Shown here piece by piece: positions 1 through 64,000 of a DNA stretch of 64,000 bases. Every line of letters begins with the position of its first letter. The first letter of the stretch is position 1. The position numbers and the translations under genes are program-made. The notes under the pieces were generated by a model, which searched no databases, was not told where the DNA came from, and saw only the letters and a list, made by a program, of their open reading frames with translations. Source of the stretch: Adhaeribacter pallidiroseus (GTDB lineage: Bacteria > Bacteroidota > Bacteroidia > Cytophagales > Hymenobacteraceae); assembly GCF_003340495.1 (NCBI RefSeq), contig NZ_QASA01000001.1:1-64000 (forward strand), written 5' to 3'.

Positions 1-1425
1 ATGATTAAAGACTGTACGACAGTATGGAAAAACTGTCTGCAGGTGATAAAGGACAGCATAGGGGAGCAGAGCTACAAAACGTGGTTCGAGCCTATCGTGC
101 CTTTGTTGCTGAAAGACAACGTACTGACGATCCAGGTGCCCAGTCAGTTTTTTTACGAATGGCTGGAAGAGCATTATGTTAGTCTGCTCAAAAAAGTTAT
201 TTACCAGGAGCTAGGGAACGAAGGCCGGCTGGAATATTCGATTATCGTGGATCGGGGCAACGATTTTAATAAACCGCAAACGGTAAATATTCCGACCAAA
301 AAAGTACCCACGGCTATTTCTAATTCATACCATCCGGAGCAACATTTTTTAAAAAATCCGTTCGAATCCAAAACCATCGACCGGAATTTTTTTAATTCGC
401 AGTTAAACGGTTCTTATAATTTTGATAATTACATCGAAGGCGATTGCAACCGGCTGGCCCGTTCGGCGGGTTACGCGGTAGCTGCCAAACCCGGTACTAC
501 GTCTTTTAACCCCTTAATGGTATACGGCGGCGTGGGTTTAGGCAAAACGCACCTGGTACACGCCATCGGCAACCATATTAAAAGTACCTGGCCCGAGAAA
601 TTTGTACTGTACGTTTCGTCGGAGAAATTCGTTAATCAGTTTATCGAGTCATTAAAAACCAATTCGGTTCAGGATTTTGCGAACTTTTACCTGCTCGTTG
701 ATATCCTGATTATTGATGACGTGCAGTTTTTGAGCGGGAAAGAGAAAACCCAGGAAATGTTTTTCCATATTTTCAACCACCTGCACCAGTCCGGCAAACA
801 AATCGTGATGACTTCGGACTGCGCACCGCCGAAGTTAAAAGGTTTGGAAGAGCGATTACTTTCCCGGTTTAAATGGGGCTTAACCGCCGATTTGCAAAGT
901 CCGGATTTTGAAACCCGCATGGCCATTATTCAGAAAAAAATGCAGGCCGATGGCATTGATATTCCGAATAACGTAATTGAGTACCTGGCTTATTCCGTGG
1001 ATACCAACGTACGGGAACTGGAAGGCGTACTGATTTCGTTAATTGCCCAATCGTCGCTGAACCGCAAAGAGATTGACCTGGAATTGGCTAAAAATGCCTT
1101 AAAGCACATTATTGAAGACGTAGAAACCGAGGTAAACCTGGATTTCATTCAAAAAACGGTAGCCGAATACTTTGATGTAACCCTGGACTCGTTGAAAGCC
1201 AAGACCCGGAAGAAAGAAATTGTAACGGCGCGGCAGGTGGCGATGTATTTTGCCAAAGAATTTACCAGTCATTCTTTAAAATCTATTGGTTACCATTTTG
1301 GTGGCCGGGACCATAGTACCGTTATTCACTCGGTGCAAACCGTTTCGGATTTAATTGATACAGATAAAAAATTTAAAGCATCGATACAAGAACTACAAAA
1401 GAAATTTAAAGTGAAAACCGGCTGA
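1..1425 (+). CDS. dnaA: Chromosomal replication initiator protein DnaA
   Basis: This 474-residue protein binds DnaA boxes at oriC and melts the origin in its ATP form. Domain I is at about residues 1-80. The AAA+ core carries a Walker A motif GGVGLGKTH near residue 176 and a Walker B motif LIIDDVQF near residue 235. Domain IV carries the DnaA signature GGRDHSTVIHSV near residue 432. The length is usual for Bacteroidota. The ATG is the first base of the window, so the promoter and any upstream origin lie outside. An Rrf2 regulator follows 21 bases after the stop in the same direction. Identification is certain. Confidence 0.98.
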   Translation: MIKDCTTVWKNCLQVIKDSIGEQSYKTWFEPIVPLLLKDNVLTIQVPSQFFYEWLEEHYVSLLKKVIYQELGNEGRLEYSIIVDRGNDFNKPQTVNIPTKKVPTAISNSYHPEQHFLKNPFESKTIDRNFFNSQLNGSYNFDNYIEGDCNRLARSAGYAVAAKPGTTSFNPLMVYGGVGLGKTHLVHAIGNHIKSTWPEKFVLYVSSEKFVNQFIESLKTNSVQDFANFYLLVDILIIDDVQFLSGKEKTQEMFFHIFNHLHQSGKQIVMTSDCAPPKLKGLEERLLSRFKWGLTADLQSPDFETRMAIIQKKMQADGIDIPNNVIEYLAYSVDTNVRELEGVLISLIAQSSLNRKEIDLELAKNALKHIIEDVETEVNLDFIQKTVAEYFDVTLDSLKAKTRKKEIVTARQVAMYFAKEFTSHSLKSIGYHFGGRDHSTVIHSVQTVSDLIDTDKKFKASIQELQKKFKVKTG

Positions 1426-1446
1426 TAGCCGGAATTAGGAACTGAT

Positions 1447-1875
1447 ATGCTTTCAAAAAAAGCGAAATACGCTCTAAAAGCCCTCTTATACCTCACCAAA
1501 AACGCCGATAAAGGCCTCATTCTTATTTCGGATATTTCCGAGCGGGAACGTATTCCCCGTAAATTCCTGGAAGCTATTCTGGTAGATTTAAAAACCCAGG
1601 GCTTGCTGCAAAGTACCCGCGGTAAAAATGGCGGCTACGCTTTAGTAAAAGATCCTTCGCAAATTTCCGTGGGCAACGTTATCCGCATGATCGACGGCCC
1701 GCTGGCTCCTATTCCCTGCGTGAGTCATTTGTATTACCGCAAATGCGACGAGTGCGTTGACGAAATAACCTGCGAAATCCGGATTGTGATGAAAAAGGTG
1801 CGTGATTCTACTGCCAACATTCTGGATACTACCTATCTAACGGACCTAGAAAAAATGAATACCCTGGTAGCTTAA
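1447..1875 (+). CDS. Rrf2 family transcriptional regulator (CymR/IscR-like)
   Basis: A 142-residue Rrf2 protein. The winged helix-turn-helix covers about residues 1-75 (ALKALLYLTKN, FLEAILVDLK, STRGKNGGY). The C-terminal part has cysteines at 91, 100, 103 and 109. That cluster could bind a metal or Fe-S cluster, or be a redox switch, but the usual IscR three-Cys spacing is not clear. Rrf2 proteins repress sulfur or Fe-S genes (CymR, IscR). Beside a TonB receptor, a peroxiredoxin and a TauE/SafE exporter, a role in sulfur control is a reasonable inference. An inverted repeat 38 bases after the stop is a candidate operator for the next gene. Confidence 0.9.
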   Translation: MLSKKAKYALKALLYLTKNADKGLILISDISERERIPRKFLEAILVDLKTQGLLQSTRGKNGGYALVKDPSQISVGNVIRMIDGPLAPIPCVSHLYYRKCDECVDEITCEIRIVMKKVRDSTANILDTTYLTDLEKMNTLVA

Positions 1876-1912
1876 AAAAAAGATTTGGCTCTTTCAAAAC
1901 TTCTTGCGTTAT

Positions 1913-1935
1913 TTGTCTACAAATTCTATAGACAA
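1913..1935. promoter_or_regulatory. Inverted repeat, candidate Rrf2 operator
   Basis: The arms TTGTCTA (1913-1919) and TAGACAA (1929-1935) are perfect complements with a 9-base AT-rich spacer. The site lies between the Rrf2 gene and the TonB receptor gene. A dyad of about 23 bp suits a dimeric winged-helix regulator, and the nearest regulator is the Rrf2 protein. The link is an inference. I did not find a second clear copy upstream of the other cluster genes. Confidence 0.45.
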
Positions 1936-2027
1936 TGCCTTTAACTACTTGCTGCCATCTATCTTGCCTAACGGAAACAAAACTGTTTTATACCTGTTTA
2001 GGTGCTTTGTTTTACAGATCTGTTTAG
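1935..2027 (+). CDS. Possible Cys-containing leader ORF upstream of TonB receptor
   Basis: A 30-codon ORF (MPLTTCCHLSC at its start) with Cys at positions 6, 7, 11 and 20. It ends 78 bases before the TonB receptor start. Its ATG overlaps the right arm of the inverted repeat at 1913-1935. The tandem TGC TGC codons recall the two short ORFs at 5049 and 5807 in the same locus. It may be a chance ORF. It is reported because of the shared Cys-Cys feature. Confidence 0.25.
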   Translation: MPLTTCCHLSCLTETKLFYTCLGALFYRSV

Positions 2028-2105
2028 CATTAAACGCAGCAAAATAACTAAAATTTTAAAAAAACTTCTGTACCACCTCACCAATCCTGCTTTTACCTTT
2101 AACCC

Positions 2106-4970
2106 ATGAAAAAAACTTTTTTACTCCTTTACGTTCTGCTTATAGCTGTGCTAACCACCTATGGTCAGGAGAATAATATTATTGAAATTACGGGCCAAGT
2201 AACCGACCAGGAAGCCAAAGATCCTTTGCCCGGGGTAAGTGTCTACGTAAAAGGCACCGTTACCGGCACTGTAACCAATAATGCTGGCGATTTTTCTTTG
2301 CGTACCCGGTTACGGTTTCCATTTACTTTAATTTTTTCTTCGGTGGGCTTTCAGCAGCAAGAGTTTGAAGTAAAAGGAGTCGGCTCTAAATTGAATGTAG
2401 CTATGGTTACCCAAACCGTACTGGGTAAAGAAGTAGTTATTACGGCTTCGCGGGTAGAAGAAAGTATTTTAAAGTCACCGGTAGCTATTGAAAAATTAGA
2501 TATCCGGGCGATAAAAGATACTCCGGCCCCCAGTTTTTACGATGCTCTGGAAAACGTAAAAGGCGTGCAGATGACCACTTCCAGCCTTACCTTTAAAGTG
2601 CCTAATACCCGTGGTTTTAATATCCCGAATAACTTCCGGTTTATGCAATTGGTAGACGGCGTAGATATGCAAGCGGCCACTTTGGGCGTACCGTTGGGTA
2701 ATGCTATTGGCCCAACGGAATTGGATATTGCCAGCGTAGAAATTACGCCGGGGGCAGCATCGGCTTTGTACGGCATGAACGCGATTAATGGCATGGCCAA
2801 CTTAATTACCAAAAGCCCTTTCTTGCACCAGGGTTTAAGTGTTTACCAGAAAACCGGGGTAAACCACGTAGACGGCATCGACCACGACCCGAGCGTATTA
2901 ACCGAAACAGCTATCCGGTACGCCAAAGCTTTTAACAACAAATGGGCCTTTAAAATTAACGGGAGCTACATGCGGGGTACCGACTGGCGATCTAACACCG
3001 CTACCGATCAGAACCCCAATAACTTAAATACGGCTAATCCTAGTTTTCCGGAACTGGCAGGTGCCAACAACCCGGCTTACGATGCCTGGAATAAATACGG
3101 CGACGAAAACAACAATGCGGTTACTTTAAGCGGCGTGCAGTATCAGGGTAAAAACCAAACCTTTTTGGTGCGGCGTACCGGTTATTGGGAACGCGATATT
3201 GTGAGCCCAATCGTAGATAATTTAAAATTTGATGCCGCATTGCACTACCGCTTAAACGAAAACGCCGAGCTTTCTTATGGTTACCGCATTGGTAAAATGG
3301 ACGGGGTTTTTCAGCGCGGAAATAAAATTCAGCTGGATAACGTGCGGGTACAAAACCACCGGCTAGAGTTAAAAGGCACTAATTATTTTATCCGTGGTTA
3401 CGCCTCCATCGAAAATACCGGCGATTCTTATAATGTAAAACCGATGGTGGACAACCTGGATATCACCGGTGGTGGTACCAATTCAGTGTGGGGTGGAAAA
3501 TTTAAAACTGCCTTGCAAAACGAACTAAATAGCGGCGTTGACTTAGCTACTGCCATGCAGAACGCCCGCCAGTCGGCTGATCAAGGTCGGCCGGAACCAG
3601 GTACGCCGGCTTTCGAAAATTTAAAAAATACCATTCGTAGTATCAATAACTGGGACCATGGAGCTGTAATTGCGGGTGCACCGGCTACCGGTGGCGCTTG
3701 GTTAAGGCAAATGAGCCGCTTGTATCACGCCGATGCGCAGTACGACTTTGGTGATAAAATTAAATTTGTAAATGTATTGGTTGGTTTAGATGCCCGTTTG
3801 TACGAAATTATTCCGGATGGGAACAACTTCGTAGACTTTTCGCGGCCTATCGAAGAAAGAACATTGCCGGGCGGTAACAACGTGTATTACAAAAAAGTAG
3901 GCGGTTTTGGCCAGGTAACGAAAACGTTTTTCGACAACAAATTAAAATTATTCGGTTCGTTGCGTTTGGATTACAATCCGGAGTTTGATCCGAAATTAAA
4001 CCCGCGGGTTGCCGCTGTGTATACGCTGTCGGATCAACATAATTTCCGGGCTTCGTTCCAGAATGGCTTCCGGTTCCCGTCTTTATTTGAGGCCTTGTCT
4101 TACGTAAATAACGGCAATGTGCGGCGCGTAGGTGGTTTATCGTATATTAACGAGGGCCTGGGTTATTTAGATAATTCGTATACTTTAAATTCGGTAAATA
4201 CTTTTAATGCCGCCGTTAATAAAGACGTAACGGCCGGCTTAACCGCGAACGATGCCGCTTTAAAAAACCGGGCTTTGCTGGAAGCAACTAACTTATCTGC
4301 TACCCGGCCCGAGCGCATCAATTCATTTGAAGTTGGTTATAAAAGCGTGTTGCTGGATAACAAATTAGTAGTAGATATTGATGCGTATACCAACGAGTAC
4401 AGTGGATTTTTAGGCCAGGTAGAAGTAGCCGTACCTGCTTCCGGCAGAGTAGGAACCGATGCGGGTGTAACCGATATGTTAGCCGCTAACCGGAGTAAAC
4501 AAACCCGCTACCGGGTGTATACCAACGCCAAAAATACGTACAATAATTACGGCTCTTCCTTAGGAATTACGTATAACTTTTACCAGAAATTTACACTGGC
4601 TGGTAACGTAAACTATAATAATATTAAAACTAACGCCGAAAGGGATGTGTTTGTAACGGGCTTTAACACGCCAAAGTTTATTACCAATTTATCTGTTGGT
4701 AACCGCGAAGTTTTTAAAAATGTAGGCTTTAACGTGGTCTGGAAATGGCAGGATTCTTTCTTGTGGGAAAGCCCATTAGCCAACGGTACCGTACCGGCTT
4801 ATCACACTTTTGATGCGCAGGTAACGTACCGGGTGCCTAAAGTAAACACCACTATTAAAGCGGGTGGAGCTAACATCTTTAACCAGCGCTACATTCAGTA
4901 CGCCGCTGGCCCAACCATTGGTGGTTTGTATTATGTAGCCATAACTATCGACGGATTGTTAAATAAATAA
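2106..4970 (+). CDS. TonB-dependent receptor with carboxypeptidase-like N-terminal domain
   Basis: A 954-residue outer-membrane receptor. The signal peptide is about residues 1-20 (cleavage near TYGQ). A CarboxypepD_reg-like beta-sandwich follows at about 27-112 (ITGQVTDQEAKDPLPGVSVY), then the plug domain (about 125-235, SALYGMNAINGMANL) and a beta-barrel ending in an aromatic-rich C-terminus. Such receptors import ligands too large for porins using TonB energy. There is no SusD partner, so a small ligand is more likely than a glycan. In other Bacteroidota, receptors of this type occur beside Rrf2 and sulfur-assimilation genes. The exact substrate cannot be read from sequence. Confidence 0.92.
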   Translation: MKKTFLLLYVLLIAVLTTYGQENNIIEITGQVTDQEAKDPLPGVSVYVKGTVTGTVTNNAGDFSLRTRLRFPFTLIFSSVGFQQQEFEVKGVGSKLNVAMVTQTVLGKEVVITASRVEESILKSPVAIEKLDIRAIKDTPAPSFYDALENVKGVQMTTSSLTFKVPNTRGFNIPNNFRFMQLVDGVDMQAATLGVPLGNAIGPTELDIASVEITPGAASALYGMNAINGMANLITKSPFLHQGLSVYQKTGVNHVDGIDHDPSVLTETAIRYAKAFNNKWAFKINGSYMRGTDWRSNTATDQNPNNLNTANPSFPELAGANNPAYDAWNKYGDENNNAVTLSGVQYQGKNQTFLVRRTGYWERDIVSPIVDNLKFDAALHYRLNENAELSYGYRIGKMDGVFQRGNKIQLDNVRVQNHRLELKGTNYFIRGYASIENTGDSYNVKPMVDNLDITGGGTNSVWGGKFKTALQNELNSGVDLATAMQNARQSADQGRPEPGTPAFENLKNTIRSINNWDHGAVIAGAPATGGAWLRQMSRLYHADAQYDFGDKIKFVNVLVGLDARLYEIIPDGNNFVDFSRPIEERTLPGGNNVYYKKVGGFGQVTKTFFDNKLKLFGSLRLDYNPEFDPKLNPRVAAVYTLSDQHNFRASFQNGFRFPSLFEALSYVNNGNVRRVGGLSYINEGLGYLDNSYTLNSVNTFNAAVNKDVTAGLTANDAALKNRALLEATNLSATRPERINSFEVGYKSVLLDNKLVVDIDAYTNEYSGFLGQVEVAVPASGRVGTDAGVTDMLAANRSKQTRYRVYTNAKNTYNNYGSSLGITYNFYQKFTLAGNVNYNNIKTNAERDVFVTGFNTPKFITNLSVGNREVFKNVGFNVVWKWQDSFLWESPLANGTVPAYHTFDAQVTYRVPKVNTTIKAGGANIFNQRYIQYAAGPTIGGLYYVAITIDGLLNK

Positions 4971-5048
4971 GCCGATTGCTCCGTTTAGTATTTGATTGAA
5001 CAAAATCAGAGATTATTGGTTTTATAACCCAAGATGATAAAGAGCCCT

Positions 5049-5099
5049 ATGCAAGTTTTTAAAATCGAAAGCTGTTGTTACATGTGTTGTTGTAGCTAG
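5049..5099 (+). CDS. Polycysteine leader peptide (candidate attenuator)
   Basis: A 16-codon ORF, MQVFKIESCCYMCCCS, with five Cys codons (all TGT) among its last eight residues. It ends in TAG at 5097-5099. An internal ATG at 5082 would give MCCCS. It lies 76 bases before the next gene start and is followed at once by a strong hairpin. Polycysteine short ORFs act as cysteine-responsive attenuators in mycobacteria. The arrangement here, in a likely sulfur locus, is what such a device would look like. Translation is not shown by sequence alone. Confidence 0.5.
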   Translation: MQVFKIESCCYMCCCS

Positions 5100-5134
5100 T
5101 GGCCGGACCGGAGTAGATGAACGGTGCTGGCTGT
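5099..5134 (+). promoter_or_regulatory. Hairpin starting at the stop of the polycysteine ORF
   Basis: The left arm at 5099-5110 (GTGGCCGGACCG) pairs with 5122-5134 (CGGTGCTGGCTGT), leaving one bulged G, several G-U pairs and an 11-base loop. The stem begins on the last base of the leader stop codon, so a ribosome stalled on the Cys codons just upstream would cover or approach its 5' side. There is no immediate U-run, so translational control or mRNA stability is as likely as a terminator. Confidence 0.45.
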
Positions 5135-5175
5135 AATGAGTTAAAACTATTTTTCTACTTTAAAAACTTTGCCGC

Positions 5176-5715
5176 ATGAAAGCCATTACCTCTTTATATT
5201 CCAATGCCCTTGTTTCCGAAAGCAATTTCCGGAGTTCTTCTGATAAATTACGTACTTATCCGGCGGCGGCCGCTAATGTTATTTCGGTTCTGATGACTAC
5301 GCCCGCTAAGCCTAAAATTACGGTACTTAAAAACAGTCATTTAGTAGAACTGCAAAAGCTAACGAAATCGTTGCGCGCGCAGGTGCGCAATTCGGTAGCG
5401 CTAATTAAGTTTCTGCACGCCAAAAAAGTAGATTATACCGGAATCGAAACGGAACCAGCAAGTAAGCAAAACGCATTTGGTGAAAGCTTAACGTTCCGGT
5501 TTTCAACCGATCCGGAAGCTTTTTATTTGTTTGCCGATACCTTGCTCCGGAAAAGTTATTTTTTACATCACCACGCCGAAGTAGATCCGGACAACCAATT
5601 GCTGAAAGTACGCGTGGCCGAAAGCCGTTTGCCCGAACTGGAGCAGGAACTGAGTATTGTGTTCGAAAATATAAAACCAATAAATTACCTTGAGACTTAT
5701 TTGCTACGGAAATAA
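5176..5715 (+). CDS. Uncharacterised protein in the sulfur-like locus
   Basis: A 179-residue soluble protein that I do not recognise. It has no signal peptide, no membrane segment and no cysteine. The first 45 residues are Ser/Ala-rich and probably disordered. The part from about residue 50 is helical (LVELQKLTKSLRAQVRNSVALIKFL), then a mixed alpha/beta stretch follows (SLTFRFSTDPEAFYLFADTL). The start is the ATG at 5176. Codon use matches its neighbours. Position after the TonB receptor and behind the polycysteine leader suggests regulation by cysteine supply. Confidence 0.75.
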   Translation: MKAITSLYSNALVSESNFRSSSDKLRTYPAAAANVISVLMTTPAKPKITVLKNSHLVELQKLTKSLRAQVRNSVALIKFLHAKKVDYTGIETEPASKQNAFGESLTFRFSTDPEAFYLFADTLLRKSYFLHHHAEVDPDNQLLKVRVAESRLPELEQELSIVFENIKPINYLETYLLRK

Positions 5716-5806
5716 CCGGTGAAATTTAAAAAAGCAAGCAGCAAATATTACCTCGATCGGATTTAGTTTATAATTATTTAGTAACAGGCTGGTAGCAGGC
5801 CTTTAC

Positions 5807-5875
5807 ATGTGCTGCGTTTTAAAAATTGGGGTGTTGTTAAAAATTATATTTTATTTAGCGATTTTCAGAAAGTAG
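5807..5875 (+). CDS. Short ORF beginning Met-Cys-Cys upstream of peroxiredoxin
   Basis: A 22-codon ORF starting MCCVLKIG and ending in TAG, 75 bases before the peroxiredoxin start. The bases around its start, TTACATGTGCTGCG, closely match TTACATGTGTTGTT inside the polycysteine ORF at 5079-5092. Two copies of the same start-plus-Cys context in adjacent leaders of one locus argue against chance. The remainder of the ORF is hydrophobic and may be incidental. Confidence 0.35.
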   Translation: MCCVLKIGVLLKIIFYLAIFRK

Positions 5876-5950
5876 TACTTTCTGCACGGGTTAATTTTAA
5901 TGGACAACATCTAAATAATCCTTTGTTTTACCTTTAACAGATAAAAAACT

Positions 5951-6586
5951 ATGGCTTTACGATTAGGGGATTTAGCTCCCGATTTTACAGCAGAAACGTC
6001 GCAAGGCGTTATCCATTTTCATGAGTGGCTAGGCGATAGTTGGGCCGTTTTCTTTTCGCATCCGCGCGATTATACCCCGGTTTGTACCACTGAACTGGGA
6101 GCCGTAGCGCGCATTAAAGACGAATTTGATAAGCGCAATACCAAAGTAATTGCCGTTAGTGTAGACCCCGTCGACTCGCACGCCGGTTGGATCAAAGATA
6201 TTAACGAAACCCAGGATACCACGGTAAATTTCCCACTTATCGCCGACCCAACCAAAGAAATTGCCAACCTGTACGATATGATTCACCCGAACGCCAGCGA
6301 CACCGCTACCGTGCGAACAGTTTTTGTGATTGGGCCAGATAAAAAGATTAAATTAACTCTAACGTATCCGGCTTCTACCGGTCGCAATTTCGCCGAGATT
6401 TTACGGGTTATAGATTCGTTGCAGCTAACGGCCAATTACAGCGTTTCCACGCCGGCTAACTGGGAAAACGGTCAGGATGTTATTATTGTGCCCGCCATTG
6501 CAACCGAGGATATTCCGGCCAAATTCCCGAAAGGTCATACCATTATTAAACCTTATCTGCGAACTACGCCGCAGCCAAATTTATAA
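5951..6586 (+). CDS. 1-Cys peroxiredoxin (Prx6 family)
   Basis: A 211-residue thiol peroxidase that reduces peroxides in the cytoplasm. The active-site segment SHPRDYTPVCTTE places the peroxidatic cysteine at residue 45, with His37 nearby as in Prx6 enzymes. The length, the C-terminal extension and the lack of an obvious resolving cysteine fit the 1-Cys Prx6 group rather than AhpC (about 187 residues). No signal peptide is present. A perfect terminator hairpin follows 15 bases after the stop. It sits between the unknown gene at 5176 and the TauE/SafE exporter. Confidence 0.93.
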   Translation: MALRLGDLAPDFTAETSQGVIHFHEWLGDSWAVFFSHPRDYTPVCTTELGAVARIKDEFDKRNTKVIAVSVDPVDSHAGWIKDINETQDTTVNFPLIADPTKEIANLYDMIHPNASDTATVRTVFVIGPDKKIKLTLTYPASTGRNFAEILRVIDSLQLTANYSVSTPANWENGQDVIIVPAIATEDIPAKFPKGHTIIKPYLRTTPQPNL

Positions 6587-6601
6587 TTCAATTGTTTTTT
6601 T

Positions 6602-6635
6602 AAATAAAGTAGCGGCTCCGACCGCTACTTTATTT
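6602..6635 (+). terminator. Rho-independent terminator after peroxiredoxin
   Basis: A 14-bp perfect stem (6602-6615 with 6622-6635, core GTAGCGG/CCGCTAC) has a 6-base loop and runs into TTTATTTTTAAT. It ends the peroxiredoxin transcript and separates it from the exporter gene. Confidence 0.85.
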
Positions 6636-6741
6636 TTAATTATTAAACCTTAGTTGCTGTATTACAGTAATTTGTATTTTCATTCCGCATTTATACCCCG
6701 TTTTATACGCCCATGTTCCGGAAATTCCGGCTTTGCATCCA

Positions 6742-6754
6742 AAAATTTAAAAAA
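6742..6754 (+). repeat. AAAATTTAAAAAA dispersed motif (first exact copy of 18)
   Basis: This exact 13-mer starts on the plus strand at 6742, 10651, 17141, 19917, 21036, 22725, 28368, 30833, 32381, 36111, 40063, 47941, 59092, 60642 and 60971. It occurs on the minus strand at 23835-23847, 28637-28649 and 37200-37212. Near matches occur at 2053, 26229, 39413, 43316 and 49913. Most copies lie within about 10 bases of a stop codon or 25-40 bases before a start. The copy at 10651 supplies the stop codon of the GH3-like gene. Only two copies (47941, 60642) lie inside coding sequence. The function is unknown. Confidence 0.7.
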
Positions 6755-6780
6755 ACAGCTTTACTCCTTAATTAACTTGT

Positions 6781-7755
6781 ATGCTTTTACCTACTAATCC
6801 ATCCGGTAATAATAAAACGGAAGTTAAAACTGGAGTAACAACTGTATTACCAACCCCTATGAGTGAAACGGAAAAACCAGCAAAGCAAGGTCGTAAATTA
6901 CTACGCTATGCGGGATGGGCTTTATTTCTGGCAGTTGGTTTATTTCTTTTGAGTCAAGTACCGGTTCGCCATTCCGCTACTATTTACGATTTACTGGCCC
7001 AAAATATTACTTCCGAATTTTTTCTGTATATGCTAGGGGGCTTTATCGCCCAGATGGTAGATGGAGCATTGGGTATGGCTTACGGACTTACGTCTACTAC
7101 TTTTCTGCTTTCGGTGGGTATTTCGCCGGCGGCCGCTAGTGCCAGCGTACACGCTTCCGAAGTTTTTACCAGCGGAGCTTCCGGGCTGATGCATTTAAAA
7201 TTAAAAAATGTAAACCGCAAGTTGTTTACCTCCTTACTAATTCCGGGAGTAATTGGGGCAGGTTTAGGCGCGTATATTTTATCGGAACTCGAAAGTTATA
7301 ACCACATTATGAAGCCGTTAGTGGCCGGTTATACCTTAGTTTTAGGGGTTTTAATCATTATTAAAGCCTTTAAACCCAACCGTAAAAAGTTAAAAGAGAA
7401 ATTAATTCCGCCTTTAGCGGTATTTGGCGGATTTATGGACTCGGTGGGCGGCGGTGGCTGGGGACCGATTGTGTCTTCCACGTTAATTGCAGGTGGTCAT
7501 CCGCCGCGTTTTACCATTGGCTCCGTTAACTTAGCCGAGTTTTTTATTGCCTTGGCCAGCTCTCTCACCTTTTTTACCATGATCGGTATTCATCATTGGC
7601 AAATTATTGCGGGTTTAATTTTAGGCGGCGTTATTGCGGCACCTATTGCGGCTAATTTGTCGAAAAACTTGCCCGTAAAAGGGTTGATGATTTTGGTGGG
7701 AGTGCTGGTTATTCTGGTAAGTATCCGGATTTTATTTCTGGCTGTAGGAGTTTGA
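6781..7755 (+). CDS. TauE/SafE family sulfite/organosulfonate exporter
   Basis: A 324-residue inner-membrane protein with eight or so hydrophobic segments. The family motifs are visible: GGFIAQMVDGALGMAYGLTS with SPAAASASVHASE near residues 85-125, and GGFMDSVGGGGWGPIVSS with GSVNLAEFF near 220-250. Members export sulfite or sulfonates or import related anions. The ATG at 6781 gives a 40-residue charged N-terminal tail. A second in-frame ATG at 6859 would give a shorter tail and is an alternative. The 13-mer motif sits 26 bases upstream of 6781. The neighbourhood supports a sulfur role. Confidence 0.88.
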   Translation: MLLPTNPSGNNKTEVKTGVTTVLPTPMSETEKPAKQGRKLLRYAGWALFLAVGLFLLSQVPVRHSATIYDLLAQNITSEFFLYMLGGFIAQMVDGALGMAYGLTSTTFLLSVGISPAAASASVHASEVFTSGASGLMHLKLKNVNRKLFTSLLIPGVIGAGLGAYILSELESYNHIMKPLVAGYTLVLGVLIIIKAFKPNRKKLKEKLIPPLAVFGGFMDSVGGGGWGPIVSSTLIAGGHPPRFTIGSVNLAEFFIALASSLTFFTMIGIHHWQIIAGLILGGVIAAPIAANLSKNLPVKGLMILVGVLVILVSIRILFLAVGV

Positions 7756-7953
7756 TTTTTCTTTCTTTTACCTGATAAAACAGAACGGAAGGTGCTTTTG
7801 TACTTAAATGAAGCATTTCATACTAAATAGAACGCAGTAGGTTGCTATGAAAACCACGGCTTACTATTCGTTTGCATTGTAGTGTAAGAGAACAAATCCG
7901 GAAGTAAAGACATATCTTCAATCTCTGCCTTCTTTGTATCCACTTTGCTTAAA

Positions 7954-8451
7954 TTAATAAGAATTATTCGCTGAAACCGGCCCTTCGGTTAAATCAAAAT
8001 CAAACTTAAGCGCCATAATATGCAGTTGTTCTTTGATTTTTTTTAAATTTTTACGGCGGCTGATGATCTTTAAATCAATAGTATGCCTTTCGCCGTTTTT
8101 TAAAAGCAAGCGTAACGATAGTGGAGCAATGTGCAATTCGGCTACTTCTTCGAAAGAAAAAATGGTTTTGGGCTTGAAATGTCCGCGCTTCAGCACAATA
8201 TAATCCGGAGTAATTTCGAAGTACGATTGGGTGCCAAATACAGGGGTATTCTGGGCTAAGATATATAGCAAGTAGCCAACGGCAAAAGTCAGGAAAACGT
8301 AATGAAAAAAATGGCTGTCGTTGGTAGGGCTTTCTGTAAATAACAGGAACAAGGCATAAATAATCCAGAAAAAAACTAAAGCTAACTGCACTCCAAACGA
8401 AAGCCGGGCATTTCGGGAGGGCCGCAATCCTACGCGTACCAATGATTTCAT
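7954..8451 (-). CDS. Two-TM protein with a PH-like C-terminal domain, function unknown
   Basis: A 165-residue protein with two membrane helices at about 22-40 and 49-66 (LALVFFWIIYALFLLF, YVFLTFAVGYLLYILA). After them comes a beta-rich soluble part (YFEITPDYIVLKRG, FSFEEVAELHIAPLSLRLLLKNGERHTIDL) resembling the bacterial PH-like domains found in small membrane proteins. I assign no function. It lies head-to-tail with osmC on the minus strand, 61 bases apart, and is convergent with the exporter gene. Confidence 0.75.
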   Translation of the reverse strand: MKSLVRVGLRPSRNARLSFGVQLALVFFWIIYALFLLFTESPTNDSHFFHYVFLTFAVGYLLYILAQNTPVFGTQSYFEITPDYIVLKRGHFKPKTIFSFEEVAELHIAPLSLRLLLKNGERHTIDLKIISRRKNLKKIKEQLHIMALKFDFDLTEGPVSANNSY

Positions 8452-8476
8452 AGAAGAATTTTATTTACCAATAAGA

Positions 8477-8506
8477 AATTAGCGGCCGCTCATTGGGCCG
8501 CTAATT
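8477..8506 (-). terminator. Hairpin downstream of osmC
   Basis: An 11-bp perfect stem (AATTAGCGGCC at 8477-8487 with 8496-8506) with an 8-base loop lies just past the osmC stop. The following minus-strand sequence is only moderately T-rich, so it may be a weak terminator. Confidence 0.6.
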
Positions 8507-8512
8507 ACCAGT

Positions 8513-8950
8513 TTATGCACTTTTTAAAGAAGCTTGCAAAGTAATATCCGGCACGCCGCCTAAAGCTTGCGAAATAGGGCAGCCTTTTTTCGCTTTTTGA
8601 GCGTGTTCCTGAAAGTCACTGTCGCTTAAGCCATTTACTTCGGCTTCGGTAGTAACATCGATCCGGGTAACAAAAGGACCGCCATCTTTACTGCCTAAAG
8701 TTACTTTGGCTGAAGTATTTATAGCCGTAGCCGGGCTGCCGGCTTGTTCGAGCAGGCTGCTCAAAAACATCGAATAACAGGCCGCTAATGCTGCGCCAAT
8801 TAATTCTTCCGGATTGGTCCCATTCGGATCGTTCTCGAAACGAGTCCGGAAGGTATAGGGAGTATTTAACGCTCCACTCTCGGTAGATACCGTACCGTTG
8901 CCATTTTTTAAGCCGCCATTCCAGACAGCTTTACCAGTTGTAAATGCCAT
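8513..8950 (-). CDS. osmC: OsmC family organic hydroperoxide reductase
   Basis: A 145-residue OsmC protein. The two redox cysteines are Cys58 (AALAACYSMF) and Cys124 (AKKGCPISQAL), and the acidic pair of the NPEELIGA segment is at residues 48-49. It reduces organic hydroperoxides using lipoyl or thiol donors in the cytoplasm. With the peroxiredoxin at 5951 it forms a second peroxide-defence gene in the same 4 kb. It is divergent from the GH3-like gene. The 212-base divergent spacer holds no repeat I could recognise. Confidence 0.93.
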   Translation of the reverse strand: MAFTTGKAVWNGGLKNGNGTVSTESGALNTPYTFRTRFENDPNGTNPEELIGAALAACYSMFLSSLLEQAGSPATAINTSAKVTLGSKDGGPFVTRIDVTTEAEVNGLSDSDFQEHAQKAKKGCPISQALGGVPDITLQASLKSA

Positions 8951-9162
8951 AGTTTTAGAGTTTGATTTGTCTTATGCTTAAGTACGCGATTTACTTAAAA
9001 TATTTAAAAAAGCCAAGATAGGTAGCCGTAGCTCTTGCGTTATAAACCGTAGTTCTGGAAGTACGCAGTTCCGCCAAAGATGGTTAAAAACTAGCCGGTA
9101 ATCGTTACAAGTACCAGCGAATATAATTACCTTTACCAACCGCAAAGCGTTTCACGTGATCT

Positions 9163-10659
9163 ATGGGTATAAAAGCTGCTTTAAGTAAACCGTTTGCCGC
9201 CTACATGCACCAGCGCAACCAAGCCTGGATGCAACAACCGGCGCTGGCGCAGCAGAAAATATTTAATAATCTTATTCAAAAAGGCCAGCAAACTAAGTTT
9301 GGTCACGATCATTTTTTTAAAAATATTCGCACCCACGCCGATTTTACCCAGGCCGTACCCGTCCGCGACTACGAAGGTTTAGCGCCTTACCTGGAAAAAG
9401 TGAAAAAAGGAGAACCAGATGTAGTATGGCCGGGTAAACCCATTTACTTTGCTAAAACCTCGGGCACCACTTCCGGTACCAAATACATCCCGATTACCGC
9501 CGATTCTATTTCGAACCACATTAACGGCGCCCGCGATGCTTTATTAGCCTACGTGCACCAAACCGGTAAATCAACTTTTCTGGATGGTAAATTAATTTTC
9601 TTATCGGGTAGCCCGGAGCTCGATGAAGTAAGTGGCATTAAAACGGGTCGCTTATCCGGCATTGCTAACCACCACGTGCCCGCCTATTTGCGGCGCAACC
9701 AACTGCCCAGTTACCAAACCAACTGCATTGAGGATTGGGAAGAAAAGCTGGACGCCATTATTGCCGAAACCATCAACCAGCGCATGACGCTTATTTCGGG
9801 CATTCCGCCCTGGGTGCAGATGTATTTCGATAAAATTACCGCCCGCACCGGTAAAAAAATAAAAGACGTATTTCCGGATTTTTCCTTGTTTGTGTACGGT
9901 GGGGTAAATTTTGAACCATATCGCGCCAAGCTGATGGAAAGCATTGGCAAATCTATTGATTCCATTGAGCTTTTTCCGGCCTCCGAAGGTTTTTTTGCTT
10001 ACCAAAACGAGCAGGACGATCCCGGGATGTTGTTGCTGCTGAACTCCGGCATATTCTACGAGTTTATTCCGGCCGCTGAATATTACAATGAAAATCCGCG
10101 GCGCTTACCTATTTCGGAAGTAGAAACCGGTATAAACTATGCTTTGGTAGTAAGCAGCAATGCTGGTTTATGGAGTTATTCTATCGGCGATACGGTAAAA
10201 TTTACTTCTATCAACCCGTACAAAGTAATCGTGAGTGGTCGCATCAAGCATTTCATTTCGGCTTTTGGCGAGCACGTTATTGGCGAAGAAGTTGAAAAAG
10301 CTTTGCGGAATGCTATGCAAAAATTTAAGGAAGTAGAAGTAGTAGAGTTTACAGTAGCCCCTTACGTAAGCCAAACTGCCAGTAAATCGTACCATGAATG
10401 GCTAGTGGCCTTTGCTAAACCACCGCAGGATTTAGCTGCCTTTAGTCAGGAGCTGGACAAACAGTTACGGGCTTTAAACGTGTATTACGATGATTTAATT
10501 GTGGGCAACATCTTAACTCCGCTTCAATTAACGGCTTTGCCGCCGGATGCTTTTCAACGCTACATGAAAGATTTAGGTAAACTGGGTGGCCAAAACAAAG
10601 TACCCCGCTTAAGCAACGACCGGACTATTGCTGAAGCGCTGTTGCGCGTAAAAATTTAA
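9163..10659 (+). CDS. GH3 auxin-responsive family protein (acyl-adenylate/amido synthetase fold)
   Basis: A 498-residue member of the GH3 branch of the ANL superfamily. The adenylation P-loop is YFAKTSGTTSGTKYIPIT at about residues 103-120. YGGVNFEPYRAKL and LFPASEGFFAYQ follow near 245-290, and the GR(I)KHFISAFGEH hinge is near 360. Plant GH3 enzymes join amino acids to plant hormones. Bacterial homologues are common in Bacteroidota and their substrate is unknown. The stop codon TAA is part of a 13-mer motif copy at 10651-10663. dxr follows 43 bases later and may be co-transcribed. Confidence 0.9.
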   Translation: MGIKAALSKPFAAYMHQRNQAWMQQPALAQQKIFNNLIQKGQQTKFGHDHFFKNIRTHADFTQAVPVRDYEGLAPYLEKVKKGEPDVVWPGKPIYFAKTSGTTSGTKYIPITADSISNHINGARDALLAYVHQTGKSTFLDGKLIFLSGSPELDEVSGIKTGRLSGIANHHVPAYLRRNQLPSYQTNCIEDWEEKLDAIIAETINQRMTLISGIPPWVQMYFDKITARTGKKIKDVFPDFSLFVYGGVNFEPYRAKLMESIGKSIDSIELFPASEGFFAYQNEQDDPGMLLLLNSGIFYEFIPAAEYYNENPRRLPISEVETGINYALVVSSNAGLWSYSIGDTVKFTSINPYKVIVSGRIKHFISAFGEHVIGEEVEKALRNAMQKFKEVEVVEFTVAPYVSQTASKSYHEWLVAFAKPPQDLAAFSQELDKQLRALNVYYDDLIVGNILTPLQLTALPPDAFQRYMKDLGKLGGQNKVPRLSNDRTIAEALLRVKI

Positions 10660-10702
10660 AAAAGTTCTTTTATCAAAAGACCTATTTAATTAAAAAAGCA
10701 AA

Positions 10703-11857
10703 TTGAAAAAAAGAATAGCGGTACTAGGCTCTACTGGTTCCATCGGCACCCAGGCATTAGAAGTAATTCAGGCGCACCCCGAAGCCTTTGAAGTAGAAGT
10801 ACTAACCGCCCACAACAACGCCGATTTACTCATTACCCAAGCGCTGGCGGTAAAACCCAATGTAGTAGTGATTGGCCAAGAAACTTTGTACGATAAAGTT
10901 TTTGAAGCGCTGGATGCGCACAATATAAAAGTTTACGCCGGTAAAAACGCTTTAAATTCGGTGGTGCAAATGGATACTATTGATGTAGTATTAACCGCCA
11001 TGGTGGGTTATTCGGGCCTGGAACCTACCATTAAAGCCATTGAAGCGGGTAAAAACATTGCTCTGGCAAATAAGGAAACGTTGGTGGTAGCCGGCCAGTT
11101 AATTACCGATCTGGCCCGCGCTAAAGGGGTAAATATTTACCCCGTAGATTCAGAACACAGTGCTATTTTTCAATGTTTAGTTGGAGAGTTTCATAATCCG
11201 ATTGAGAAGATAATTTTAACCGCTTCCGGGGGACCGTTCCGAGGCAAAGGCCAACAATTTTTAAGTACGGTAACCCGCGAGCAAGCTTTAAAGCACCCGA
11301 ACTGGGACATGGGCGCTAAAATTACCATTGATTCGGCCTCGCTCATGAACAAAGGCTTGGAAGTAATTGAGGCCAAGTGGCTGTTTCATTTGCAAAATCA
11401 GCAGATAGACGTAGTCGTGCATCCGCAATCGATTGTGCATTCGCTGGTGCAGTTTCAGGATGGATCATTGAAAGCCCAATTAGGTTTGCCCGATATGAAA
11501 CTGCCTATTCAATACGCCTTAAGTTACCCCCACAGACTAAAAAACAGCTTTCCCCGTTTTAACTTCGTTGATTATCCGCAGCTAACCTTCGAGAAGCCCG
11601 ATGTAGAAACTTTCCGCAATTTAGCACTGGCTTTTGCGGCCATGGAGCAGGGTGGTAATGCGGCTTGTGTCTTAAATGCTGCCAACGAAGTAGCCGTGCA
11701 GGCTTTTTTAGAGAAGAAAGTAGGTTTTTTGCAAATGTCCGACATAATCGAAAGTTGTCTGGCAAAAGTTGCTTATATTGCTCATCCGGCACTTACCGAT
11801 TATATGGCTACCGATCAAGAAACCCGTCGGGTAGCGCAAGAAATGATTAAGTTTTAA
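10703..11857 (+). CDS. dxr: 1-deoxy-D-xylulose 5-phosphate reductoisomerase
   Basis: This 384-residue enzyme makes 2-C-methyl-D-erythritol 4-phosphate, the first committed step of the MEP isoprenoid pathway, using NADPH. It has the N-terminal GSTGSIGTQ nucleotide motif, the metal and substrate ligands in YPVDSEHSAIFQ, the TASGGPFRG loop, and DSASLMNKGLEVIEA. The start is a TTG at 10703 (KKRIAVLGSTGSIG follows). No ATG lies close enough to keep the Rossmann fold, so TTG initiation is well supported. rseP follows 91 bases downstream. Confidence 0.97.
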   Translation: MKKRIAVLGSTGSIGTQALEVIQAHPEAFEVEVLTAHNNADLLITQALAVKPNVVVIGQETLYDKVFEALDAHNIKVYAGKNALNSVVQMDTIDVVLTAMVGYSGLEPTIKAIEAGKNIALANKETLVVAGQLITDLARAKGVNIYPVDSEHSAIFQCLVGEFHNPIEKIILTASGGPFRGKGQQFLSTVTREQALKHPNWDMGAKITIDSASLMNKGLEVIEAKWLFHLQNQQIDVVVHPQSIVHSLVQFQDGSLKAQLGLPDMKLPIQYALSYPHRLKNSFPRFNFVDYPQLTFEKPDVETFRNLALAFAAMEQGGNAACVLNAANEVAVQAFLEKKVGFLQMSDIIESCLAKVAYIAHPALTDYMATDQETRRVAQEMIKF

Positions 11858-11948
11858 CTTTAAACGCCTAAATTTGTTTTTCAAGCGGCTCTGGTTTTTG
11901 TTTAGATATAGAGTAATAAAACCGCTAAAATTTTAATTATTTTTTTAA

Positions 11949-13274
11949 ATGGATTTTTCTGAAATAGAATTTTTAGATCTTTTTGTTACAATCGCTCAAT
12001 TTCTTTTGGGTCTTTCTTTTTTAGTGGCCATTCATGAATTTGGCCACATGTTAACGGCCAAATGGTTTGGTATGCGGGTAGAAAAATACGCTATCGGCTT
12101 TCCTCCCAAGATTATTGGGAAACAAATCGGCGAAACCGAGTACATGATTGGCGCGATCCCTTTGGGCGGTTTCGTTAAAATCTCCGGAATGGTAGATGAG
12201 TCTTTGGATACCAACATGTTAAACGAGCCACCTAAACCCTACGAGTTCAGGGCTAAACCTGCTTGGCAGCGCTTAATTGTAATGCTGGGTGGTGTTTTGG
12301 TAAACGTGTTGGCAGGTATTATCATATTTGTTTTATTGCTTTACATTTATGGCGAAAGGTACCTGCTGATTAATGATGCAACCTATGGCATAGTAGCAAC
12401 TACGGTGGGCCAGCAAATAGGTCTTAAAGATGGGGACAAAATAGTAAAGGTTAATGGCAAAGCTATCAAAGAGTTTGATGAAATTAATAATCCGGACTTG
12501 TTGCTGGATAACGATCAAATCAATTACACTATTAACCGCGATGGTAAATTTATAGAAATTAAGCCTTCTGCTAATTTACTGAATGAGATTATAAAAGAAA
12601 ACGAGCCAGTAGCAGCAGAGCGTAGCCCGTTCGTAGTTATCGATGTTACAAAGAAAAAAGCCATAAAAGCTGGTTTAAAAGCCGGAGATAAAATAGTTCA
12701 GGTAGCAGGGCAACCTGTTCAATATTATCATCAATTTTATAAGGCTTTACAAAGTAATAAAGGCAAAGTAACTAAAATTGTTGTAGAAAGAGGAAACCAA
12801 AATTTGGCCTTACAAGTGCCGGTAAATAAAAGAGGCCTTTTAGGTATAGAAGTAAAAAGCTTACTAAATTATAAGACAAGGCATTATACTTTTGCGCAAT
12901 CCATCCCCAGAGGTGCTCAAAAAGCCTTTAATATTATTGTGCTTAATATTAAAGGCTTCAGTAAAATTTTCCGCGGCAAAATCAAAGCCAGTAATGCGGT
13001 AAGTGGGCCTATTGGTATTGCCAGTTTATTTGGTGGCTCTTGGGTCATGTTTTGGTCGTTAGTTGGCATGCTTTCCATGGTTCTGGCCTTTATGAACTTG
13101 TTACCTATTCCTGCCTTGGATGGCGGGCACGTCATGTTTTTAACCTACGAAATGGTAACGGGCCAAAAGCCTTCGGATAAATTTTTAGAAAATGCCCAGA
13201 AAGTGGGCATGGTGCTTTTATTAGGCTTAATGGTTTATGCCTTTGGCAACGATATCTATAAATTATTTACCTGA
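11949..13274 (+). CDS. rseP: RIP metalloprotease RseP (site-2 protease)
   Basis: A 441-residue intramembrane zinc protease that cleaves membrane-bound anti-sigma factors or signal-peptide remnants. The zinc motif HEFGH is at about residue 29 in the first membrane helix. The third ligand motif NLLPIPALDGGH is near residue 385. Two PDZ-like regions lie between them (GLKDGDKIVKVNGK and GLKAGDKIVQVAGQPV). Length and topology match the family. A LysM gene begins 17 bases after the stop and probably shares the transcript. Confidence 0.96.
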   Translation: MDFSEIEFLDLFVTIAQFLLGLSFLVAIHEFGHMLTAKWFGMRVEKYAIGFPPKIIGKQIGETEYMIGAIPLGGFVKISGMVDESLDTNMLNEPPKPYEFRAKPAWQRLIVMLGGVLVNVLAGIIIFVLLLYIYGERYLLINDATYGIVATTVGQQIGLKDGDKIVKVNGKAIKEFDEINNPDLLLDNDQINYTINRDGKFIEIKPSANLLNEIIKENEPVAAERSPFVVIDVTKKKAIKAGLKAGDKIVQVAGQPVQYYHQFYKALQSNKGKVTKIVVERGNQNLALQVPVNKRGLLGIEVKSLLNYKTRHYTFAQSIPRGAQKAFNIIVLNIKGFSKIFRGKIKASNAVSGPIGIASLFGGSWVMFWSLVGMLSMVLAFMNLLPIPALDGGHVMFLTYEMVTGQKPSDKFLENAQKVGMVLLLGLMVYAFGNDIYKLFT

Positions 13275-13291
13275 TTTTAAATTAGAAAGCC

Positions 13292-14434
13292 ATGCAAAGA
13301 AGGAGAAGGTACAGCGGGTGGCTGGTTTTTTTAATTTTTTTATCTTATCATCTGGTCCGAGCGCAAGCGCCAATTGCTGATTCGCTCCTAACAAGCAAAA
13401 CAAAAGAGCTTACTGAGCAGCACTTAGTTCAACCCGGCGATACGTATTACCGCTTGGCAAAATTATACCAGGTGCCGGTAGATTCATTGATATCCTGGAA
13501 CGGAGAAATTCTACCCGCAGGTAAATTCATTCGTGTGCGTCCTAAAGTTGCCAGTGATTTAACTCCAAGCTCCGAATCCGGGAGTAGCGCACCTGTATCG
13601 CCTACTAATGCTTTGTTTAAGTCTACCAAAAGTAAAAGTACGGTTGTTGCTGTTCCGCCTAATACTCCGGTTAGTACTACCATCACACCTGCGCCGGTAA
13701 TTCATAAAACAGTTCAGCGGGTAATGGTGGTGCCGTTTGATCCGTACCTGTACTTTTCGGATGCCGATGAGGATATCGCCCGCCAATCGCGGGTGCCACG
13801 GCCCCAAGTACGTTATGGTTTCCGGAGCCGGCTAAGCGCTTTGCTAACGCCGCCTGGTTTTGAAACAATTAATTTATTACGGACTGGTACCAATAGAAAT
13901 GCGGATTCGCTCCCCGAGATTTATAAATCTTTAAATTACCAGTACCGGAATGTTACATCTTCCAGGTTTAATCCTTTGCCCCCGAAGCAAAAAGCCATAA
14001 TGTCTGGTCCGAAAACTTGGTTTTTAAAACAGAAAGAGAAGGCCGGCATCGCTACCGTACAAGAAGCAACGGTAGCGGCGGAGGGAGATAAGTACTACGG
14101 CGTAACTGTGAAAAGCCCAAATTTTTATACGTACTATAACAACCGCTACCAGCCCGATTATTATTTATTCATTAACCAGTTCGAAATCCATACCGATTAT
14201 AGTAATTGTCTCGACCGAACTACGCAGGATTTTATTCGGGAGTTTACGGTTCATTACACCATTTTTGATGCGCAGGGTAATTTAATAGCCGGCAATAAAG
14301 TAAAAATACCGTACGTGTCGAATATGAATGATCTGGAGAAAATAAGCCGGGATAATTTAGGTAAGATAGCCCAACGCATTTTAGCCGATCTGCCACCCCC
14401 GCAAATTCCGGAATCGGAAGCCGCTCAGAATTAA
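13292..14434 (+). CDS. LysM-domain envelope protein
   Basis: A 380-residue exported protein with an N-terminal signal segment (about 1-26, ending VRAQA). One LysM peptidoglycan-binding domain covers about residues 43-88 (VQPGDTYYRLAKLYQVPVDSLISWNG). A Ser/Thr/Pro-rich linker follows, and then a conserved but unnamed C-terminal domain. LysM anchors the protein to the cell wall. It is coupled to rseP by a 17-base gap. The C-terminal part shows no catalytic motif I can recognise. Confidence 0.88.
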   Translation: MQRRRRYSGWLVFLIFLSYHLVRAQAPIADSLLTSKTKELTEQHLVQPGDTYYRLAKLYQVPVDSLISWNGEILPAGKFIRVRPKVASDLTPSSESGSSAPVSPTNALFKSTKSKSTVVAVPPNTPVSTTITPAPVIHKTVQRVMVVPFDPYLYFSDADEDIARQSRVPRPQVRYGFRSRLSALLTPPGFETINLLRTGTNRNADSLPEIYKSLNYQYRNVTSSRFNPLPPKQKAIMSGPKTWFLKQKEKAGIATVQEATVAAEGDKYYGVTVKSPNFYTYYNNRYQPDYYLFINQFEIHTDYSNCLDRTTQDFIREFTVHYTIFDAQGNLIAGNKVKIPYVSNMNDLEKISRDNLGKIAQRILADLPPPQIPESEAAQN

Positions 14435-14527
14435 ATAATTTAAAAATTCTGATTAAATATTAATCTTTATTGAGGTAAAGAAGTTATAATCCCTTGTTGG
14501 ACATAATAATGACATAAAAGGAATATA

Positions 14528-14956
14528 ATGGATAACAAATCAGTAGTTACAATTTTAAATATTATTGCTGCTTCTGTAACTATCTATTCTACAGTCCCAG
14601 TTTTTGACTATTTCTCAAACTCTAGTGGCGGATGTGATGGCGGACTTTGTGCCTATGGAATAATATTCGGTGCAATTTGTTTTGTTTTAGTATTACTTAT
14701 TTTCTCATCTCACTGGTCATTTACTATTAAGGGAGTAAAGAAATTACAAGAATTAAAAATGGAAGGAATGAATATGTTTTTAATCTCCTTTATCTTTTCT
14801 TTATTGATTTTACCATTTGGTGAGATGTTCTCTAAACCAAAAATTATATATCTGCTTTCAATTAATTTAATAAATTTTATGGGACTGATTTATTATTTTA
14901 ATAATATGCCTAAATCTTCTTGGTTTGAAAATTGGTTTGGCTTTAAAAAGAAATAA
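14528..14956 (+). CDS. AT-rich orphan membrane protein
   Basis: A 142-residue protein with four hydrophobic segments (about 8-25, 42-60, 82-100 and 107-124) and a short Gly/Cys-rich loop (SSGGCDGGLCAYG). Its codons are clearly more AT-rich than those of rseP or the PorE-like gene, which points to recent acquisition. I do not recognise a family. It stands alone between a LysM gene and a convergent PorE-like gene, without mobile-element ends. Confidence 0.7.
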   Translation: MDNKSVVTILNIIAASVTIYSTVPVFDYFSNSSGGCDGGLCAYGIIFGAICFVLVLLIFSSHWSFTIKGVKKLQELKMEGMNMFLISFIFSLLILPFGEMFSKPKIIYLLSINLINFMGLIYYFNNMPKSSWFENWFGFKKK

Positions 14957-15034
14957 AATTACTATGCCCAATCATACCTAAAGCACACTAAAGCGTACCT
15001 TAGCCAGGGCGGTAGATTGGTTTAAATACTTTGT

Positions 15035-17023
15035 TTATTCTTTCAAATTAGCAGGTTCTGGTTTTACTAATTTAAACTCCACACGCCGGTTAATCTGCCG
15101 GTCTTCTTCGGTTTGTTCTTCGCGTAAGGGCTCCGAACTGCCATAACCCCAGGCTTGCACCCGGTCGTCCGGAATTTTGCCTTTTTGCTCAATGTATTTT
15201 TTAATGGAATCAGCGCGTTTCTGCGATAATTCGGTATTAAACTCCGGGTCGCCGCTCGCATCGGTATGACCACCAATTTTTAATGTAAAAGTAGGATGAT
15301 CAGCCAGAAACAAGACAATCCGATCAAGTATTGGTTCCATAATGGGTTTAATGTCCGATTTGCCTTCGTCGAACTCAATATTTTTAAAAATTAAAGGTAT
15401 TTTATAGTTAATAGCCGACGTCATAATTTTGAGTACCGTATCCTGTTTCAAATCAATTTCTTTCTCTACGCTAAAAAAGTCGGGGCTCTGGATGAGAAGC
15501 ATGTAGCGGTTCTGGTCAATTAAATCAAAATCAAAAGAACCATCGTTGCGGATGTACTTGGAGGCTACTTCAATGCCGTTGGTTAAATCAATTACCGAAA
15601 CAATACCAGCCAGTGGGGAGTTGGTAACCGAATCCACGAGCGTACCTTCCAGGCGGGTTACCGCTAGGGGTTGCGCTTCCATGGGCAGCGGAAAAGAATA
15701 TAAATCCAGATTTTTTAAATCGTTGGCCTCGGAGCGGGCATAATACAGGTTCTCGGATTTGCCATCGATGGTAAAATAATATTCGCTACCTTTGCCATTT
15801 ACCAGTGGGCCAATATTGCGCGGTTCTTGCCACCGGCCATTCACGCGATAGGTTTTGTAAATATCAAAATCACCGTTATTTAGTAATTGCCCCCGCGAAC
15901 TAAAGTATAATACTTGGTATTTCGGGTGAAAAAACGGGCTTACTTCGCTTTCGCGGGTATTGATGACCGGTCCCATGTTTTTAGCGGGTCCCCAGCGGCT
16001 ATTTTTCTGTTTGGCGGTAAAATAAATGTCGGAAGTACCAAAGCCACCTAAGCGATCCGAAGCAAAATACAAAGTGTCTTCGCTCCGGGATAAGGTTGGT
16101 TGCGAATCCCAGGAAGGGCTGTTTACCTGCATGCCCAGGTTTTTAATGTTGCCCCAGGTACCATCTTTCATTTTTTTGGCCACGTATAAATCACAATTGC
16201 CGTGGCAGTCGCGGCAATCGCAGCGGGCAAAATACAAGGTTTGGCCATCTTTGCTCAAGCAAGCGGAGCCTTCGTTGTAAGTGCTGTTAATGGGCTTGCC
16301 AAACGATTTGGCCTTTTCCCAGTTACCATTTATGTTTTCGGTATAAAATAAATCTTCGTTATAGCCCGAGTTAATGGAAGGACCGCGGTTGCGGCGCGAG
16401 GTAAAAATTAAATTGTTGGTGTTGGCATTCATAGTGGGGCCATAATCTTCGTACTTAGAGTTAACATCCGGACCCATATTGGTATACACGCCTTTAGGCG
16501 GCTGAAAAGTATTAACGGCTTTGCGGTACTCTACCAGTTCATAATAAAAATTTAAAGGCAAGTACAACGATTTACTTTTGGCTTCCAGCGAATCGTAGTA
16601 CAGCTGAATTTTAGTAATATCGGAGCGCGTATGTTTAAGAGCCAAGCGGTAAAAAGCTTTCGCATGATCCAGGTCGTTGGCTCGCTCGTATAATTGCGCT
16701 AAACGCCACAATAAAGAGGTATTGCGGTAAAAATTTTCGATGCCAAAGTTGTTGACGTAATTTCGGAGTAAAGGCAGGGCTTTCGCGTATTCTTTGCGTT
16801 TTTCGAGGCGGTTTATCGTTCTTAATTCTCGCCGGTTTTCAAAAAAAGAGATTTTATTCAGGTTAGGGAAGTCAATCACAACTTCGGCTTTAGGCTGGAA
16901 CCGATGAGCCGTACTATCGCTACTTACTTTTCTTTTGAGCGAGAGTTTAGTTTGAGCCTGAACTGGCTCAAAAGTGCCGCAAAGTAAAACTAAAAATAAG
17001 TTAAATACAAAAATGCGACGCAT
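15035..17023 (-). CDS. PorE-like protein: TPR, PD40 propeller, carboxypeptidase-like and OmpA domains
   Basis: A 662-residue exported protein with signal peptide residues 1-24. In order it shows a TPR-like helical region (about 70-165), several PD40/WD40-like blades (about 195-430, repeats such as NLIFTSRRNRG, TLYFARCDC, TLYFASDRLGG and VLYFSSRGQ), a carboxypeptidase-regulatory-like domain (about 455-530), and a C-terminal OmpA peptidoglycan-binding domain (GGHTDASGDPEFNTELSQKR). This exact order is that of PorE, which links the type IX secretion complex to peptidoglycan. Homologous paralogues exist, so PorE itself is likely but not certain. No convincing lipobox is seen. Confidence 0.85.
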   Translation of the reverse strand: MRRIFVFNLFLVLLCGTFEPVQAQTKLSLKRKVSSDSTAHRFQPKAEVVIDFPNLNKISFFENRRELRTINRLEKRKEYAKALPLLRNYVNNFGIENFYRNTSLLWRLAQLYERANDLDHAKAFYRLALKHTRSDITKIQLYYDSLEAKSKSLYLPLNFYYELVEYRKAVNTFQPPKGVYTNMGPDVNSKYEDYGPTMNANTNNLIFTSRRNRGPSINSGYNEDLFYTENINGNWEKAKSFGKPINSTYNEGSACLSKDGQTLYFARCDCRDCHGNCDLYVAKKMKDGTWGNIKNLGMQVNSPSWDSQPTLSRSEDTLYFASDRLGGFGTSDIYFTAKQKNSRWGPAKNMGPVINTRESEVSPFFHPKYQVLYFSSRGQLLNNGDFDIYKTYRVNGRWQEPRNIGPLVNGKGSEYYFTIDGKSENLYYARSEANDLKNLDLYSFPLPMEAQPLAVTRLEGTLVDSVTNSPLAGIVSVIDLTNGIEVASKYIRNDGSFDFDLIDQNRYMLLIQSPDFFSVEKEIDLKQDTVLKIMTSAINYKIPLIFKNIEFDEGKSDIKPIMEPILDRIVLFLADHPTFTLKIGGHTDASGDPEFNTELSQKRADSIKKYIEQKGKIPDDRVQAWGYGSSEPLREEQTEEDRQINRRVEFKLVKPEPANLKE

Positions 17024-17416
17024 ACAACCAATTCAGCGTTTTCGGCACGTATATTCAATTAATTGATATTCAATTAGTCAAATATACCGTAAAATAATTC
17101 AAAACCACAACACTTATTAAATAGATATCTTGAATTAATTAAAATTTAAAAAAACAGTTAAGTAGGGATGACCAATTAGCTAGTAAACCAGGTTGTCTGG
17201 AAATAATACAAGAGTCGTATTGCTGCTTTCTACTACCGTTAGATTTGAGCCGATAGCCTGTAAAAAAGAATTAAAAAGAACAGCATTAATCTTTTTTAGA
17301 ATAGTTTTTAAAATGGCAGGGCTTGTGTTGGCATAGGACTTGACAATTACTTATATTGATTTAAATTTACAATTCACTTCGCTGGTTGCTGTCAGTTTGG
17401 CACATCCCTGTACACT
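17024..17416. other. Divergent spacer between PorE-like gene and lon
   Basis: 393 bases with no ORF I would defend. It is AT-rich near the PorE-like start and holds an exact 13-mer motif at 17141-17153. No DnaA boxes, heat-shock CIRCE element or strong hairpin were found. Promoters for both genes must lie here. Confidence 0.6.
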
Positions 17417-19912
17417 ATGGATTATAACGCTGCTATTCTTCACGAGTTGTTTCTCGCTAATTCCCGGAGCGACGACCCGGAAGATATGATTTCTATTATT
17501 ACTACTGAACCCGAAAACGACGACTTTGCTAGTAAAAAAATACCCGAATTGCTGCCTATTTTACCGGTGCGCAATACCGTTTTATTTCCGGGAGTGGTGC
17601 TGCCGATTACCGTTACCCGCAAAAAATCTATCCGGTTGGTGCGTAAAGCTTACCGCGGAAACAAAATACTAGGTGTAATAGCTCAGAAAAATACTAAAAG
17701 TGATGATCCTACTCTCGCCGATCTGTACGCGGTAGGTACCATGGCTAAAATCTTAAAAATGCTGGTGTTGCCTGACGGAAATACTACCATTATTATTCAA
17801 GGCCAAACCCGTTTTCAAATTAAAGAAGTAGTTCGCGAAATTCCTTATTTAACGGCTACGGTTAGTTATTGCCAGGAGTCCTTTCCGGCAAAGCCCAGCA
17901 AAGAAGTAAAAGCCTTGGTGCAGTCGCTGAAAGATGCCGCGGCGAAAATGTTGAAACTGAATCCGGAAATCCCCCAAGAAGCCCAGGTGGCGCTCGATAA
18001 CATTGATTCGCCCAGCTTTTTAACGCATTTTCTGTCGTCGAATATCAACGTGGAAGTGCAGCAAAAACAATCGCTTCTGGAAATTAACGATGGGGTAGAG
18101 CGCGGTACCACCTTGCTGCAATTGATGCTGCGCGAAATTCAAATGCTCGAAATCAAGCACGAGATTCATAATAAAGTACACACCGATATTGACCAACAGC
18201 AGCGGGATTATTTCCTGCGGCAGCAAATAAAAGTTTTACAGGATGAGCTCGGTTTCGACGGCCCGGACCAGGAAATAGAACGTTTCCGGGAGGCCGCTAA
18301 AAAGAAGAAGTGGCCCGAAGCGGTAGCGAAACATTTTAACAAAGAAATTGAAAAATTAGCACGTTTAAACCCCGCCGCGGCCGAGTACCCGGTATCGGTA
18401 AATTACGTGGAATTTTTGCTGGAATTGCCTTGGGGCGAGTACACCCGGGATAATTTTAATTTAAAAAGAACCAAGAAAATTCTGGATGCCGATCATTACG
18501 GCTTGGAGAAAGTAAAAGAGCGCATTATTGAATATTTAGCGGTTTTAAAGCTAAAGAACGATATGAAAGCGCCTATTTTGTGTTTATACGGCCCACCGGG
18601 CGTAGGCAAAACGTCGCTGGGCCGTTCTATCGCCAAGTCTTTAGGGCGCAAGTATGTCAGAATGTCATTGGGTGGCGTGCGCGACGAAGCCGAGATCCGG
18701 GGTCACCGGAAAACCTACGTGGGGGCCATGCCGGGCAAAATCGTGAGCCAGATAAAAAAGATTGGATCAGCGAATCCGGTTATTGTACTGGACGAAATTG
18801 ATAAAATTTCTTCCGATTTTCGGGGCGATCCTTCGTCGGCCTTGTTGGAAGTATTGGATCCGGAGCAAAACAGCACCTTCGTAGATAATTACTTAGAGGT
18901 AGAGTACGACTTATCAAAAGTTTTATTTATTGCTACCGCCAATGCTCTGGATACTATTCAACCGGCTTTGCGCGACCGCATGGAAATTATTGATATTACG
19001 GGCTACACCATCGAAGAAAAAACCGAAATAGCTAAAAAACACCTGGTACCGAAGCAAAAAGCCGAACACGGCTTAGAGCCTAAGGATGTTGTTTTTTCGG
19101 CGGCGGCCATTCAAAAAATTATCGAAGATTATACTCGCGAGTCGGGCGTACGGGGCTTGGAACGGAAAATTGGCGCCGTTACCCGGAACATTGCTAAAGC
19201 CAAAGCAATGGACGAAGAATTTAAAAAAATAATCGAGCCAGCCGATGTCGTAAAAATTCTGGGACCAGAAATCTTTGATAAAGAAATGTACCAGGATAAC
19301 GATACCGCCGGCGTAGTTACCGGATTAGCCTGGACGTCGGTAGGCGGTGATATTTTGTTTATCGAATCTATCCTGAGCCGGGGTAAAGGTAAATTAACTT
19401 TATCGGGGCAACTGGGCGATGTAATGAAAGAATCGGCCATTACGGCACTTTCTTATCTGAAAGCACATGCTTTGGATTTGAGTATTGATTACCGGATTTT
19501 TGATCAGTACGATTTGCACATTCACTTTCCGGAAGGAGCCGTACCCAAAGATGGTCCTTCGGCGGGTATTGCTATTTTTACTTCAATTGCTTCGGTGTTT
19601 ACCCAGCGCAAAATACGTTCGCATTTGGCTATGACCGGTGAGATTACCTTGCGGGGTAAAGTTTTGCCGGTAGGTGGCATCAAAGAAAAAATATTAGCTG
19701 CTAAACGGGCCGGTATAAAAGATGTGATTTTGTGCCAGAAAAACCGGAAGGATATCAACGAAATTCCAACTGAATACTTGAAAGACTTGCAAATTCACTT
19801 TGTAGATAAGGCGCCGGACGTGCTGCAAATTGCTTTACTCCAGGAAAAAGTAACTAATCCGTTAAACCTGGAACTGAGCGAACCTGTACCTCCCGTTCCG
19901 GCTGAAGTTTAG
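17417..19912 (+). CDS. lon: ATP-dependent Lon protease
   Basis: This 831-residue cytoplasmic AAA+ serine protease degrades misfolded and regulatory proteins. The N-terminal LON substrate domain covers about 42-240 ([19 protein letters not shown]). Walker [12 protein letters not shown] is near residue 392 and Walker [11 protein letters not shown] near 457. The proteolytic domain has the catalytic serine in PKDGPSAG (Ser715) and the lysine in GGIKEK (near 757). porQ begins 36 bases after the stop with a 13-mer motif in the gap. Confidence 0.98.
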
Positions 19913-19948
19913 ATTAAAAATTTAAAAAATGGTTCTAATCTGGAAGGA

Positions 19949-20989
19949 ATGCCGATAAATTACCGAACCATTTTTACTTTTTTAATTTTTATACAAGCGT
20001 TTCCGGGCTGGAGCCAGGTAGGCAGCCGGCAAACTTTTTCTTTTTTAGATTATCCGGCGGGTGCTCGCTTAGCCGCTTTGGGCAGCATAAATGTTTCCTC
20101 ACCCAGTACCGATGTTACGATGCTGCAGGCCAATCCGGCGTTATTGCAATCCGAGATGCATCAACACCTGGCGCTGAGCTATACCGATTACCTGGCCGAT
20201 ATTTCGTTAAGTTCCGTTTTTTACGCCGTCAATCATCCTAAACTTGGACAATGGGGAGCAGGATTACAGTATATGGGTTACGGTGCCTTCACCCAAACAG
20301 ATCCAACGGGTGTAGCAACAGGTAGTTTTTCGGTGCATGATTATGTGTTAAGTGTTACACATGCTACTACCATTAAACCGTTTACTTTAGGAGGAACCCT
20401 GAAAATAGCACTTTCGGGAATTGCCGAGTATAAAGCGGTAGCGGCTTTGGTAGATTTAGGTGGCGTTTATAAACATCCGGAAAAAGAATTGTACATAGGC
20501 TTAGCGCTTAAAAATATTGGTTATCAGCTTAAAACATATACCGGCGAGAACCAGGAAGCCATGCCTTTTGACGCCCAGCTTGGGTTAACTTACAGGCCGG
20601 AGCACCTGCCTGTGCAATTATCGATAACGGCGCATCACTTGCAACAATTTAATATTAGTTACACCGACACCGCTCAAACCAGCCTATATCTAGTAAATGC
20701 GCCTGCGCAATCGTTTGGTGATAAAATAGCCCGGCATTTTGTGGTAAGCAGTCAGTTTTTACTCAGTAAAAATTTTAACGTGCTGTTCGGTTACAATCAT
20801 TTACGCCGGCAGGAGCTGCGTCTGGAAACTAAATCAGGCGGGGCGGGTTTATCTGTAGGAGCTACCGTGCGAATAAAAACGTTTGAGCTAACTTTTACCC
20901 ATGCGTATTACCACGTAGCGGGCGCGAGTAATGCATTTACGGTTATTTCTAATGTAGCGCCCCTTTTTAAAAAGAAAACTAAGGTTTAA
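19949..20989 (+). CDS. porQ: Type IX secretion system protein PorQ
   Basis: A 346-residue outer-membrane beta-barrel of the PorV/PorQ family. The signal peptide ends near GWSQ. The mature start SFLDYPAGARLAALGSINV matches the characteristic PorQ N-terminal segment. PorQ works with the T9SS outer-membrane machinery. The ATG at 19949 follows a GGAAGGA stretch, one of the few Shine-Dalgarno-like sites here. It lies downstream of lon and is probably co-transcribed with it. Confidence 0.9.
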   Translation: MPINYRTIFTFLIFIQAFPGWSQVGSRQTFSFLDYPAGARLAALGSINVSSPSTDVTMLQANPALLQSEMHQHLALSYTDYLADISLSSVFYAVNHPKLGQWGAGLQYMGYGAFTQTDPTGVATGSFSVHDYVLSVTHATTIKPFTLGGTLKIALSGIAEYKAVAALVDLGGVYKHPEKELYIGLALKNIGYQLKTYTGENQEAMPFDAQLGLTYRPEHLPVQLSITAHHLQQFNISYTDTAQTSLYLVNAPAQSFGDKIARHFVVSSQFLLSKNFNVLFGYNHLRRQELRLETKSGGAGLSVGATVRIKTFELTFTHAYYHVAGASNAFTVISNVAPLFKKKTKV

Positions 20990-21086
20990 TCTGTTTTATT
21001 ACTTTTGAATGTATAATTTCTCTTCTACTATTACTAAAATTTAAAAAAATACTCCCGCCAGGAGATCTATTCTGGAACCTACCATT

Positions 21087-22490
21087 ATGCTAGATACCAC
21101 CCAATATTTAACCCCGGTTCAAATTGTAGCCGAACTAGATAAGTACATAATTGGGCAGCACGAAGCCAAACGCAACGTAGCCATTGCATTGCGTAATCGC
21201 TGGCGCCGGATGCACGCTGCTGCCGACATGCAAAACGAAATAGTACCCAATAATATATTAATGATTGGCGCTACCGGCGTAGGTAAAACCGAAATTGCCC
21301 GCCGTTTAGCCAGTATTGCCGATGCGCCATTTACCAAAGTAGAAGCTTCTAAATTTACCGAAGTAGGCTACGTGGGCCGCGATGTAGAAAGTATGGTGCG
21401 CGATCTGGTAGAACAATCCGTAAACATGGTAAAAACCCGCCGGAAAGAAGAAGTAAAATCACAAGCGGCCCAAGCCGTAGAAGATATTATTCTGGATGCT
21501 TTAATTCCGCCCATAACTACTACGCCCGCTAAGCCATACGCCGGATTTTCTTCGGTGAATGATGATAGCCAGATGCCAGACAGCGATCAGGAATTAAACG
21601 AACGGACGCGCGAAAAATTTCGGGTCAAAATCCGGAATGGCGAACTCGACGACCGGAAAATAGAAATAAAAGTACAGCAGAATAGCTCCACCGGCGTGGG
21701 CGTTTTAGGTCCTGGCATCGACGAAGCTTCCATGATGAATATTCAGGAAATGATTAGCGGCATGATGCCCAAGAAAACCCGCAAGCGCAAAGTAAGTATT
21801 GCCGAAGCTCGTAAAATTTTACTGGAAGAAGAAGCCGTAAAGCTGATTGACATGGACGAAGTAAAAGAAGAAGCCATCCGGAAAGCGGAAAATGCCGGCG
21901 TAATTTTTATTGACGAAATTGATAAAATTGCTTCGGCGAGTAATAAAGGCGGGGGCGGCCCCGATGTAAGCCGTGAAGGCGTGCAACGCGATCTATTACC
22001 GATTGTGGAAGGCAGCACGGTTAGTACCAAATACGGCGTTATTAAGACTGATCATATTCTGTTTGTGGCGGCCGGTGCTTTTCACGTGGCTAAACCTTCA
22101 GACCTGATTCCGGAGCTACAAGGTCGTTTCCCGATCCGGGTAGAACTGAACAGCTTAACTAAGGAAGATTTTTACAGTATTCTCAAATTTCCGAAAAACG
22201 CCTTAACCAAGCAGTACGAAGCCTTGCTGCAAGCCGAAGACGTAGAATTAACTTTTTCGGATGATGCCTTACACAAAATTGCCGAAATTGCTTTTGAAGT
22301 AAACGCCGAAGTAGAAAATATCGGTGCCCGCCGTTTACAAACGGTTGTAAGCCAATTATTAAACGAATTTTTGTTCGATGTGCCCGATAAGATTGGGGCT
22401 AACGCTAAAATAATAATTACCGCCGAAATGGTAGATGAGAAATTATCCGGTATGGTGAAGAACCGAGATTTAAGTCAGTATATTTTATAA
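21087..22490 (+). CDS. hslU: ATP-dependent protease ATPase subunit HslU
   Basis: A 467-residue AAA+ unfoldase that feeds substrates to the HslV peptidase. Walker A GATGVGKTE is near residue 61 and Walker B VIFIDEIDKIA near 273. The intermediate I-domain lies between them, and the C-terminus ends SQYIL, close to the tail that docks on HslV. hslV is not adjacent and does not occur in this window. A strong terminator follows. Confidence 0.97.
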   Translation: MLDTTQYLTPVQIVAELDKYIIGQHEAKRNVAIALRNRWRRMHAAADMQNEIVPNNILMIGATGVGKTEIARRLASIADAPFTKVEASKFTEVGYVGRDVESMVRDLVEQSVNMVKTRRKEEVKSQAAQAVEDIILDALIPPITTTPAKPYAGFSSVNDDSQMPDSDQELNERTREKFRVKIRNGELDDRKIEIKVQQNSSTGVGVLGPGIDEASMMNIQEMISGMMPKKTRKRKVSIAEARKILLEEEAVKLIDMDEVKEEAIRKAENAGVIFIDEIDKIASASNKGGGGPDVSREGVQRDLLPIVEGSTVSTKYGVIKTDHILFVAAGAFHVAKPSDLIPELQGRFPIRVELNSLTKEDFYSILKFPKNALTKQYEALLQAEDVELTFSDDALHKIAEIAFEVNAEVENIGARRLQTVVSQLLNEFLFDVPDKIGANAKIIITAEMVDEKLSGMVKNRDLSQYIL

Positions 22491-22524
22491 AATAGTATTG
22501 TTATTATAAGTTGCTGCTGTAGCA

Positions 22525-22555
22525 AAAAAGCTCCTGTATGTATCAGGAGCTTTTT
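22525..22555 (+). terminator. Terminator after hslU
   Basis: A 12-bp perfect stem AAAAAGCTCCTG/CAGGAGCTTTTT with a 7-base loop lies 34 bases past the stop. The A and T runs on both sides make it usable from either strand. Confidence 0.88.
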
Positions 22556-22741
22556 CTATTACACATATATATGTTTTTTGAATTTAGTATATGTTAAGTG
22601 GCTATCGGCAATTAAGTCTAGAGTGCCCCGGAGTTCGTGCTGCCTATTCCTGGACAATAACCGGATGCTATCCCAAATTTAGTTCGGAACGCAGACTATG
22701 GATAAAGTAGACCGTAGGGCAATAAAAATTTAAAAAAACGC

Positions 22742-22780
22742 AAAAGAAAGGCCGCTGATAAAACCAGCGGCCTTTCTTTT
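22742..22780 (-). terminator. Terminator of the DUF2911 gene
   Basis: A 16-bp perfect stem (22742-22757 with 22765-22780, core AAAGGCCGCTG) with a 7-base loop. It lies 36 bases past the minus-strand stop. A 13-mer motif copy at 22725 abuts it. The 180 bases between this and the hslU terminator hold nothing else I recognise. Confidence 0.88.
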
Positions 22781-22816
22781 TCAAGTGAAGATCCGGATAA
22801 ATTTAAGCATCGGCTT

Positions 22817-23683
22817 TTACTTGGCTTTGGCCCATTCGGCCATTACTTGTTCGTTCATGCGCACATAATCGTCGTTTTTAGCCGCCTTGGCTAGTTCAAT
22901 CGATTTTTGCGCAGCGGCAGTAGCCCCTTTAAAATCTTTGGCCCGGGCCTGGATTTTAGCCTGCGTATGCATATTCCAGAATTTAGGATCCTTTTCGTTA
23001 GCTTTTTTAATCCACTCCAAAGCCAGTTTGTTGTCTTTATTATTTTCGTAATAATAGCTGGCGGCAGCGGCGTACATATCGGCACTTACGTTTTGGCCGT
23101 TGATCACCTGCTCCTGAATTTGCTTCATTACTTTGCTTTCTACCTCGGTAACTACTTTAAACTTAACCGAAGTATTTTCCCAGAGTATTTCTACGTTGGC
23201 CGTAGCCGGTGTCAGGTCCGAGAAGTTAATGGTAAAAGTTTCGGTTCTATTGGTGAGCCGGATGGGTTTTACGGTAAAACGGGTTACATCTTCGGTGGTT
23301 TTATACTCGTTGGTGTTGCCGCCCAGCGTTAAATTTTTGTTTAATACAATGGTCCACTCGGCTTCATTCGGAATAGTATAAAGGGCGTATTCGCCGGCCG
23401 GTACTTTGTTGCCCTGCACGGTTACATCGTCTTTAAAGGTAATTTTAGTAGTGCCATTGGCACCAGTACGCCAAGCTTTGCCAAATGGTAAAATGCCACC
23501 AAAAATTTTGCGTCCTTTAGCGCTGGGCCGCGAGTATTCTACGGAAATAGTGGTAAGACCAACCCGTTGGCTAACAGTGCCTAGCGGACTGGCTTGCGGT
23601 GTTTCTAACTGGGCAAAGGCAGCGCTCGTAGAAAGCAGGCAAGCCAACATAACCGACACACATCCGGTAATCAAATTTTTCAT
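22817..23683 (-). CDS. DUF2911 domain protein, periplasmic
   Basis: A 288-residue exported protein with signal peptide about 1-24 (SAAFAQ). The DUF2911 domain is about residues 30-170 (VGLTTISVEYSRPSAKGRKIFGGILPFGKAWRTGAN). A helical, TPR-like tail follows (about 190-285). DUF2911 proteins are common in Bacteroidota and their function is unknown. It is a single-gene unit with its own terminator. Confidence 0.9.
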   Translation of the reverse strand: MKNLITGCVSVMLACLLSTSAAFAQLETPQASPLGTVSQRVGLTTISVEYSRPSAKGRKIFGGILPFGKAWRTGANGTTKITFKDDVTVQGNKVPAGEYALYTIPNEAEWTIVLNKNLTLGGNTNEYKTTEDVTRFTVKPIRLTNRTETFTINFSDLTPATANVEILWENTSVKFKVVTEVESKVMKQIQEQVINGQNVSADMYAAAASYYYENNKDNKLALEWIKKANEKDPKFWNMHTQAKIQARAKDFKGATAAAQKSIELAKAAKNDDYVRMNEQVMAEWAKAK

Positions 23684-23793
23684 TTTAAAAAAAATTAATG
23701 GTTTAGGTATTCAGATTTAATTGTAAAAATAAGAAAACTCCTGGTAAGGCGAACGCTTTTTTAAAGGATATGTAATCCGACAGCTTTTTAAAA

Positions 23794-23825
23794 AAATAAC
23801 CAACTCAGCATTGGGTTGGTTATTT
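23794..23825 (-). terminator. Terminator of ABC exporter gene
   Basis: The stem AAATAACCAAC (23794-23804) pairs with 23815-23825 and is followed on the minus strand by a run of Ts. It lies 22 bases past the ABC gene stop. A minus-strand 13-mer motif (23835-23847) sits between the stop and the hairpin. Confidence 0.8.
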
Positions 23826-23846
23826 CGGGCAAGTTTTTTTAAATTT

Positions 23847-25682
23847 TTAGCTTAGTTCAAACTGTAACCGGAGCAAGTTCGCGTACAAGCCATTCTCGTT
23901 TAAGGATAATTCTTCGTGGGTGCCTTGCTCTACGATGTGGCCGTTTTCGATTACCATTATTTTGTCGGCTTTGCGGATGGTAGATAGCCGGTGGGCAATA
24001 ATAATGCTGGTGCGGCCTTTCATGAGTTCATCCATAGCCTGCTGTACCAGTTTTTCCGACTCGGAGTCCAGCGAACTGGTAGCTTCGTCGAGGATTAAAA
24101 TAGCCGGATTTTTTAAAATGGCCCGGGCAATAGCAATCCGCTGCCGCTGACCACCCGATAATTTAATGCCGCGTTCGCCCACTAGCGTATCGAGCTGTTC
24201 CGGGAAAGACTGGATGAATTGGTAGGCATTCGCTTTTTTAGCCGCCTGGATAATTTCTTCTTCGGTGGCATGGGGCTTGCCATAAGCAATATTTTCGCGG
24301 ATGGTACCGCCAAACAATAAAACTTCCTGGGGCACAATGCCGATGTTCTGCCGCAGTGCCGTTAAATTTAAATGATTGATATCGGTTCCGTCGATGCGGA
24401 TGTGACCACCTTTTAGATTGTAAAACTTCATCAACAAAGCCACAATGGTTGACTTACCAGCTCCGCTGGGTCCTACTAAAGCCACTTTCTCACCCGATTG
24501 AATCTGAAACGAAATAGCCTTTAACACCGCAATATCGGGGCGGGTCGGGTAGGAGAAAGCCACCTGATCGTATTCAATATTGCCTTCTACCACTAAGCTG
24601 GGCACCGGTTGGTTAGCTTTAATCGTAGGTTCTTCGGGTTCATCCAGGATTTCCAGGATACGGTCGGCGGCTCCCAAAGAAGTTTGCACTTTGCCGTACA
24701 TATCGCCTAAACCACCTACCGAAGCGCCAATAAACACGGTGTAAATAATAAACTGCACAAGCTGCCCTATGGTTAATTGCTGGCTTTCTACTAAAGAAGC
24801 CCCAAACCAAAGTACCAGGATAACACCGCCAAACAGGCCGATAATGATAAAAGATACAAAAGCGCCGCGAAAATACGACGCTTTTAAGGCATTGCGTACG
24901 GCATTGGATAAAGATTGCTTATAACGGGCAATTTCAAAAAGCTCGTTGGTAAACGCTTTTACTACGTTTATCGCTTGCAGCGTCTCTTCCACGATAACAT
25001 TGGTTTTCCCTATTTCTTCCTGGGTAGCTTTGGAAAGTTTTTTAATGCGCTTCCCGAATACAAAGGCCAGTAAAACCAACACCGGAAAAGTACCCAACAT
25101 AAACAGCGATAGCTTTACCGAGATAATCATAATCAAAATAACGCCCACTATCAGGGTTACCAATTGGCGAAAAAGCTCGGCCAAAGTAATCGAGAAGGTA
25201 TCTTGTACCTGCGCAACATCGGAGGTAATGCGGCTGGTAATTTCGCCGACCCGTTTTTGCTCGAAGAAGGGAATAGGCAGTACCACAAATTTAGAGTACA
25301 GCGCCCTCCGGATATCGGCTACGGCAAACTCGCTTACCTGAGCAAAAAAGTAAATCCGGAAAAACGAGAAAATACCTTGCAGCAGAATAACCCCGAATAA
25401 GCCAAAGGCAATCCAGTTGATATTAGCCAGGAAATAATTACCATTATCGGAAGCCGCACCCGTAGCCGAATCTACTAACTGACCCGTAAGCGCCGGGAAA
25501 ATCATAAAAGTAGAACTCGATAAGGCTAGAAAAATCAAACCTATTATAAATTTACCTTTGTAAGGAAGCGTGTATTGAAAAATACGAAGGCCTTTCTGGA
25601 AGCTTTCTTTGTTGAGTGGTTTTTTGCCGGAGGTTGAGTCGTCAGTACTGCTGGTTCTTCCCCCGAATCCGCGTTTAGCCAT
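23847..25682 (-). CDS. ABC transporter, fused permease and ATPase (exporter type)
   Basis: A 611-residue half-transporter that forms a homodimer. Six membrane helices fill about residues 40-330. The ATPase domain has Walker A GPSGAGKSTI (near 405), signature LSGGQRQR and Walker B ILILDEATSSLD. It belongs to the MsbA/LmrA-type export family (lipids, drugs or peptides), and the substrate is not predictable. The N-terminal 25 residues are a charged Gly/Ser tail (MAKRGFGGRTSS). It stands alone with its own terminator. Confidence 0.93.
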   Translation of the reverse strand: MAKRGFGGRTSSTDDSTSGKKPLNKESFQKGLRIFQYTLPYKGKFIIGLIFLALSSSTFMIFPALTGQLVDSATGAASDNGNYFLANINWIAFGLFGVILLQGIFSFFRIYFFAQVSEFAVADIRRALYSKFVVLPIPFFEQKRVGEITSRITSDVAQVQDTFSITLAELFRQLVTLIVGVILIMIISVKLSLFMLGTFPVLVLLAFVFGKRIKKLSKATQEEIGKTNVIVEETLQAINVVKAFTNELFEIARYKQSLSNAVRNALKASYFRGAFVSFIIIGLFGGVILVLWFGASLVESQQLTIGQLVQFIIYTVFIGASVGGLGDMYGKVQTSLGAADRILEILDEPEEPTIKANQPVPSLVVEGNIEYDQVAFSYPTRPDIAVLKAISFQIQSGEKVALVGPSGAGKSTIVALLMKFYNLKGGHIRIDGTDINHLNLTALRQNIGIVPQEVLLFGGTIRENIAYGKPHATEEEIIQAAKKANAYQFIQSFPEQLDTLVGERGIKLSGGQRQRIAIARAILKNPAILILDEATSSLDSESEKLVQQAMDELMKGRTSIIIAHRLSTIRKADKIMVIENGHIVEQGTHEELSLNENGLYANLLRLQFELS

Positions 25683-25904
25683 TAAATAAAAGTCTGCTGA
25701 TAGTATTACTTATTAAACACGAAGTACGTGTAAATCGTTTGCAAAGGTAGGTATTCTTAGCTAAGTAGAATTTTAAATTTTTTCCGGAGTTTGCTACCTG
25801 AATCAAAGAAAACAAACTTTTTAGTTTAGTTTTAGGGATTCACCTTGCTCAGTAAAAGTTAACTCAAGTAATTAAATCTTATCACTTTAAAAAGAGTAGA
25901 CACG

Positions 25905-26110
25905 GTAGCTATAAGTAACTAACGCCAGTTTGGCTCAGGAGGGCCTTCTGAGGTTGTGGTGCCGGAGGCATTCCGACGGAAGCAGGAAAACAAGCTTAGA
26001 CAGCCCGGAAGAGCCAAACGGGGCCCGCCGGCCACGAGGCAAACTTGAAAGTTGCAAATTAGGCAGCGCCAGAGCCTGGAGACTTGAAAAGGCTCCACAG
26101 AAAAGCCGTT
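25905..26110 (+). repeat. 200-bp dispersed structured repeat, copy 1
   Basis: This aligns along most of its length with 36936-37139 and 62441-62636. Shared blocks are CAGTTTGGCT, GAGGGCCTTCT, GCATTCCGA, AGCTTAGAC, GAGGCAAA and a 3' hairpin. Here the hairpin is TGGAG (26077-26081) with CTCCA (26093-26097), enclosing CTT-GAAA-AGG. GTTTGGCT can pair with AGCCAAAC 84 bases downstream. The element occupies an otherwise gene-free spacer of 551 bases between the ABC gene and inositol oxygenase. I treat it as a non-coding element, possibly a structured RNA. Confidence 0.7.
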
Positions 26111-26177
26111 GATTTCTTATGTAAGTTTTACACCAAACAAGTTGTTGTGAAATAGAGTTAACTGTAGCATCTTTTAA

Positions 26178-26221
26178 AAAACAGAAGCCTCTCCACAATT
26201 CTATGAAGAGGCTTCTGTTTT
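26178..26221 (-). terminator. Terminator of inositol oxygenase gene
   Basis: A 15-bp perfect stem AAAACAGAAGCCTCT (26178-26192) pairs with 26207-26221 around a 14-base loop. Minus-strand Ts follow. It lies 13 bases past the stop. Confidence 0.87.
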
Positions 26222-26233
26222 ATAAGGAAAAAT

Positions 26234-27112
26234 TTAAAATTTTAAGGTAGCCGGTAAATATTTCGCTACTAAATCTTCGTAATAAGGCCGCAACTCCGTC
26301 CAGTTAGGTGGGGTTGAGTTTTTGGAATATAAATCGTACGGGTTAAAAAGCTGCACGTATTTAAACATCTCATGATCATGTGCATCCAGTAAATGGTCGT
26401 AGGCATTCTCGCGGTGTTGTGGGTAAAAAGAATGGTAGCGGAGCATGTACAAAGCGGGCTCCGGCAAGTAATCTTTCATCATGTGGTATACGTACTCGTC
26501 GTGGCCCCAGGATAAATGCACGTTGCGCAAACCACAGTTAGGCTCGTATACGCCGTATTTGGTGTTAAACCTTGGATCGTTAATGTCGGGATTATCTTTG
26601 AAAAACTCGGGATACACAATTTTATCCGAGAAAGCACAACCTACCGGAAACGTATCTCCTACTACCGCCCATTGGGGCTCGCCGAATAAGCAAAGCACTT
26701 TTCCCATGTCGTGCATTAAACCTACCATTACCATCCAATCGGGGTGGCCATCCGCCCGAATCGCTTCGGAAGTTTGCAGCAGGTGTTGCATTTGGTCTAA
26801 GTCCGTGTCCGGATCGGAATCATCTACCAACTGGTTTAAGAACTGAAAAGCTTCCCACACCGGCATTTCTTTTTTATCAAAACGCAGGAAATCTTTTTCT
26901 TTTTCCAACACAAAGTCGTAGCACTGGTAACGGTGGTTGAGCCGGTAGAATTCTTTAACGGTATCCCGCACCGGCGCTTCGTAGTTACGGTAAGCTTCGG
27001 TGGCTTTGCCTTGGGCAATATCTTCCGGATCGGGGTAACGTTCGAGCAAGTTTTCTTCCCACTCTTCTAAGCTATCCAGCGGATTTAAGATGGTTTTTTC
27101 CGTTGCGTTCAT
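26234..27112 (-). CDS. Inositol oxygenase (MIOX)
   Basis: A 292-residue di-iron enzyme that cleaves myo-inositol with O2 to D-glucuronate. All six family iron ligands can be placed: His110 (QHLLQTSE), His134-Asp135 (LMHDMGKV), His204 (SWGHDEY), His227 (RYHSFYPQH) and Asp260 (NPYDLYSK). [16 protein letters not shown] is also kept. Length and motifs match animal and plant MIOX closely. It is divergent from a LacI regulator whose likely operator lies in the shared spacer, so it is probably sugar- or inositol-induced. No other inositol genes are nearby. Confidence 0.95.
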
Positions 27113-27173
27113 ATTTGTAGTAGATTTTTAAAATAATAAGTGGTTGTTGCGTTGCTTTTGCTAATTTACTAAA

Positions 27174-27210
27174 AAATAAACCTAGGTTATGGTTAGCATC
27201 AGGTTTATTT
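27174..27210. promoter_or_regulatory. Inverted repeat in MIOX-lacI spacer
   Basis: Perfect 10-base arms, AAATAAACCT (27174-27183) and AGGTTTATTT (27201-27210), are separated by 17 bases. Read on the minus strand it contains TAGGTTTA, one mismatch from the Bacteroidota -7 element TAnnTTTG, so it may overlap the MIOX promoter. Confidence 0.4.
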
Positions 27211-27212
27211 AC

Positions 27213-27224
27213 GCAATCGTTTGC
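27213..27224. promoter_or_regulatory. Candidate LacI-family operator
   Basis: GCAATCGTTTGC is a near-perfect 12-bp palindrome around a central CG, the typical form of LacI-family operators. It lies 41 bases before the lacI-type start and in front of the divergent MIOX gene. It could therefore serve both autoregulation and MIOX control. Confidence 0.5.
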
Positions 27225-27264
27225 CTAAAACGAAATCCGCCACCCGGCTAATACCGGAATTAAT

Positions 27265-28275
27265 ATGGAGAAAGTAACCCTGAAGCAAATAGCCAAAAGA
27301 CTTAACCTGTCGGCTTCTACTATTTCCAGAGCTCTACAGGATAGCCACCAAATAAGTCCGCAAACTAAGCAAAAAGTGCTAGAACTGGCCACGGAGCTTA
27401 ACTTTGTACCCAACTACCACGCCAGCGGTTTACGAAAAAAAGTAAGTAAAACCATTGCGGTGGTTATTCCGGAAGTAGCCGATAGTTATTTTGCCCAAGC
27501 TATTAACGGTATTGAAGCCGTAGCGCAAGAGCAAGGCTTTCATGTACTAATTTATCTCACCCACGAAAGTTTTTTAAAAGAACAGGCTATATTAAGAGAA
27601 TTACAAAACGGCCGGGTAGATGGAGTATTACTCGCTATTACCGCCGAAACTTCGCATAATCGGCATATTCGGGAATTACTGAACCGGGGCATGCCATTAG
27701 TTATGTTCGACCGGGTTTGTGAAGATATGGAAACCGCTAAAATTATCACCAACGATCTGGAAAGTAGTTACCTGGCAACTAGGCATTTAATTTCTTGCGG
27801 CTGTAAACGGGTGGCTTTATTATCGGCTTCTAACAGTTTAGCTATGAGCGCTAACCGGCTGGCAGGTTACAAAAAAGCGTTACAGGAACAAGGTCACCCT
27901 TTCCGGCCCACCGATGTAATTGCCTGCTCTAAAGCCGAAGATGTTAACTATTTCTTTATAAAGACTTTACTAAGCAACGCACACCGGCCAGATGGAATTA
28001 TCGCTACTGTAGAAAAGCAGGCTACCAGTGTGTACCAGGTATGTCAGGAACTAAATTTAAATATTCCCCAAAAGGTAAAAATAGTTGCATTTTCTAATTT
28101 ACAATCGGCGGCTTTTCTCAATCCATCTCTTACCACTGTTATGCAACCGGCTTTTGATATGGGTAAAGCTGCTGCCGCCAATTTATGCAAAGTGTTAAAA
28201 AGAAAAAATTTAAATATACTGCCGGAAACCCAAGTGCTACCCTCTGTTTTGCATATCCGGAATTCTACTGGCTGA
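27265..28275 (+). CDS. LacI family transcriptional regulator
   Basis: A 336-residue regulator. The helix-turn-helix is at residues 3-25 (VTLKQIAKRLNLSASTISRAL). The hinge helix follows near 50-60 and a periplasmic-binding-protein-like sensor covers about 62-335 (KTIAVVIPEVADSYFAQAINGIE). It is divergent from MIOX and upstream of sugar genes (GH20, Gfo/Idh/MocA, DUF1080). Candidate operators share the core AATCG at 27213, 28744 and 30867. The inducer is unknown and may be inositol, glucuronate or an amino sugar. Confidence 0.93.
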   Translation: MEKVTLKQIAKRLNLSASTISRALQDSHQISPQTKQKVLELATELNFVPNYHASGLRKKVSKTIAVVIPEVADSYFAQAINGIEAVAQEQGFHVLIYLTHESFLKEQAILRELQNGRVDGVLLAITAETSHNRHIRELLNRGMPLVMFDRVCEDMETAKIITNDLESSYLATRHLISCGCKRVALLSASNSLAMSANRLAGYKKALQEQGHPFRPTDVIACSKAEDVNYFFIKTLLSNAHRPDGIIATVEKQATSVYQVCQELNLNIPQKVKIVAFSNLQSAAFLNPSLTTVMQPAFDMGKAAAANLCKVLKRKNLNILPETQVLPSVLHIRNSTG

Positions 28276-28476
28276 GCGCCGTTCCGGATTTAACACGGAA
28301 GATTAGTAGTTCCTCGGCCTGGTACGCTGGGACAATGCCGCTGAAGTTTTAATTGCCTAATGGGTTGAAAATTTAAAAAAAACATTTAAGCAAGGCCACT
28401 TGCGGAAAAAGCAAAGTCAAATATTTGCCAATTTCACAAACGCAGGTTGGGAGCAAAGGAAAGCAGTGTGTTTAAG

Positions 28477-28516
28477 CACAATCTGCTGTAAACATAACCA
28501 CAATCTGCTGTAAACA
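28477..28516 (+). repeat. Tandem 18-bp direct repeat with 22-bp period
   Basis: CACAATCTGCTGTAAACA occurs at 28477-28494 and again, identical, at 28499-28516, with a TAAC spacer. A 22-bp period puts both copies on the same face of the helix. It lies in the 525-base gap between lacI and GH20. The same gap also holds a 13-mer motif in each orientation (28368, 28637) and a weak hairpin at 28560-28591. Confidence 0.75.
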
Positions 28517-28743
28517 AAAATTGAATGCTGAATAAGATATTACCTAAAATTTAACTATAAAAGAGTAAGCAGATGTTTGCGTTTACTCTTTCGTTATAAT
28601 TTGTTTTAGAGCCTAAAATATCCAATAAAAGATGCTTTTTTTAAATTTTTTACTTTTTTGATCAGGTGTGTTCGGTAACAATTATAAAATATTTAAAATA
28701 AGTTATTTAATCTCTGCCGCAATAATTTTTAAATCCATTAAAA

Positions 28744-28758
28744 CAATCGTTAAATTTG
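28744..28758 (+). promoter_or_regulatory. Putative GH20 promoter with overlapping operator-like core
   Basis: TAAATTTG (28751-28758) fits the Bacteroidota -7 consensus TAnnTTTG. CAATCGTT (28744-28751) directly abuts it and matches the core of the LacI-type operator at 27213. The ATG follows 43 bases downstream. A -33 TTG is not evident. Confidence 0.4.
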
Positions 28759-28800
28759 TTAGATGCCTGGTGCATTCCTTTTACTTACCTTACCTCCTTC

Positions 28801-30659
28801 ATGAAAAAAAAAGCTTACCTGTTCCTGATCTTTTCCTGGATCAGTTTTTTGCCTGCGCGTGCACAAACTCAAGAAATTCCGGCCAGTAACCTCGGCTTAG
28901 TTCCTTTACCTTTAGAAGTTAAAGCCTACGAAGGAAAATTTAGTTTACCCGCGAAAATTGTTATTGCTGCTAAAACTCCCGACGAACAAAACGTAGCCGG
29001 CTTTCTAAAAGATTATTTTGCGGTGTTGGGTAAAGTAGTTACCATAACCCCGGACGCCAGCTTAGCCACCGTAAATTTAAAAATTGGTGCCATTACCAGT
29101 AAAAATCCCGAAGCGTATCAGCTCACTGTAAACCAGTCGGGAGCCAGCATTACGGCTTCGGCCGGGGCCGGTTTATTTTACGGCGCCCAAACCCTGATGC
29201 AACTTTTACCGCCCACGGCTCAGGAAAATATTGCTATTCCGTATGTGCGTATTATCGATGAGCCCGCTTTTAAATGGCGCGGCAACATGTTAGACGTAGC
29301 CCGGCATTTCTTCCCGGTAGCTTTCGTTAAAAAATACATCGATAACTTAGCCGCTTATAAGATTAATACTTTTCACTGGCACCTCACCGACGACCAGGGC
29401 TGGCGCGTGGAAATTAAAAAATACCCGAAACTCACGCAGATCAGTGCCTTCCGGAACGAGAGTTTAGTGGGGGCGCAGCAACTGATGAAAAAGCCCGAAG
29501 ATTTTAAATACGACGGCATTCCGCACGGAGGCTTTTATACCCAGGAAGAAATTAAAGACGTGGTGGCCTACGCCCAAAAACGCTACATCACCATTGTGCC
29601 GGAGATAGAAATGCCCGGTCACTCCGTGGCCATTTTGGCGGCTTATCCCGAGTTGGCCTGCAAGCCCGGTCCCTACCAAACCCGCACTTTATGGGGAATT
29701 TCTGAGGATATTGTGTGCCCTTCCGAAGAAACTTTTCAGTTTTTTGAAAACGTGTTAGCCGAAGTAGTGCCTTTGTTCCCGGGGAAATACGTGCACATTG
29801 GTGGCGACGAAGCGCCTAAAGACCGCTGGCGCGAAAGCGACCTGGTTAAAGGCATCATGAAAAAAGAAAAACTGAAAGATGTAGAACAAGTGCAGGGTTG
29901 GTTTAATAACCGCATCGAAAAATTTTTACTGGCTAAAGGCAAAAAGTTAATCGGCTGGGACGAAATTCTGGAAGGCGGTATTTCGCCGAAATCGACGATT
30001 ATGAGCTGGCGCGGCGAAAAAGGCGGCATCGAAGCTGCTCGCCACGGCAACGAAGTAGTTATGTCGCCGGCTTCGCATTTGTACCTGGACCACGGCCAGA
30101 ATCCGGTGCCGCACAGCCCCGTTGAACCTTTAATGATTGGCGGCTACTTGCCTCTGGAAAAAGTGTACAGCTACAACCCGCTTTCGAGTGAACTCACGCC
30201 GGCACAGCATAAGTATATCCTGGGCGTGCAGGCCAACCTATGGACCGAGTACATCCCGGCCCCCGAAAAAGCAGAATACATGTTGTTCCCCGCATTATGG
30301 CTCTATCCGAAGTAGCTTGGACACCTTACACTAAGAAAAATTACGCCGATTTCCTGCAACGCTTAGGAAAGCAGTTTCCACGCCTCGACGCTAAAAACAT
30401 TAAATACCGCGTGCCGGAACCAATTGGTTTAGATTCTACCAAAATTGTAAAACAAGGCGATAAAGCTACTATTACGCTAACTTCCATGGTGCCGGATGCT
30501 CAAATTCGTTACACCCTGGATGGAACCATACCCAACGAAACCGCTGATTTATATACCAAACCTTTGGCTTTACCAATTAATCGCAACTTAAAAATCCGGG
30601 CTATTACCGTTACGCCAAAGGGCCGACTAAGGGTGCCAGCGGAAGTAGTTATCCCTTAA
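28801..30659 (+). pseudogene. Beta-N-acetylhexosaminidase (GH20) disrupted by a frameshift
   Basis: Two overlapping frames together encode one GH20 enzyme of about 619 residues. The first frame runs from ATG 28801 (signal peptide ending PARAQ) to a stop at 30315 and ends EKAEYMLFPALWLYPK. The second frame carries the missing continuation (PRIMALSEVAWTPYTKKNY) to 30659. The break is at a C4 run (30288-30291), where a fifth C would restore the frame. The GH20b domain and catalytic pair in HIGGDEAPKDRW (near residue 335) are intact, and the end is a chitobiase-like C-terminal domain. Without repair the barrel lacks its last strand region. It may be a real mutation or an assembly error. Confidence 0.88.
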
Positions 30660-30689
30660 TAGACCCTTAATTTAATGTATACAAAATCT

Positions 30690-30732
30690 AAACAGCGCAA
30701 AAGAGTTACCTGGTAACTCTTTTGTGCTGTTT
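30690..30732 (+). terminator. Terminator after GH20
   Basis: A 20-bp stem (30690-30709 with 30713-30732, one G-U pair) has a 3-base loop (CTG), with the gene-distal arm rich in T. It lies 30 bases past the stop. Confidence 0.85.
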
Positions 30733-30866
30733 AGTAAAATATTTCTGAAATTTAGATACTCCCGAAAGTACGTTAAGGGAAATAATCTTCAGTATTTACT
30801 TTTCAACCCGCTAAACACTTACTCGCTCATAAAAAATTTAAAAAATTAACGGTTCCCAGTCATCAA

Positions 30867-30880
30867 CTTAATCGATTAAG
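30867..30880. promoter_or_regulatory. Perfect palindrome, candidate LacI-type operator
   Basis: CTTAATCGATTAAG is a perfect 14-bp palindrome with a central CG, 188 bases before the Gfo/Idh/MocA start. It shares AATCG with the sites at 27213 and 28744. The rest of the 409-base spacer holds the GH20 terminator and a 13-mer motif at 30833. Confidence 0.4.
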
Positions 30881-31068
30881 GTGTCTTTATTTAATAGTAT
30901 CCTTTGGGGGAGTAAAGGGCCAATCAATTTTGATGCAAAGCCGATAGTTTGTTTGCCCGCGATAAATACCAGGACTGATTTTTTATCTAATCCCATATTA
31001 TTTAGTTAGTTATATTGAACAGAATTTAAGAATTTTAAAAATCTCAAATTAGTAACCCTAATCTTATT

Positions 31069-32340
31069 ATGACTCCAGACAAAGCAAATGCAAGGCGGAA
31101 GTTCCTTAAAACTTCAATCGCGGCGCTCGCGGGTATCACCATTGTGCCGCGCCATGTTTTAGGCGGTAAAGGCTACCTGGCGCCGAGCGATCACTTAACC
31201 AAAGGTATTATTGGCGTGGGTTCCATGGGCCGGGGCCACATTCCATATGCGGGTACCAAAGTAGTAGCTATTTGCGATGTAGAACAAAATCATATAAAAT
31301 TGGCGCTGGATAAAATTGGCAGCACCGTTAAAACATTTTCGGATTACCGCGAGCTGATTCAGTTGCCCGAAGTAGATATTGTACACGTAGCTACCCCGCC
31401 GCACTGGCACGGCATTATGGCCGCCGATGCCGCCCGGGCTGGGAAAGATGTGTGGTGCGAAAAACCCATGACCCGCACCATTGGCGAAGGCAAACGCGTA
31501 GTAGAAGCCGTGCAGCAACATGGCCGTATTTTCCGGTTAAACACCTGGTTCCGCTTCGAAGATATGTTCTACGGCATGCGTACGCCGGTGAAACCGATTA
31601 AAAAACTAGTAGAAAGTGGCTTGTTAGGTTGGCCGTTAAAAGTTACCGTAGGCGCTACCACTGGTTACGATTGGAAATTTTACTGGGTAGGCAAAACCAG
31701 CCTCGATCCGATGCCCGTACCATCCACTTTAGATTACGATGCCTGGTTAGGACCGGCTCCTTATAAACCATACAACCCGCACCGCGTGCACCAAACTTTC
31801 CGGGGATATTGGGATTACGATGGCGGCGGCTTGGGCGACATGGGCCAGCATTACTTAGATCCGGTGCAGTATTTCCTGGGTAAAGACGATACCAGCCCGG
31901 TTTCCGTGGAGGTGGATGCTCCGCAGCAACACCCGGAAGCGGTAGGAACCTGGCGCCGGATTACTTATACCTACGCCGATGGTTGCCAGATTATTCTGGA
32001 TGGTGAAGGCAAAGACACCAATGCCGCTTACATCGAAGGACCTAAAGGTAAATTATATCCTGGCTTTAAATCTGATATTCCGGACTTAGAGAAAAAACTG
32101 GCGGCTTTCCCGGATCCCCAACCACAGGTTACCGACTTTGTAGACGCCGTTAAAAACCGCAAAAAGTTTGCCTTGAACGAAGAAAACGGTCACCGTTCTT
32201 GTACCATAGTGAACATGGGATTAGCCGCTTTAAAACTAGGCCGCTCGCTGAAGTACGATCCGGTAAAACAAGTTTTCATCGACGACGATGCCGCCAACCG
32301 CCTCATCGATCAACCCATGCGCGCCCCGTTTGTGATCTAG
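31069..32340 (+). CDS. Gfo/Idh/MocA family oxidoreductase, Tat-exported
   Basis: A 423-residue NAD(P)-dependent sugar oxidoreductase. The N-terminus has a twin-arginine signal (ARRKFLKTSIAALAGI, Arg9-Arg10), so it folds with cofactor before export. The dinucleotide motif is GIIGVGSMGRG at about 46-56, and EKP at 131-133 is the family catalytic motif. The C-terminal part contains GGGLGDMGQHYLDP. Family members act at C2 or C3 of sugars, and several belong to 3-keto-glycoside pathways. A HEAT/DUF1080 gene follows. Confidence 0.92.
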   Translation: MTPDKANARRKFLKTSIAALAGITIVPRHVLGGKGYLAPSDHLTKGIIGVGSMGRGHIPYAGTKVVAICDVEQNHIKLALDKIGSTVKTFSDYRELIQLPEVDIVHVATPPHWHGIMAADAARAGKDVWCEKPMTRTIGEGKRVVEAVQQHGRIFRLNTWFRFEDMFYGMRTPVKPIKKLVESGLLGWPLKVTVGATTGYDWKFYWVGKTSLDPMPVPSTLDYDAWLGPAPYKPYNPHRVHQTFRGYWDYDGGGLGDMGQHYLDPVQYFLGKDDTSPVSVEVDAPQQHPEAVGTWRRITYTYADGCQIILDGEGKDTNAAYIEGPKGKLYPGFKSDIPDLEKKLAAFPDPQPQVTDFVDAVKNRKKFALNEENGHRSCTIVNMGLAALKLGRSLKYDPVKQVFIDDDAANRLIDQPMRAPFVI

Positions 32341-32397
32341 GAAAGTTAAAAGGACACTCCTTTGTGAGCTTATCACATTAAAAATTTAAAAAATCAA

Positions 32398-32439
32398 CCA
32401 CCCTTGCCCCTCCTAAGCTTAGGAGGGGAGTTTTCAAGG
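32398..32439 (-). repeat. CCCCTCCT palindromic repeat, copy A
   Basis: CCCCTCCTAAG at 32407-32417 is followed directly by its perfect complement (22-bp palindrome). Flanked by CCACCCTTG and TTTTCAAGG, the reverse complement aligns with 60892-60929. A 13-mer motif abuts it at 32381. Confidence 0.65.
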
Positions 32440-32524
32440 TAATCTTTCAATATTATATTAATTGTTTTTAGAGCTATGAAATAAGTAGCCTTTGCCCAGT
32501 GCAGATCTGGACGATTTTGTGTTT

Positions 32525-32616
32525 GAGCGGCAGCGAGTTGAAAATCGTCTTGACTTTTTTGGTTCTTTTTGTGTCAAGACAAAAAGAACAAAGACCTGAG
32601 CAATGAAACAACTCAG
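32525..32616 (+). repeat. Dispersed repeat with two exclusive hairpins, copy A
   Basis: About 90 bases are homologous, in inverted orientation, to 62031-62121. Hairpin 1 is GTTCTTTTTGT (32562-32572) with ACAAAAAGAAC (32579-32589). Hairpin 2 is GTCTTGAC (32547-32554) with GTCAAGAC (32573-32580). They share bases and cannot form together. The flanks AGCGAGTT and GAGCAATGAAACAACT are also conserved. Confidence 0.75.
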
Positions 32617-32677
32617 CTAGTAATTAAAACTACTGAGCTATTACAAGACTCATTTTTGAATCAATATACCGTTATTC

Positions 32678-35600
32678 ATGAAAAAATTACCCTTATTATT
32701 ACTTTCCTCCTTACTACTGTTGGGCAGTGTTCAAGCCCAGACCAAAACCGATAACCGGACTACTTCTACCCGGATTGCCGATGTTCTGGCCATGTTCCCG
32801 GCGCAGAATGCGGAGCAATTAGCTACCAACATGAACGAGGTAGTCGCTTTGGGCGAAGCCGGCCTGGTAGATATGGCCAAAATGCTGGTACCTCCCGGCC
32901 AAGGCGATAACACGAAAGTGCAATACGCCTTAGCGGGCTTTTCGTATTACGTGGCCCAGGGTAACCGCGAAAACCTGCGCGCTATGACCGCCAACGCCTA
33001 CGTGAAAGCTTTGGACCAGGTAACCGACCCAGTTAACAAAACTTTTTTAATTTTTCAGCTGCAAATGGTCGGGAAAGACGAAGCAGTGGCGGCTTTGGTT
33101 AAAAATTTAGGCAATGATCAGATATGCGGTCCGGCTGCCCGGGCTTTGGTTAAAATAAATACCGCCAGCGCTAAGTCGGCTTTGTTGACGGCTTTATCGC
33201 AAGCCCAGGGCAGTTGCCAGTTATCGTTAGTAGAAGCCTTAGGCGATTCCAAAGACGCCGCGGCAGTATCCGCTATCAGCAAAATAGCCAGTAGCGCCAG
33301 CGATCCTAAAGCTAAGAAAGTAGCGCTGTTTGCCTTGGCGAACATTGGAGATCCGTCGGCAGAACCCGTATTAGCCGCTGAAGCCGAAAAAGCGGGTTAT
33401 GCATACCAGAATGCCAATGCTACCGCTGCTTACTTACGTTGGGCCGAAACCATGCTGGCCGCTGGTAACAAAGCGCCCGTAGAGAAAATGGCGCAAACCT
33501 TAATTAGTAGAGCAACTCAGGAAAACCAGGTGCCTACCCGCATTGCCGCTTTAAATTATTTAGTAGACGTGCAGGGCGAGCAAAGTTTACCAACTTTGTT
33601 AGACGCGGTAAAAGATAAAAACCAGGCTTACCGGGTAGCGGCTTTAAACCGGGCGGTAGAATTTAAAAATACCGGCACCGACCAATGGCTAACCGCTTTG
33701 AAAAAAGCCGATCCGGCGGCCAAAGCCGATATTATTAACATGCTGGGTCGGAAAGGCGATGCCGCGGCATTACCCGCTATTTTAAAAGCAACCAAAAACA
33801 AAAACAGAAATATTAAAGTAGCCGCTATTACCGCTGCGGGTAAAATAGGGCAGGAGGGAGCTTTGCCGGCTATTTTAAAGGCCATGCGCAAAGGCGATTC
33901 TACCGTGGTAAAAGCAGCACAAACCGCTATTCTTACCACTAAAGGCACTAACGTTGTGCCACAGGTAAGCCAGGCATTACCCAAAATGAACGAAACAGCG
34001 CAAGCCGCTTTACTCGAAGTTTTAGGTTCCCGCAAAGCGACCGAACAAATTAACGTAGTACTGGACGAAGCCAAAAGCAAAAATCCGGCGGTAGAGCTGG
34101 CCGCTTTAACGGCTTTAAAGGACATGGCCGCTCAAGAGAATCTTTCTTCTTTGTATCCTTTATTACTAGCTGCTGATCGCCCGGAAGAAGTAACTGTGAT
34201 GCAGGAAGCCATCTACAACGCCGTAAAAGGAGAAAGCGATAAAGCTAAGCAAACCGAAACCATTCTGCAGCAAATGGGGCAGGCTCCTGCGGATAAAAAA
34301 GCCTTGTACTACGCGGTTCTGGCCAAAATTGGCGATAAAAAAGCGTTACAAACCGTAGTAGCTGATTTTAAATCCGGTAACGAGGAAACCAAGAAAGCGG
34401 CTTTCGCGGCTTTAGGTACCTGGTCCGATTTCAGCGCGGCCAATGAATTATACAACATCGCCCAAACTGATCCCAATTCACCTTATTTCGACCAAGCTTT
34501 ACGCGGTTACGTGAAGCAGGTAAGTTCCGCTAAATTTCCGGCCGAGCAAAAGCTATTACTTTTAACTAAAGTAATGGACATTGCGAAAACCAGCGAACAA
34601 AAAAGCGTTATCCTGCGCGAAGTAGGCAAAAGCCCCACCTATTTAGCTTTACAACTAGCCGGTAAGTACCTCGACGATGCCGCTTTAAAGCAAGTAGCCG
34701 CCGATGCCGTTACCAGTATTGCTTTGGGCAACAAAAATATCTACGGTCAGGATGTCCGGGATTTGCTGAATAAAGCCATGAGCGCCATGCAAGGTGCCGA
34801 AGTAGAATACACCAAAGCCAACGTCCGTAAATTAATCGACGAAATGCCGAAAGAAGCCGGTTTTGTATCGCTATTTAACGGCAAAGATTTAACTGGCTGG
34901 AAAGGCCTGGTAGCCGATCCTATTAAACGGTCTAAGATGGATGCGAAAACCTTAGCCGCTGCCCAGCAAAAAGCCGACGAGCAAATGCGTCAGGACTGGC
35001 AGGTAAAGAACGGCGAAATCGTGTTTGTGGGCAAAGGCTACGATAACCTGACTACGGTTAAAAAATACGGCGATATCGAAATGCTGGTGGATTGGAAAAT
35101 CTACGACGATGGCAAAAAACAAGGTGACGCCGGTATTTACCTGCGCGGCACGCCGCAAGTGCAAATGTGGGACACGGCCCGGGTGAAAGATGGCGCTCAG
35201 GTTGGGTCTGGCGGTTTGTACAATAATAAAGTAAACCCCAGCAAACCTTTGAAAGTAGCTGATAATCCTTTGGGCGAATGGAATAACTTCCGGATACTAA
35301 TGCAAGGCGACCGCGTTACCGTGTACCTGAACGGTGAGCTAGTTACCGACAATGTGATTTTGGAAAACTTCTGGGATGCTAAACTGCCGATATTCTCCGA
35401 AGAACAAATTGAACTGCAAGCGCACGGTTCGCCGGTAGGTTACCGCAACCTGTACATCCACGAAATTCCCCGTCCGAAGCCTTATGAACTAAGCGCCGCC
35501 GAAAAGAAAGAAGGCTTCAAGGTTTTATTTGATGGTACCAACATGCACGAGTGGCAAGGCAATACCACCGATTATACCATTGAGAAAGGTACTATGGCGG

Positions 35601-36106
35601 TTTCACCGAAACCGGGCAGCCGCGGTAATTTGTACACCAAAGAAGAATACAGCGATTTTGTTTTCCGGTTTGAGTTTCAGTTAACACCCGGCGCGAACAA
35701 CGGTTTAGGTATCCGGGCTCCCATGGAAGGCGACAATGCGTACAACGGTATTGAATTACAAATTCTGGATGATGGCGCCGATATTTACAAAGCCTTAGAG
35801 AAATACCAGTATCACGGTTCGGCGTACGGCGTTTTGCCAGCCAAACGCGGCGCCTTAAAACCAGTAGGCGAATGGAACTACCAGGAAGTAATCGTACAAG
35901 GCCCTAAAATTAAAGTAATCCTGAACGGTACCACCATCCTGGACGGCGACTTAACCGAAGCCCGCAAAAACGGCACCCTAGATCATAAAGATCATCCGGG
36001 CATTCACCGCAACTCAGGTTACATTGGCTTCCTGGGCCACGGTTCAACGTTAGCTTTCCGCAACATCCGGATTAAAGATTTAAGCAAGAAAGTAGCCCTT
36101 AAATAA
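32678..36106 (+). CDS. HEAT-repeat protein with two DUF1080 (3-keto-disaccharide hydrolase) domains
   Basis: A 1142-residue exported protein with signal peptide about 1-21 (GSVQAQ). Residues about 60-720 are an array of HEAT-like helical repeats (GAAALPAILKATKNKNRNIK, GALPAILKAMRKGDSTVVK). Two DUF1080 domains follow at about 727-930 (FVSLFNGKDLTGWKG) and 945-1140 (FKVLFDGTNMHEWQG), each a concanavalin-like fold. DUF1080 members hydrolyse 3-keto-glycosides. The large HEAT scaffold joined to a tandem pair is less common. Its neighbour is an exported Gfo/Idh/MocA enzyme, consistent with periplasmic 3-keto-sugar processing. Confidence 0.9.
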   Translation: MKKLPLLLLSSLLLLGSVQAQTKTDNRTTSTRIADVLAMFPAQNAEQLATNMNEVVALGEAGLVDMAKMLVPPGQGDNTKVQYALAGFSYYVAQGNRENLRAMTANAYVKALDQVTDPVNKTFLIFQLQMVGKDEAVAALVKNLGNDQICGPAARALVKINTASAKSALLTALSQAQGSCQLSLVEALGDSKDAAAVSAISKIASSASDPKAKKVALFALANIGDPSAEPVLAAEAEKAGYAYQNANATAAYLRWAETMLAAGNKAPVEKMAQTLISRATQENQVPTRIAALNYLVDVQGEQSLPTLLDAVKDKNQAYRVAALNRAVEFKNTGTDQWLTALKKADPAAKADIINMLGRKGDAAALPAILKATKNKNRNIKVAAITAAGKIGQEGALPAILKAMRKGDSTVVKAAQTAILTTKGTNVVPQVSQALPKMNETAQAALLEVLGSRKATEQINVVLDEAKSKNPAVELAALTALKDMAAQENLSSLYPLLLAADRPEEVTVMQEAIYNAVKGESDKAKQTETILQQMGQAPADKKALYYAVLAKIGDKKALQTVVADFKSGNEETKKAAFAALGTWSDFSAANELYNIAQTDPNSPYFDQALRGYVKQVSSAKFPAEQKLLLLTKVMDIAKTSEQKSVILREVGKSPTYLALQLAGKYLDDAALKQVAADAVTSIALGNKNIYGQDVRDLLNKAMSAMQGAEVEYTKANVRKLIDEMPKEAGFVSLFNGKDLTGWKGLVADPIKRSKMDAKTLAAAQQKADEQMRQDWQVKNGEIVFVGKGYDNLTTVKKYGDIEMLVDWKIYDDGKKQGDAGIYLRGTPQVQMWDTARVKDGAQVGSGGLYNNKVNPSKPLKVADNPLGEWNNFRILMQGDRVTVYLNGELVTDNVILENFWDAKLPIFSEEQIELQAHGSPVGYRNLYIHEIPRPKPYELSAAEKKEGFKVLFDGTNMHEWQGNTTDYTIEKGTMAVSPKPGSRGNLYTKEEYSDFVFRFEFQLTPGANNGLGIRAPMEGDNAYNGIELQILDDGADIYKALEKYQYHGSAYGVLPAKRGALKPVGEWNYQEVIVQGPKIKVILNGTTILDGDLTEARKNGTLDHKDHPGIHRNSGYIGFLGHGSTLAFRNIRIKDLSKKVALK

Positions 36107-36125
36107 AACCAAAATTTAAAAAATC

Positions 36126-36190
36126 ATCCTTCAGGTAGAAACTAAGAAGCGCTATCCAGCTCACCAGATTCTGCCTGAAGGATTTTTTTA
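36126..36190 (+). terminator. Terminator after HEAT/DUF1080 gene
   Basis: ATCCTTCAGGTAGAA (36126-36140) pairs with 36169-36183 (one G-U) around a 28-base loop and runs into seven Ts. A 13-mer motif copy (36111) lies between the stop and the stem. Confidence 0.82.
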
Positions 36191-36233
36191 CCATTAACTA
36201 ATAGTTGTTTGCAATGCAAAAATTAATTGAACC

Positions 36234-36725
36234 ATGGAGGATGATTACGATATTGACATTCTATTAACTCTAAACCCCCATGGATGGAGTACTTGCTGGA
36301 TTATCAAGGAAAGGAAAAACTTTGAATTAGTCATTTCACATGTATTTGGAGATCCTTATTTTGATTTAATTCAAGCACTAACAGGATTAATAAACAATAA
36401 AGAGGAGGTAACCTTCTTTTGGTATAGAGAACCTGGTGGGGAAAAAATTGAAATCAGCAGAATAAAGGAAAGGAGACACGAGGTTCGGGTATTAATAAGT
36501 GGATTTCAAGAGTCTTTTGAAGAAGCAATCAAGGATTTTAAACCAACTGTTGAGTTTCAAATTAAATTAAAACAACTAATCATCATAATGTACTTTCAAC
36601 TTCGTAAGACGTTCGTTCTCTTGAAAGATAAGGAATATTCAAAAAATAGGCCTAATAGTTTTCCTTTTGAAGAATACATGAAATTTGAAAAACTTGCATC
36701 TGAATATCTCGGACTGAAGAAATAA
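36234..36725 (+). CDS. AT-rich orphan protein
   Basis: A 163-residue soluble protein that I do not recognise. It is acidic at the N-terminus (MEDDYDIDILLTLNPHGWST) and helical toward the C-terminus. It has no signal peptide. Codon use is markedly AT-rich beside the GC-richer DUF1080 and DUF5916 genes, so transfer is likely. Size and composition recall immunity-type proteins of polymorphic toxin loci, but no toxin is present. It begins 43 bases after a terminator. Confidence 0.65.
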   Translation: MEDDYDIDILLTLNPHGWSTCWIIKERKNFELVISHVFGDPYFDLIQALTGLINNKEEVTFFWYREPGGEKIEISRIKERRHEVRVLISGFQESFEEAIKDFKPTVEFQIKLKQLIIIMYFQLRKTFVLLKDKEYSKNRPNSFPFEEYMKFEKLASEYLGLKK

Positions 36726-36793
36726 TCAAGAATGCATTACACAAAACAACGTGCAGTAGTGAGCGGCAGAAACCGCAAAATTAAACGAAACTG

Positions 36794-36952
36794 ATGTTTA
36801 TCAATTTACACATCCGGGAAAGTCAAAGTTTAATCAATGTCGCTTTCGGTCGCACAAACTACAATAAAGTGTATGAACAAATGAAAAAGAATAATGCACT
36901 TTGCAAACCACTATTAGACAATACCAGAAAAACCGTAGCTAAGTGCAACTGA
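36794..36952 (+). CDS. Possible small ORF ending in a 200-bp repeat
   Basis: A 52-codon ORF (MFINLHIRESQSLINVAFGR at its start) whose last codons enter copy 2 of the dispersed repeat. It could be a gene remnant truncated by the repeat. No family is recognised. Apart from it and the repeat, the 515-base spacer holds a minus-strand 13-mer motif at 37200. Confidence 0.2.
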   Translation: MFINLHIRESQSLINVAFGRTNYNKVYEQMKKNNALCKPLLDNTRKTVAKCN

Positions 36953-37139
36953 CACCAGTTTGGCTATTGAGGGCCTTCTAAGGTTCCGGTGCGCAGCATT
37001 CCGACGATAGGAGGAAAGGAAGCTTAGACCGCCCGAAAGAGCCAAACGAGGCCCGCCGGCCATGAGGCAAAACTTGAAACTTGCTAGTTAGGTAGCACCA
37101 GTACATGAAGACTTGAAAAGGCTTCAAAGATAAGCACTT
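36936..37139 (+). repeat. 200-bp dispersed structured repeat, copy 2
   Basis: Same family as 25905 and 62441, same orientation. The 3' hairpin is TGAAG (37106-37110) with CTTCA (37122-37126). Relative to copy 1 both sides of one pair have changed (G-C to A-T). A stop codon and a frame change interrupt the reading frame that is open in the other copies. Confidence 0.7.
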
Positions 37140-37240
37140 AGTAAGTCATCATTATTTATAAAGGGCTAATACTTCTTGATTAAACTTATCCTCAAAACAT
37201 TTTTTAAATTTTTCCTTAAAACGGAACCCCGTTACCCTAT

Positions 37241-39415
37241 ATGAGAATACCTCTACTCACGCTTTTTTCGATTTTACTAAGCTTACAGCTATTCGCCCAA
37301 AAAAAGAATGCATCTTACCAATTACCCATCAAGGCAGCCTCATCCGAAATTAAAATTGATGGTGTGCAAGACGAACTGGCCTGGCAGGAAGCAGCCGTGG
37401 CTAAAGATTTTTACATGATGCTGCCGATGGATACTAGCTTTGCCCAGGTACCCACCGAAGTGCGCATGACCTACGATAAAAATAACATCTACATTATTGC
37501 TACCAACTACGTTACACTGCCTGGCCCGTACATGGTAGAGTCATTGCGGCGGGACTGGAATTTTGGAAAAAACGACAATTTTATTTTTTTTATCGATCCC
37601 TTCGACGACCAGACCAATGGTTTTTCTTTTGGCGCTAACGCCGCTGGTGCCCAATGGGACGGCATTATGTACGAAGGCAGCAAAGTAGATTTAAGCTGGG
37701 ACAATAAGTGGGTTTCGACTGTAAAAAACTACGACGATAAATGGATTTTTGAAGCGGCCATTCCTTTCAAAACCATTCGGTACAAAAAAGGCATTACCAA
37801 CTGGGGCATTAACTTTGGCCGTCAGGATTTAAAAAGTACCGAAAAATCAGCTTGGGCGCCGGTGCCCCGGCAATTTCCAAGCGCCGCTCTAGCGTATACC
37901 GGCAGCCTGATTTGGGATCAACCACCACCCGATGCCGGCACTAATATTTCTTTAATTCCTTACGCGCTAGGTGGCTTTTCCCGGAATATTGCGGCCGGGC
38001 AAAAAACCGACTACCGCAAAGAAGTAGGCATTGATGCTAAAGTCGCGATTACCTCGTCTTTAAATTTAGACTTAACCGTAAACCCGGATTTTTCCCAAGT
38101 AGACGTGGATCAGCAAGTAACCAACCTGGACCGCTTTGAATTATTCTTCCCGGAACGGCGCCAATTCTTTCTCGAAAACGGCGATTTGTTTACGAACTAC
38201 GGCTATACTAATATCCGGCCTTTTTTCTCCCGGCGCATTGGCTTAGGCGTGCCCATTCAATTCGGGGCTCGTTTAAGCGGCCGCCTGAGTAAAAACTGGC
38301 GCTTGGGGGTGATGGATATGCAAACCGGCGCAGTAGGCGAACTCGGGTTGCCGGTTCAGAACTTTGCGGTAGCTTCTTTGCAAAGGCGGGTTTTTGCCCG
38401 TTCGTATATTGGGGTGTTATTTATCAACAAAGAATCTTTGAACTACAATCCGGGAGCAGAACCTACCAAACCGGTTTACTCGCGCTATAACCGGAACATC
38501 GGTTTTGAATATAATCTTGCTTCGGCAAATAACGTCTGGACGGGGAAGGCAATGGTTTTAAAATCCTTTAGTCCGGGCAAAACCGGCCGCGATTGGGTAC
38601 ACGCGGCTAATTTACAGTACACCAGCCGGGCTTGGCTCATTAACTGGCAGCACCAGTACGTAGGTCAGAATTATACCGCCGAAGTAGGTTACGTGCCGCG
38701 GCAAGGTTTTATTCAGATAAATCCCAAAGTAGGTTATTCGTTTTTCCCGAAGAAAGGGGCCATCTTAAACCACGGACCAACCGTAAGCACCAGCCACATC
38801 ACCGACGAAAAATTAAAAACGACCGATAATACCAGCTTGGTTTCATATGGTTTTACTTTCCGGAGCCGGAGCGTTTTTAATATCTGGACGGCCTACGATT
38901 TCGTGAAATTGCTGCGGCCATTTGACCCAACTAATTTTAGCGGCGATACCTTGGCCCGGCGTACAAACCATTCCTGGAAATCCTGGGGAACCGATTTTGT
39001 ATCTAAACCGCAGAGCATTTTTACCTATTCGTTTACTACCCGGTACGGTGGCTATTATGCCGATGGTACTCGTTTGAATCTCACGGGTAGTTTAGGATAC
39101 CGGTTTCAGCCTTTTGTGAGTATTGCCGCTGCTGCCAGTTATAACGATATTAAACTACCGGAGCCTTGGGGCAGAAATAAATTCTGGCTGATCGGGCCGC
39201 GCCTGGATGTAACCATGACTAATACTTTGTACTTAACCACTTTTGTGCAATACAACGAACAAATTAAAAACGTAAACTTAAACGCCCGCCTGCAATGGCG
39301 CTACAAGCCGGCTTCGGACTTATTTATCGTGTACACCGATAATTATTTGCCTACCCACTTAATGGTGAAGAACCGGGCGCTGGTGGTGAAGTTTACGTAT
39401 TGGTGGAATTTGTAA
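37241..39415 (+). CDS. DUF5916 outer-membrane protein with CBM9-like domain
   Basis: A 724-residue exported protein with signal peptide about 1-19 (LFAQ). The N-terminal domain is CBM9-like (about 30-215, IKIDGVQDELAWQEA). The remainder is a DUF5916 beta-barrel-like region with the conserved NPDFSQVDVDQQVTNLDRFE, then FFPERRQFFLENGDLF. The family is widespread in Bacteroidota, and its role in carbohydrate uptake or binding is only suspected. It ends TYWWNL, an outer-membrane barrel-like terminus. Confidence 0.9.
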   Translation: MRIPLLTLFSILLSLQLFAQKKNASYQLPIKAASSEIKIDGVQDELAWQEAAVAKDFYMMLPMDTSFAQVPTEVRMTYDKNNIYIIATNYVTLPGPYMVESLRRDWNFGKNDNFIFFIDPFDDQTNGFSFGANAAGAQWDGIMYEGSKVDLSWDNKWVSTVKNYDDKWIFEAAIPFKTIRYKKGITNWGINFGRQDLKSTEKSAWAPVPRQFPSAALAYTGSLIWDQPPPDAGTNISLIPYALGGFSRNIAAGQKTDYRKEVGIDAKVAITSSLNLDLTVNPDFSQVDVDQQVTNLDRFELFFPERRQFFLENGDLFTNYGYTNIRPFFSRRIGLGVPIQFGARLSGRLSKNWRLGVMDMQTGAVGELGLPVQNFAVASLQRRVFARSYIGVLFINKESLNYNPGAEPTKPVYSRYNRNIGFEYNLASANNVWTGKAMVLKSFSPGKTGRDWVHAANLQYTSRAWLINWQHQYVGQNYTAEVGYVPRQGFIQINPKVGYSFFPKKGAILNHGPTVSTSHITDEKLKTTDNTSLVSYGFTFRSRSVFNIWTAYDFVKLLRPFDPTNFSGDTLARRTNHSWKSWGTDFVSKPQSIFTYSFTTRYGGYYADGTRLNLTGSLGYRFQPFVSIAAAASYNDIKLPEPWGRNKFWLIGPRLDVTMTNTLYLTTFVQYNEQIKNVNLNARLQWRYKPASDLFIVYTDNYLPTHLMVKNRALVVKFTYWWNL

Positions 39416-39521
39416 ATTTTTAAATTTTGTGCAAGCAAGTAGGTTATTTGGGAATTACCGAACGGAGAACCAGCCATCTCCGTACAGACTAATCAACTAA
39501 TTAACCGAACTTACATTTACT

Positions 39522-39776
39522 ATGGAAAAACCAAACGTGCTTGTTTTTACTTACCACGAATTAGATCGAAAGCAAACCTACCTGCTTAACTTAAATGCCA
39601 TCTCAAGGATCTTATTTGAGCAAAACGGCGAAGTAAAATCTTTACATATTCATTATTCTAATGGGGCAGAAGCCGATAAGTTTACCGGTTCCATTGCAGT
39701 TTCTATCGCCAATTTAATTACCGATACTTTAAACCCAGGAAATTCAGCTTATTCCTTAAGCACTGAGCTGTGGTAG
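39522..39776 (+). CDS. Small hypothetical protein
   Basis: An 84-residue soluble protein (MEKPNVLVFTYHELDRKQTY at its start) with no family I recognise. Codon use resembles its neighbours, and it ends 26 bases before a strong terminator, both of which favour a real gene. Confidence 0.6.
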   Translation: MEKPNVLVFTYHELDRKQTYLLNLNAISRILFEQNGEVKSLHIHYSNGAEADKFTGSIAVSIANLITDTLNPGNSAYSLSTELW

Positions 39777-39802
39777 GCTAAACTCGTTACTAAATAGCGT
39801 AT

Positions 39803-39856
39803 AAACTAAAAAGCTCCGGCGATTCTCTATAAATAATCGCCGGAGCTTTTTAGTTT
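39803..39856. terminator. Bidirectional terminator, 22-bp perfect stem
   Basis: The arms at 39803-39824 and 39835-39856 are perfect complements (core AAAAAGCTCCGGCGATT) with a 10-base loop and A/T runs at both ends. It serves the plus-strand gene at 39522. Confidence 0.9.
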
Positions 39857-39933
39857 ACATGAGTTTTGTTACAAATCTTATAACTGAGTTGTACATAGAG
39901 TTAGCATAGCGCTCTAAGTACAGTTCCTGCGGA

Positions 39934-39985
39934 CAATCTCTGATTGGCGTTTTGCTGGGTTCTTGGTTACGCCAATCAGAGATTG
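39934..39985. repeat. 17-bp perfect inverted repeat
   Basis: CAATCTCTGATTGGCGT (39934-39950) and its exact complement (39969-39985) flank an 18-base loop. There is no T-run, so it is not a standard terminator. The remaining 120 bases before the yifB stop hold only a 13-mer motif at 40063. Confidence 0.8.
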
Positions 39986-40104
39986 GCTATCCAAAAATAA
40001 GTAGAGACCGCTAACGCGAACTTGACCTATAACAGAGGCAGGTTTAAGCCCGAAAAATTAGAAAAATTTAAAAAATTACAATCTGGCAAACCGTAGAGTT
40101 AAAA

Positions 40105-41643
40105 TCAACCAGCCCAACCTTCGCGGTCGAGGCTACGATATTGAATGGCTTCGGCTAAATGTTCAATCTTAATTTCATCGGTACCCGCTAAATCGGCAAT
40201 GGTGCGACTTACTTTTAAAATGCGGTCGTAGGCACGCGCCGACAAGCCTAAGCGTTCCATCGCCGTTTTGAGCAATGCTTTTCCGCCGGCGTTTATCTCG
40301 CAAATTTCTTTTACCATCTGCGACGGCATCATAGCGTTAGAATGAATATTCGGGAAATCTTTAAAACGCTCTTCCTGAATTTGCCGGGCTTTTACCACCC
40401 GTTCCCGAATAGCTTCGCTGCTCTCCGTTTTCCGCGATTCGGTCATTTGATCGAACGTTACCGGTGTAACCTCCACGTGCAAATCAATGCGGTCGAGCAA
40501 CGGTCCGCTTACTTTGTTTAGATACCGTTGCACCACGCCCGGTCCGCACACGCAATCCTTATCGGGGTGGTTGTAATAACCACAGGGGCACGGGTTCATG
40601 CTGGCGATGAGCATGAAATTAGCCGGAAAATCAATGGTCATTTTGGCCCGGGAAATAGACACACGGCGTTCTTCGAGCGGCTGACGCATTACCTCCAATA
40701 CGGTACGTTTAAATTCTGGTAGTTCATCCATAAACAACACGCCGTTATGCGATAGCGAAATTTCGCCGGGCTGCGGCACACCACCGCCACCCACCAAAGC
40801 TACATCCGAGATAGTATGGTGCGGCGCCCGGAACGGCCTGGTAGAAAGCAAAGAAGCGGATTCGCCGAGTTTACCCGCTACCGAATGAATTTTGGTAGTT
40901 TCCAAAGCTTCCTGCATGGTAAGCGGGGGTAATATAGAAGGCAAGCGTTTCGCCAACATAGTTTTACCCGCTCCCGGAGGCCCGATCATGATGGCATTAT
41001 GTCCGCCGGCAGCGGCTATTTCCAACGCCCGTTTTATATTTTCCTGGCCTTGTACGTGGGCAAAGTCAGCTTCGTACTGGTTTACGGTTGCCTGAAAAAT
41101 ATCGCGGGTGTCAATTACCAAAGGCGTAATGTCTACTTTACCGTCAAAGAAATCAATGGCTTGTTTAATGTTTTCGACGCCGATAATGTCGAGTTTATTG
41201 ACTATGGCGGCTTCGTTGGCGTTTTGCACCGGTAGCACAAAGCCCTTAAATCCTTCTTTGCGGGCTTGTATGGCAATGGGTAAAATACCTTTCACCGGCC
41301 GTAAGGTACCATCCAACGAAAGTTCGCCCATAATAATGTACTCGCCCAAGCGTTCACCGCGCATTTGGTCGGAAGCCGCCAGTATCCCTAAAGCAATGGG
41401 TAAATCGTAAGCCGAACCTTCTTTGCGAATACCGGCCGGCGCCATGTTGATGACTACTTTTTGCCGCGGCATGCGGTAACCATTGTATTTTAAAGCGGAT
41501 TCGATGCGTTGCTCACTTTCTTTAATGGCGTTATCGGGTAAACCAACCATGTAATATTTGGTACCCGGCGTTACATTTACTTCCATGGTGATGGTATAAG
41601 CATTAACGCCTTGTACCGCGCTGCCGAACGTTTTTATGAGCAT
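40105..41643 (-). CDS. YifB family Mg chelatase-like AAA ATPase (ComM-like)
   Basis: A 512-residue protein with an N-terminal Lon-protease-like S5 fold domain (about 1-170). An AAA+ core follows with Walker A GPPGAGKTML (near 219) and Walker B ELPEF after a sensor loop. The C-terminal domain is Mg-chelatase type (CPCGYYNHPDKDCVCGP and LDRIDLHVEV). ComM orthologues act as branch-migration helicases in natural transformation. It has no close operon partners. Confidence 0.95.
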   Translation of the reverse strand: MLIKTFGSAVQGVNAYTITMEVNVTPGTKYYMVGLPDNAIKESEQRIESALKYNGYRMPRQKVVINMAPAGIRKEGSAYDLPIALGILAASDQMRGERLGEYIIMGELSLDGTLRPVKGILPIAIQARKEGFKGFVLPVQNANEAAIVNKLDIIGVENIKQAIDFFDGKVDITPLVIDTRDIFQATVNQYEADFAHVQGQENIKRALEIAAAGGHNAIMIGPPGAGKTMLAKRLPSILPPLTMQEALETTKIHSVAGKLGESASLLSTRPFRAPHHTISDVALVGGGGVPQPGEISLSHNGVLFMDELPEFKRTVLEVMRQPLEERRVSISRAKMTIDFPANFMLIASMNPCPCGYYNHPDKDCVCGPGVVQRYLNKVSGPLLDRIDLHVEVTPVTFDQMTESRKTESSEAIRERVVKARQIQEERFKDFPNIHSNAMMPSQMVKEICEINAGGKALLKTAMERLGLSARAYDRILKVSRTIADLAGTDEIKIEHLAEAIQYRSLDREGWAG

Positions 41644-41792
41644 GAATTCTGTGCGTAATTTTAAATATAGAGAATTAGGTATAGTTGGAAGCGCAACAGG
41701 AACAGTCGGAAATAAATTCCAGAAAAAGGATTTTAGAAGAAGTATCCAGATTAAAATTAGTTAAGCTAAATTTTTTACTTTATGAAACAACT

Positions 41793-42089
41793 TTATTTTT
41801 TGTCGTTTCTAATTTCTGCATTTAGCGTTTCTGGAATTGAAACCCATATGGTTTCTGGTGTAATTTGTAATTTACAATCACATTCTGTTTCTAAGGTTGT
41901 TATTATATGGCGGAACCAATCAAGATATGTCCACTCTCTTGGTTTAGGTGAATACAGAATATTTTTATTACTATCCCAATGTACTTCGGTTGCCGTTCGA
42001 TAAATCAGGGGAAACTTTCTTTTGTCGGGTTTTATGAAAAGCTGGCCATTTTGGTTTATCCCAATTTCCTGAATATTATCTGATTCCAT
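41793..42089 (-). CDS. AT-rich small hypothetical protein
   Basis: A 98-residue soluble protein (MESDNIQEIGINQNGQLFIK at its start) with a WTYLDWFRHII helix. I recognise no family. Base composition is lower in GC than in yifB and gmhA on either side. The fold is likely mixed alpha/beta. Confidence 0.6.
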   Translation of the reverse strand: MESDNIQEIGINQNGQLFIKPDKRKFPLIYRTATEVHWDSNKNILYSPKPREWTYLDWFRHIITTLETECDCKLQITPETIWVSIPETLNAEIRNDKK

Positions 42090-42184
42090 ATCTTGTAAAT
42101 GTTCCCTAATAGCCCTATTGGTTATATCTTTTCAGGATGATTGGAAGCAAAGAAGGCATTACTTGGTGCTCAAGAAGACAAGTA

Positions 42185-42772
42185 TTAAGCCCCAACCACT
42201 TTTTGTTCAATCAGCAAAATCAGAATATGAATAACTTTAATGTGAATTTCCTGAATACGGTCGGCAAAGCCAAAATGCGGCACTCGTATTTCTATATCAC
42301 TGAGAGCAGCCAGTTTGCCCCCGTCTTTCCCTGTTAAACTAACTACTTTTATTCCTTTGTTGCGGGCTACTTCGGCGGCTTTTAACACGTTACCGGAATT
42401 GCCGCTCGTGCTGATGGCTAATAATACATCGCCGGCATTTCCTAAAGCTTCGAGGTAGCGCGAAAAAACAAAGTCGTAGCCGTAATCGTTGCTCACGCAA
42501 CTAATATGGCTGGAATCCGAAATAGAGATGGCCGGTAAAGCCCGACGGTCATTACGATAACGGCCCGATAATTCTTCGGCAAAATGCATGGCATCGCACA
42601 TGGAACCACCATTGCCGCAAGATAAAATTTTGTGGTTGTTGTTAATGGCATGGCTCATGAGCTCAGCCGCCGCTTCTATTTGAGCAAAATTTTCGGGATT
42701 TTTTAAAAAATTGGTTAATACCGTGTGCGCCTCCGTAAGTTCGGCCAAAATAAGATCAGAAGTACTAGCCAT
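42185..42772 (-). CDS. gmhA: D-sedoheptulose 7-phosphate isomerase (GmhA)
   Basis: A 195-residue SIS-domain enzyme that makes D-glycero-D-manno-heptose 7-phosphate for LPS core or S-layer glycans. Family motifs are [20 protein letters not shown] (about 51-70), [13 protein letters not shown] (about 119-131) and a C-terminal [14 protein letters not shown] helix. It lies 5 bases after the gene at 42778 and within a surface-glycan cluster. Confidence 0.95.
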
Positions 42773-42777
42773 TCCGT

Positions 42778-43203
42778 TTAGATAGAATCAGAATTGGGGG
42801 ACGAAGGCCGGTTAGAGTCCTGGCCCGATGAAAAACCTGGTTTTACAATAATGGTATTGCGATCGTAGCTAGACGCCGACGAGTTTAAGGGCGTAGTTCC
42901 CGGAGAAACATTTGAAGCAGCGCTATTTTTGTATTGTTGCATCTCGTGTTTCTGGTCGTATAGCAAGGCTTTTAGCTCGTTCACTTTGCGGTCCTTGTGC
43001 GTATGTTCGCGTTTTAAGGTGGCAATATACAGGTTTTCTACCAGCAGTTCGAGTAGCAATATTACGCCTCCAATAATGTAGAAAGTAGTATTAAAATTAG
43101 GATTAGTATCCTGACCAACTTTTAATACATCCAGGTAAATAAGCGTAGCTGCTATTAGGTACAGCATCACCACCACATTTACAAATTTCTTAACAGCATC
43201 CAT
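42778..43203 (-). CDS. Two-TM protein with disordered C-terminus
   Basis: A 141-residue protein when started at the ATG at 43203 ([20 protein letters not shown]). A longer frame reaches 43371, but its extra residues look untranslated and cross a near copy of the 13-mer motif. Two membrane helices lie at about 5-22 and 37-57, then a charged helix, then a Ser/Asn-rich tail. I assign no function. It sits between the ABC exporter and gmhA, and probably forms an operon with gmhA. Confidence 0.75.
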
Positions 43204-43371
43204 AAGTATACATTTAAAGTGACCTTCTGTTTTTACTACGTAAATAACAAACTCAAGATAAGCTGAATCTTTATTATGAAAATCTAAATTGCGGCTTGTA
43301 AACGGTTTTAAGATTAAAAATTTAAAAATTTGAATGTACGCTGCTCTAAAGATACATTTTTTGAGAATCAA

Positions 43372-45222
43372 TTATAAAGAGATTACGCCGGTAGTAATCT
43401 GCATTTGATTTAAGCGGGCGTATAGGCCATTTTGGCGCAGCAATTGTTCGTGCGTTCCGCGTTCGCGGATACTGCCTTTTTGCAGCACAATAATCTCGTC
43501 GGCGTGCTGGATGGTGCTTAAGCGGTGGGCAATTACCAGCGAAGTGCGGTTACGCATGAGGTTGATTAAAGCTTCCTGCACTAATTTTTCTGATTCCGTG
43601 TCCAAGGCCGAGGTTGCTTCGTCCATGATTAAAATGGGCGGATTTTTTAAAATAGCGCGGGCAATGCTGATGCGCTGGCGCTGCCCACCGGATAATTTAC
43701 CGCCCCGATCGCCGATAGTGGTTTGATAACCATCGGGCGATTGCATAATAAATTCGTGGGCATTGGCAATTTTAGCGGCGGCAATTACTTCGGCTTCGGT
43801 GGCGTTGGTTTTATTAAAAGCAATGTTGTTGAAAATAGTATCGTTAAACAAAATGGATTCCTGCGTAACCACGCCCATTTGTTCGCGCAAGGAATGCAGA
43901 GTACAGGTTTTAATATCGACACCATCAATGGTAATAACACCGCTCGTTGGATCGTAGAAACGCGGCAATAAATCGGCCAAGGTAGATTTACCACCTCCCG
44001 ACGGGCCCACCAGGGCAATGGTTTTTCCTTTCGGGATGGTAAGGTTTATCTGCTGTAAAACCGCCTCGTTACCGTAAGCAAAGGATACAGCATTAAAAGT
44101 AATGGCATCTGAAAAGCCGGGCAATGTTTTAGCGGTAGGTAAATCCCGAATTTGCGGTTGGGTATCAATAATTTGTAAAACACGGTCTCCGGAAACTAAA
44201 CCACGCTGAATATTACTAAACGCCGTAGAAATTGCTTTTACCGGCACCAGTACTTGCGAGAATAAGATAATATACGTTATAAATTGGCTGGGCGATAAAT
44301 CAGAAGTTTTATTTAACACCAGATTGCCGCCGTAAAAAAGAATACCCGCTACCGAAGCAACTCCCATAAATTCAGATATAGGCGAAGCTAAACTTCTTTT
44401 ATTCCACATAGATTCTGTAATCTGGCCATAGCGGTTGTTTTGCTGGGTAAACTTGTCTAGAATATAAGACTGGGCATTAAAGGCTTTAATAACACGAACA
44501 CTCCCCAAAGTTTCGTCGATGATACTTAAAATGTGCCCCAGAGCTTCTTGCCCCAGAATAGCCGTTCGGCGTAGTTTTTTGGTAATAGAAGAAATAATAA
44601 ATCCGGATACCGGTATTACTAACATCGTGAATAAAGTAAGGCGCGCCGACATGGTAAATAAAATTATAAATAAACCAATTATAGTAAATGGCTCCCGGAC
44701 AATAACATTAAGCGTACTTACTACCGACGTTTCTATTTCTTGAACGTCGTTGGATAAACGCGACAGAATATCGCCCTTTCGCTCGTTGGTAAAGTAACCG
44801 AGCTGCAGCTGCGTAATCCGTTCATAAACTTTCTGGCGGATATTTCTTACTATTTTGGTTCTTACATGGGCCTCGGCACGTAGCCCTAAGTAACGGAATA
44901 GGTTAGATAAAAAAACAGAAATCACAATTAAGATACAGACAAATTGCAGGGCAGCAATTTTTCCGTTATTTACTATTATCTGACCGAAAAAATAATTAAA
45001 TATTTTTTTGATATACTCCACATCCAGCGAAAAAGCTGGTTTTTGCAAGATGGCTTGTGCTTCATTAATAGAAGTGGTACCAAAAAGCACATCCAGGAGG
45101 GGGATTAATAAAGTAAAATTAAAAAGGCCAAAAATAATTCCAAGTATTGTGAAGATGGAGTATTGAGGTACAAAGCTTAGAAAAGGTTTGGCAAAATGAA
45201 GAATTCGGAAATAAGTTTTCAT
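43372..45222 (-). CDS. ABC exporter, MsbA-like
   Basis: A 616-residue half-transporter starting at the ATG at 45222 (MKTYFRILHFAKPF). A TTG three codons upstream is less likely. The membrane domain covers about 1-330. The ATPase has Walker A GPSGGGKSTL, signature LSGGQRQR and Walker B ILIMDEATSALD. In a cluster with gmhA, FkbM and Wzi/RemB genes it is a good candidate lipid A or lipid-linked glycan flippase. Confidence 0.92.
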   Translation of the reverse strand: MKTYFRILHFAKPFLSFVPQYSIFTILGIIFGLFNFTLLIPLLDVLFGTTSINEAQAILQKPAFSLDVEYIKKIFNYFFGQIIVNNGKIAALQFVCILIVISVFLSNLFRYLGLRAEAHVRTKIVRNIRQKVYERITQLQLGYFTNERKGDILSRLSNDVQEIETSVVSTLNVIVREPFTIIGLFIILFTMSARLTLFTMLVIPVSGFIISSITKKLRRTAILGQEALGHILSIIDETLGSVRVIKAFNAQSYILDKFTQQNNRYGQITESMWNKRSLASPISEFMGVASVAGILFYGGNLVLNKTSDLSPSQFITYIILFSQVLVPVKAISTAFSNIQRGLVSGDRVLQIIDTQPQIRDLPTAKTLPGFSDAITFNAVSFAYGNEAVLQQINLTIPKGKTIALVGPSGGGKSTLADLLPRFYDPTSGVITIDGVDIKTCTLHSLREQMGVVTQESILFNDTIFNNIAFNKTNATEAEVIAAAKIANAHEFIMQSPDGYQTTIGDRGGKLSGGQRQRISIARAILKNPPILIMDEATSALDTESEKLVQEALINLMRNRTSLVIAHRLSTIQHADEIIVLQKGSIRERGTHEQLLRQNGLYARLNQMQITTGVISL

Positions 45223-45345
45223 CAACGGCAAAGGTACACCTTTGCGGTAATTTGGACAGCTTAACCTGTTATAAAATTTACTGCCTTAAAAATAGATAAG
45301 CTATAATTCTGGCTTTTAGCTTTAATAAAAGGAGATTTTAAAATG

Positions 45346-46158
45346 CTATTTCATTAAAGCTAAAAAGTCAAAATGTTTCGGGGTAAGCATTTTAGTCTTA
45401 TTATCAATAGGAGTCATTTTATTGCTAAATAAACCGTCTAAGCGGTATAATTGATACCCCATAGTTGTAAGCAATTCAAAATACTCAAACCGATCTTCCG
45501 GAGATAAACCAACGTAGCACTCGCTTAATAAAGTGGTTTTATGCTTTAAAAGTAGATCTTTAACTGTTTTAATTATTTCTTTATCAAAGCCTTCGGCATC
45601 AACTTTTAAAAATGATAACCTAGGTAATAAGTCAGCATAATTTGATTTAAGGTAATTTGTTAAATTTTTGCCTTCTACTTCTAACGGATAAAGATGATTT
45701 TTTTTTATTAATCCGGGATCTCCACCATTGCAAAAGGAAGCATCAGAATAATAAAAAGTTAGCTTTTCATTTTTAATAGTAGAAGCAAAGTTTAGCGGAA
45801 TGATATTGGTTTTATCTGAATTAAGAGCAGCGTTTTTTTCTAAAATTTTAAATACGTATTTATTGGGCTCTAATGCTAAAACACAGCCGGTGGAGCCAGC
45901 CGCTAACGCTAATGGAATGGTACTATCGCCAGTATGTGCTCCGATATCAATAACGAAGTCGCCAGGTTTTATATAATTTTTAATAAAATTAACCTCATCC
46001 TGATCTATTTGCTTTTCACCTTCGAAAGGATGTGTCCATTGGGCATACTGAATTTCGCCATCATCTGGAAGATGAAACGTCTTTAACTTAAATCCATATT
46101 CCTGAAAGGTACGCCGCTGTTTATATTTTTTTAATTTGTTTTTTATATAATTAAACAT
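45346..46158 (-). CDS. FkbM family methyltransferase
   Basis: A 270-residue SAM-dependent methyltransferase. The SAM motif is FVIDIGAHTGDSTIPLALAA (about 76-95), followed by ALEPNKYVF and the FkbM motif LSFLKVDAEGFDKEII. Members O-methylate glycans or secondary metabolites. It is fairly AT-rich, as glycan-modifying genes often are. It is placed between the MsbA-like exporter and the Wzi/RemB-like gene. Confidence 0.9.
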   Translation of the reverse strand: MFNYIKNKLKKYKQRRTFQEYGFKLKTFHLPDDGEIQYAQWTHPFEGEKQIDQDEVNFIKNYIKPGDFVIDIGAHTGDSTIPLALAAGSTGCVLALEPNKYVFKILEKNAALNSDKTNIIPLNFASTIKNEKLTFYYSDASFCNGGDPGLIKKNHLYPLEVEGKNLTNYLKSNYADLLPRLSFLKVDAEGFDKEIIKTVKDLLLKHKTTLLSECYVGLSPEDRFEYFELLTTMGYQLYRLDGLFSNKMTPIDNKTKMLTPKHFDFLALMK

Positions 46159-46198
46159 CCTGATGGGTTGGTTATAAACGCAAAAATAAATTAATCCA

Positions 46199-46264
46199 TT
46201 AAATAAAGCAGCATAAACAAAAGTACGAAGAGCTAAGTGTAAGAACGCATGCTGCTTTATTTAA
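46199..46264 (-). terminator. Long-loop hairpin after Wzi/RemB gene
   Basis: TTAAATAAAGCAGCAT (46199-46214) pairs perfectly over 16 bp with 46249-46264 around a 34-base loop. It lies 36 bases past the minus-strand stop and ends in a T-rich arm. Confidence 0.7.
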
Positions 46265-46299
46265 GAAATAATAGTAACAATAGACAATTATCCCGGATT

Positions 46300-47976
46300 T
46301 TAAAATTCATGGAGCCGTTGCGGGATATTCCAGCGGAAGGCCACCGTAGTATAAGCAGAATTATAAGAGCGAGTAGCCATCTGGCTATCTACTTTCCTTA
46401 AGATTTGCTTTACATCCAGAAACATGTTGTGCCGAAGTTGCCACGACGCGGTTAACTCTACGTGTAATTGGTCGGTGGTGAGGCCTTGCCCTACTTTGTT
46501 GTTGTACTCCTGTGCCCGGTTATTGTAAGAAAGCAGCACGTTGTTGCCGTAATTAAGGGTATCGGTATCCGCGCCGTAATGCGTGTAAAAAGCTTTGGCG
46601 GTTAAGTTTAAACGGCCTAGGGGCTGGTAACGCAAAATGCCGATCCATTCGTACAAGTTGGCGCCCATGGGGTGGGCGAGGGGTTGTTGGTAGTGCTGGT
46701 AATTGGTAAATTTATTTTCGTGCTGGTAGGTGTAAGGACGGATAAAATTAAACTCTACCTGCGCATCGAGGTTATTAATTTTGGCCACATCAATGTATTT
46801 AGCCCCCAGCTGAAAGGCTTGTTTGTTGCCCCACCAACCATTGCGCGCGCGCACGTTCGGTAACGAAAATTCGTCGAGCATTAATTGTCCGTAAACCTGC
46901 GCGGTTTTAAAAACATTGGCTTTAAAGTCTAAGCCGAGTAAGGCGTTATCGTTGCTGCCCAGCATTAACTCCACGCTGCGGTAAAAAATAATGGGGTTGA
47001 GGTATTCTAATTCAAAATGGCCTTTGTCGCGGGCGTAAATGACCGATTCAAAAACGCCCACGTTTACATTGGGCGTAATATTTACACCCAAATGGTGGTA
47101 AGCAAAATACTTTTTTGGCAGCAACTGATCGCGGAACTCATAATCGGCATTCATTTCGGTAAACAGGTTGGTGTACTGCAGCTTCCAGACGTTTACATTA
47201 AATTTTAAAAAAAAGTAAGCCGGCGCGTAATCCGAGAGCACTAAAGAGCGATACCCGTTACCAATAAAATTTCGATCGTGGCCCAATTGCAAACTAAGGT
47301 GTTTAGAGGCGGCGTAATTGATATAACCGCGCGCTGTCGTAAAATCGTAGCCGGCCGCTGGGTCGTAACCAACGGTCCGGAAGGGTTTAAAATAACCTTC
47401 GTGGGGCAAAATAGTATCGCGCACAATGCGGTCGTTCACGTAATCCGGAAAGCGGGCCTGGTTTTCGGCAATAAAGGTGTAAAAGCCTAATTTCTCATCC
47501 AGTTGTCCTTCTACCTGAATGCCCCGGGTATTTACGTAACGCATGCCGTCTACGCGGGTATCGCGGCCGGCCTCAAAATGAACAACGGGATTAACGCGCA
47601 ACGTAAAATCCGGAACATCCACGGAATAAAAGTCGGCGGGTTGCCGGAAAAAGTATTTCAGAAATGGTTTGTTGTAATTGGTCTGGTTCACCCGGTTGGT
47701 GTAATTCCAGTTATCGTTTAATAAATAAGTAGCGTTAAACTGATCGGCGCGCGACAATGAATCATTCTCCCGGATTACTTCCTGGGCCAGTTCGGCTACT
47801 TCCTTCCGGAAATAAGGTTTAATGCCGGTATGCAAGTTGGGAGCCTTGTCGGGGAATTTAATCAGAAAACGATCTATTCTGTGATACGTATCGGGGTCGA
47901 GTGGCACGTAAGTGCTTTGCGCCAACGCGGTAAAAAAGAAAAAATTTAAAAAAACTGCCGTAAATAATATTCTCAT
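46300..47976 (-). CDS. Capsule assembly Wzi / gliding RemB-like outer-membrane protein
   Basis: A 558-residue exported beta-barrel protein with signal peptide about 1-19 (TALAQ). The conserved region includes LSLQLGHDRNFIGNGYRSLVLSD (split over about 232-255), YFFLKFNVNVWKLQYTNLF and FFYHHLGVNI-like segments, typical of Wzi-type proteins annotated in Bacteroidota as RemB. Wzi anchors capsule, and RemB supports gliding. An exact 13-mer motif (47941-47953) forms the Phe-rich core of the signal peptide. Confidence 0.85.
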   Translation of the reverse strand: MRILFTAVFLNFFFFTALAQSTYVPLDPDTYHRIDRFLIKFPDKAPNLHTGIKPYFRKEVAELAQEVIRENDSLSRADQFNATYLLNDNWNYTNRVNQTNYNKPFLKYFFRQPADFYSVDVPDFTLRVNPVVHFEAGRDTRVDGMRYVNTRGIQVEGQLDEKLGFYTFIAENQARFPDYVNDRIVRDTILPHEGYFKPFRTVGYDPAAGYDFTTARGYINYAASKHLSLQLGHDRNFIGNGYRSLVLSDYAPAYFFLKFNVNVWKLQYTNLFTEMNADYEFRDQLLPKKYFAYHHLGVNITPNVNVGVFESVIYARDKGHFELEYLNPIIFYRSVELMLGSNDNALLGLDFKANVFKTAQVYGQLMLDEFSLPNVRARNGWWGNKQAFQLGAKYIDVAKINNLDAQVEFNFIRPYTYQHENKFTNYQHYQQPLAHPMGANLYEWIGILRYQPLGRLNLTAKAFYTHYGADTDTLNYGNNVLLSYNNRAQEYNNKVGQGLTTDQLHVELTASWQLRHNMFLDVKQILRKVDSQMATRSYNSAYTTVAFRWNIPQRLHEF

Positions 47977-48264
47977 AGAGGCGGTATGCTAAGTAAATAT
48001 TTAAATAACCCGGTTTCGTATAAAGCTGGTTACTAATGTTAAGTGTAACTACGTATTGGACCAAAACAGACTATGCCGTTTTTTTGCTAATAGAAAATAA
48101 TAGTTACCAAACGTATAACTAAAATTTGCATATACTATTAAAAGCTCTACTGGGTTAAAGTCCTCTGGTAAGTAAGTGGTAGCCGCCATAAAGCTAATAA
48201 CTTGCGGTCGGATAAATATAATTTTTGACGAATACGCTACAAAGTGCCTATAATTTTAATTTTT

Positions 48265-48921
48265 ATGATAAGATCTAACCTGGTTCATATTCTTACCGAA
48301 GAGCCGTCCATCGCCAGTCAGTTTATTTCTGAATTGCGTAACGTGGAAGTGCAGCGCGACAGTATGCGTTTCCGGCGTAACCTGGAACGCTTAGGGGAGG
48401 TGCTGGCCTACAAAATATCTACCCAATTAACGTATGCCCCGCAGCAAATTCAAACGCCTTTGGCTAGCTGCGAGCAACAACAACTCACGGATTACCCGGT
48501 CTTGGCTACTGTACTTCGAGCGGGTTTGCCTTTTCACCAGGGATTTTTAAATTATTTCGATCAGTCGCCGAGCGCGTTTGTAGCGGCTTACCGCTTAGAG
48601 GCTACTTCCGAGATAACGGTAAACGTGGATTACTTGGCGGGCCCTTCACTCGAAGAGCGAGTTTTATTGCTGGTAGATCCGATGTTGGCGACGGGCACTT
48701 CGCTGGCGCTCACGTATAAGGCTATGTTGCGGTTTGGCACCCCGCGTGAAGTGCATATTGCCGCCGCCATTGCCAGCCCCGAAGGCGTCAAGCATATTCA
48801 GGAGCAGTTACCCGAAGCTATCCTATGGCTAGGCGCCCTGGATGATCACTTAAACGAACGGGCTTACATTGTGCCGGGTCTAGGCGATGCTGGCGATTTA
48901 GCATTTGGGTCAAAGATCTGA
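48265..48921 (+). CDS. upp: Uracil phosphoribosyltransferase
   Basis: This 218-residue enzyme salvages uracil with PRPP to UMP. The PRPP-binding loop is LLVDPMLATGTSL (about 137-149). The C-terminal uracil-binding segment is YIVPGLGDAGDLAFGS. The start is the ATG at 48265. A GTG at 48244 would add a hydrophobic stretch not seen in the family. It stands alone, and its upstream 288 bases hold no recognised element. Confidence 0.95.
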   Translation: MIRSNLVHILTEEPSIASQFISELRNVEVQRDSMRFRRNLERLGEVLAYKISTQLTYAPQQIQTPLASCEQQQLTDYPVLATVLRAGLPFHQGFLNYFDQSPSAFVAAYRLEATSEITVNVDYLAGPSLEERVLLLVDPMLATGTSLALTYKAMLRFGTPREVHIAAAIASPEGVKHIQEQLPEAILWLGALDDHLNERAYIVPGLGDAGDLAFGSKI

Positions 48922-49044
48922 AAATAGAAATATTTTTATCTTTTAAAAACTCTGGTACTTTTCTTGTAAATAGATCTATACCGCAATTTTTACACGTATC
49001 TAATACGTTATATAAAAAGTAACCTCTAATTTAAGAATAAAGCA

Positions 49045-49512
49045 GTGCATACTTTGGCAGCCGAAATATTAAAATACCTATCTGTTTACCTGCTTAGCAT
49101 GGTGAAATTTTTTGGCGGACCATTAGCCGGTATCTCCATGGGCTTGTCGTTCTGGATGACTTTATTACTAAGTGTTACCGGTATGATGACCAGTGTTTTT
49201 ATTTTCTCCCAAGTCGGCATGTTAATTTCTAAATGGTATGTGCAACGGCATCGCGCCCAGAACAAACCCATTTTTAGTAAAAAAAGCCGGAAAATTGTAA
49301 AGATCTGGCAGCGCTTCGGGATTAAAGGCATTGCTTTCTTAACGCCGGTTTTATTTAGCCCGGTAATTGGTACTATCATGGCTACCGTATTAGGTGCCAG
49401 CCAACGGCACATCTTATTGCATATGTTGTGGAGTGCTGTTTTCTGGGGCGTTACTTTTACACTAGCCTTGCACGAATTACGCCACCTCGATTTGGCAATT
49501 TTTCATAAGTAG
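49045..49512 (+). CDS. Small multi-TM protein, possible small multidrug export family
   Basis: A 155-residue membrane protein with three or four helices. A helix pair is interrupted by a basic loop (WYVQRHRAQNKPIFSKKSRK). A re-entrant-like motif GIKGIAFLTPVLFSPVIGTI follows, similar in style to the small multidrug export (DUF2062/DedA-like) proteins. GTG at 49045 is the likely start, giving an N-terminal amphipathic helix. ATG at 49099 is an alternative. The transport role is unproven. Confidence 0.7.
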   Translation: MHTLAAEILKYLSVYLLSMVKFFGGPLAGISMGLSFWMTLLLSVTGMMTSVFIFSQVGMLISKWYVQRHRAQNKPIFSKKSRKIVKIWQRFGIKGIAFLTPVLFSPVIGTIMATVLGASQRHILLHMLWSAVFWGVTFTLALHELRHLDLAIFHK

Positions 49513-50549
49513 TATTTGGTGGTCATAATAACCGACCTGTTTTAAAAACTAGATTGAAATCTTGTTACCAGGATTTCAATCTACCATCAAAACTTAATTT
49601 TCCTGTTTTCAATTGAAAGGCTTCTTCCAAATAAACGAAGAAGCTTTCTTATTTTTAAGTGTTTTATAACAGCAGGTACAGAAACAAGCCAATAATTTTA
49701 AGAAGAAACAAATTAAATTTTGTTTAAAGCGCTAATCTTAACTATTATGTGCTTACCTCTTTTAATAAATTTGTGTTAAATAGCATCTTAGATAGCACTT
49801 GCGCACCGATTACTCCTTACGTTCGTCTTGTAACAAGCATGTAAAAAATTCTTAATTATTCAGGATATTAGGCAACTATACAGATAGTCTGAACACTATA
49901 GCTACTTAGGAATAATTTAAAAAAACCTGCCTTCTATCCCGTGTTTCATAGATGGTACAAACGAATGAAACTGCAGCTATGTACTTACTGGAAATCAAGA
50001 TTTCCGCGAAGAATAAGCCAGCAAAGAAGGAGATTATAATAAAACAAAGAATAGCCTTTCTTCCCTGATACCATTAAAAAAACTGCGGTACTTAAATCTA
50101 ATTAGGAAGTGATAAAAAAGAATAAGCAAGTCCTGGGTTTGCCTATTGTTTATTATTTGTTGTTAATTTTAATTAATACTAAACTAATAATTTAACTAAT
50201 CTGCTTGAAATATTTTATTATAGTTATTATTATAATTAAAAAATGGCATAGTAATACCATAGTTTTTTGCGTATTTGTAATTACTTGTTATTTTAATAAA
50301 TTTAATACAATTCTGTTTTTATTAGTTATGGATTATAAAAAATTTAAAATTGTTAAAATTTTATTAAATTAAGGTACTGCTTAGCAAGCTTACTTAACTT
50401 AAAACTATAAGCGGTTTTTAATGGTAAGTTCTGATTTAGAAAACAAATTGATAAAAAAGTATTACTTCTAAGCTTATAATTGGGGTTACCTTGTGGATTG
50501 ATTTTAGAGTTGTTCGTTAATATTACTATCACCCAAATTAACAGTGCCC
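49513..50549. other. 1-kb AT-rich leader upstream of SusC
   Basis: It holds a hairpin (49551-49561 with 49572-49582), a terminator-like stem GAAAGGCTTCTTC (49615-49627) with 49637-49648 followed by TTATTTTT, and a near-copy of the 13-mer at 49913. From 50150 to 50450 it is extremely AT-rich, with no ORF. It is long enough for regulatory sites of the SusC operon, but I could not fix a promoter. Confidence 0.55.
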
Positions 50550-50596
50550 ATGAAAAAAATACTCATTCTTGGCAACGTAAAAGTTGCGTTTTACTA
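50550..50596 (+). other. Out-of-frame natural start of SusC at an A7 tract
   Basis: ATG 50550-50552 is followed by seven As (50553-50559). As written it opens a short frame ending in TAA. With eight As it would read MKKNTHSWQRKSCVLLMLLA, a normal signal peptide in frame with SusC. The tract is therefore a one-base frameshift, either real, phase-variable, or an assembly error. Confidence 0.65.
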
Positions 50597-53500
50597 ATGC
50601 TGCTTGCTTTTAGCGGAGCCATAGACTCCAAGGCAGCAGTAGCTTACCACAAGGCAGTTATAAGAACCGTTGACTGGACGCTTACCGGCAAAGTAGTATC
50701 AGCTAGTGGCGAAGCTTTACCGGGTGTAACTATCTTAGTTAAAGGCACTACCAATGGAACCACTTCTGATTTAAACGGGGCATTTTCGATTAGTGTTCCC
50801 GAGTCAGCAGGTACGTTAGTGGTTTCTTACGTTGGTTATACCACCAAAGAACAAGCTTATTCTGGCCCCGGAGCCATTAATATTACTCTAGCGGACGATA
50901 CGAAGGCCCTGCAGGAAGTAGTAGTAGTAGGTTATGGTACCCAAAAGCGGGAAGATGTAACCGGTGCTATTAGCTCAGTAAGTGCTGCTCAAATTGAAAA
51001 AACACCTGTAACTACCCTGGACCAAGCTCTACAAGGCCGGTCAGCTGGAGTTCAGGTAACCAACAACGATGCTTCACCCGGAGCCGGTATTCAGGTGCAG
51101 ATCAGAGGTATTGGTAGCTTTGGTAATAACGAGCCTTTGTATGTAGTAGATGGCTATCCTATCTCTGGTGGTGTAAATACCTTAAATCCAGCTGATATTG
51201 CTTCTATGGATATTTTGAAAGATGCCTCAGCAACCGCTATTTACGGTAACCGCGCCGCTAATGGAGTAGTAATTATAACTACTAAAAGAGGAAAAGCCGG
51301 CGAGTTGCAAATTTCTCTGGATGCACTTACTTCTTTCCAGACAGAGCCTAATATGTACAAGCTGTTAAATGCGGAGCAATTTGCTACCTTGGCGAACGAA
51401 AGATCAGTACCGGATGAATTTGCCCCCGTACCAGAATGGAGCAATCCATCAGCTTTACGCAACATTGATTGGCAAGAAGAATTATACCGGACTGGTTTGC
51501 GGCAAAACTATAACGTAGCCGTTCGTGGCGGCGGTGAAAAAGTGCAGTCAGCCTTTTCTTTAGGCCTGGTAGATCAAAAAGGTATTATTCTGGGCTCTAA
51601 TTACCGTCGGTATAATGCCAGCGTAAATGTAGATTATAACGCTACCAAATGGTTAAAAGCATCTACCAGTATTAAATATAGCCGGAGTGATAGCAAAATA
51701 GCTTTAGGTACCGGCGGTCAAAACTCGGGATTAGGGGTAGGTACTTTTACCAAGTTAATTCCTACCATGACCGGAAACCCATTAACCGATCAGGTAAAAG
51801 ATGAAAATGGGGAATATGGTTATTATACTAAAAATAATACGGCAGTAAGTTATCTGGATAATCCTCTTGCTGTTATTGAAACGCAGGATCAAAAAAATCA
51901 AAACAACTATTTGTTAGCTTCCGCTTACCTGGAAGCTACCCTGGCCAAAGGTCTTCGATTAAAGACTAACCTGGGGGTGAATATAAGCGATTTCTCTGGT
52001 TATTATTTTACGCCTTCCAATAACCGTTTGCAAGCACCGGTATTATCTAACTATTCACAAAGCGCCACAAACACCTCAGAATATTTGTGGGAAAATACCT
52101 TGGCCTACACCAGAACCTTTGGGGTACATACCATTGATTTTGTGGGTGGTTTTTCTTTCCAGGATAATACTATTCGCCAGATTGGAGCTGGTGGAAATGG
52201 CCAGATTAGTGACGTTTTACGGAATTTAACTAACGTACAAACCATTACTAATATTTATGGCGACCAGTATTCTACTTCTTTGGCTTCGCAGTTTGGCCGG
52301 GTAAGTTATAACTTACTGGACCGCTATTTATTAACTGCCACCGTAAGACGTGATGGTTCTTCGAGGTTTGCACAAAACAATCAATACGGGGTATTTCCTT
52401 CCGTATCCGTTGCTTGGAGAGTTAAAAATGAAGCTTTCTTAGCAAATGTAAATGCGTTGAGTGATTTGAAAATAAGAGCCAGTTACGGACAAGTGGGTAA
52501 TCAGGCCAGTATAGATCCTTTTAAATACTTAGCGCAATACTCGACTGGTGGGAGTCAATTGTCTATTAATAATAATGGTTATCCATTTAATAAGAAGTAC
52601 CAGGAAGGATTAGTACTGCAAGGTTTACCGAATCCAGGACTGAAGTGGGAAACCTCGGTGCAAACCGATATAGGTTTAGATGCTTATTTTTTAAATAATA
52701 AAATAAGCTTAACTGCTGACTATTACCGTAAAGAATCCCGTGATTTCTTACTAAATATCAATGTGCCTGCACAAACAGGTTTTTCTACCGCTACCCGTAA
52801 CGTAGGCAGTATCCGAAACAGTGGTATTGAATTAGGAATTGAATATCGGGAAGCAGAAAAGCCCTTTAAATACGGTATTGCTGCTAACATAACTACTGTT
52901 AAAAACGAAATTTTAAACTTAGGTGGTTTAAGTGCCATTGGTAATATTGGAGGCTTAGGATTTCCTAACGTGGGTGGTAATACCTGGGTAGAATTCAGCC
53001 GTTCCGAAGTGGGTGGCGAAATAGGTGCGTTTTATGGCTATCAGAATGCCGGTATTTTCCAAACCCAAGCCGAAATTGATGCTTTAAACGCTCGAGCATC
53101 TGAAATAAATGGGGCCAATACTCCTTATCAGGCTACTACTACGGTGCCCGGCGACCGTAAGTTTGTCGATCAAATTACAGTGGATTCAGACGGAGATGGT
53201 GTTCCGGATGCAAGAGATGGTAAAATTACGGCGAATGATCGGGTAGTATTGGGGAGTCCCATTCCTGACTTCTTTGGAGGGCTTAACCTGGATGCTTCGT
53301 TCAAGAACTTCGATTTTAACATGTTCTGGTACGCTTCGGTAGGGAATGAGATTTTTAATTACACCAGCCGCGTTTTACAAAATTTTGGCGCTACCCAAGG
53401 CGGCATTGGTTTGCAAAATATCGGTGAAGAATATTATTTAAACCGCTGGACAGCTACAAACCCATCCAATACCTATCCCAGAGTTACCCGTCCGGATTTG

Positions 53501-53803
53501 AACGGTAATACGCGCCCATCTGATGCTTATATTGAAGACGGTAGTTACCTACGTTTAAGAAACGTGCAGATTGGTTATACTTTCCCAACAGCCTTAACCC
53601 AGAGAGCTACTATTCAAAAAGTACGCGTATTTGTTAGTGCCCAAAACTTAGTAACGTTTACCAAATACTCTGGCCTGGACCCAGAAATTGGTCAAATTGC
53701 CGATCCGGATACTGGTAGACGAAACGTAACGATGTCCGGTGTAGACGTTGGAACTTATCCGCTGTCTAGATACTTTGGATTAGGTTTAAACGTAACATTT
53801 TAA
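50597..53803 (+). CDS. SusC/RagA family TonB-linked outer-membrane protein
   Basis: A SusC-type glycan importer of 1068 residues from the in-frame ATG at 50597. The true N-terminus is probably at 50550 with a frameshift at A7, and an in-frame TTG at 50480 is implausible. The carboxypeptidase-like domain is near residues 27-115 (LTGKVVSASGEALPGVTI). The SusC signature EVVVVGYGTQKREDVTGAI and plug (GNRAANGVVIITTKRGK) follow, then the barrel. It works with the SusD 23 bases downstream to import an oligosaccharide. Confidence 0.95.
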   Translation: MLLAFSGAIDSKAAVAYHKAVIRTVDWTLTGKVVSASGEALPGVTILVKGTTNGTTSDLNGAFSISVPESAGTLVVSYVGYTTKEQAYSGPGAINITLADDTKALQEVVVVGYGTQKREDVTGAISSVSAAQIEKTPVTTLDQALQGRSAGVQVTNNDASPGAGIQVQIRGIGSFGNNEPLYVVDGYPISGGVNTLNPADIASMDILKDASATAIYGNRAANGVVIITTKRGKAGELQISLDALTSFQTEPNMYKLLNAEQFATLANERSVPDEFAPVPEWSNPSALRNIDWQEELYRTGLRQNYNVAVRGGGEKVQSAFSLGLVDQKGIILGSNYRRYNASVNVDYNATKWLKASTSIKYSRSDSKIALGTGGQNSGLGVGTFTKLIPTMTGNPLTDQVKDENGEYGYYTKNNTAVSYLDNPLAVIETQDQKNQNNYLLASAYLEATLAKGLRLKTNLGVNISDFSGYYFTPSNNRLQAPVLSNYSQSATNTSEYLWENTLAYTRTFGVHTIDFVGGFSFQDNTIRQIGAGGNGQISDVLRNLTNVQTITNIYGDQYSTSLASQFGRVSYNLLDRYLLTATVRRDGSSRFAQNNQYGVFPSVSVAWRVKNEAFLANVNALSDLKIRASYGQVGNQASIDPFKYLAQYSTGGSQLSINNNGYPFNKKYQEGLVLQGLPNPGLKWETSVQTDIGLDAYFLNNKISLTADYYRKESRDFLLNINVPAQTGFSTATRNVGSIRNSGIELGIEYREAEKPFKYGIAANITTVKNEILNLGGLSAIGNIGGLGFPNVGGNTWVEFSRSEVGGEIGAFYGYQNAGIFQTQAEIDALNARASEINGANTPYQATTTVPGDRKFVDQITVDSDGDGVPDARDGKITANDRVVLGSPIPDFFGGLNLDASFKNFDFNMFWYASVGNEIFNYTSRVLQNFGATQGGIGLQNIGEEYYLNRWTATNPSNTYPRVTRPDLNGNTRPSDAYIEDGSYLRLRNVQIGYTFPTALTQRATIQKVRVFVSAQNLVTFTKYSGLDPEIGQIADPDTGRRNVTMSGVDVGTYPLSRYFGLGLNVTF

Positions 53804-53826
53804 TTAAAGAATAAATTAAGAGTAAC

Positions 53827-55356
53827 ATGAAAATTAATAAAAGTATATACTTACTTACTTTGGGGGTAGCAACGATGCTGCCCTTGAGTTGTAAGGATTT
53901 TTTAAACGAAACCGATACTCGGGCTATTACAGACGAGTCTCTGTTTAAAAAACCGGAAGATGGTATTCGTTTAGTAAATGCTATTTACGATACTTTCCAC
54001 GATGGTGATTTTATGAATAAATCATTGTGGTATGGAGCTAACTTCTTATCGCAGGACTTTCATAATTACGGGGCTGATGTATTTTTCGAAACCTACGAAG
54101 TGCCCGCTAACTTTGATCCCCTGAACATTCTTTGGCGCCGCTCTTACCAGGGTATTGCCCGAGCCAACTCGGCTATTCCGATTATCGCTAAAATGAAAGA
54201 AGAGGGCGTTATTACCGAGGCACTAGCTAACCGGCTCACCGGGGAAGCTTATTTCTTGAGAGGTGTTTTTTATTACTACTTAGCCTCTAGCTTTGGCGGC
54301 GTACCTCTGGAATTACAAACAGTAACTGACGATGGTCGACACCCGCGTAATACCCAGGACGAAGTATTTGCTTCGGTAATTACCGATATGCAAACTGCAG
54401 CCAACTTATTGCCCTGGAAAGAAGAATTAACCGCCGACGACTTAGGCCGCGCTACGAAAGGTGCCGCGATTGCTTACATGGGTTCTGCCCAGATGTGGAT
54501 TAAAAAGTACGCCGAAGCGGTAGCTACTTTTAATCAGCTGGAAGGCCGTTATCAGTTAATGCAAAACTTCGTGGATATTCACGAATATAGCAAGCAAAAT
54601 AACCAGGAATCTGTCTTTGAGGTGCAGTATTTAGAAGGAGCGGATCAATCGTGGGGCCATGCTAACGAAACTATTTGGTTTTCTTCTTTCCACATGCCCG
54701 AAGAAGTTTCTAACTTTGGCTACTCGTACGCTGATCCGAAATTGTACGCTTCTTTTGAGGAAGGTGATAAACGTAAGCTCCCAACTGTTATTGGACCCGG
54801 CGATACGCACCCCAGTCCAGCTATTAAAATTTCAGAATATCCAAAGGTTAAAGAACAATTTGGCGGTATCAACACTTTAGGTACCATCGATAAACCTTGG
54901 AAAGGTACTGATAAGTTGCGTTCGGGCTATTACAGCACCAAAACTTGGCGTGATCCGAACGTTAGAGGTAGCACGGGTAACCCGCAAACTATCTTTGGTG
55001 GCCAAAATGTGATTATGATGCGGTTAGGCGAAGTTTTATTGAGCAAGGCCGAAGCCATGGCAAAAAGCGGCAACGAAGCTGGTGCCCGCGACATCATCAA
55101 CAACGTAATCCGGCAACGGGCTGGTTTAGCACCGGCTCCCGCTGATAAGCCATTTACTGATTTAATCGTGGATGAATATCGTCACGAACTAGCCGGTGAA
55201 ATGTCGTTGTGGTATTTGTTACGCAGAGCCGGCGAGCATATTAATTATGCAAAAACTAGGTTTAACATTACCATCCCGAACGGAAAAGATATATTACCAA
55301 TTCCGCAACAGGCAATTCTGGATAATGCTACTATCAAGCAAAATCCTGGCTACTAA
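53827..55356 (+). CDS. RagB/SusD family glycan-binding lipoprotein
   Basis: A 509-residue surface lipoprotein that caps the SusC channel. The lipid-attachment cysteine is Cys22 (MLPLSCKDFLNE). The TPR-type SusD fold is seen in YFLRGVFYYYLASSFGGVPL (about 142-161) and in the C-terminal NVIRQRAGL and DEYRHELAGEMSLWYLLRRAGE. A perfect terminator follows. It is paired with the SusC upstream. Confidence 0.96.
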   Translation: MKINKSIYLLTLGVATMLPLSCKDFLNETDTRAITDESLFKKPEDGIRLVNAIYDTFHDGDFMNKSLWYGANFLSQDFHNYGADVFFETYEVPANFDPLNILWRRSYQGIARANSAIPIIAKMKEEGVITEALANRLTGEAYFLRGVFYYYLASSFGGVPLELQTVTDDGRHPRNTQDEVFASVITDMQTAANLLPWKEELTADDLGRATKGAAIAYMGSAQMWIKKYAEAVATFNQLEGRYQLMQNFVDIHEYSKQNNQESVFEVQYLEGADQSWGHANETIWFSSFHMPEEVSNFGYSYADPKLYASFEEGDKRKLPTVIGPGDTHPSPAIKISEYPKVKEQFGGINTLGTIDKPWKGTDKLRSGYYSTKTWRDPNVRGSTGNPQTIFGGQNVIMMRLGEVLLSKAEAMAKSGNEAGARDIINNVIRQRAGLAPAPADKPFTDLIVDEYRHELAGEMSLWYLLRRAGEHINYAKTRFNITIPNGKDILPIPQQAILDNATIKQNPGY

Positions 55357-55388
55357 ACTTTTAATTTGATTTGTTTTAATAATACTTG

Positions 55389-55424
55389 CAATAAAGGCTT
55401 TGTAGAAATACAAAGCCTTTATTG
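55389..55424 (+). terminator. Terminator after SusD
   Basis: A 15-bp perfect stem CAATAAAGGCTTTGT (55389-55403) with 55410-55424 and a 6-base loop, 33 bases past the stop. Confidence 0.88.
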
Positions 55425-55559
55425 TATAACTGCTATTAACTTTGTCGTTTAATTAGTGGTAGTCAAAGTGTAATAAAGAATTTAGCTGCTAGCTTACATT
55501 CAATTTTATTTTTTTATAAGGTTGGCCAATTTGCCTTTTGCTATAATACTTTTGCCTCA

Positions 55560-58500
55560 ATGAAAATTAAAGTTTTTGCCCCTCTTCTACTTCTTCTCCT
55601 CACGCAATGCCAGTATTTCAAGCAGCCTACGTTGTACACTCTGCTTAAACCTTCCGCCACCGGGGTAACTTTTGCCAATACCATTACCGAAGACGATTCG
55701 CTGAATATTTTAAATTTTGTTTACCTGTACAACGGCGCGGGCGTTGCCGCCGGCGATATAAACCAGGATGGCCTCACCGATCTGTACTTTGGGGGCAACA
55801 TGGTTTCGAGTAAGTTGTACTTAAACAAAGGAAATTTTAAATTTGAAGATATAACCTTGCCCGCGGGCGTTGGTACCAAGCTGTGGGCTACCGGCGTTAC
55901 CATGATTGATATCAACCAGGATGGTCGCCTGGATATTTACGTGTGCACCGTGAAGCCGCTTGCCAAAGAAGGAGTTCCGAACCTGTTGTTTATTAACCAG
56001 GGCCAAGATACCACCGGTAAACCTGTTTTTAAAGAAGAAGCCCAGGCTTATGGCTTAGCCGATACGGGCTACAGCACCCAATCGGCTTTCTTTGACTACG
56101 ACCGCGACGGCGACCTGGATATGTACCTGCTCACCAACGCTTCCGATAAAACCAACCGCAATAACCCGAACTATAAACTTACCAAAGGGCAGAATTCCAA
56201 CACCGACCGGCTGTACCGCAACAACGGCAATAATACTTTTACCAACGTGTCGCAGGAAGCCGGTATCCAGATTGAAGGCTGGGGTTTAGGAGTCGGAATC
56301 AGCGATATTAACCAGGATGGCTGGCCCGATATTTACGTGGCTAACGATTTTATCAGCAACGATTTACTCTGGATTAACAATAAAAACGGCACCTTCACGA
56401 ACAAAATTAAAGATTATTTAAAACACCAGAGCTACAATGCCATGGGCACCGACATTGCCGATTATAACAACGACGGCTTAGTCGATATTATGGTGCTGGA
56501 CATGTTGCCCGAAGACAACAAGCGCCAGAAAACCACCATGGACGTACAGAATTACGACCGGTTCGAGATAAACAAGCGCATGGGCTACGAAATCCAGTAC
56601 GTGCGTAACAGTTTACAACTCAATAACGGTAACAACACCTTTAGCGAAGTAGGCCAAATGGCTGGTGTGTACGCTACTGATTGGAGTTGGGGTCCTTTGC
56701 TGGCCGATTACGATAACGATGGCTGGCGCGATTTATTTATTACCAATGGCTACGTGCGCGATATTACTGATTTAGATTACGTGCATTACCGCCAGACTTC
56801 TTTACAGTTCGGCGACGAAAAAGCGGTAGCCGAAAAAGAAAAGGAAGCTTTTGGCCAGGTGCCCAAAGTTAAAATCCCGAACTACATTTACCAGAACCGC
56901 CACGATTTAACTTTTGCCAATAAAACTAAAACTTGGGGCCTCGAAGAATCTTCCAACTCCAACGGGGCCGTTTACGCCGATTTAGATAATGACGGTGATT
57001 TAGATTTAGCCGTAAACAACATTAACGCCGAAGCTTTTATTTACCAGAACAACGCCGAGAAACTCGAAAAAAATAATTTTTTAAAAATTAAGCTAAAAGG
57101 CGCTGCTCCGAATCAGGAAGGGATTGGCACTACCATTCGCCTGAAAAATAAAGGCCAGCAACAATTTTACGAGCACTACCTCACGCGGGGTTTTAAGTCC
57201 TCGGTAGATCCGGTGGTTCATTTTGGTTTAGGCAAAGCGCCGGTAATAGATAGCCTGGAAATTACCTGGCCCGATGGAAAGTACCAGTTGCTCACGCAGG
57301 TAAAGGCGAATCAGGTTTTAACCGTATCCTACCAAAACGCCACGGCTGCCAAGCCACAAGCAAAACCAAATCCAGAGGCTTTTTTCAAAGAAGTAGCTGC
57401 CGACCATACCATTACTTTTAAACACACCGAAGAAGATTATATTGATTTTAAAAATCAGCCTTTAATGCCGCACAAATTATCGCAAACCGGACCGGGTTTG
57501 GCGGTAGGCGATGTAAATGGCGATGGACTGGATGATTTTTTTGTGGGTGGTTCGGCCCGGAAAACCGGCGCTATCTTTTACCAGGATAAAAACGGCAAAT
57601 TTACGGGGAAACCTTTAAGCACCTTGTCCAACACCGAAGACGATACGGGCGCTTTGTTTTTCGATGCCGATAATGATAATGATTTGGATTTATACGTAGC
57701 CACCGGCGGCAACGAAAACCTGGACCCCAATGCTTATTTGCACCGCCTGTATAAGAACGATGGCCAAAGCAACTTTACTTTAGATGCGCGAGCCTTGCCG
57801 CAGATTATGGTAAGTGGCTCCGTAGTAACGGCTGCCGATTATGATAAAGACGGCGACTTAGATTTGTTTGTGGGCGGGCGCAACAGCCCGAAAAAATACC
57901 CGATGCCGGGGCAAAGCTGTTTGCTGCAAAACAATAAAGGTACTTTCCGGAATGTAACGTCGGCACTTTGTAAAGAACTGGAGAAAGCCGGGATGGTAAC
58001 CGCTGCCCTCTGGACGGACTTCGACCAGGATAACCAAATTGATTTAATTGTGACGGGTGAGTGGATGCCTTTGCTTTTTTTTAAAAATGACAAAGGAATT
58101 TTTAAAAATGTGACCAACCAAACCGGCTTAACGCACACCGAAGGCTGGTGGAACAGCTTAATAGCCGGCGATTTCGATAACGATGGCGATCTGGATTACG
58201 TGGCCGGAAACCTGGGCTTAAATTCCCGGTTTAAAGCTTCGCCGGAACAACCCGTAAGTTTGGTAGCTAAAGATTTTGATAAGAACGGCAACATCGATCC
58301 GGTAATGGGCTATTACATTCAGGGCAAAAACTACCCGGCTCCGCCCCGCGATGCGCTTACCGATCAGTTGGTTTCCATGCGTAAGAAATTTCCGCGCTAC
58401 TCCGATTACGGCGAAGCTACGTTTGAACAAATGTTTACGCCCGAAGAACTGCAAGGCGCTTACCAGGCGAAAAGTTATACGTTTAGCAGCAGTTACCTCC

Positions 58501-59084
58501 AAAACCAAAGCCATGGCAAATTTACGATCAAACCTTTGCCCATGCCGGCTCAGGTAGCGCCGGTGTACGGCATGCTAGCTACTGATTTTAACCACGATGG
58601 AAATCTGGATGTAATGCTAGTCGGTAATTCTTATGCCACCGAAACGGCCGTGGGGTATTACGATGCTTCGGTAGGTACTGCTTTAGCGGGTACGGGCCAA
58701 GGTACATTTAAAATTATTCCGCCCAAGGCTACGGGTTTTAACGTGAGCGGCGATGCCAAGGCGATGGTGCAATTACTTACTACCAATAACAATTCTTTAC
58801 TAGTGGTAAGTCAGAATGCCGATAGTTTAAAAGTTTTTGCTCCTTCCCAAAACCAGAATAATCAGGTGATTAAACTTCAACCTACCGATGCCTACGCTGA
58901 TTTGTACTTTAAAAACGGCAAAAAACGCCGGGAAGAATTTACCTACGGCATCGGCTATTTATCGCAGTCGGGCCGGGCATTCATCAGCCAGAATTTATCG
59001 AAAGTTATTATAACTAGCTTTACCGGCAAGCAGCGGCAGATTAGTTTTGATAGCAAAGAAGTAGCCATACAAACCAAGCAGTAG
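55560..59084 (+). CDS. FG-GAP/VCBS repeat lipoprotein with ASPIC/UnbV domain
   Basis: A 1174-residue surface lipoprotein (lipid Cys17 in LLLTQCQYF). It has many FG-GAP repeats with calcium-binding DxNxDGxxD loops (DINQDGLTDLYFGGN, DYDRDGDLDMYLLT, DFDNDGDLDYVAGN). An ASPIC/UnbV domain is near residues 500-600 (TTIRLKNKGQQQFYEH to HFGLGKAPVIDSLEITWPDG). Such proteins regularly follow SusC/SusD pairs in Cytophagales and probably bind glycan or scaffold enzymes. TACTTTTG at 55547 fits a -7 promoter element only 5 bases before the ATG. Confidence 0.92.
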   Translation: MKIKVFAPLLLLLLTQCQYFKQPTLYTLLKPSATGVTFANTITEDDSLNILNFVYLYNGAGVAAGDINQDGLTDLYFGGNMVSSKLYLNKGNFKFEDITLPAGVGTKLWATGVTMIDINQDGRLDIYVCTVKPLAKEGVPNLLFINQGQDTTGKPVFKEEAQAYGLADTGYSTQSAFFDYDRDGDLDMYLLTNASDKTNRNNPNYKLTKGQNSNTDRLYRNNGNNTFTNVSQEAGIQIEGWGLGVGISDINQDGWPDIYVANDFISNDLLWINNKNGTFTNKIKDYLKHQSYNAMGTDIADYNNDGLVDIMVLDMLPEDNKRQKTTMDVQNYDRFEINKRMGYEIQYVRNSLQLNNGNNTFSEVGQMAGVYATDWSWGPLLADYDNDGWRDLFITNGYVRDITDLDYVHYRQTSLQFGDEKAVAEKEKEAFGQVPKVKIPNYIYQNRHDLTFANKTKTWGLEESSNSNGAVYADLDNDGDLDLAVNNINAEAFIYQNNAEKLEKNNFLKIKLKGAAPNQEGIGTTIRLKNKGQQQFYEHYLTRGFKSSVDPVVHFGLGKAPVIDSLEITWPDGKYQLLTQVKANQVLTVSYQNATAAKPQAKPNPEAFFKEVAADHTITFKHTEEDYIDFKNQPLMPHKLSQTGPGLAVGDVNGDGLDDFFVGGSARKTGAIFYQDKNGKFTGKPLSTLSNTEDDTGALFFDADNDNDLDLYVATGGNENLDPNAYLHRLYKNDGQSNFTLDARALPQIMVSGSVVTAADYDKDGDLDLFVGGRNSPKKYPMPGQSCLLQNNKGTFRNVTSALCKELEKAGMVTAALWTDFDQDNQIDLIVTGEWMPLLFFKNDKGIFKNVTNQTGLTHTEGWWNSLIAGDFDNDGDLDYVAGNLGLNSRFKASPEQPVSLVAKDFDKNGNIDPVMGYYIQGKNYPAPPRDALTDQLVSMRKKFPRYSDYGEATFEQMFTPEELQGAYQAKSYTFSSSYLQNQSHGKFTIKPLPMPAQVAPVYGMLATDFNHDGNLDVMLVGNSYATETAVGYYDASVGTALAGTGQGTFKIIPPKATGFNVSGDAKAMVQLLTTNNNSLLVVSQNADSLKVFAPSQNQNNQVIKLQPTDAYADLYFKNGKKRREEFTYGIGYLSQSGRAFISQNLSKVIITSFTGKQRQISFDSKEVAIQTKQ

Positions 59085-59236
59085 AATCGTAAAAATTTAA
59101 AAAAACAGCGTAGCGGCTCTAGTAATTAGCCCTATGCTTTGGGTAGATTAGAAAAACAGGTAATTATTAAACAAGTTCTACGGATTTAAAACCAAAATAA
59201 GCTAAATTACTTCGTTGATTATTGTTTGCTTTCGCT

Positions 59237-60874
59237 ATGATTTTTAAAAAACAACTCTTTAAACTGACCCTGGCTCTGGCCTTATTCGGTTCATTCGCTT
59301 TTTACCCAGGAGCCTTTAAACCCGCCGATGATGCTACGGAACGAGCCCGGTTAGCCACGGTAATTGATAAATCTATTAAAACCGAAATGCTGAATAAATG
59401 GTATCCGCAGGCCGTCGACAGAGAAGCGGGTGGATTTTTGAGTACTTTTTCTTACGACTGGAAACCCGTGGGCGAGCAGGATAAAATGGTGGTAACGCAA
59501 GCCCGTCACATCTGGTCTAATTCCAAAGCTTCCCAACTGTATCCCGAAGTAGATTATTATTTACCCAGCGCGAAACACGGCGTAGCCTTTTTGCGCGACA
59601 AAATTTGGGACAAAACCAACGGTGGTTTTTTTACTTTAGTAGACCGGCAAGGTAATGAGAAAAAACAAGAAGGCGGTTATGCGGGCGGCGGTAAAAACGC
59701 CTACGGCAATGCTTTTGCGATTTACGCGCTAGCGGCTTACTACCAAGCCTCCGGCGATACCAGTGCTTTAAACTTAGCTAAGAAAACGTTTCGCTGGCTC
59801 GAAAAACACAGCCACGACCCGGTAAATAAAGGCTACTACCAAACCCTGGCCGATGATGGTACGCCCATCCAGCGTACAAAGGAAGTGCCTTCTACTTCGG
59901 ATGTAGGTTACAAAGATCAGAATAGCTCCATTCACTTACTCGAAGCTTTATCGGAATTGTATTTGGTGTGGCCCGATCCTTTGGTGCGGGAGCGTTTACA
60001 GGAAATGCTGGTGCTCATCCGCGACACCTTGGTAAATGAGAAAGGCTATTTAACTTTATTTTTTACCCCCGATTGGAAGCCGATCAGCTTTCGGGATTCT
60101 TCCGAAGCCGATATAGATAAGCACCACACCCTGGACGAAGTTTCGTTCGGCCACGACATTGAAACCGCTTATTTGTTACTGGAAGCTTCGCACATTTTAG
60201 GGTTGCACAACGATACCAAAACCATGGCCGTCGCCAAAAAATTAACCGATCATACCATCCGCAACGGGTTTGATAATAAAATGGGCGGGTTTTACGATGC
60301 CGGATATTATTTTAAAGATAAAACAAACATCACGATTATTAAAGACACCAAAAATTGGTGGGCCCAGGCCGAAGGTTTAAATACCTTGTTGCTCATGGCC
60401 GATCATTTCCCGAAAGATTCGCTGAACTATTTTAGTCTTTTCCAAAAAGAGTGGAAATACATTAACACCTATATCATTGATCACGAGCACGGCGAGTGGT
60501 ACATGGGCGGTATTGATAAAGAACCCGACATGAAAACCGCCCAAAAAGGTCAGATCTGGAAAGCTTCGTACCACCAGTTCCGCGCCTTATCCAACATTGT
60601 GCAGCGTTTGCGTCCTGATAAAACCGCTCCTTCATCTCCAAAAAATTTAAAAAAGAGTGGCACTGGCACCTTAGTTCTGCAATGGGATAAAGCCACTGAT
60701 AACCGGCGGGTGATTGGTTACAATTTATACCAAAACAATAAACGCATTGGTTTTACCCCGCTCACCAGCTTTGCTCTGGCTAATGCCGCTAAGTTAAAAG
60801 GAAGTAAAATCACGATTAAAGCCATTGATTACCAAGGAAACCAATCAGTGAATAGTACGGCTATTACGCTTTAA
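59237..60874 (+). CDS. Exported AGE-family sugar 2-epimerase/isomerase with Fn3-like tail
   Basis: A 545-residue protein starting at ATG 59237 (a TTG at 59222 is less likely). The N-terminus is a signal peptide (KLTLALALFGSFAFYPG). The (alpha/alpha)6 barrel covers about 30-460, with family residues in WWAQAEGLNTLLLM (near 373), HEHGEWYMGGID and WKASYHQFRAL, as in N-acylglucosamine and cellobiose 2-epimerases. A fibronectin III-like domain follows (about 472-545). Export is unusual for this family. The linker KNLKK between the domains is encoded by an exact 13-mer motif (60642-60654). Confidence 0.88.
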   Translation: MIFKKQLFKLTLALALFGSFAFYPGAFKPADDATERARLATVIDKSIKTEMLNKWYPQAVDREAGGFLSTFSYDWKPVGEQDKMVVTQARHIWSNSKASQLYPEVDYYLPSAKHGVAFLRDKIWDKTNGGFFTLVDRQGNEKKQEGGYAGGGKNAYGNAFAIYALAAYYQASGDTSALNLAKKTFRWLEKHSHDPVNKGYYQTLADDGTPIQRTKEVPSTSDVGYKDQNSSIHLLEALSELYLVWPDPLVRERLQEMLVLIRDTLVNEKGYLTLFFTPDWKPISFRDSSEADIDKHHTLDEVSFGHDIETAYLLLEASHILGLHNDTKTMAVAKKLTDHTIRNGFDNKMGGFYDAGYYFKDKTNITIIKDTKNWWAQAEGLNTLLLMADHFPKDSLNYFSLFQKEWKYINTYIIDHEHGEWYMGGIDKEPDMKTAQKGQIWKASYHQFRALSNIVQRLRPDKTAPSSPKNLKKSGTGTLVLQWDKATDNRRVIGYNLYQNNKRIGFTPLTSFALANAAKLKGSKITIKAIDYQGNQSVNSTAITL

Positions 60875-60878
60875 TAAG

Positions 60879-60929
60879 AGGTTTTGCAAAACCTTGTAAA
60901 AAGTCCCCTTCGGAGGGGATAGGGTGAGG
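60879..60929 (+). repeat. Palindrome plus CCCCTCC-type repeat, copy B
   Basis: A perfect 16-bp palindrome AGGTTTTGCAAAACCT (60879-60894) leads into TCCCC-TTCGG-AGGGGA. The stretch 60892-60929 aligns with the reverse complement of 32398-32439. Confidence 0.6.
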
Positions 60930-61007
60930 ACAAACCAAGCAAGGTGCCCTTAGTACTAACCATTATTAGAAAAATTTAAAAAATTCCTTAAATCTATTTA
61001 CCCAATT

Positions 61008-61871
61008 ATGAAAAGAATTATTTGCTCATTGAGTTTTGCTGCGTTATTAGGCATGAGCGCTACCAACACTTTTGCTCAAAAAGGAACGCCGATCTTTCCG
61101 CAGGTCCCCGGTATGGAAGCTTACACCTACCGCGAAAGTTTTAAGAAAGATGTTGCCGCCACCCTTGATTCTATCAAAGCTTTAGGCATAACGGAATTGG
61201 AAAGCGGCCCCAATCCCAATGGCTTAACCCCGGAAGCCTTCCGTAAAATGCTCGACGAACGCGGTTTAACCGTGCCCGCCATTGGCGCTGGCTACGATGA
61301 TATTGTAAAAGACCCCGCCGAAGTGGCCCGGAAAGCCAAAGTATTAGGCGCTAAGTACGTAATGGTAGCCTGGATTCCGCATAAAAAAGAATTTACCTTG
61401 GACGATGCTAAAAAAGCCGCTGCTGATTTTAACCGGGCTGGTAAAGTATTACAGGAACAAGGCGTTACCTTGTGTTACCACAACCATGGCTACGAGTTTC
61501 AACCATACCAAAACGGTACCTTATTCGATTACCTGGCCGAAAACACCGATCCCAAGTATTTGTCTTTTGAAATGGACATGCTGTGGGCTTACCACGGCGG
61601 TCAGGACCCGGTTAAATTATTAAATAAATACGGCAGCCGCTGGAAACTGATGCACTTAAAAGATTTACGCAAAGGCGTAAAAGGCGACTTAACCGGTAAT
61701 ACTTCCACGGAAAATGATGTAATTTTGGGTACCGGCCAATTAGATGTACCCGCTATTTTGCTGGCTGCTAAAAAAGTAGGTATCAAGCATTACTTCATCG
61801 AAGACGAAAGCCCCCGTTGGAGCAAGCAAGTACCGAAGACTATGGCGTATTTAAAGAGTTTGAAAGAATAG
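61008..61871 (+). CDS. Exported sugar phosphate isomerase/epimerase-type TIM barrel
   Basis: A 287-residue protein of the xylose isomerase-like TIM-barrel superfamily. The signal peptide is about 1-23 (NTFAQ). Metal-binding motifs are seen in LESGPNPNG, CYHNHGYEFQ (near 155), SFEMDMLWAYHGG (near 187), MHLKDLRKG and HYFIEDES. Exported members occur beside GMC, Gfo/Idh/MocA and DUF1080 genes in 3-keto-sugar loci. A 13-mer motif lies 25 bases upstream. Confidence 0.9.
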   Translation: MKRIICSLSFAALLGMSATNTFAQKGTPIFPQVPGMEAYTYRESFKKDVAATLDSIKALGITELESGPNPNGLTPEAFRKMLDERGLTVPAIGAGYDDIVKDPAEVARKAKVLGAKYVMVAWIPHKKEFTLDDAKKAAADFNRAGKVLQEQGVTLCYHNHGYEFQPYQNGTLFDYLAENTDPKYLSFEMDMLWAYHGGQDPVKLLNKYGSRWKLMHLKDLRKGVKGDLTGNTSTENDVILGTGQLDVPAILLAAKKVGIKHYFIEDESPRWSKQVPKTMAYLKSLKE

Positions 61872-61912
61872 TTTTTGTCTGCATAGCAGCAGTTTCCTTA
61901 AATTATTACTAT

Positions 61913-61940
61913 GGCACGGATTTACTTTCGTGCCTTTTTT
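61913..61940 (+). terminator. Terminator after TIM-barrel gene
   Basis: GGCACG (61913-61918) pairs with CGTGCC (61929-61934) and is followed by six Ts, 42 bases past the stop. Confidence 0.7.
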
Positions 61941-62030
61941 AATATTTCTGTTCGTATTGCAGCGGCTTTTGCTTTAGCTAGTTGCTAGCTGATTTTCGTT
62001 CGCATAGCTACGGCTGATGCTTTGTTTTCG

Positions 62031-62121
62031 GAGTGCAGTTGTTTCATTGCTTAGGTTCTGTTCTTTTTGTCTTGATACAAAAAGAACCAAAAAATCAAGA
62101 CGCTAAAAACTCGCTGAACAA
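62031..62121 (-). repeat. Dispersed repeat with two exclusive hairpins, copy B
   Basis: Inverted homologue of 32525-32616. Hairpin 1 is GTTCTTTTTGT (62060-62070) with 62077-62087. Hairpin 2 is GTCTTGAT (62069-62076) with ATCAAGAC (62094-62101). The terminal pair of hairpin 2 differs from copy A on both sides (C-G to T-A). Confidence 0.75.
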
Positions 62122-62348
62122 CAGAACAGTTTAGCGTCAACTCTTGCACTTCGCTAAAGCCGATTGTTGCATAGTTAGATGGCAAAATTTAAAATACTTG
62201 AAAATCAAAATACATCCACTTTGTCATTCAGGAGGAACCTATTTAGCTACGCAGCAGAACCGATTCAGGTAATAGAAATCTTTTTATGACGTACAAAGTA
62301 ATAGATCCCTTAACAGATTCTAAATAACCGTTAGAGATTTAAAAAAGC

Positions 62349-62382
62349 AAAAAAGCCTTTTCTGAAAAGAGAAGGCTTTTTT
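62349..62382 (+). terminator. Terminator-like hairpin in the 61.9-62.7 kb spacer
   Basis: AAAAAAGCCTTTTCT (62349-62363) pairs with 62368-62382 with one G-U and runs into Ts. No gene ends nearby. It may end read-through from the TIM-barrel gene or an unannotated transcript. Confidence 0.7.
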
Positions 62383-62440
62383 ATGTCAAGCTAAGTAAAA
62401 CGCATTTGAGAATTCTATTACTAGCCAACTTCTAAATCAT

Positions 62441-62636
62441 TTAGCTACTAGCAAAGATACCAGTTTGGCTATGGAGGGCCTTCTAAGGTTCCGGTGCGTA
62501 GCATTCCGAGGTACGAGGAAAACAAGCTTAGACTGCCCGAGAGAGGCAAACGAGGCCCGCCAGCCAGGAGGCAAACTCACCCCGTTCAAACACGATGGAA
62601 CCGCCGCCTGGAGGCTGGAACAGACTCCAAAGAAAA
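62441..62636 (+). repeat. 200-bp dispersed structured repeat, copy 3
   Basis: Same family and orientation as copies 1 and 2. The middle third has diverged. The 3' hairpin keeps TGGAG (62609-62613) with CTCCA (62625-62629), and the inner stem is CTG-GAA-CAG instead of CTT-GAAA-AGG, again with paired changes. It ends 29 bases before the GMC stop. Confidence 0.7.
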
Positions 62637-62664
62637 ACTTTCGCGTTTGTAATTAAATTAAATT

Positions 62665-64000
62665 TTAAATATTCCCCTTCTTCATTTCCTTCACCGCATA
62701 ATCAGCAGACCGAGCCGTAAAAGCCATGTACGTCAGCGAAGGATTCTGCGTAGCCGTAGACGTCATGCAAGCCCCATCGGTCACAAACACATTTTTACAA
62801 GCGTGCATCTGGTTCCATTTATTCAGGATAGAGGTTCTCGGGTCTTTGCCCATGCGCACACCGCCCATTTCGTGGATATCGGAGCCCGGAGCACTTTTGG
62901 AATCGACGGGTTTAATGTTGGTGAAACCGGCTTTAGTGAACATTTCGGTGAATTGCTCCAGGTAATCCTGAATCATTTTTTCGTCATTATCGTCGAAGGC
63001 TACCGAGAAGCGCATTTGCGGAATGCCATAAGGGTCTTTTAATGTTTTATCCAACGTTACAAAATTGCTTTCCTTCGGAATGGTTTCGCCCATCATCCAG
63101 GAGCTAACGTTCCAGGGACCTAGAACCGGGTTCAATAATTGCTCTTTCAGGGTAGCACCAATCCCTTCTTTATTCTGAATCATGCCCCGACCGCCGCCAA
63201 ATCCGGCCGCATAACCCCGCAGAAAATCTGTTTCTTGCTTGTGTACGTTCCGGAAACGGGGAATGTAGGAGTGATTCGGGGTTTTGCCATCGGTGGTTTT
63301 ATCCATTAAACCTTCGAACTGCGCCGAGATGCGGGCCCGGTAATTATGGAAAGCTACGTATTTGCCCAACACGCCACTGTCGTTACCCAAACCATTTTCA
63401 AAACGCGACGAAGTAGAGTTTAGTAAAATTAAATTGGTATTCAAGGCCGAAGCATTCACGAAAATAATTTTGGCGTAGTACTCCAGCATTTCTTTGGTAT
63501 TGGCATCTACTACGCGTACGCCTGTAGCCTGGCCTTTTTTATCGTCGTAAATAATAGAATGCACCACCGAATGCGGCCGTAAGGTCATCTTGCCGGTTTT
63601 AGCAGCCCAGGGCAGGGTAGAAGCGTTGCTGCTGAAATAACCGCCAAAGGGGCAGCCCCGCACGCACAACGCCCGGTGCTGGCACTTGGCCCGGCCTTGC
63701 TGGTAATGCACTTCTTTCGGCTGAGTCAGGTGGGCACAACGACCCTGAATCATTTGCCGGTCTTGGTAATTTTTAGCAATTTGGTCCTTAAAATAAGCAT
63801 CTACGCAGCTCATTTCGGTAGCGGGTAAAAACTCACCATCGGGTAGGTGGGGCAAACCATCTTTATTGCCCGAGATACCGGCAAACTTTTCGACGTAGCT
63901 GTACCAAGATGCCAGATCTTTGTAGCGGATGGGCCAGTCTACGGCAAAGCCGTCGCGGGCCGGGCCTTCAAAGTCGAAATCGCTCCAGCGTTGGGTTTGG
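62665..64000 (-). CDS. GMC family oxidoreductase, C-terminal part (runs off window)
   Basis: About 445 residues of a flavin-dependent GMC enzyme; the frame is open to the window edge, so the N-terminal FAD-binding motif is missing. Visible are a Cys-rich segment CQHRALCVRGCPFGG, FVNASALNTNLILLNS, HEMGGVRMGKDP and the C-terminal active-site region NPSLTYMAFTARSADYAV. This matches periplasmic glucoside/gluconate-type dehydrogenases, which often pair with a small subunit encoded next to them. With the DUF1080 and isomerase genes it suggests 3-keto-sugar formation. Confidence 0.92.
   Translation of the reverse strand, partial: QTQRWSDFDFEGPARDGFAVDWPIRYKDLASWYSYVEKFAGISGNKDGLPHLPDGEFLPATEMSCVDAYFKDQIAKNYQDRQMIQGRCAHLTQPKEVHYQQGRAKCQHRALCVRGCPFGGYFSSNASTLPWAAKTGKMTLRPHSVVHSIIYDDKKGQATGVRVVDANTKEMLEYYAKIIFVNASALNTNLILLNSTSSRFENGLGNDSGVLGKYVAFHNYRARISAQFEGLMDKTTDGKTPNHSYIPRFRNVHKQETDFLRGYAAGFGGGRGMIQNKEGIGATLKEQLLNPVLGPWNVSSWMMGETIPKESNFVTLDKTLKDPYGIPQMRFSVAFDDNDEKMIQDYLEQFTEMFTKAGFTNIKPVDSKSAPGSDIHEMGGVRMGKDPRTSILNKWNQMHACKNVFVTDGACMTSTATQNPSLTYMAFTARSADYAVKEMKKGNI

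Follow-up and report, generated by a model that had tools for sequence, protein, structure and literature searches.

Between the genes for a TonB-dependent receptor and a protein of unrecognized function lies a very short open reading frame (ORF), uORF2, that is unusually rich in cysteine (Cys) codons and is directly followed by a hairpin. The locus raises the question of whether such an ORF could report Cys supply to the genes behind it. An earlier note on this DNA proposed exactly this, a Cys-responsive attenuator set among genes for an Rrf2 regulator, a TonB receptor, a product of no recognized function, a peroxiredoxin, and a TauE/SafE exporter. These neighbors are as described, and they occupy the following positions in the window (the whole 64-kb stretch of DNA that was analyzed, which begins with dnaA):

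1447 to 1875, plus strand: Rrf2-family regulator, for which the best NCBIfam equivalog is CymR (79 of 195 bits, far below the cut-off)
1912 to 1936, strand not assigned: candidate Rrf2 operator dyad TTTGTCTACAAATTCTATAGACAAT (TTTGTCTA-N7-TATAGACAAT), ahead of the TonB receptor gene
1935 to 2027, plus strand: uORF1, MPLTTCCHLSCLTETKLFYTCLGALFYRSV and stop, a weak candidate for a leader ORF of the TonB receptor gene, in which Cys is not C-terminal
2106 to 4970, plus strand: TonB-dependent receptor, the upstream gene of a probable operon
5049 to 5099, plus strand: uORF2, MQVFKIESCCYMCCCS and stop, the candidate Cys-codon leader ORF, with a further in-frame ATG at 5034
5176 to 5715, plus strand: 179-aa gene of unrecognized function (the 5176 gene), probably the controlled gene
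5951 to 6586, plus strand: peroxiredoxin (prx; AhpC/TSA with a 1-Cys C-terminal domain)
6781 to 7755, plus strand: TauE/SafE permease (tauE)

The sequence at 5049–5099 bears out the claim of a 16-codon ORF (ATG CAA GTT TTT AAA ATC GAA AGC TGT TGT TAC ATG TGT TGT TGT AGC TAG) with TGT at five of its last eight sense codons. Translation may in fact begin at the ATG at 5034, which would add five codons and yield a 21-codon alternative, MIKSPMQVFKIESCCYMCCCS. Among the 556 ATG-initiated ORFs of 8–60 codons on both strands of the window, uORF2 is alone in carrying at least three Cys in its last eight codons. When positions 4968–5175 were dinucleotide-shuffled 20,000 times, at least three Cys were reached in 202 shuffles and five Cys in none. 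uORF2 has the form that characterizes polycysteine leaders, a short ORF with Cys codons clustered near the stop. No conserved Bacteroidota-like −33/−7 pair was seen by eye as a promoter of uORF2. Likewise, no known riboswitch exceeds the Rfam threshold between 1850 and 7000, where the three sub-threshold matches (E 0.6, 1.1, and 4) all lie on the minus strand and none falls within 5049–5176.

A short Cys-containing ORF that ends 1–3 nt before a GC-rich hairpin, with hairpin arms picked by hand, is present at this site in all eight genomes of the genus, the window genome included. The ORF between the TonB receptor and the 5176 gene is Cys-rich (4–6 Cys) in five of them, with the C-terminal tails SCCYMCCCS, SCYMHCCCS, LCCMRGCCS (two genomes), and TCCCCMQVCNC. 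In the remaining three it has two Cys (MCTDDMCSPQG, MCTKDRCSPQG, and MCTDDMCRPQG, each complete to the stop). The putative control codons are thus kept in five of eight genomes and the hairpin in all eight; the absence of either from relatives, which the earlier note had named as fatal to its proposal, was not what was found. A search of 98 genomes for the pattern CC-x-M-CCC with one mismatch allowed gave matches in 11 genomes, window included. The matches in G003 and G006 are leaders of a nitrite/sulfite-reductase operon discussed below; the frames of the remaining ones were read and taken for chance or in-gene matches. The pattern CCCCR-stop gave 64 matches in 48 of 148 genomes, vs. 11 for the reversed pattern. 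Fourteen of these precede metY and four precede a TonB receptor, while the rest share no gene downstream and seem to have arisen by chance or in coding sequence.

The RNA that follows uORF2 can be divided into two helices, S1 and S2:

5101 to 5110, plus strand: 5′ arm of S1, beginning 1 nt past the stop codon
5111 to 5117, plus strand: 5′ strand of S2 (GAGTAGA), which is the loop of S1, pairs with 5154–5160, and shows group-specific co-change
5122 to 5132, plus strand: 3′ arm of S1, with one bulged G
5154 to 5160, plus strand: 3′ strand of S2 (TCTACTT), 15 nt upstream of the ATG at 5176, which closes the alternative hairpin 5111–5160

In the window, S1 consists of ten pairs and one bulged G. 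Together with 5099–5100 and 5133–5134 (read by eye, G.U included) it amounts to 12 pairs, in agreement with the earlier description of a 12-bp hairpin that starts on the last base of the stop codon. S1 alone is more stable than all 500 of its own shuffles (z −3.7), and S1 of the other seven genomes is equaled by 0 to 36 of 500 shuffles, while the whole 141-nt stretch has ordinary stability (z −0.88, with 34 of 200 shuffles as good). In all eight genomes, the S1 loop can pair with a downstream segment whose end lies 11–15 nt ahead of the next ATG. The two strands fall into two groups, with AAGTAGAA-like loops facing TTCTACTT-like downstream strands in five genomes and CTTATAAA-like loops facing TTTATAAG-like strands in three. 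Best-helix scores within a group are 14.5–22.5 (five genomes) and 20.5–27.5 (three genomes), compared with 8.5–15.5 across groups, so that the ranges overlap slightly (14.5 vs. 15.5). The two sides of S2 therefore appear to have changed together between clades, a co-change seen across eight genomes in two groups, which are few for covariation. The 7-bp S2 of the window itself is the weakest of the eight (p 0.12 alone, vs. 0 to 0.015 in the other seven).

When the 5′ arm of S1 is taken to be covered by a ribosome standing on the stop codon, the RNA that remains is predicted to fold into the longer S2-closed hairpin in all eight genomes. S1 and this alternative hairpin share bases and have similar predicted energies, which are −15.0 and −14.6 kcal/mol, respectively, in the window (the alternative with the 5′ arm covered) and −11.8/−13.9, −12.2/−11.1, −14.2/−11.3, −12.8/−7.7, −12.4/−11.3, −12.6/−13.5, and −9.4/−10.9 kcal/mol in the other seven genomes. 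Compared with shuffles, the alternative hairpin is moderate, being matched in stability by 15 of 500 in the window and by 21, 56, 64, 121, 23, 4, and 12 of 500 in the others. The downstream RNA is thus predicted to form mutually exclusive structures, as in a classical attenuator. A T-run directly after S1 is absent by eye in seven of the eight genomes. For this reason, translational control by competing hairpins is favored and transcription attenuation is not claimed for the 5176 locus. Nested-fold accessibility of the start region was also calculated for four ribosome positions and gave no consistent outcome, a likely reason being that this model does not allow S1 and S2 at once.

Taken together, these features make it moderately probable that uORF2 encodes the Cys leader peptide of a ribosome-mediated translational attenuator, located between two genes of an operon and switched on by starvation. 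When Cys is ample, the ribosome would reach the uORF2 stop codon and cover the 5′ arm of S1. The alternative hairpin would then form across the sequence just ahead of the 5176 start codon, lowering translation of the 5176 gene. When charged tRNACys is scarce, the ribosome would wait at the UGU codons, allowing S1 to form and preventing the alternative hairpin. With S1 formed, the 5176 gene would be translated, and probably prx and tauE as well. We infer from the layout that uORF2 is translated, that the response depends on tRNA charging, and that the switch has this direction. These Bacteroidota are mostly without Shine-Dalgarno control. It is uncertain how well the predicted pairing, which ends 11–15 nt upstream of the ATG, would block initiation. 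Stalling at the first Cys codon would leave S1 untouched in all eight genomes, and in the three genomes with two-Cys ORFs the edges of stalled ribosomes would end at least 6–7 nt short of S1.

The earlier note presented a lone leader with its hairpin. Both are present, but they belong to a multi-operon set, and the competing pairing between the S1 loop and the start region of the 5176 gene is more telling than the hairpin. In the same genome there looks to be a set of Cys leaders, located before metY, before a nitrite/sulfite-reductase-family gene (twice), and, as a weaker candidate, at the TonB receptor. The Cys attenuator accordingly stands as a candidate, upheld by genus-wide conservation of ORF and hairpin and by similar leaders before other sulfur-metabolism genes in the same and other genera.

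A structural parallel is offered by the nitrite/sulfite-reductase-family operon. Its 710-aa product matches the Pfam NIR_SIR domains over the cut-off, while NCBIfam equivalogs all remain below theirs, with NirA first, followed by sulfite reductases. The enzyme presumably reduces sulfite, since TauE and Cys/Met PLP genes are found nearby. In the window genome the gene is preceded by MNTNAFSSANNRVPAACCGFCCMAPAGKA and MLNVMASCCCMCCFAVQKDRPV, each ending at a stop codon. At L262 (G000:C1:5358000-5367000, minus strand), two successive Cys leaders are each followed by a terminator-like hairpin, an arrangement that is possibly a double attenuator. There are two leaders in seven of the eight genus genomes and one in G005. 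In all seven genomes with two leaders, the first is associated with a terminator and a 9–12 bp antiterminator at the leader end. The complement to the terminator 5′ arm is located over the last codons of the leader (four genomes) or begins from or just past the last base of the stop codon (three genomes), as is classical for an antiterminator. The single leader of G005 has an 11-bp antiterminator. When the upstream sequence was shuffled as a control, 0, 1, 0, 0, 2, 10, 3, and 0 of 300 trials gave an equally good antiterminator. For the second leader, the complement is 4–6 bp in four genomes and 10–11 bp in two (G001 and G007), and a second terminator was not found in G002. Across 29 of 30 loci from several genera (fragment L377 was left out), at least three Cys in any eight codons, rather than in the last eight only, occur in 17 loci, at least four in 14, and at least five in 12, compared with 5, 0, and 0 on the reverse strand. 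The simplest reading of these predicted structures is that the operon is controlled by classical transcription attenuation.

The layout of these leaders bears on the chief alternative at the 5176 locus, in which the same Cys leader acts with the opposite sign. Here, S1 and S2 would form a pseudoknot (or S1 a terminator) that blocks the 5176 gene until ribosomes completing the ORF at ample Cys open S1, making 5176, prx, and tauE genes of Cys or sulfur excess. In its favor, the stop codon abuts S1 in all eight genomes, so that a terminating ribosome would cover the 5′ arm of S1. TauE and peroxiredoxin suit a sulfur-excess role, and S1 is terminator-like in G005, where it is followed by TTTTT and could be a terminator, reversing the sign. 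However, the other seven genomes lack the T-run directly after S1. S2 length points both ways. In five of eight genomes it is 7–10 bp, which is borderline for an H-type pseudoknot, whereas in the other three it reaches 13–14 bp, taking the whole loop in L064 and 13 nt of the loop in L062 and L065, with 0–2 nt preceding. The geometry of a pseudoknot loop limits its length, and pairing of 13–14 bp with 0–2 spare nt is too long for it, so mutually exclusive hairpins fit better than a pseudoknot. In addition, the nitrite/sulfite-reductase leaders show the classical starvation-on layout. The opposite sign is judged fairly unlikely, and the starvation-on translational attenuator is retained as the preferred reading.

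A Cys leader also precedes metY in all eight genus genomes, ending ~100–120 nt before the gene. Six of these leaders were recognized by filter and two by eye, namely those of the window genome (tail SGCCTRYCCR) and G006 (tail FGCCSSWYYC). MetY of the window genome scores over the TIGR01326 cut-off (O-acetylhomoserine aminocarboxypropyltransferase). A SAM riboswitch (RF00162) above the Rfam gathering score lies ahead of the metY Cys leader in all eight genomes, and metY is possibly under two-input control by SAM and Cys. This order, SAM riboswitch and then Cys-rich leader ORF before metY, can be seen at L242:1144-1476 and at the other metY loci of the genus, and in G005 a further Cys/Met PLP-family gene likewise has a SAM riboswitch ahead of it (L266:8015-8115). 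SAM or SAM-I/IV riboswitches were found at 17 of 20 metY loci scanned. In a phylum-wide sample, at least three Cys occur in the last eight leader codons at 9 of 45 metY loci, vs. 0 of 45 on the reverse strand. The 45 loci, which include the window genome, were retained from 70 tried, 25 having no recognized start, and all nine matches are among the best-scoring relatives.

Leaders of this type extend to some related TonB receptors, for which the best 80 of 449 confirmed stretches were taken and 79 used (L146 has too little upstream sequence). The loci span Rufibacter, Pontibacter, Adhaeribacter, Pedobacter, Chitinophaga, Niastella, Hymenobacter, and others, and this named set overlaps with the genus set (L083, L085, and L086 correspond to G001, G002, and G007). 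Upstream of the receptor, 19 of 79 loci have an ORF with at least three Cys in the last eight codons and 60 do not. In the controls this level is reached by none of the 79 reverse strands, by four of the 79 regions just downstream of the gene, and by 0.32% of 1580 shuffles. At least four Cys are found at 10 of 79 loci and at none in each of the three controls. The usual leader ends are CCCCR, CCCC, and CCC, directly before the stop. Within the genus, the TonB-receptor leader is clear in four of eight genomes and, by eye, weaker in the window genome and in G004, which has MFENLNCCCSCSQSPGIISMR and a stop where the window has uORF1. G006 has only MCLLL before the stop, and no Cys leader was seen by eye at the TonB receptor of G003.

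These parallel leaders also weigh against an improbable alternative, in which the Cys-rich nascent peptide itself senses copper, zinc, oxidants, or persulfide and stalls or releases the ribosome, with tRNA charging not being the signal. The CC and CCC clusters could serve as metal ligands, the locus encodes a peroxiredoxin, and a precedent exists in copper-sensing exported nascent proteins (PMC9973294). However, the residues around the Cys vary (CCYMCCC, CYMHCCC, CCMRGCC, and CCCCMQVCNC), no signal peptide is evident by eye, and similar tails precede metY and the nitrite/sulfite-reductase-family gene. That uORF2 is incidental and S1 an intercistronic stabilizer or weak terminator is highly improbable, for although the whole stretch is not unusually stable and the ORF holds only two Cys in three genomes of the genus, five Cys never arose in the 20,000 shuffles, the ORF is Cys-rich in five of eight genomes, and parallel leaders exist at other loci.

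Several of the TonB loci contain a further element related to Cys translation. A tRNACys(GCA) gene occurs in 15 of the best 80 (L078, L080-L086, L090, L095, L096, L107, L137, L143, and L147) and also in L061, while any other tRNA occurs in only two. In the genus, a tRNACys-like gene follows the 5176 gene in four genomes; there is none in the window. Ordinary tRNACys is also present in all 13 genomes checked via non-genus loci. U73 is the usual Cys identity base. Ordinary tRNACys has G1:C72 with U73 in 20 of 20 copies examined, a set made up of the best matches to the copy of the window genome, which favors uniform ends. The TonB-linked copies number 17, including one at L079 with anticodon GAA, and 13 are placeable in register. 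None of the 13 combines G1:C72 with U73; their ends are G1:C72/G73 (seven), A1:G72/U73 (four), C1:A72/A73 (one), and G1:C72/A73 (one). In the four genus copies the acceptor strands pair at only 2–3 of 7 positions in register, and the ends are not assignable. The L079 gene (L079:5596-5667) has the GAA (Phe) anticodon on the same acceptor stem, at a place where related Rufibacter carry the tRNACys-like gene. The linked genes may represent a separate tRNACys class or decaying copies. A speculative extension, to which little probability is attached, is a Bacteroidota Cys regulon that counts Cys codons in leaders, with the SAM riboswitch added at metY, double leaders at the nitrite/sulfite-reductase operon, and, in several genera, a TonB-linked non-canonical tRNACys(GCA)-like sensor tRNA. 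Such a tRNA would be inefficiently charged, or little used in bulk translation, and would thereby make the leaders Cys-sensitive.

A search for the 5176 gene recovered it from all eight genus genomes and from none of 90 others. Profile searches with its protein gave no family match, including none to PF01053, and it is not a recognized sulfur gene. The homolog in G005 is longer (a 405-residue open frame), shares the C-terminal part, and has a sub-threshold match to Cys_Met_Meta_PP (PF01053), at 26 bits vs. a cut-off of 27. Profile comparison with PLP enzymes gives a probability of 99.8% if both sides include the G005 protein and 9% (E 0.0034) if it is left out. Descent of the 5176 protein from a Cys/Met enzyme is therefore a lead rather than a result, because the match is convincing only when the G005 protein is on both sides. 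Polycysteine leaders are expected ahead of sulfur genes, and the sibling leaders are so placed, whereas the 5176 gene is tied only indirectly to Cys/Met PLP enzymes.

CymR, the best though sub-threshold equivalog of the Rrf2-family protein, is a regulator of Cys metabolism. The dyad at 1912–1936 could be the operator of this neighboring regulator. By eye, a similar dyad precedes the TonB receptor in other genus genomes (its second half differs in G005) and also precedes prx in some loci of the family. A separate ORF before prx, MCCVLKIGVLLKIIFYLAIFRK and stop (window 5807-5875), overlaps an inverted repeat, CAGAAAGTA/TACTTTCTG (by eye). It was considered as a further Cys leader and rejected, being absent from the seven other genus genomes.

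If the preferred reading is correct, the ribosome itself would gauge Cys supply for several sulfur-related operons. Cys attenuation would then exist in a second phylum, where a single genome would employ two or more modes of output, among them transcription termination and start-site masking. It would also offer a codon-level handle on Cys sensing in these Bacteroidota and make the TonB receptor a candidate sulfur-nutrient importer.

Cys leader ORFs are known from Actinobacteria, as far as the accessible parts of PMC9094748 and PMC13236596 describe them. Those predicted in Mycobacterium, Propionibacterium, and Bifidobacterium have runs of Cys codons near the stop and lie upstream of cys operons or cbs (PMC1262725, accessible part). 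For Bacteroidota, transcriptome studies have noted short ORFs or leader peptides in 5′ regions that suggest attenuation, with Cys leaders not mentioned in the accessible parts (PMC9723704, PMC7366714), nor is a Cys leader in this phylum found in those of PMC2965389 and PMC4833913. No Cys leader in Bacteroidota is thus described in the literature searched, to the extent that it was accessible and supplementary tables of PMC9723704 and PMC7366714 aside. The leaders of PMC1262725 resemble those described here in their Cys-codon runs near the stop codon. They differ in that no conserved terminator-like hairpins are reported in its accessible part, whereas here the predictions are of terminators paired with antiterminators at the nitrite/sulfite-reductase operon and of competing hairpins at the 5176 locus. 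Another regulatory RNA of these genomes, the SAM riboswitch RF00162, belongs to a linked pathway; at metY it lies ahead of the Cys leader, and none is found at the uORF2 locus. In mycobacteria, leaderless polycysteine short ORFs reportedly bring about Cys-responsive attenuation of the genes behind them. These attenuators, which Canestrari et al. 2020 are said to describe, are likewise short ORFs that contain Cys codons and precede genes. They belong to another phylum and are leaderless by title, while uORF2 sits between two genes. Also unlike the mycobacterial ORFs as described, the uORF2 hairpin abuts the stop codon and a second pairing reaches toward the next start. Classical trp/his-type attenuators combine a leader peptide containing control codons with mutually exclusive RNA hairpins. 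The 5176 locus departs from this type in that S1 of the window is without a terminator and control would fall on translation, and on that of a downstream gene rather than the first, whereas leader 1 of the nitrite/sulfite-reductase operon fits it closely.
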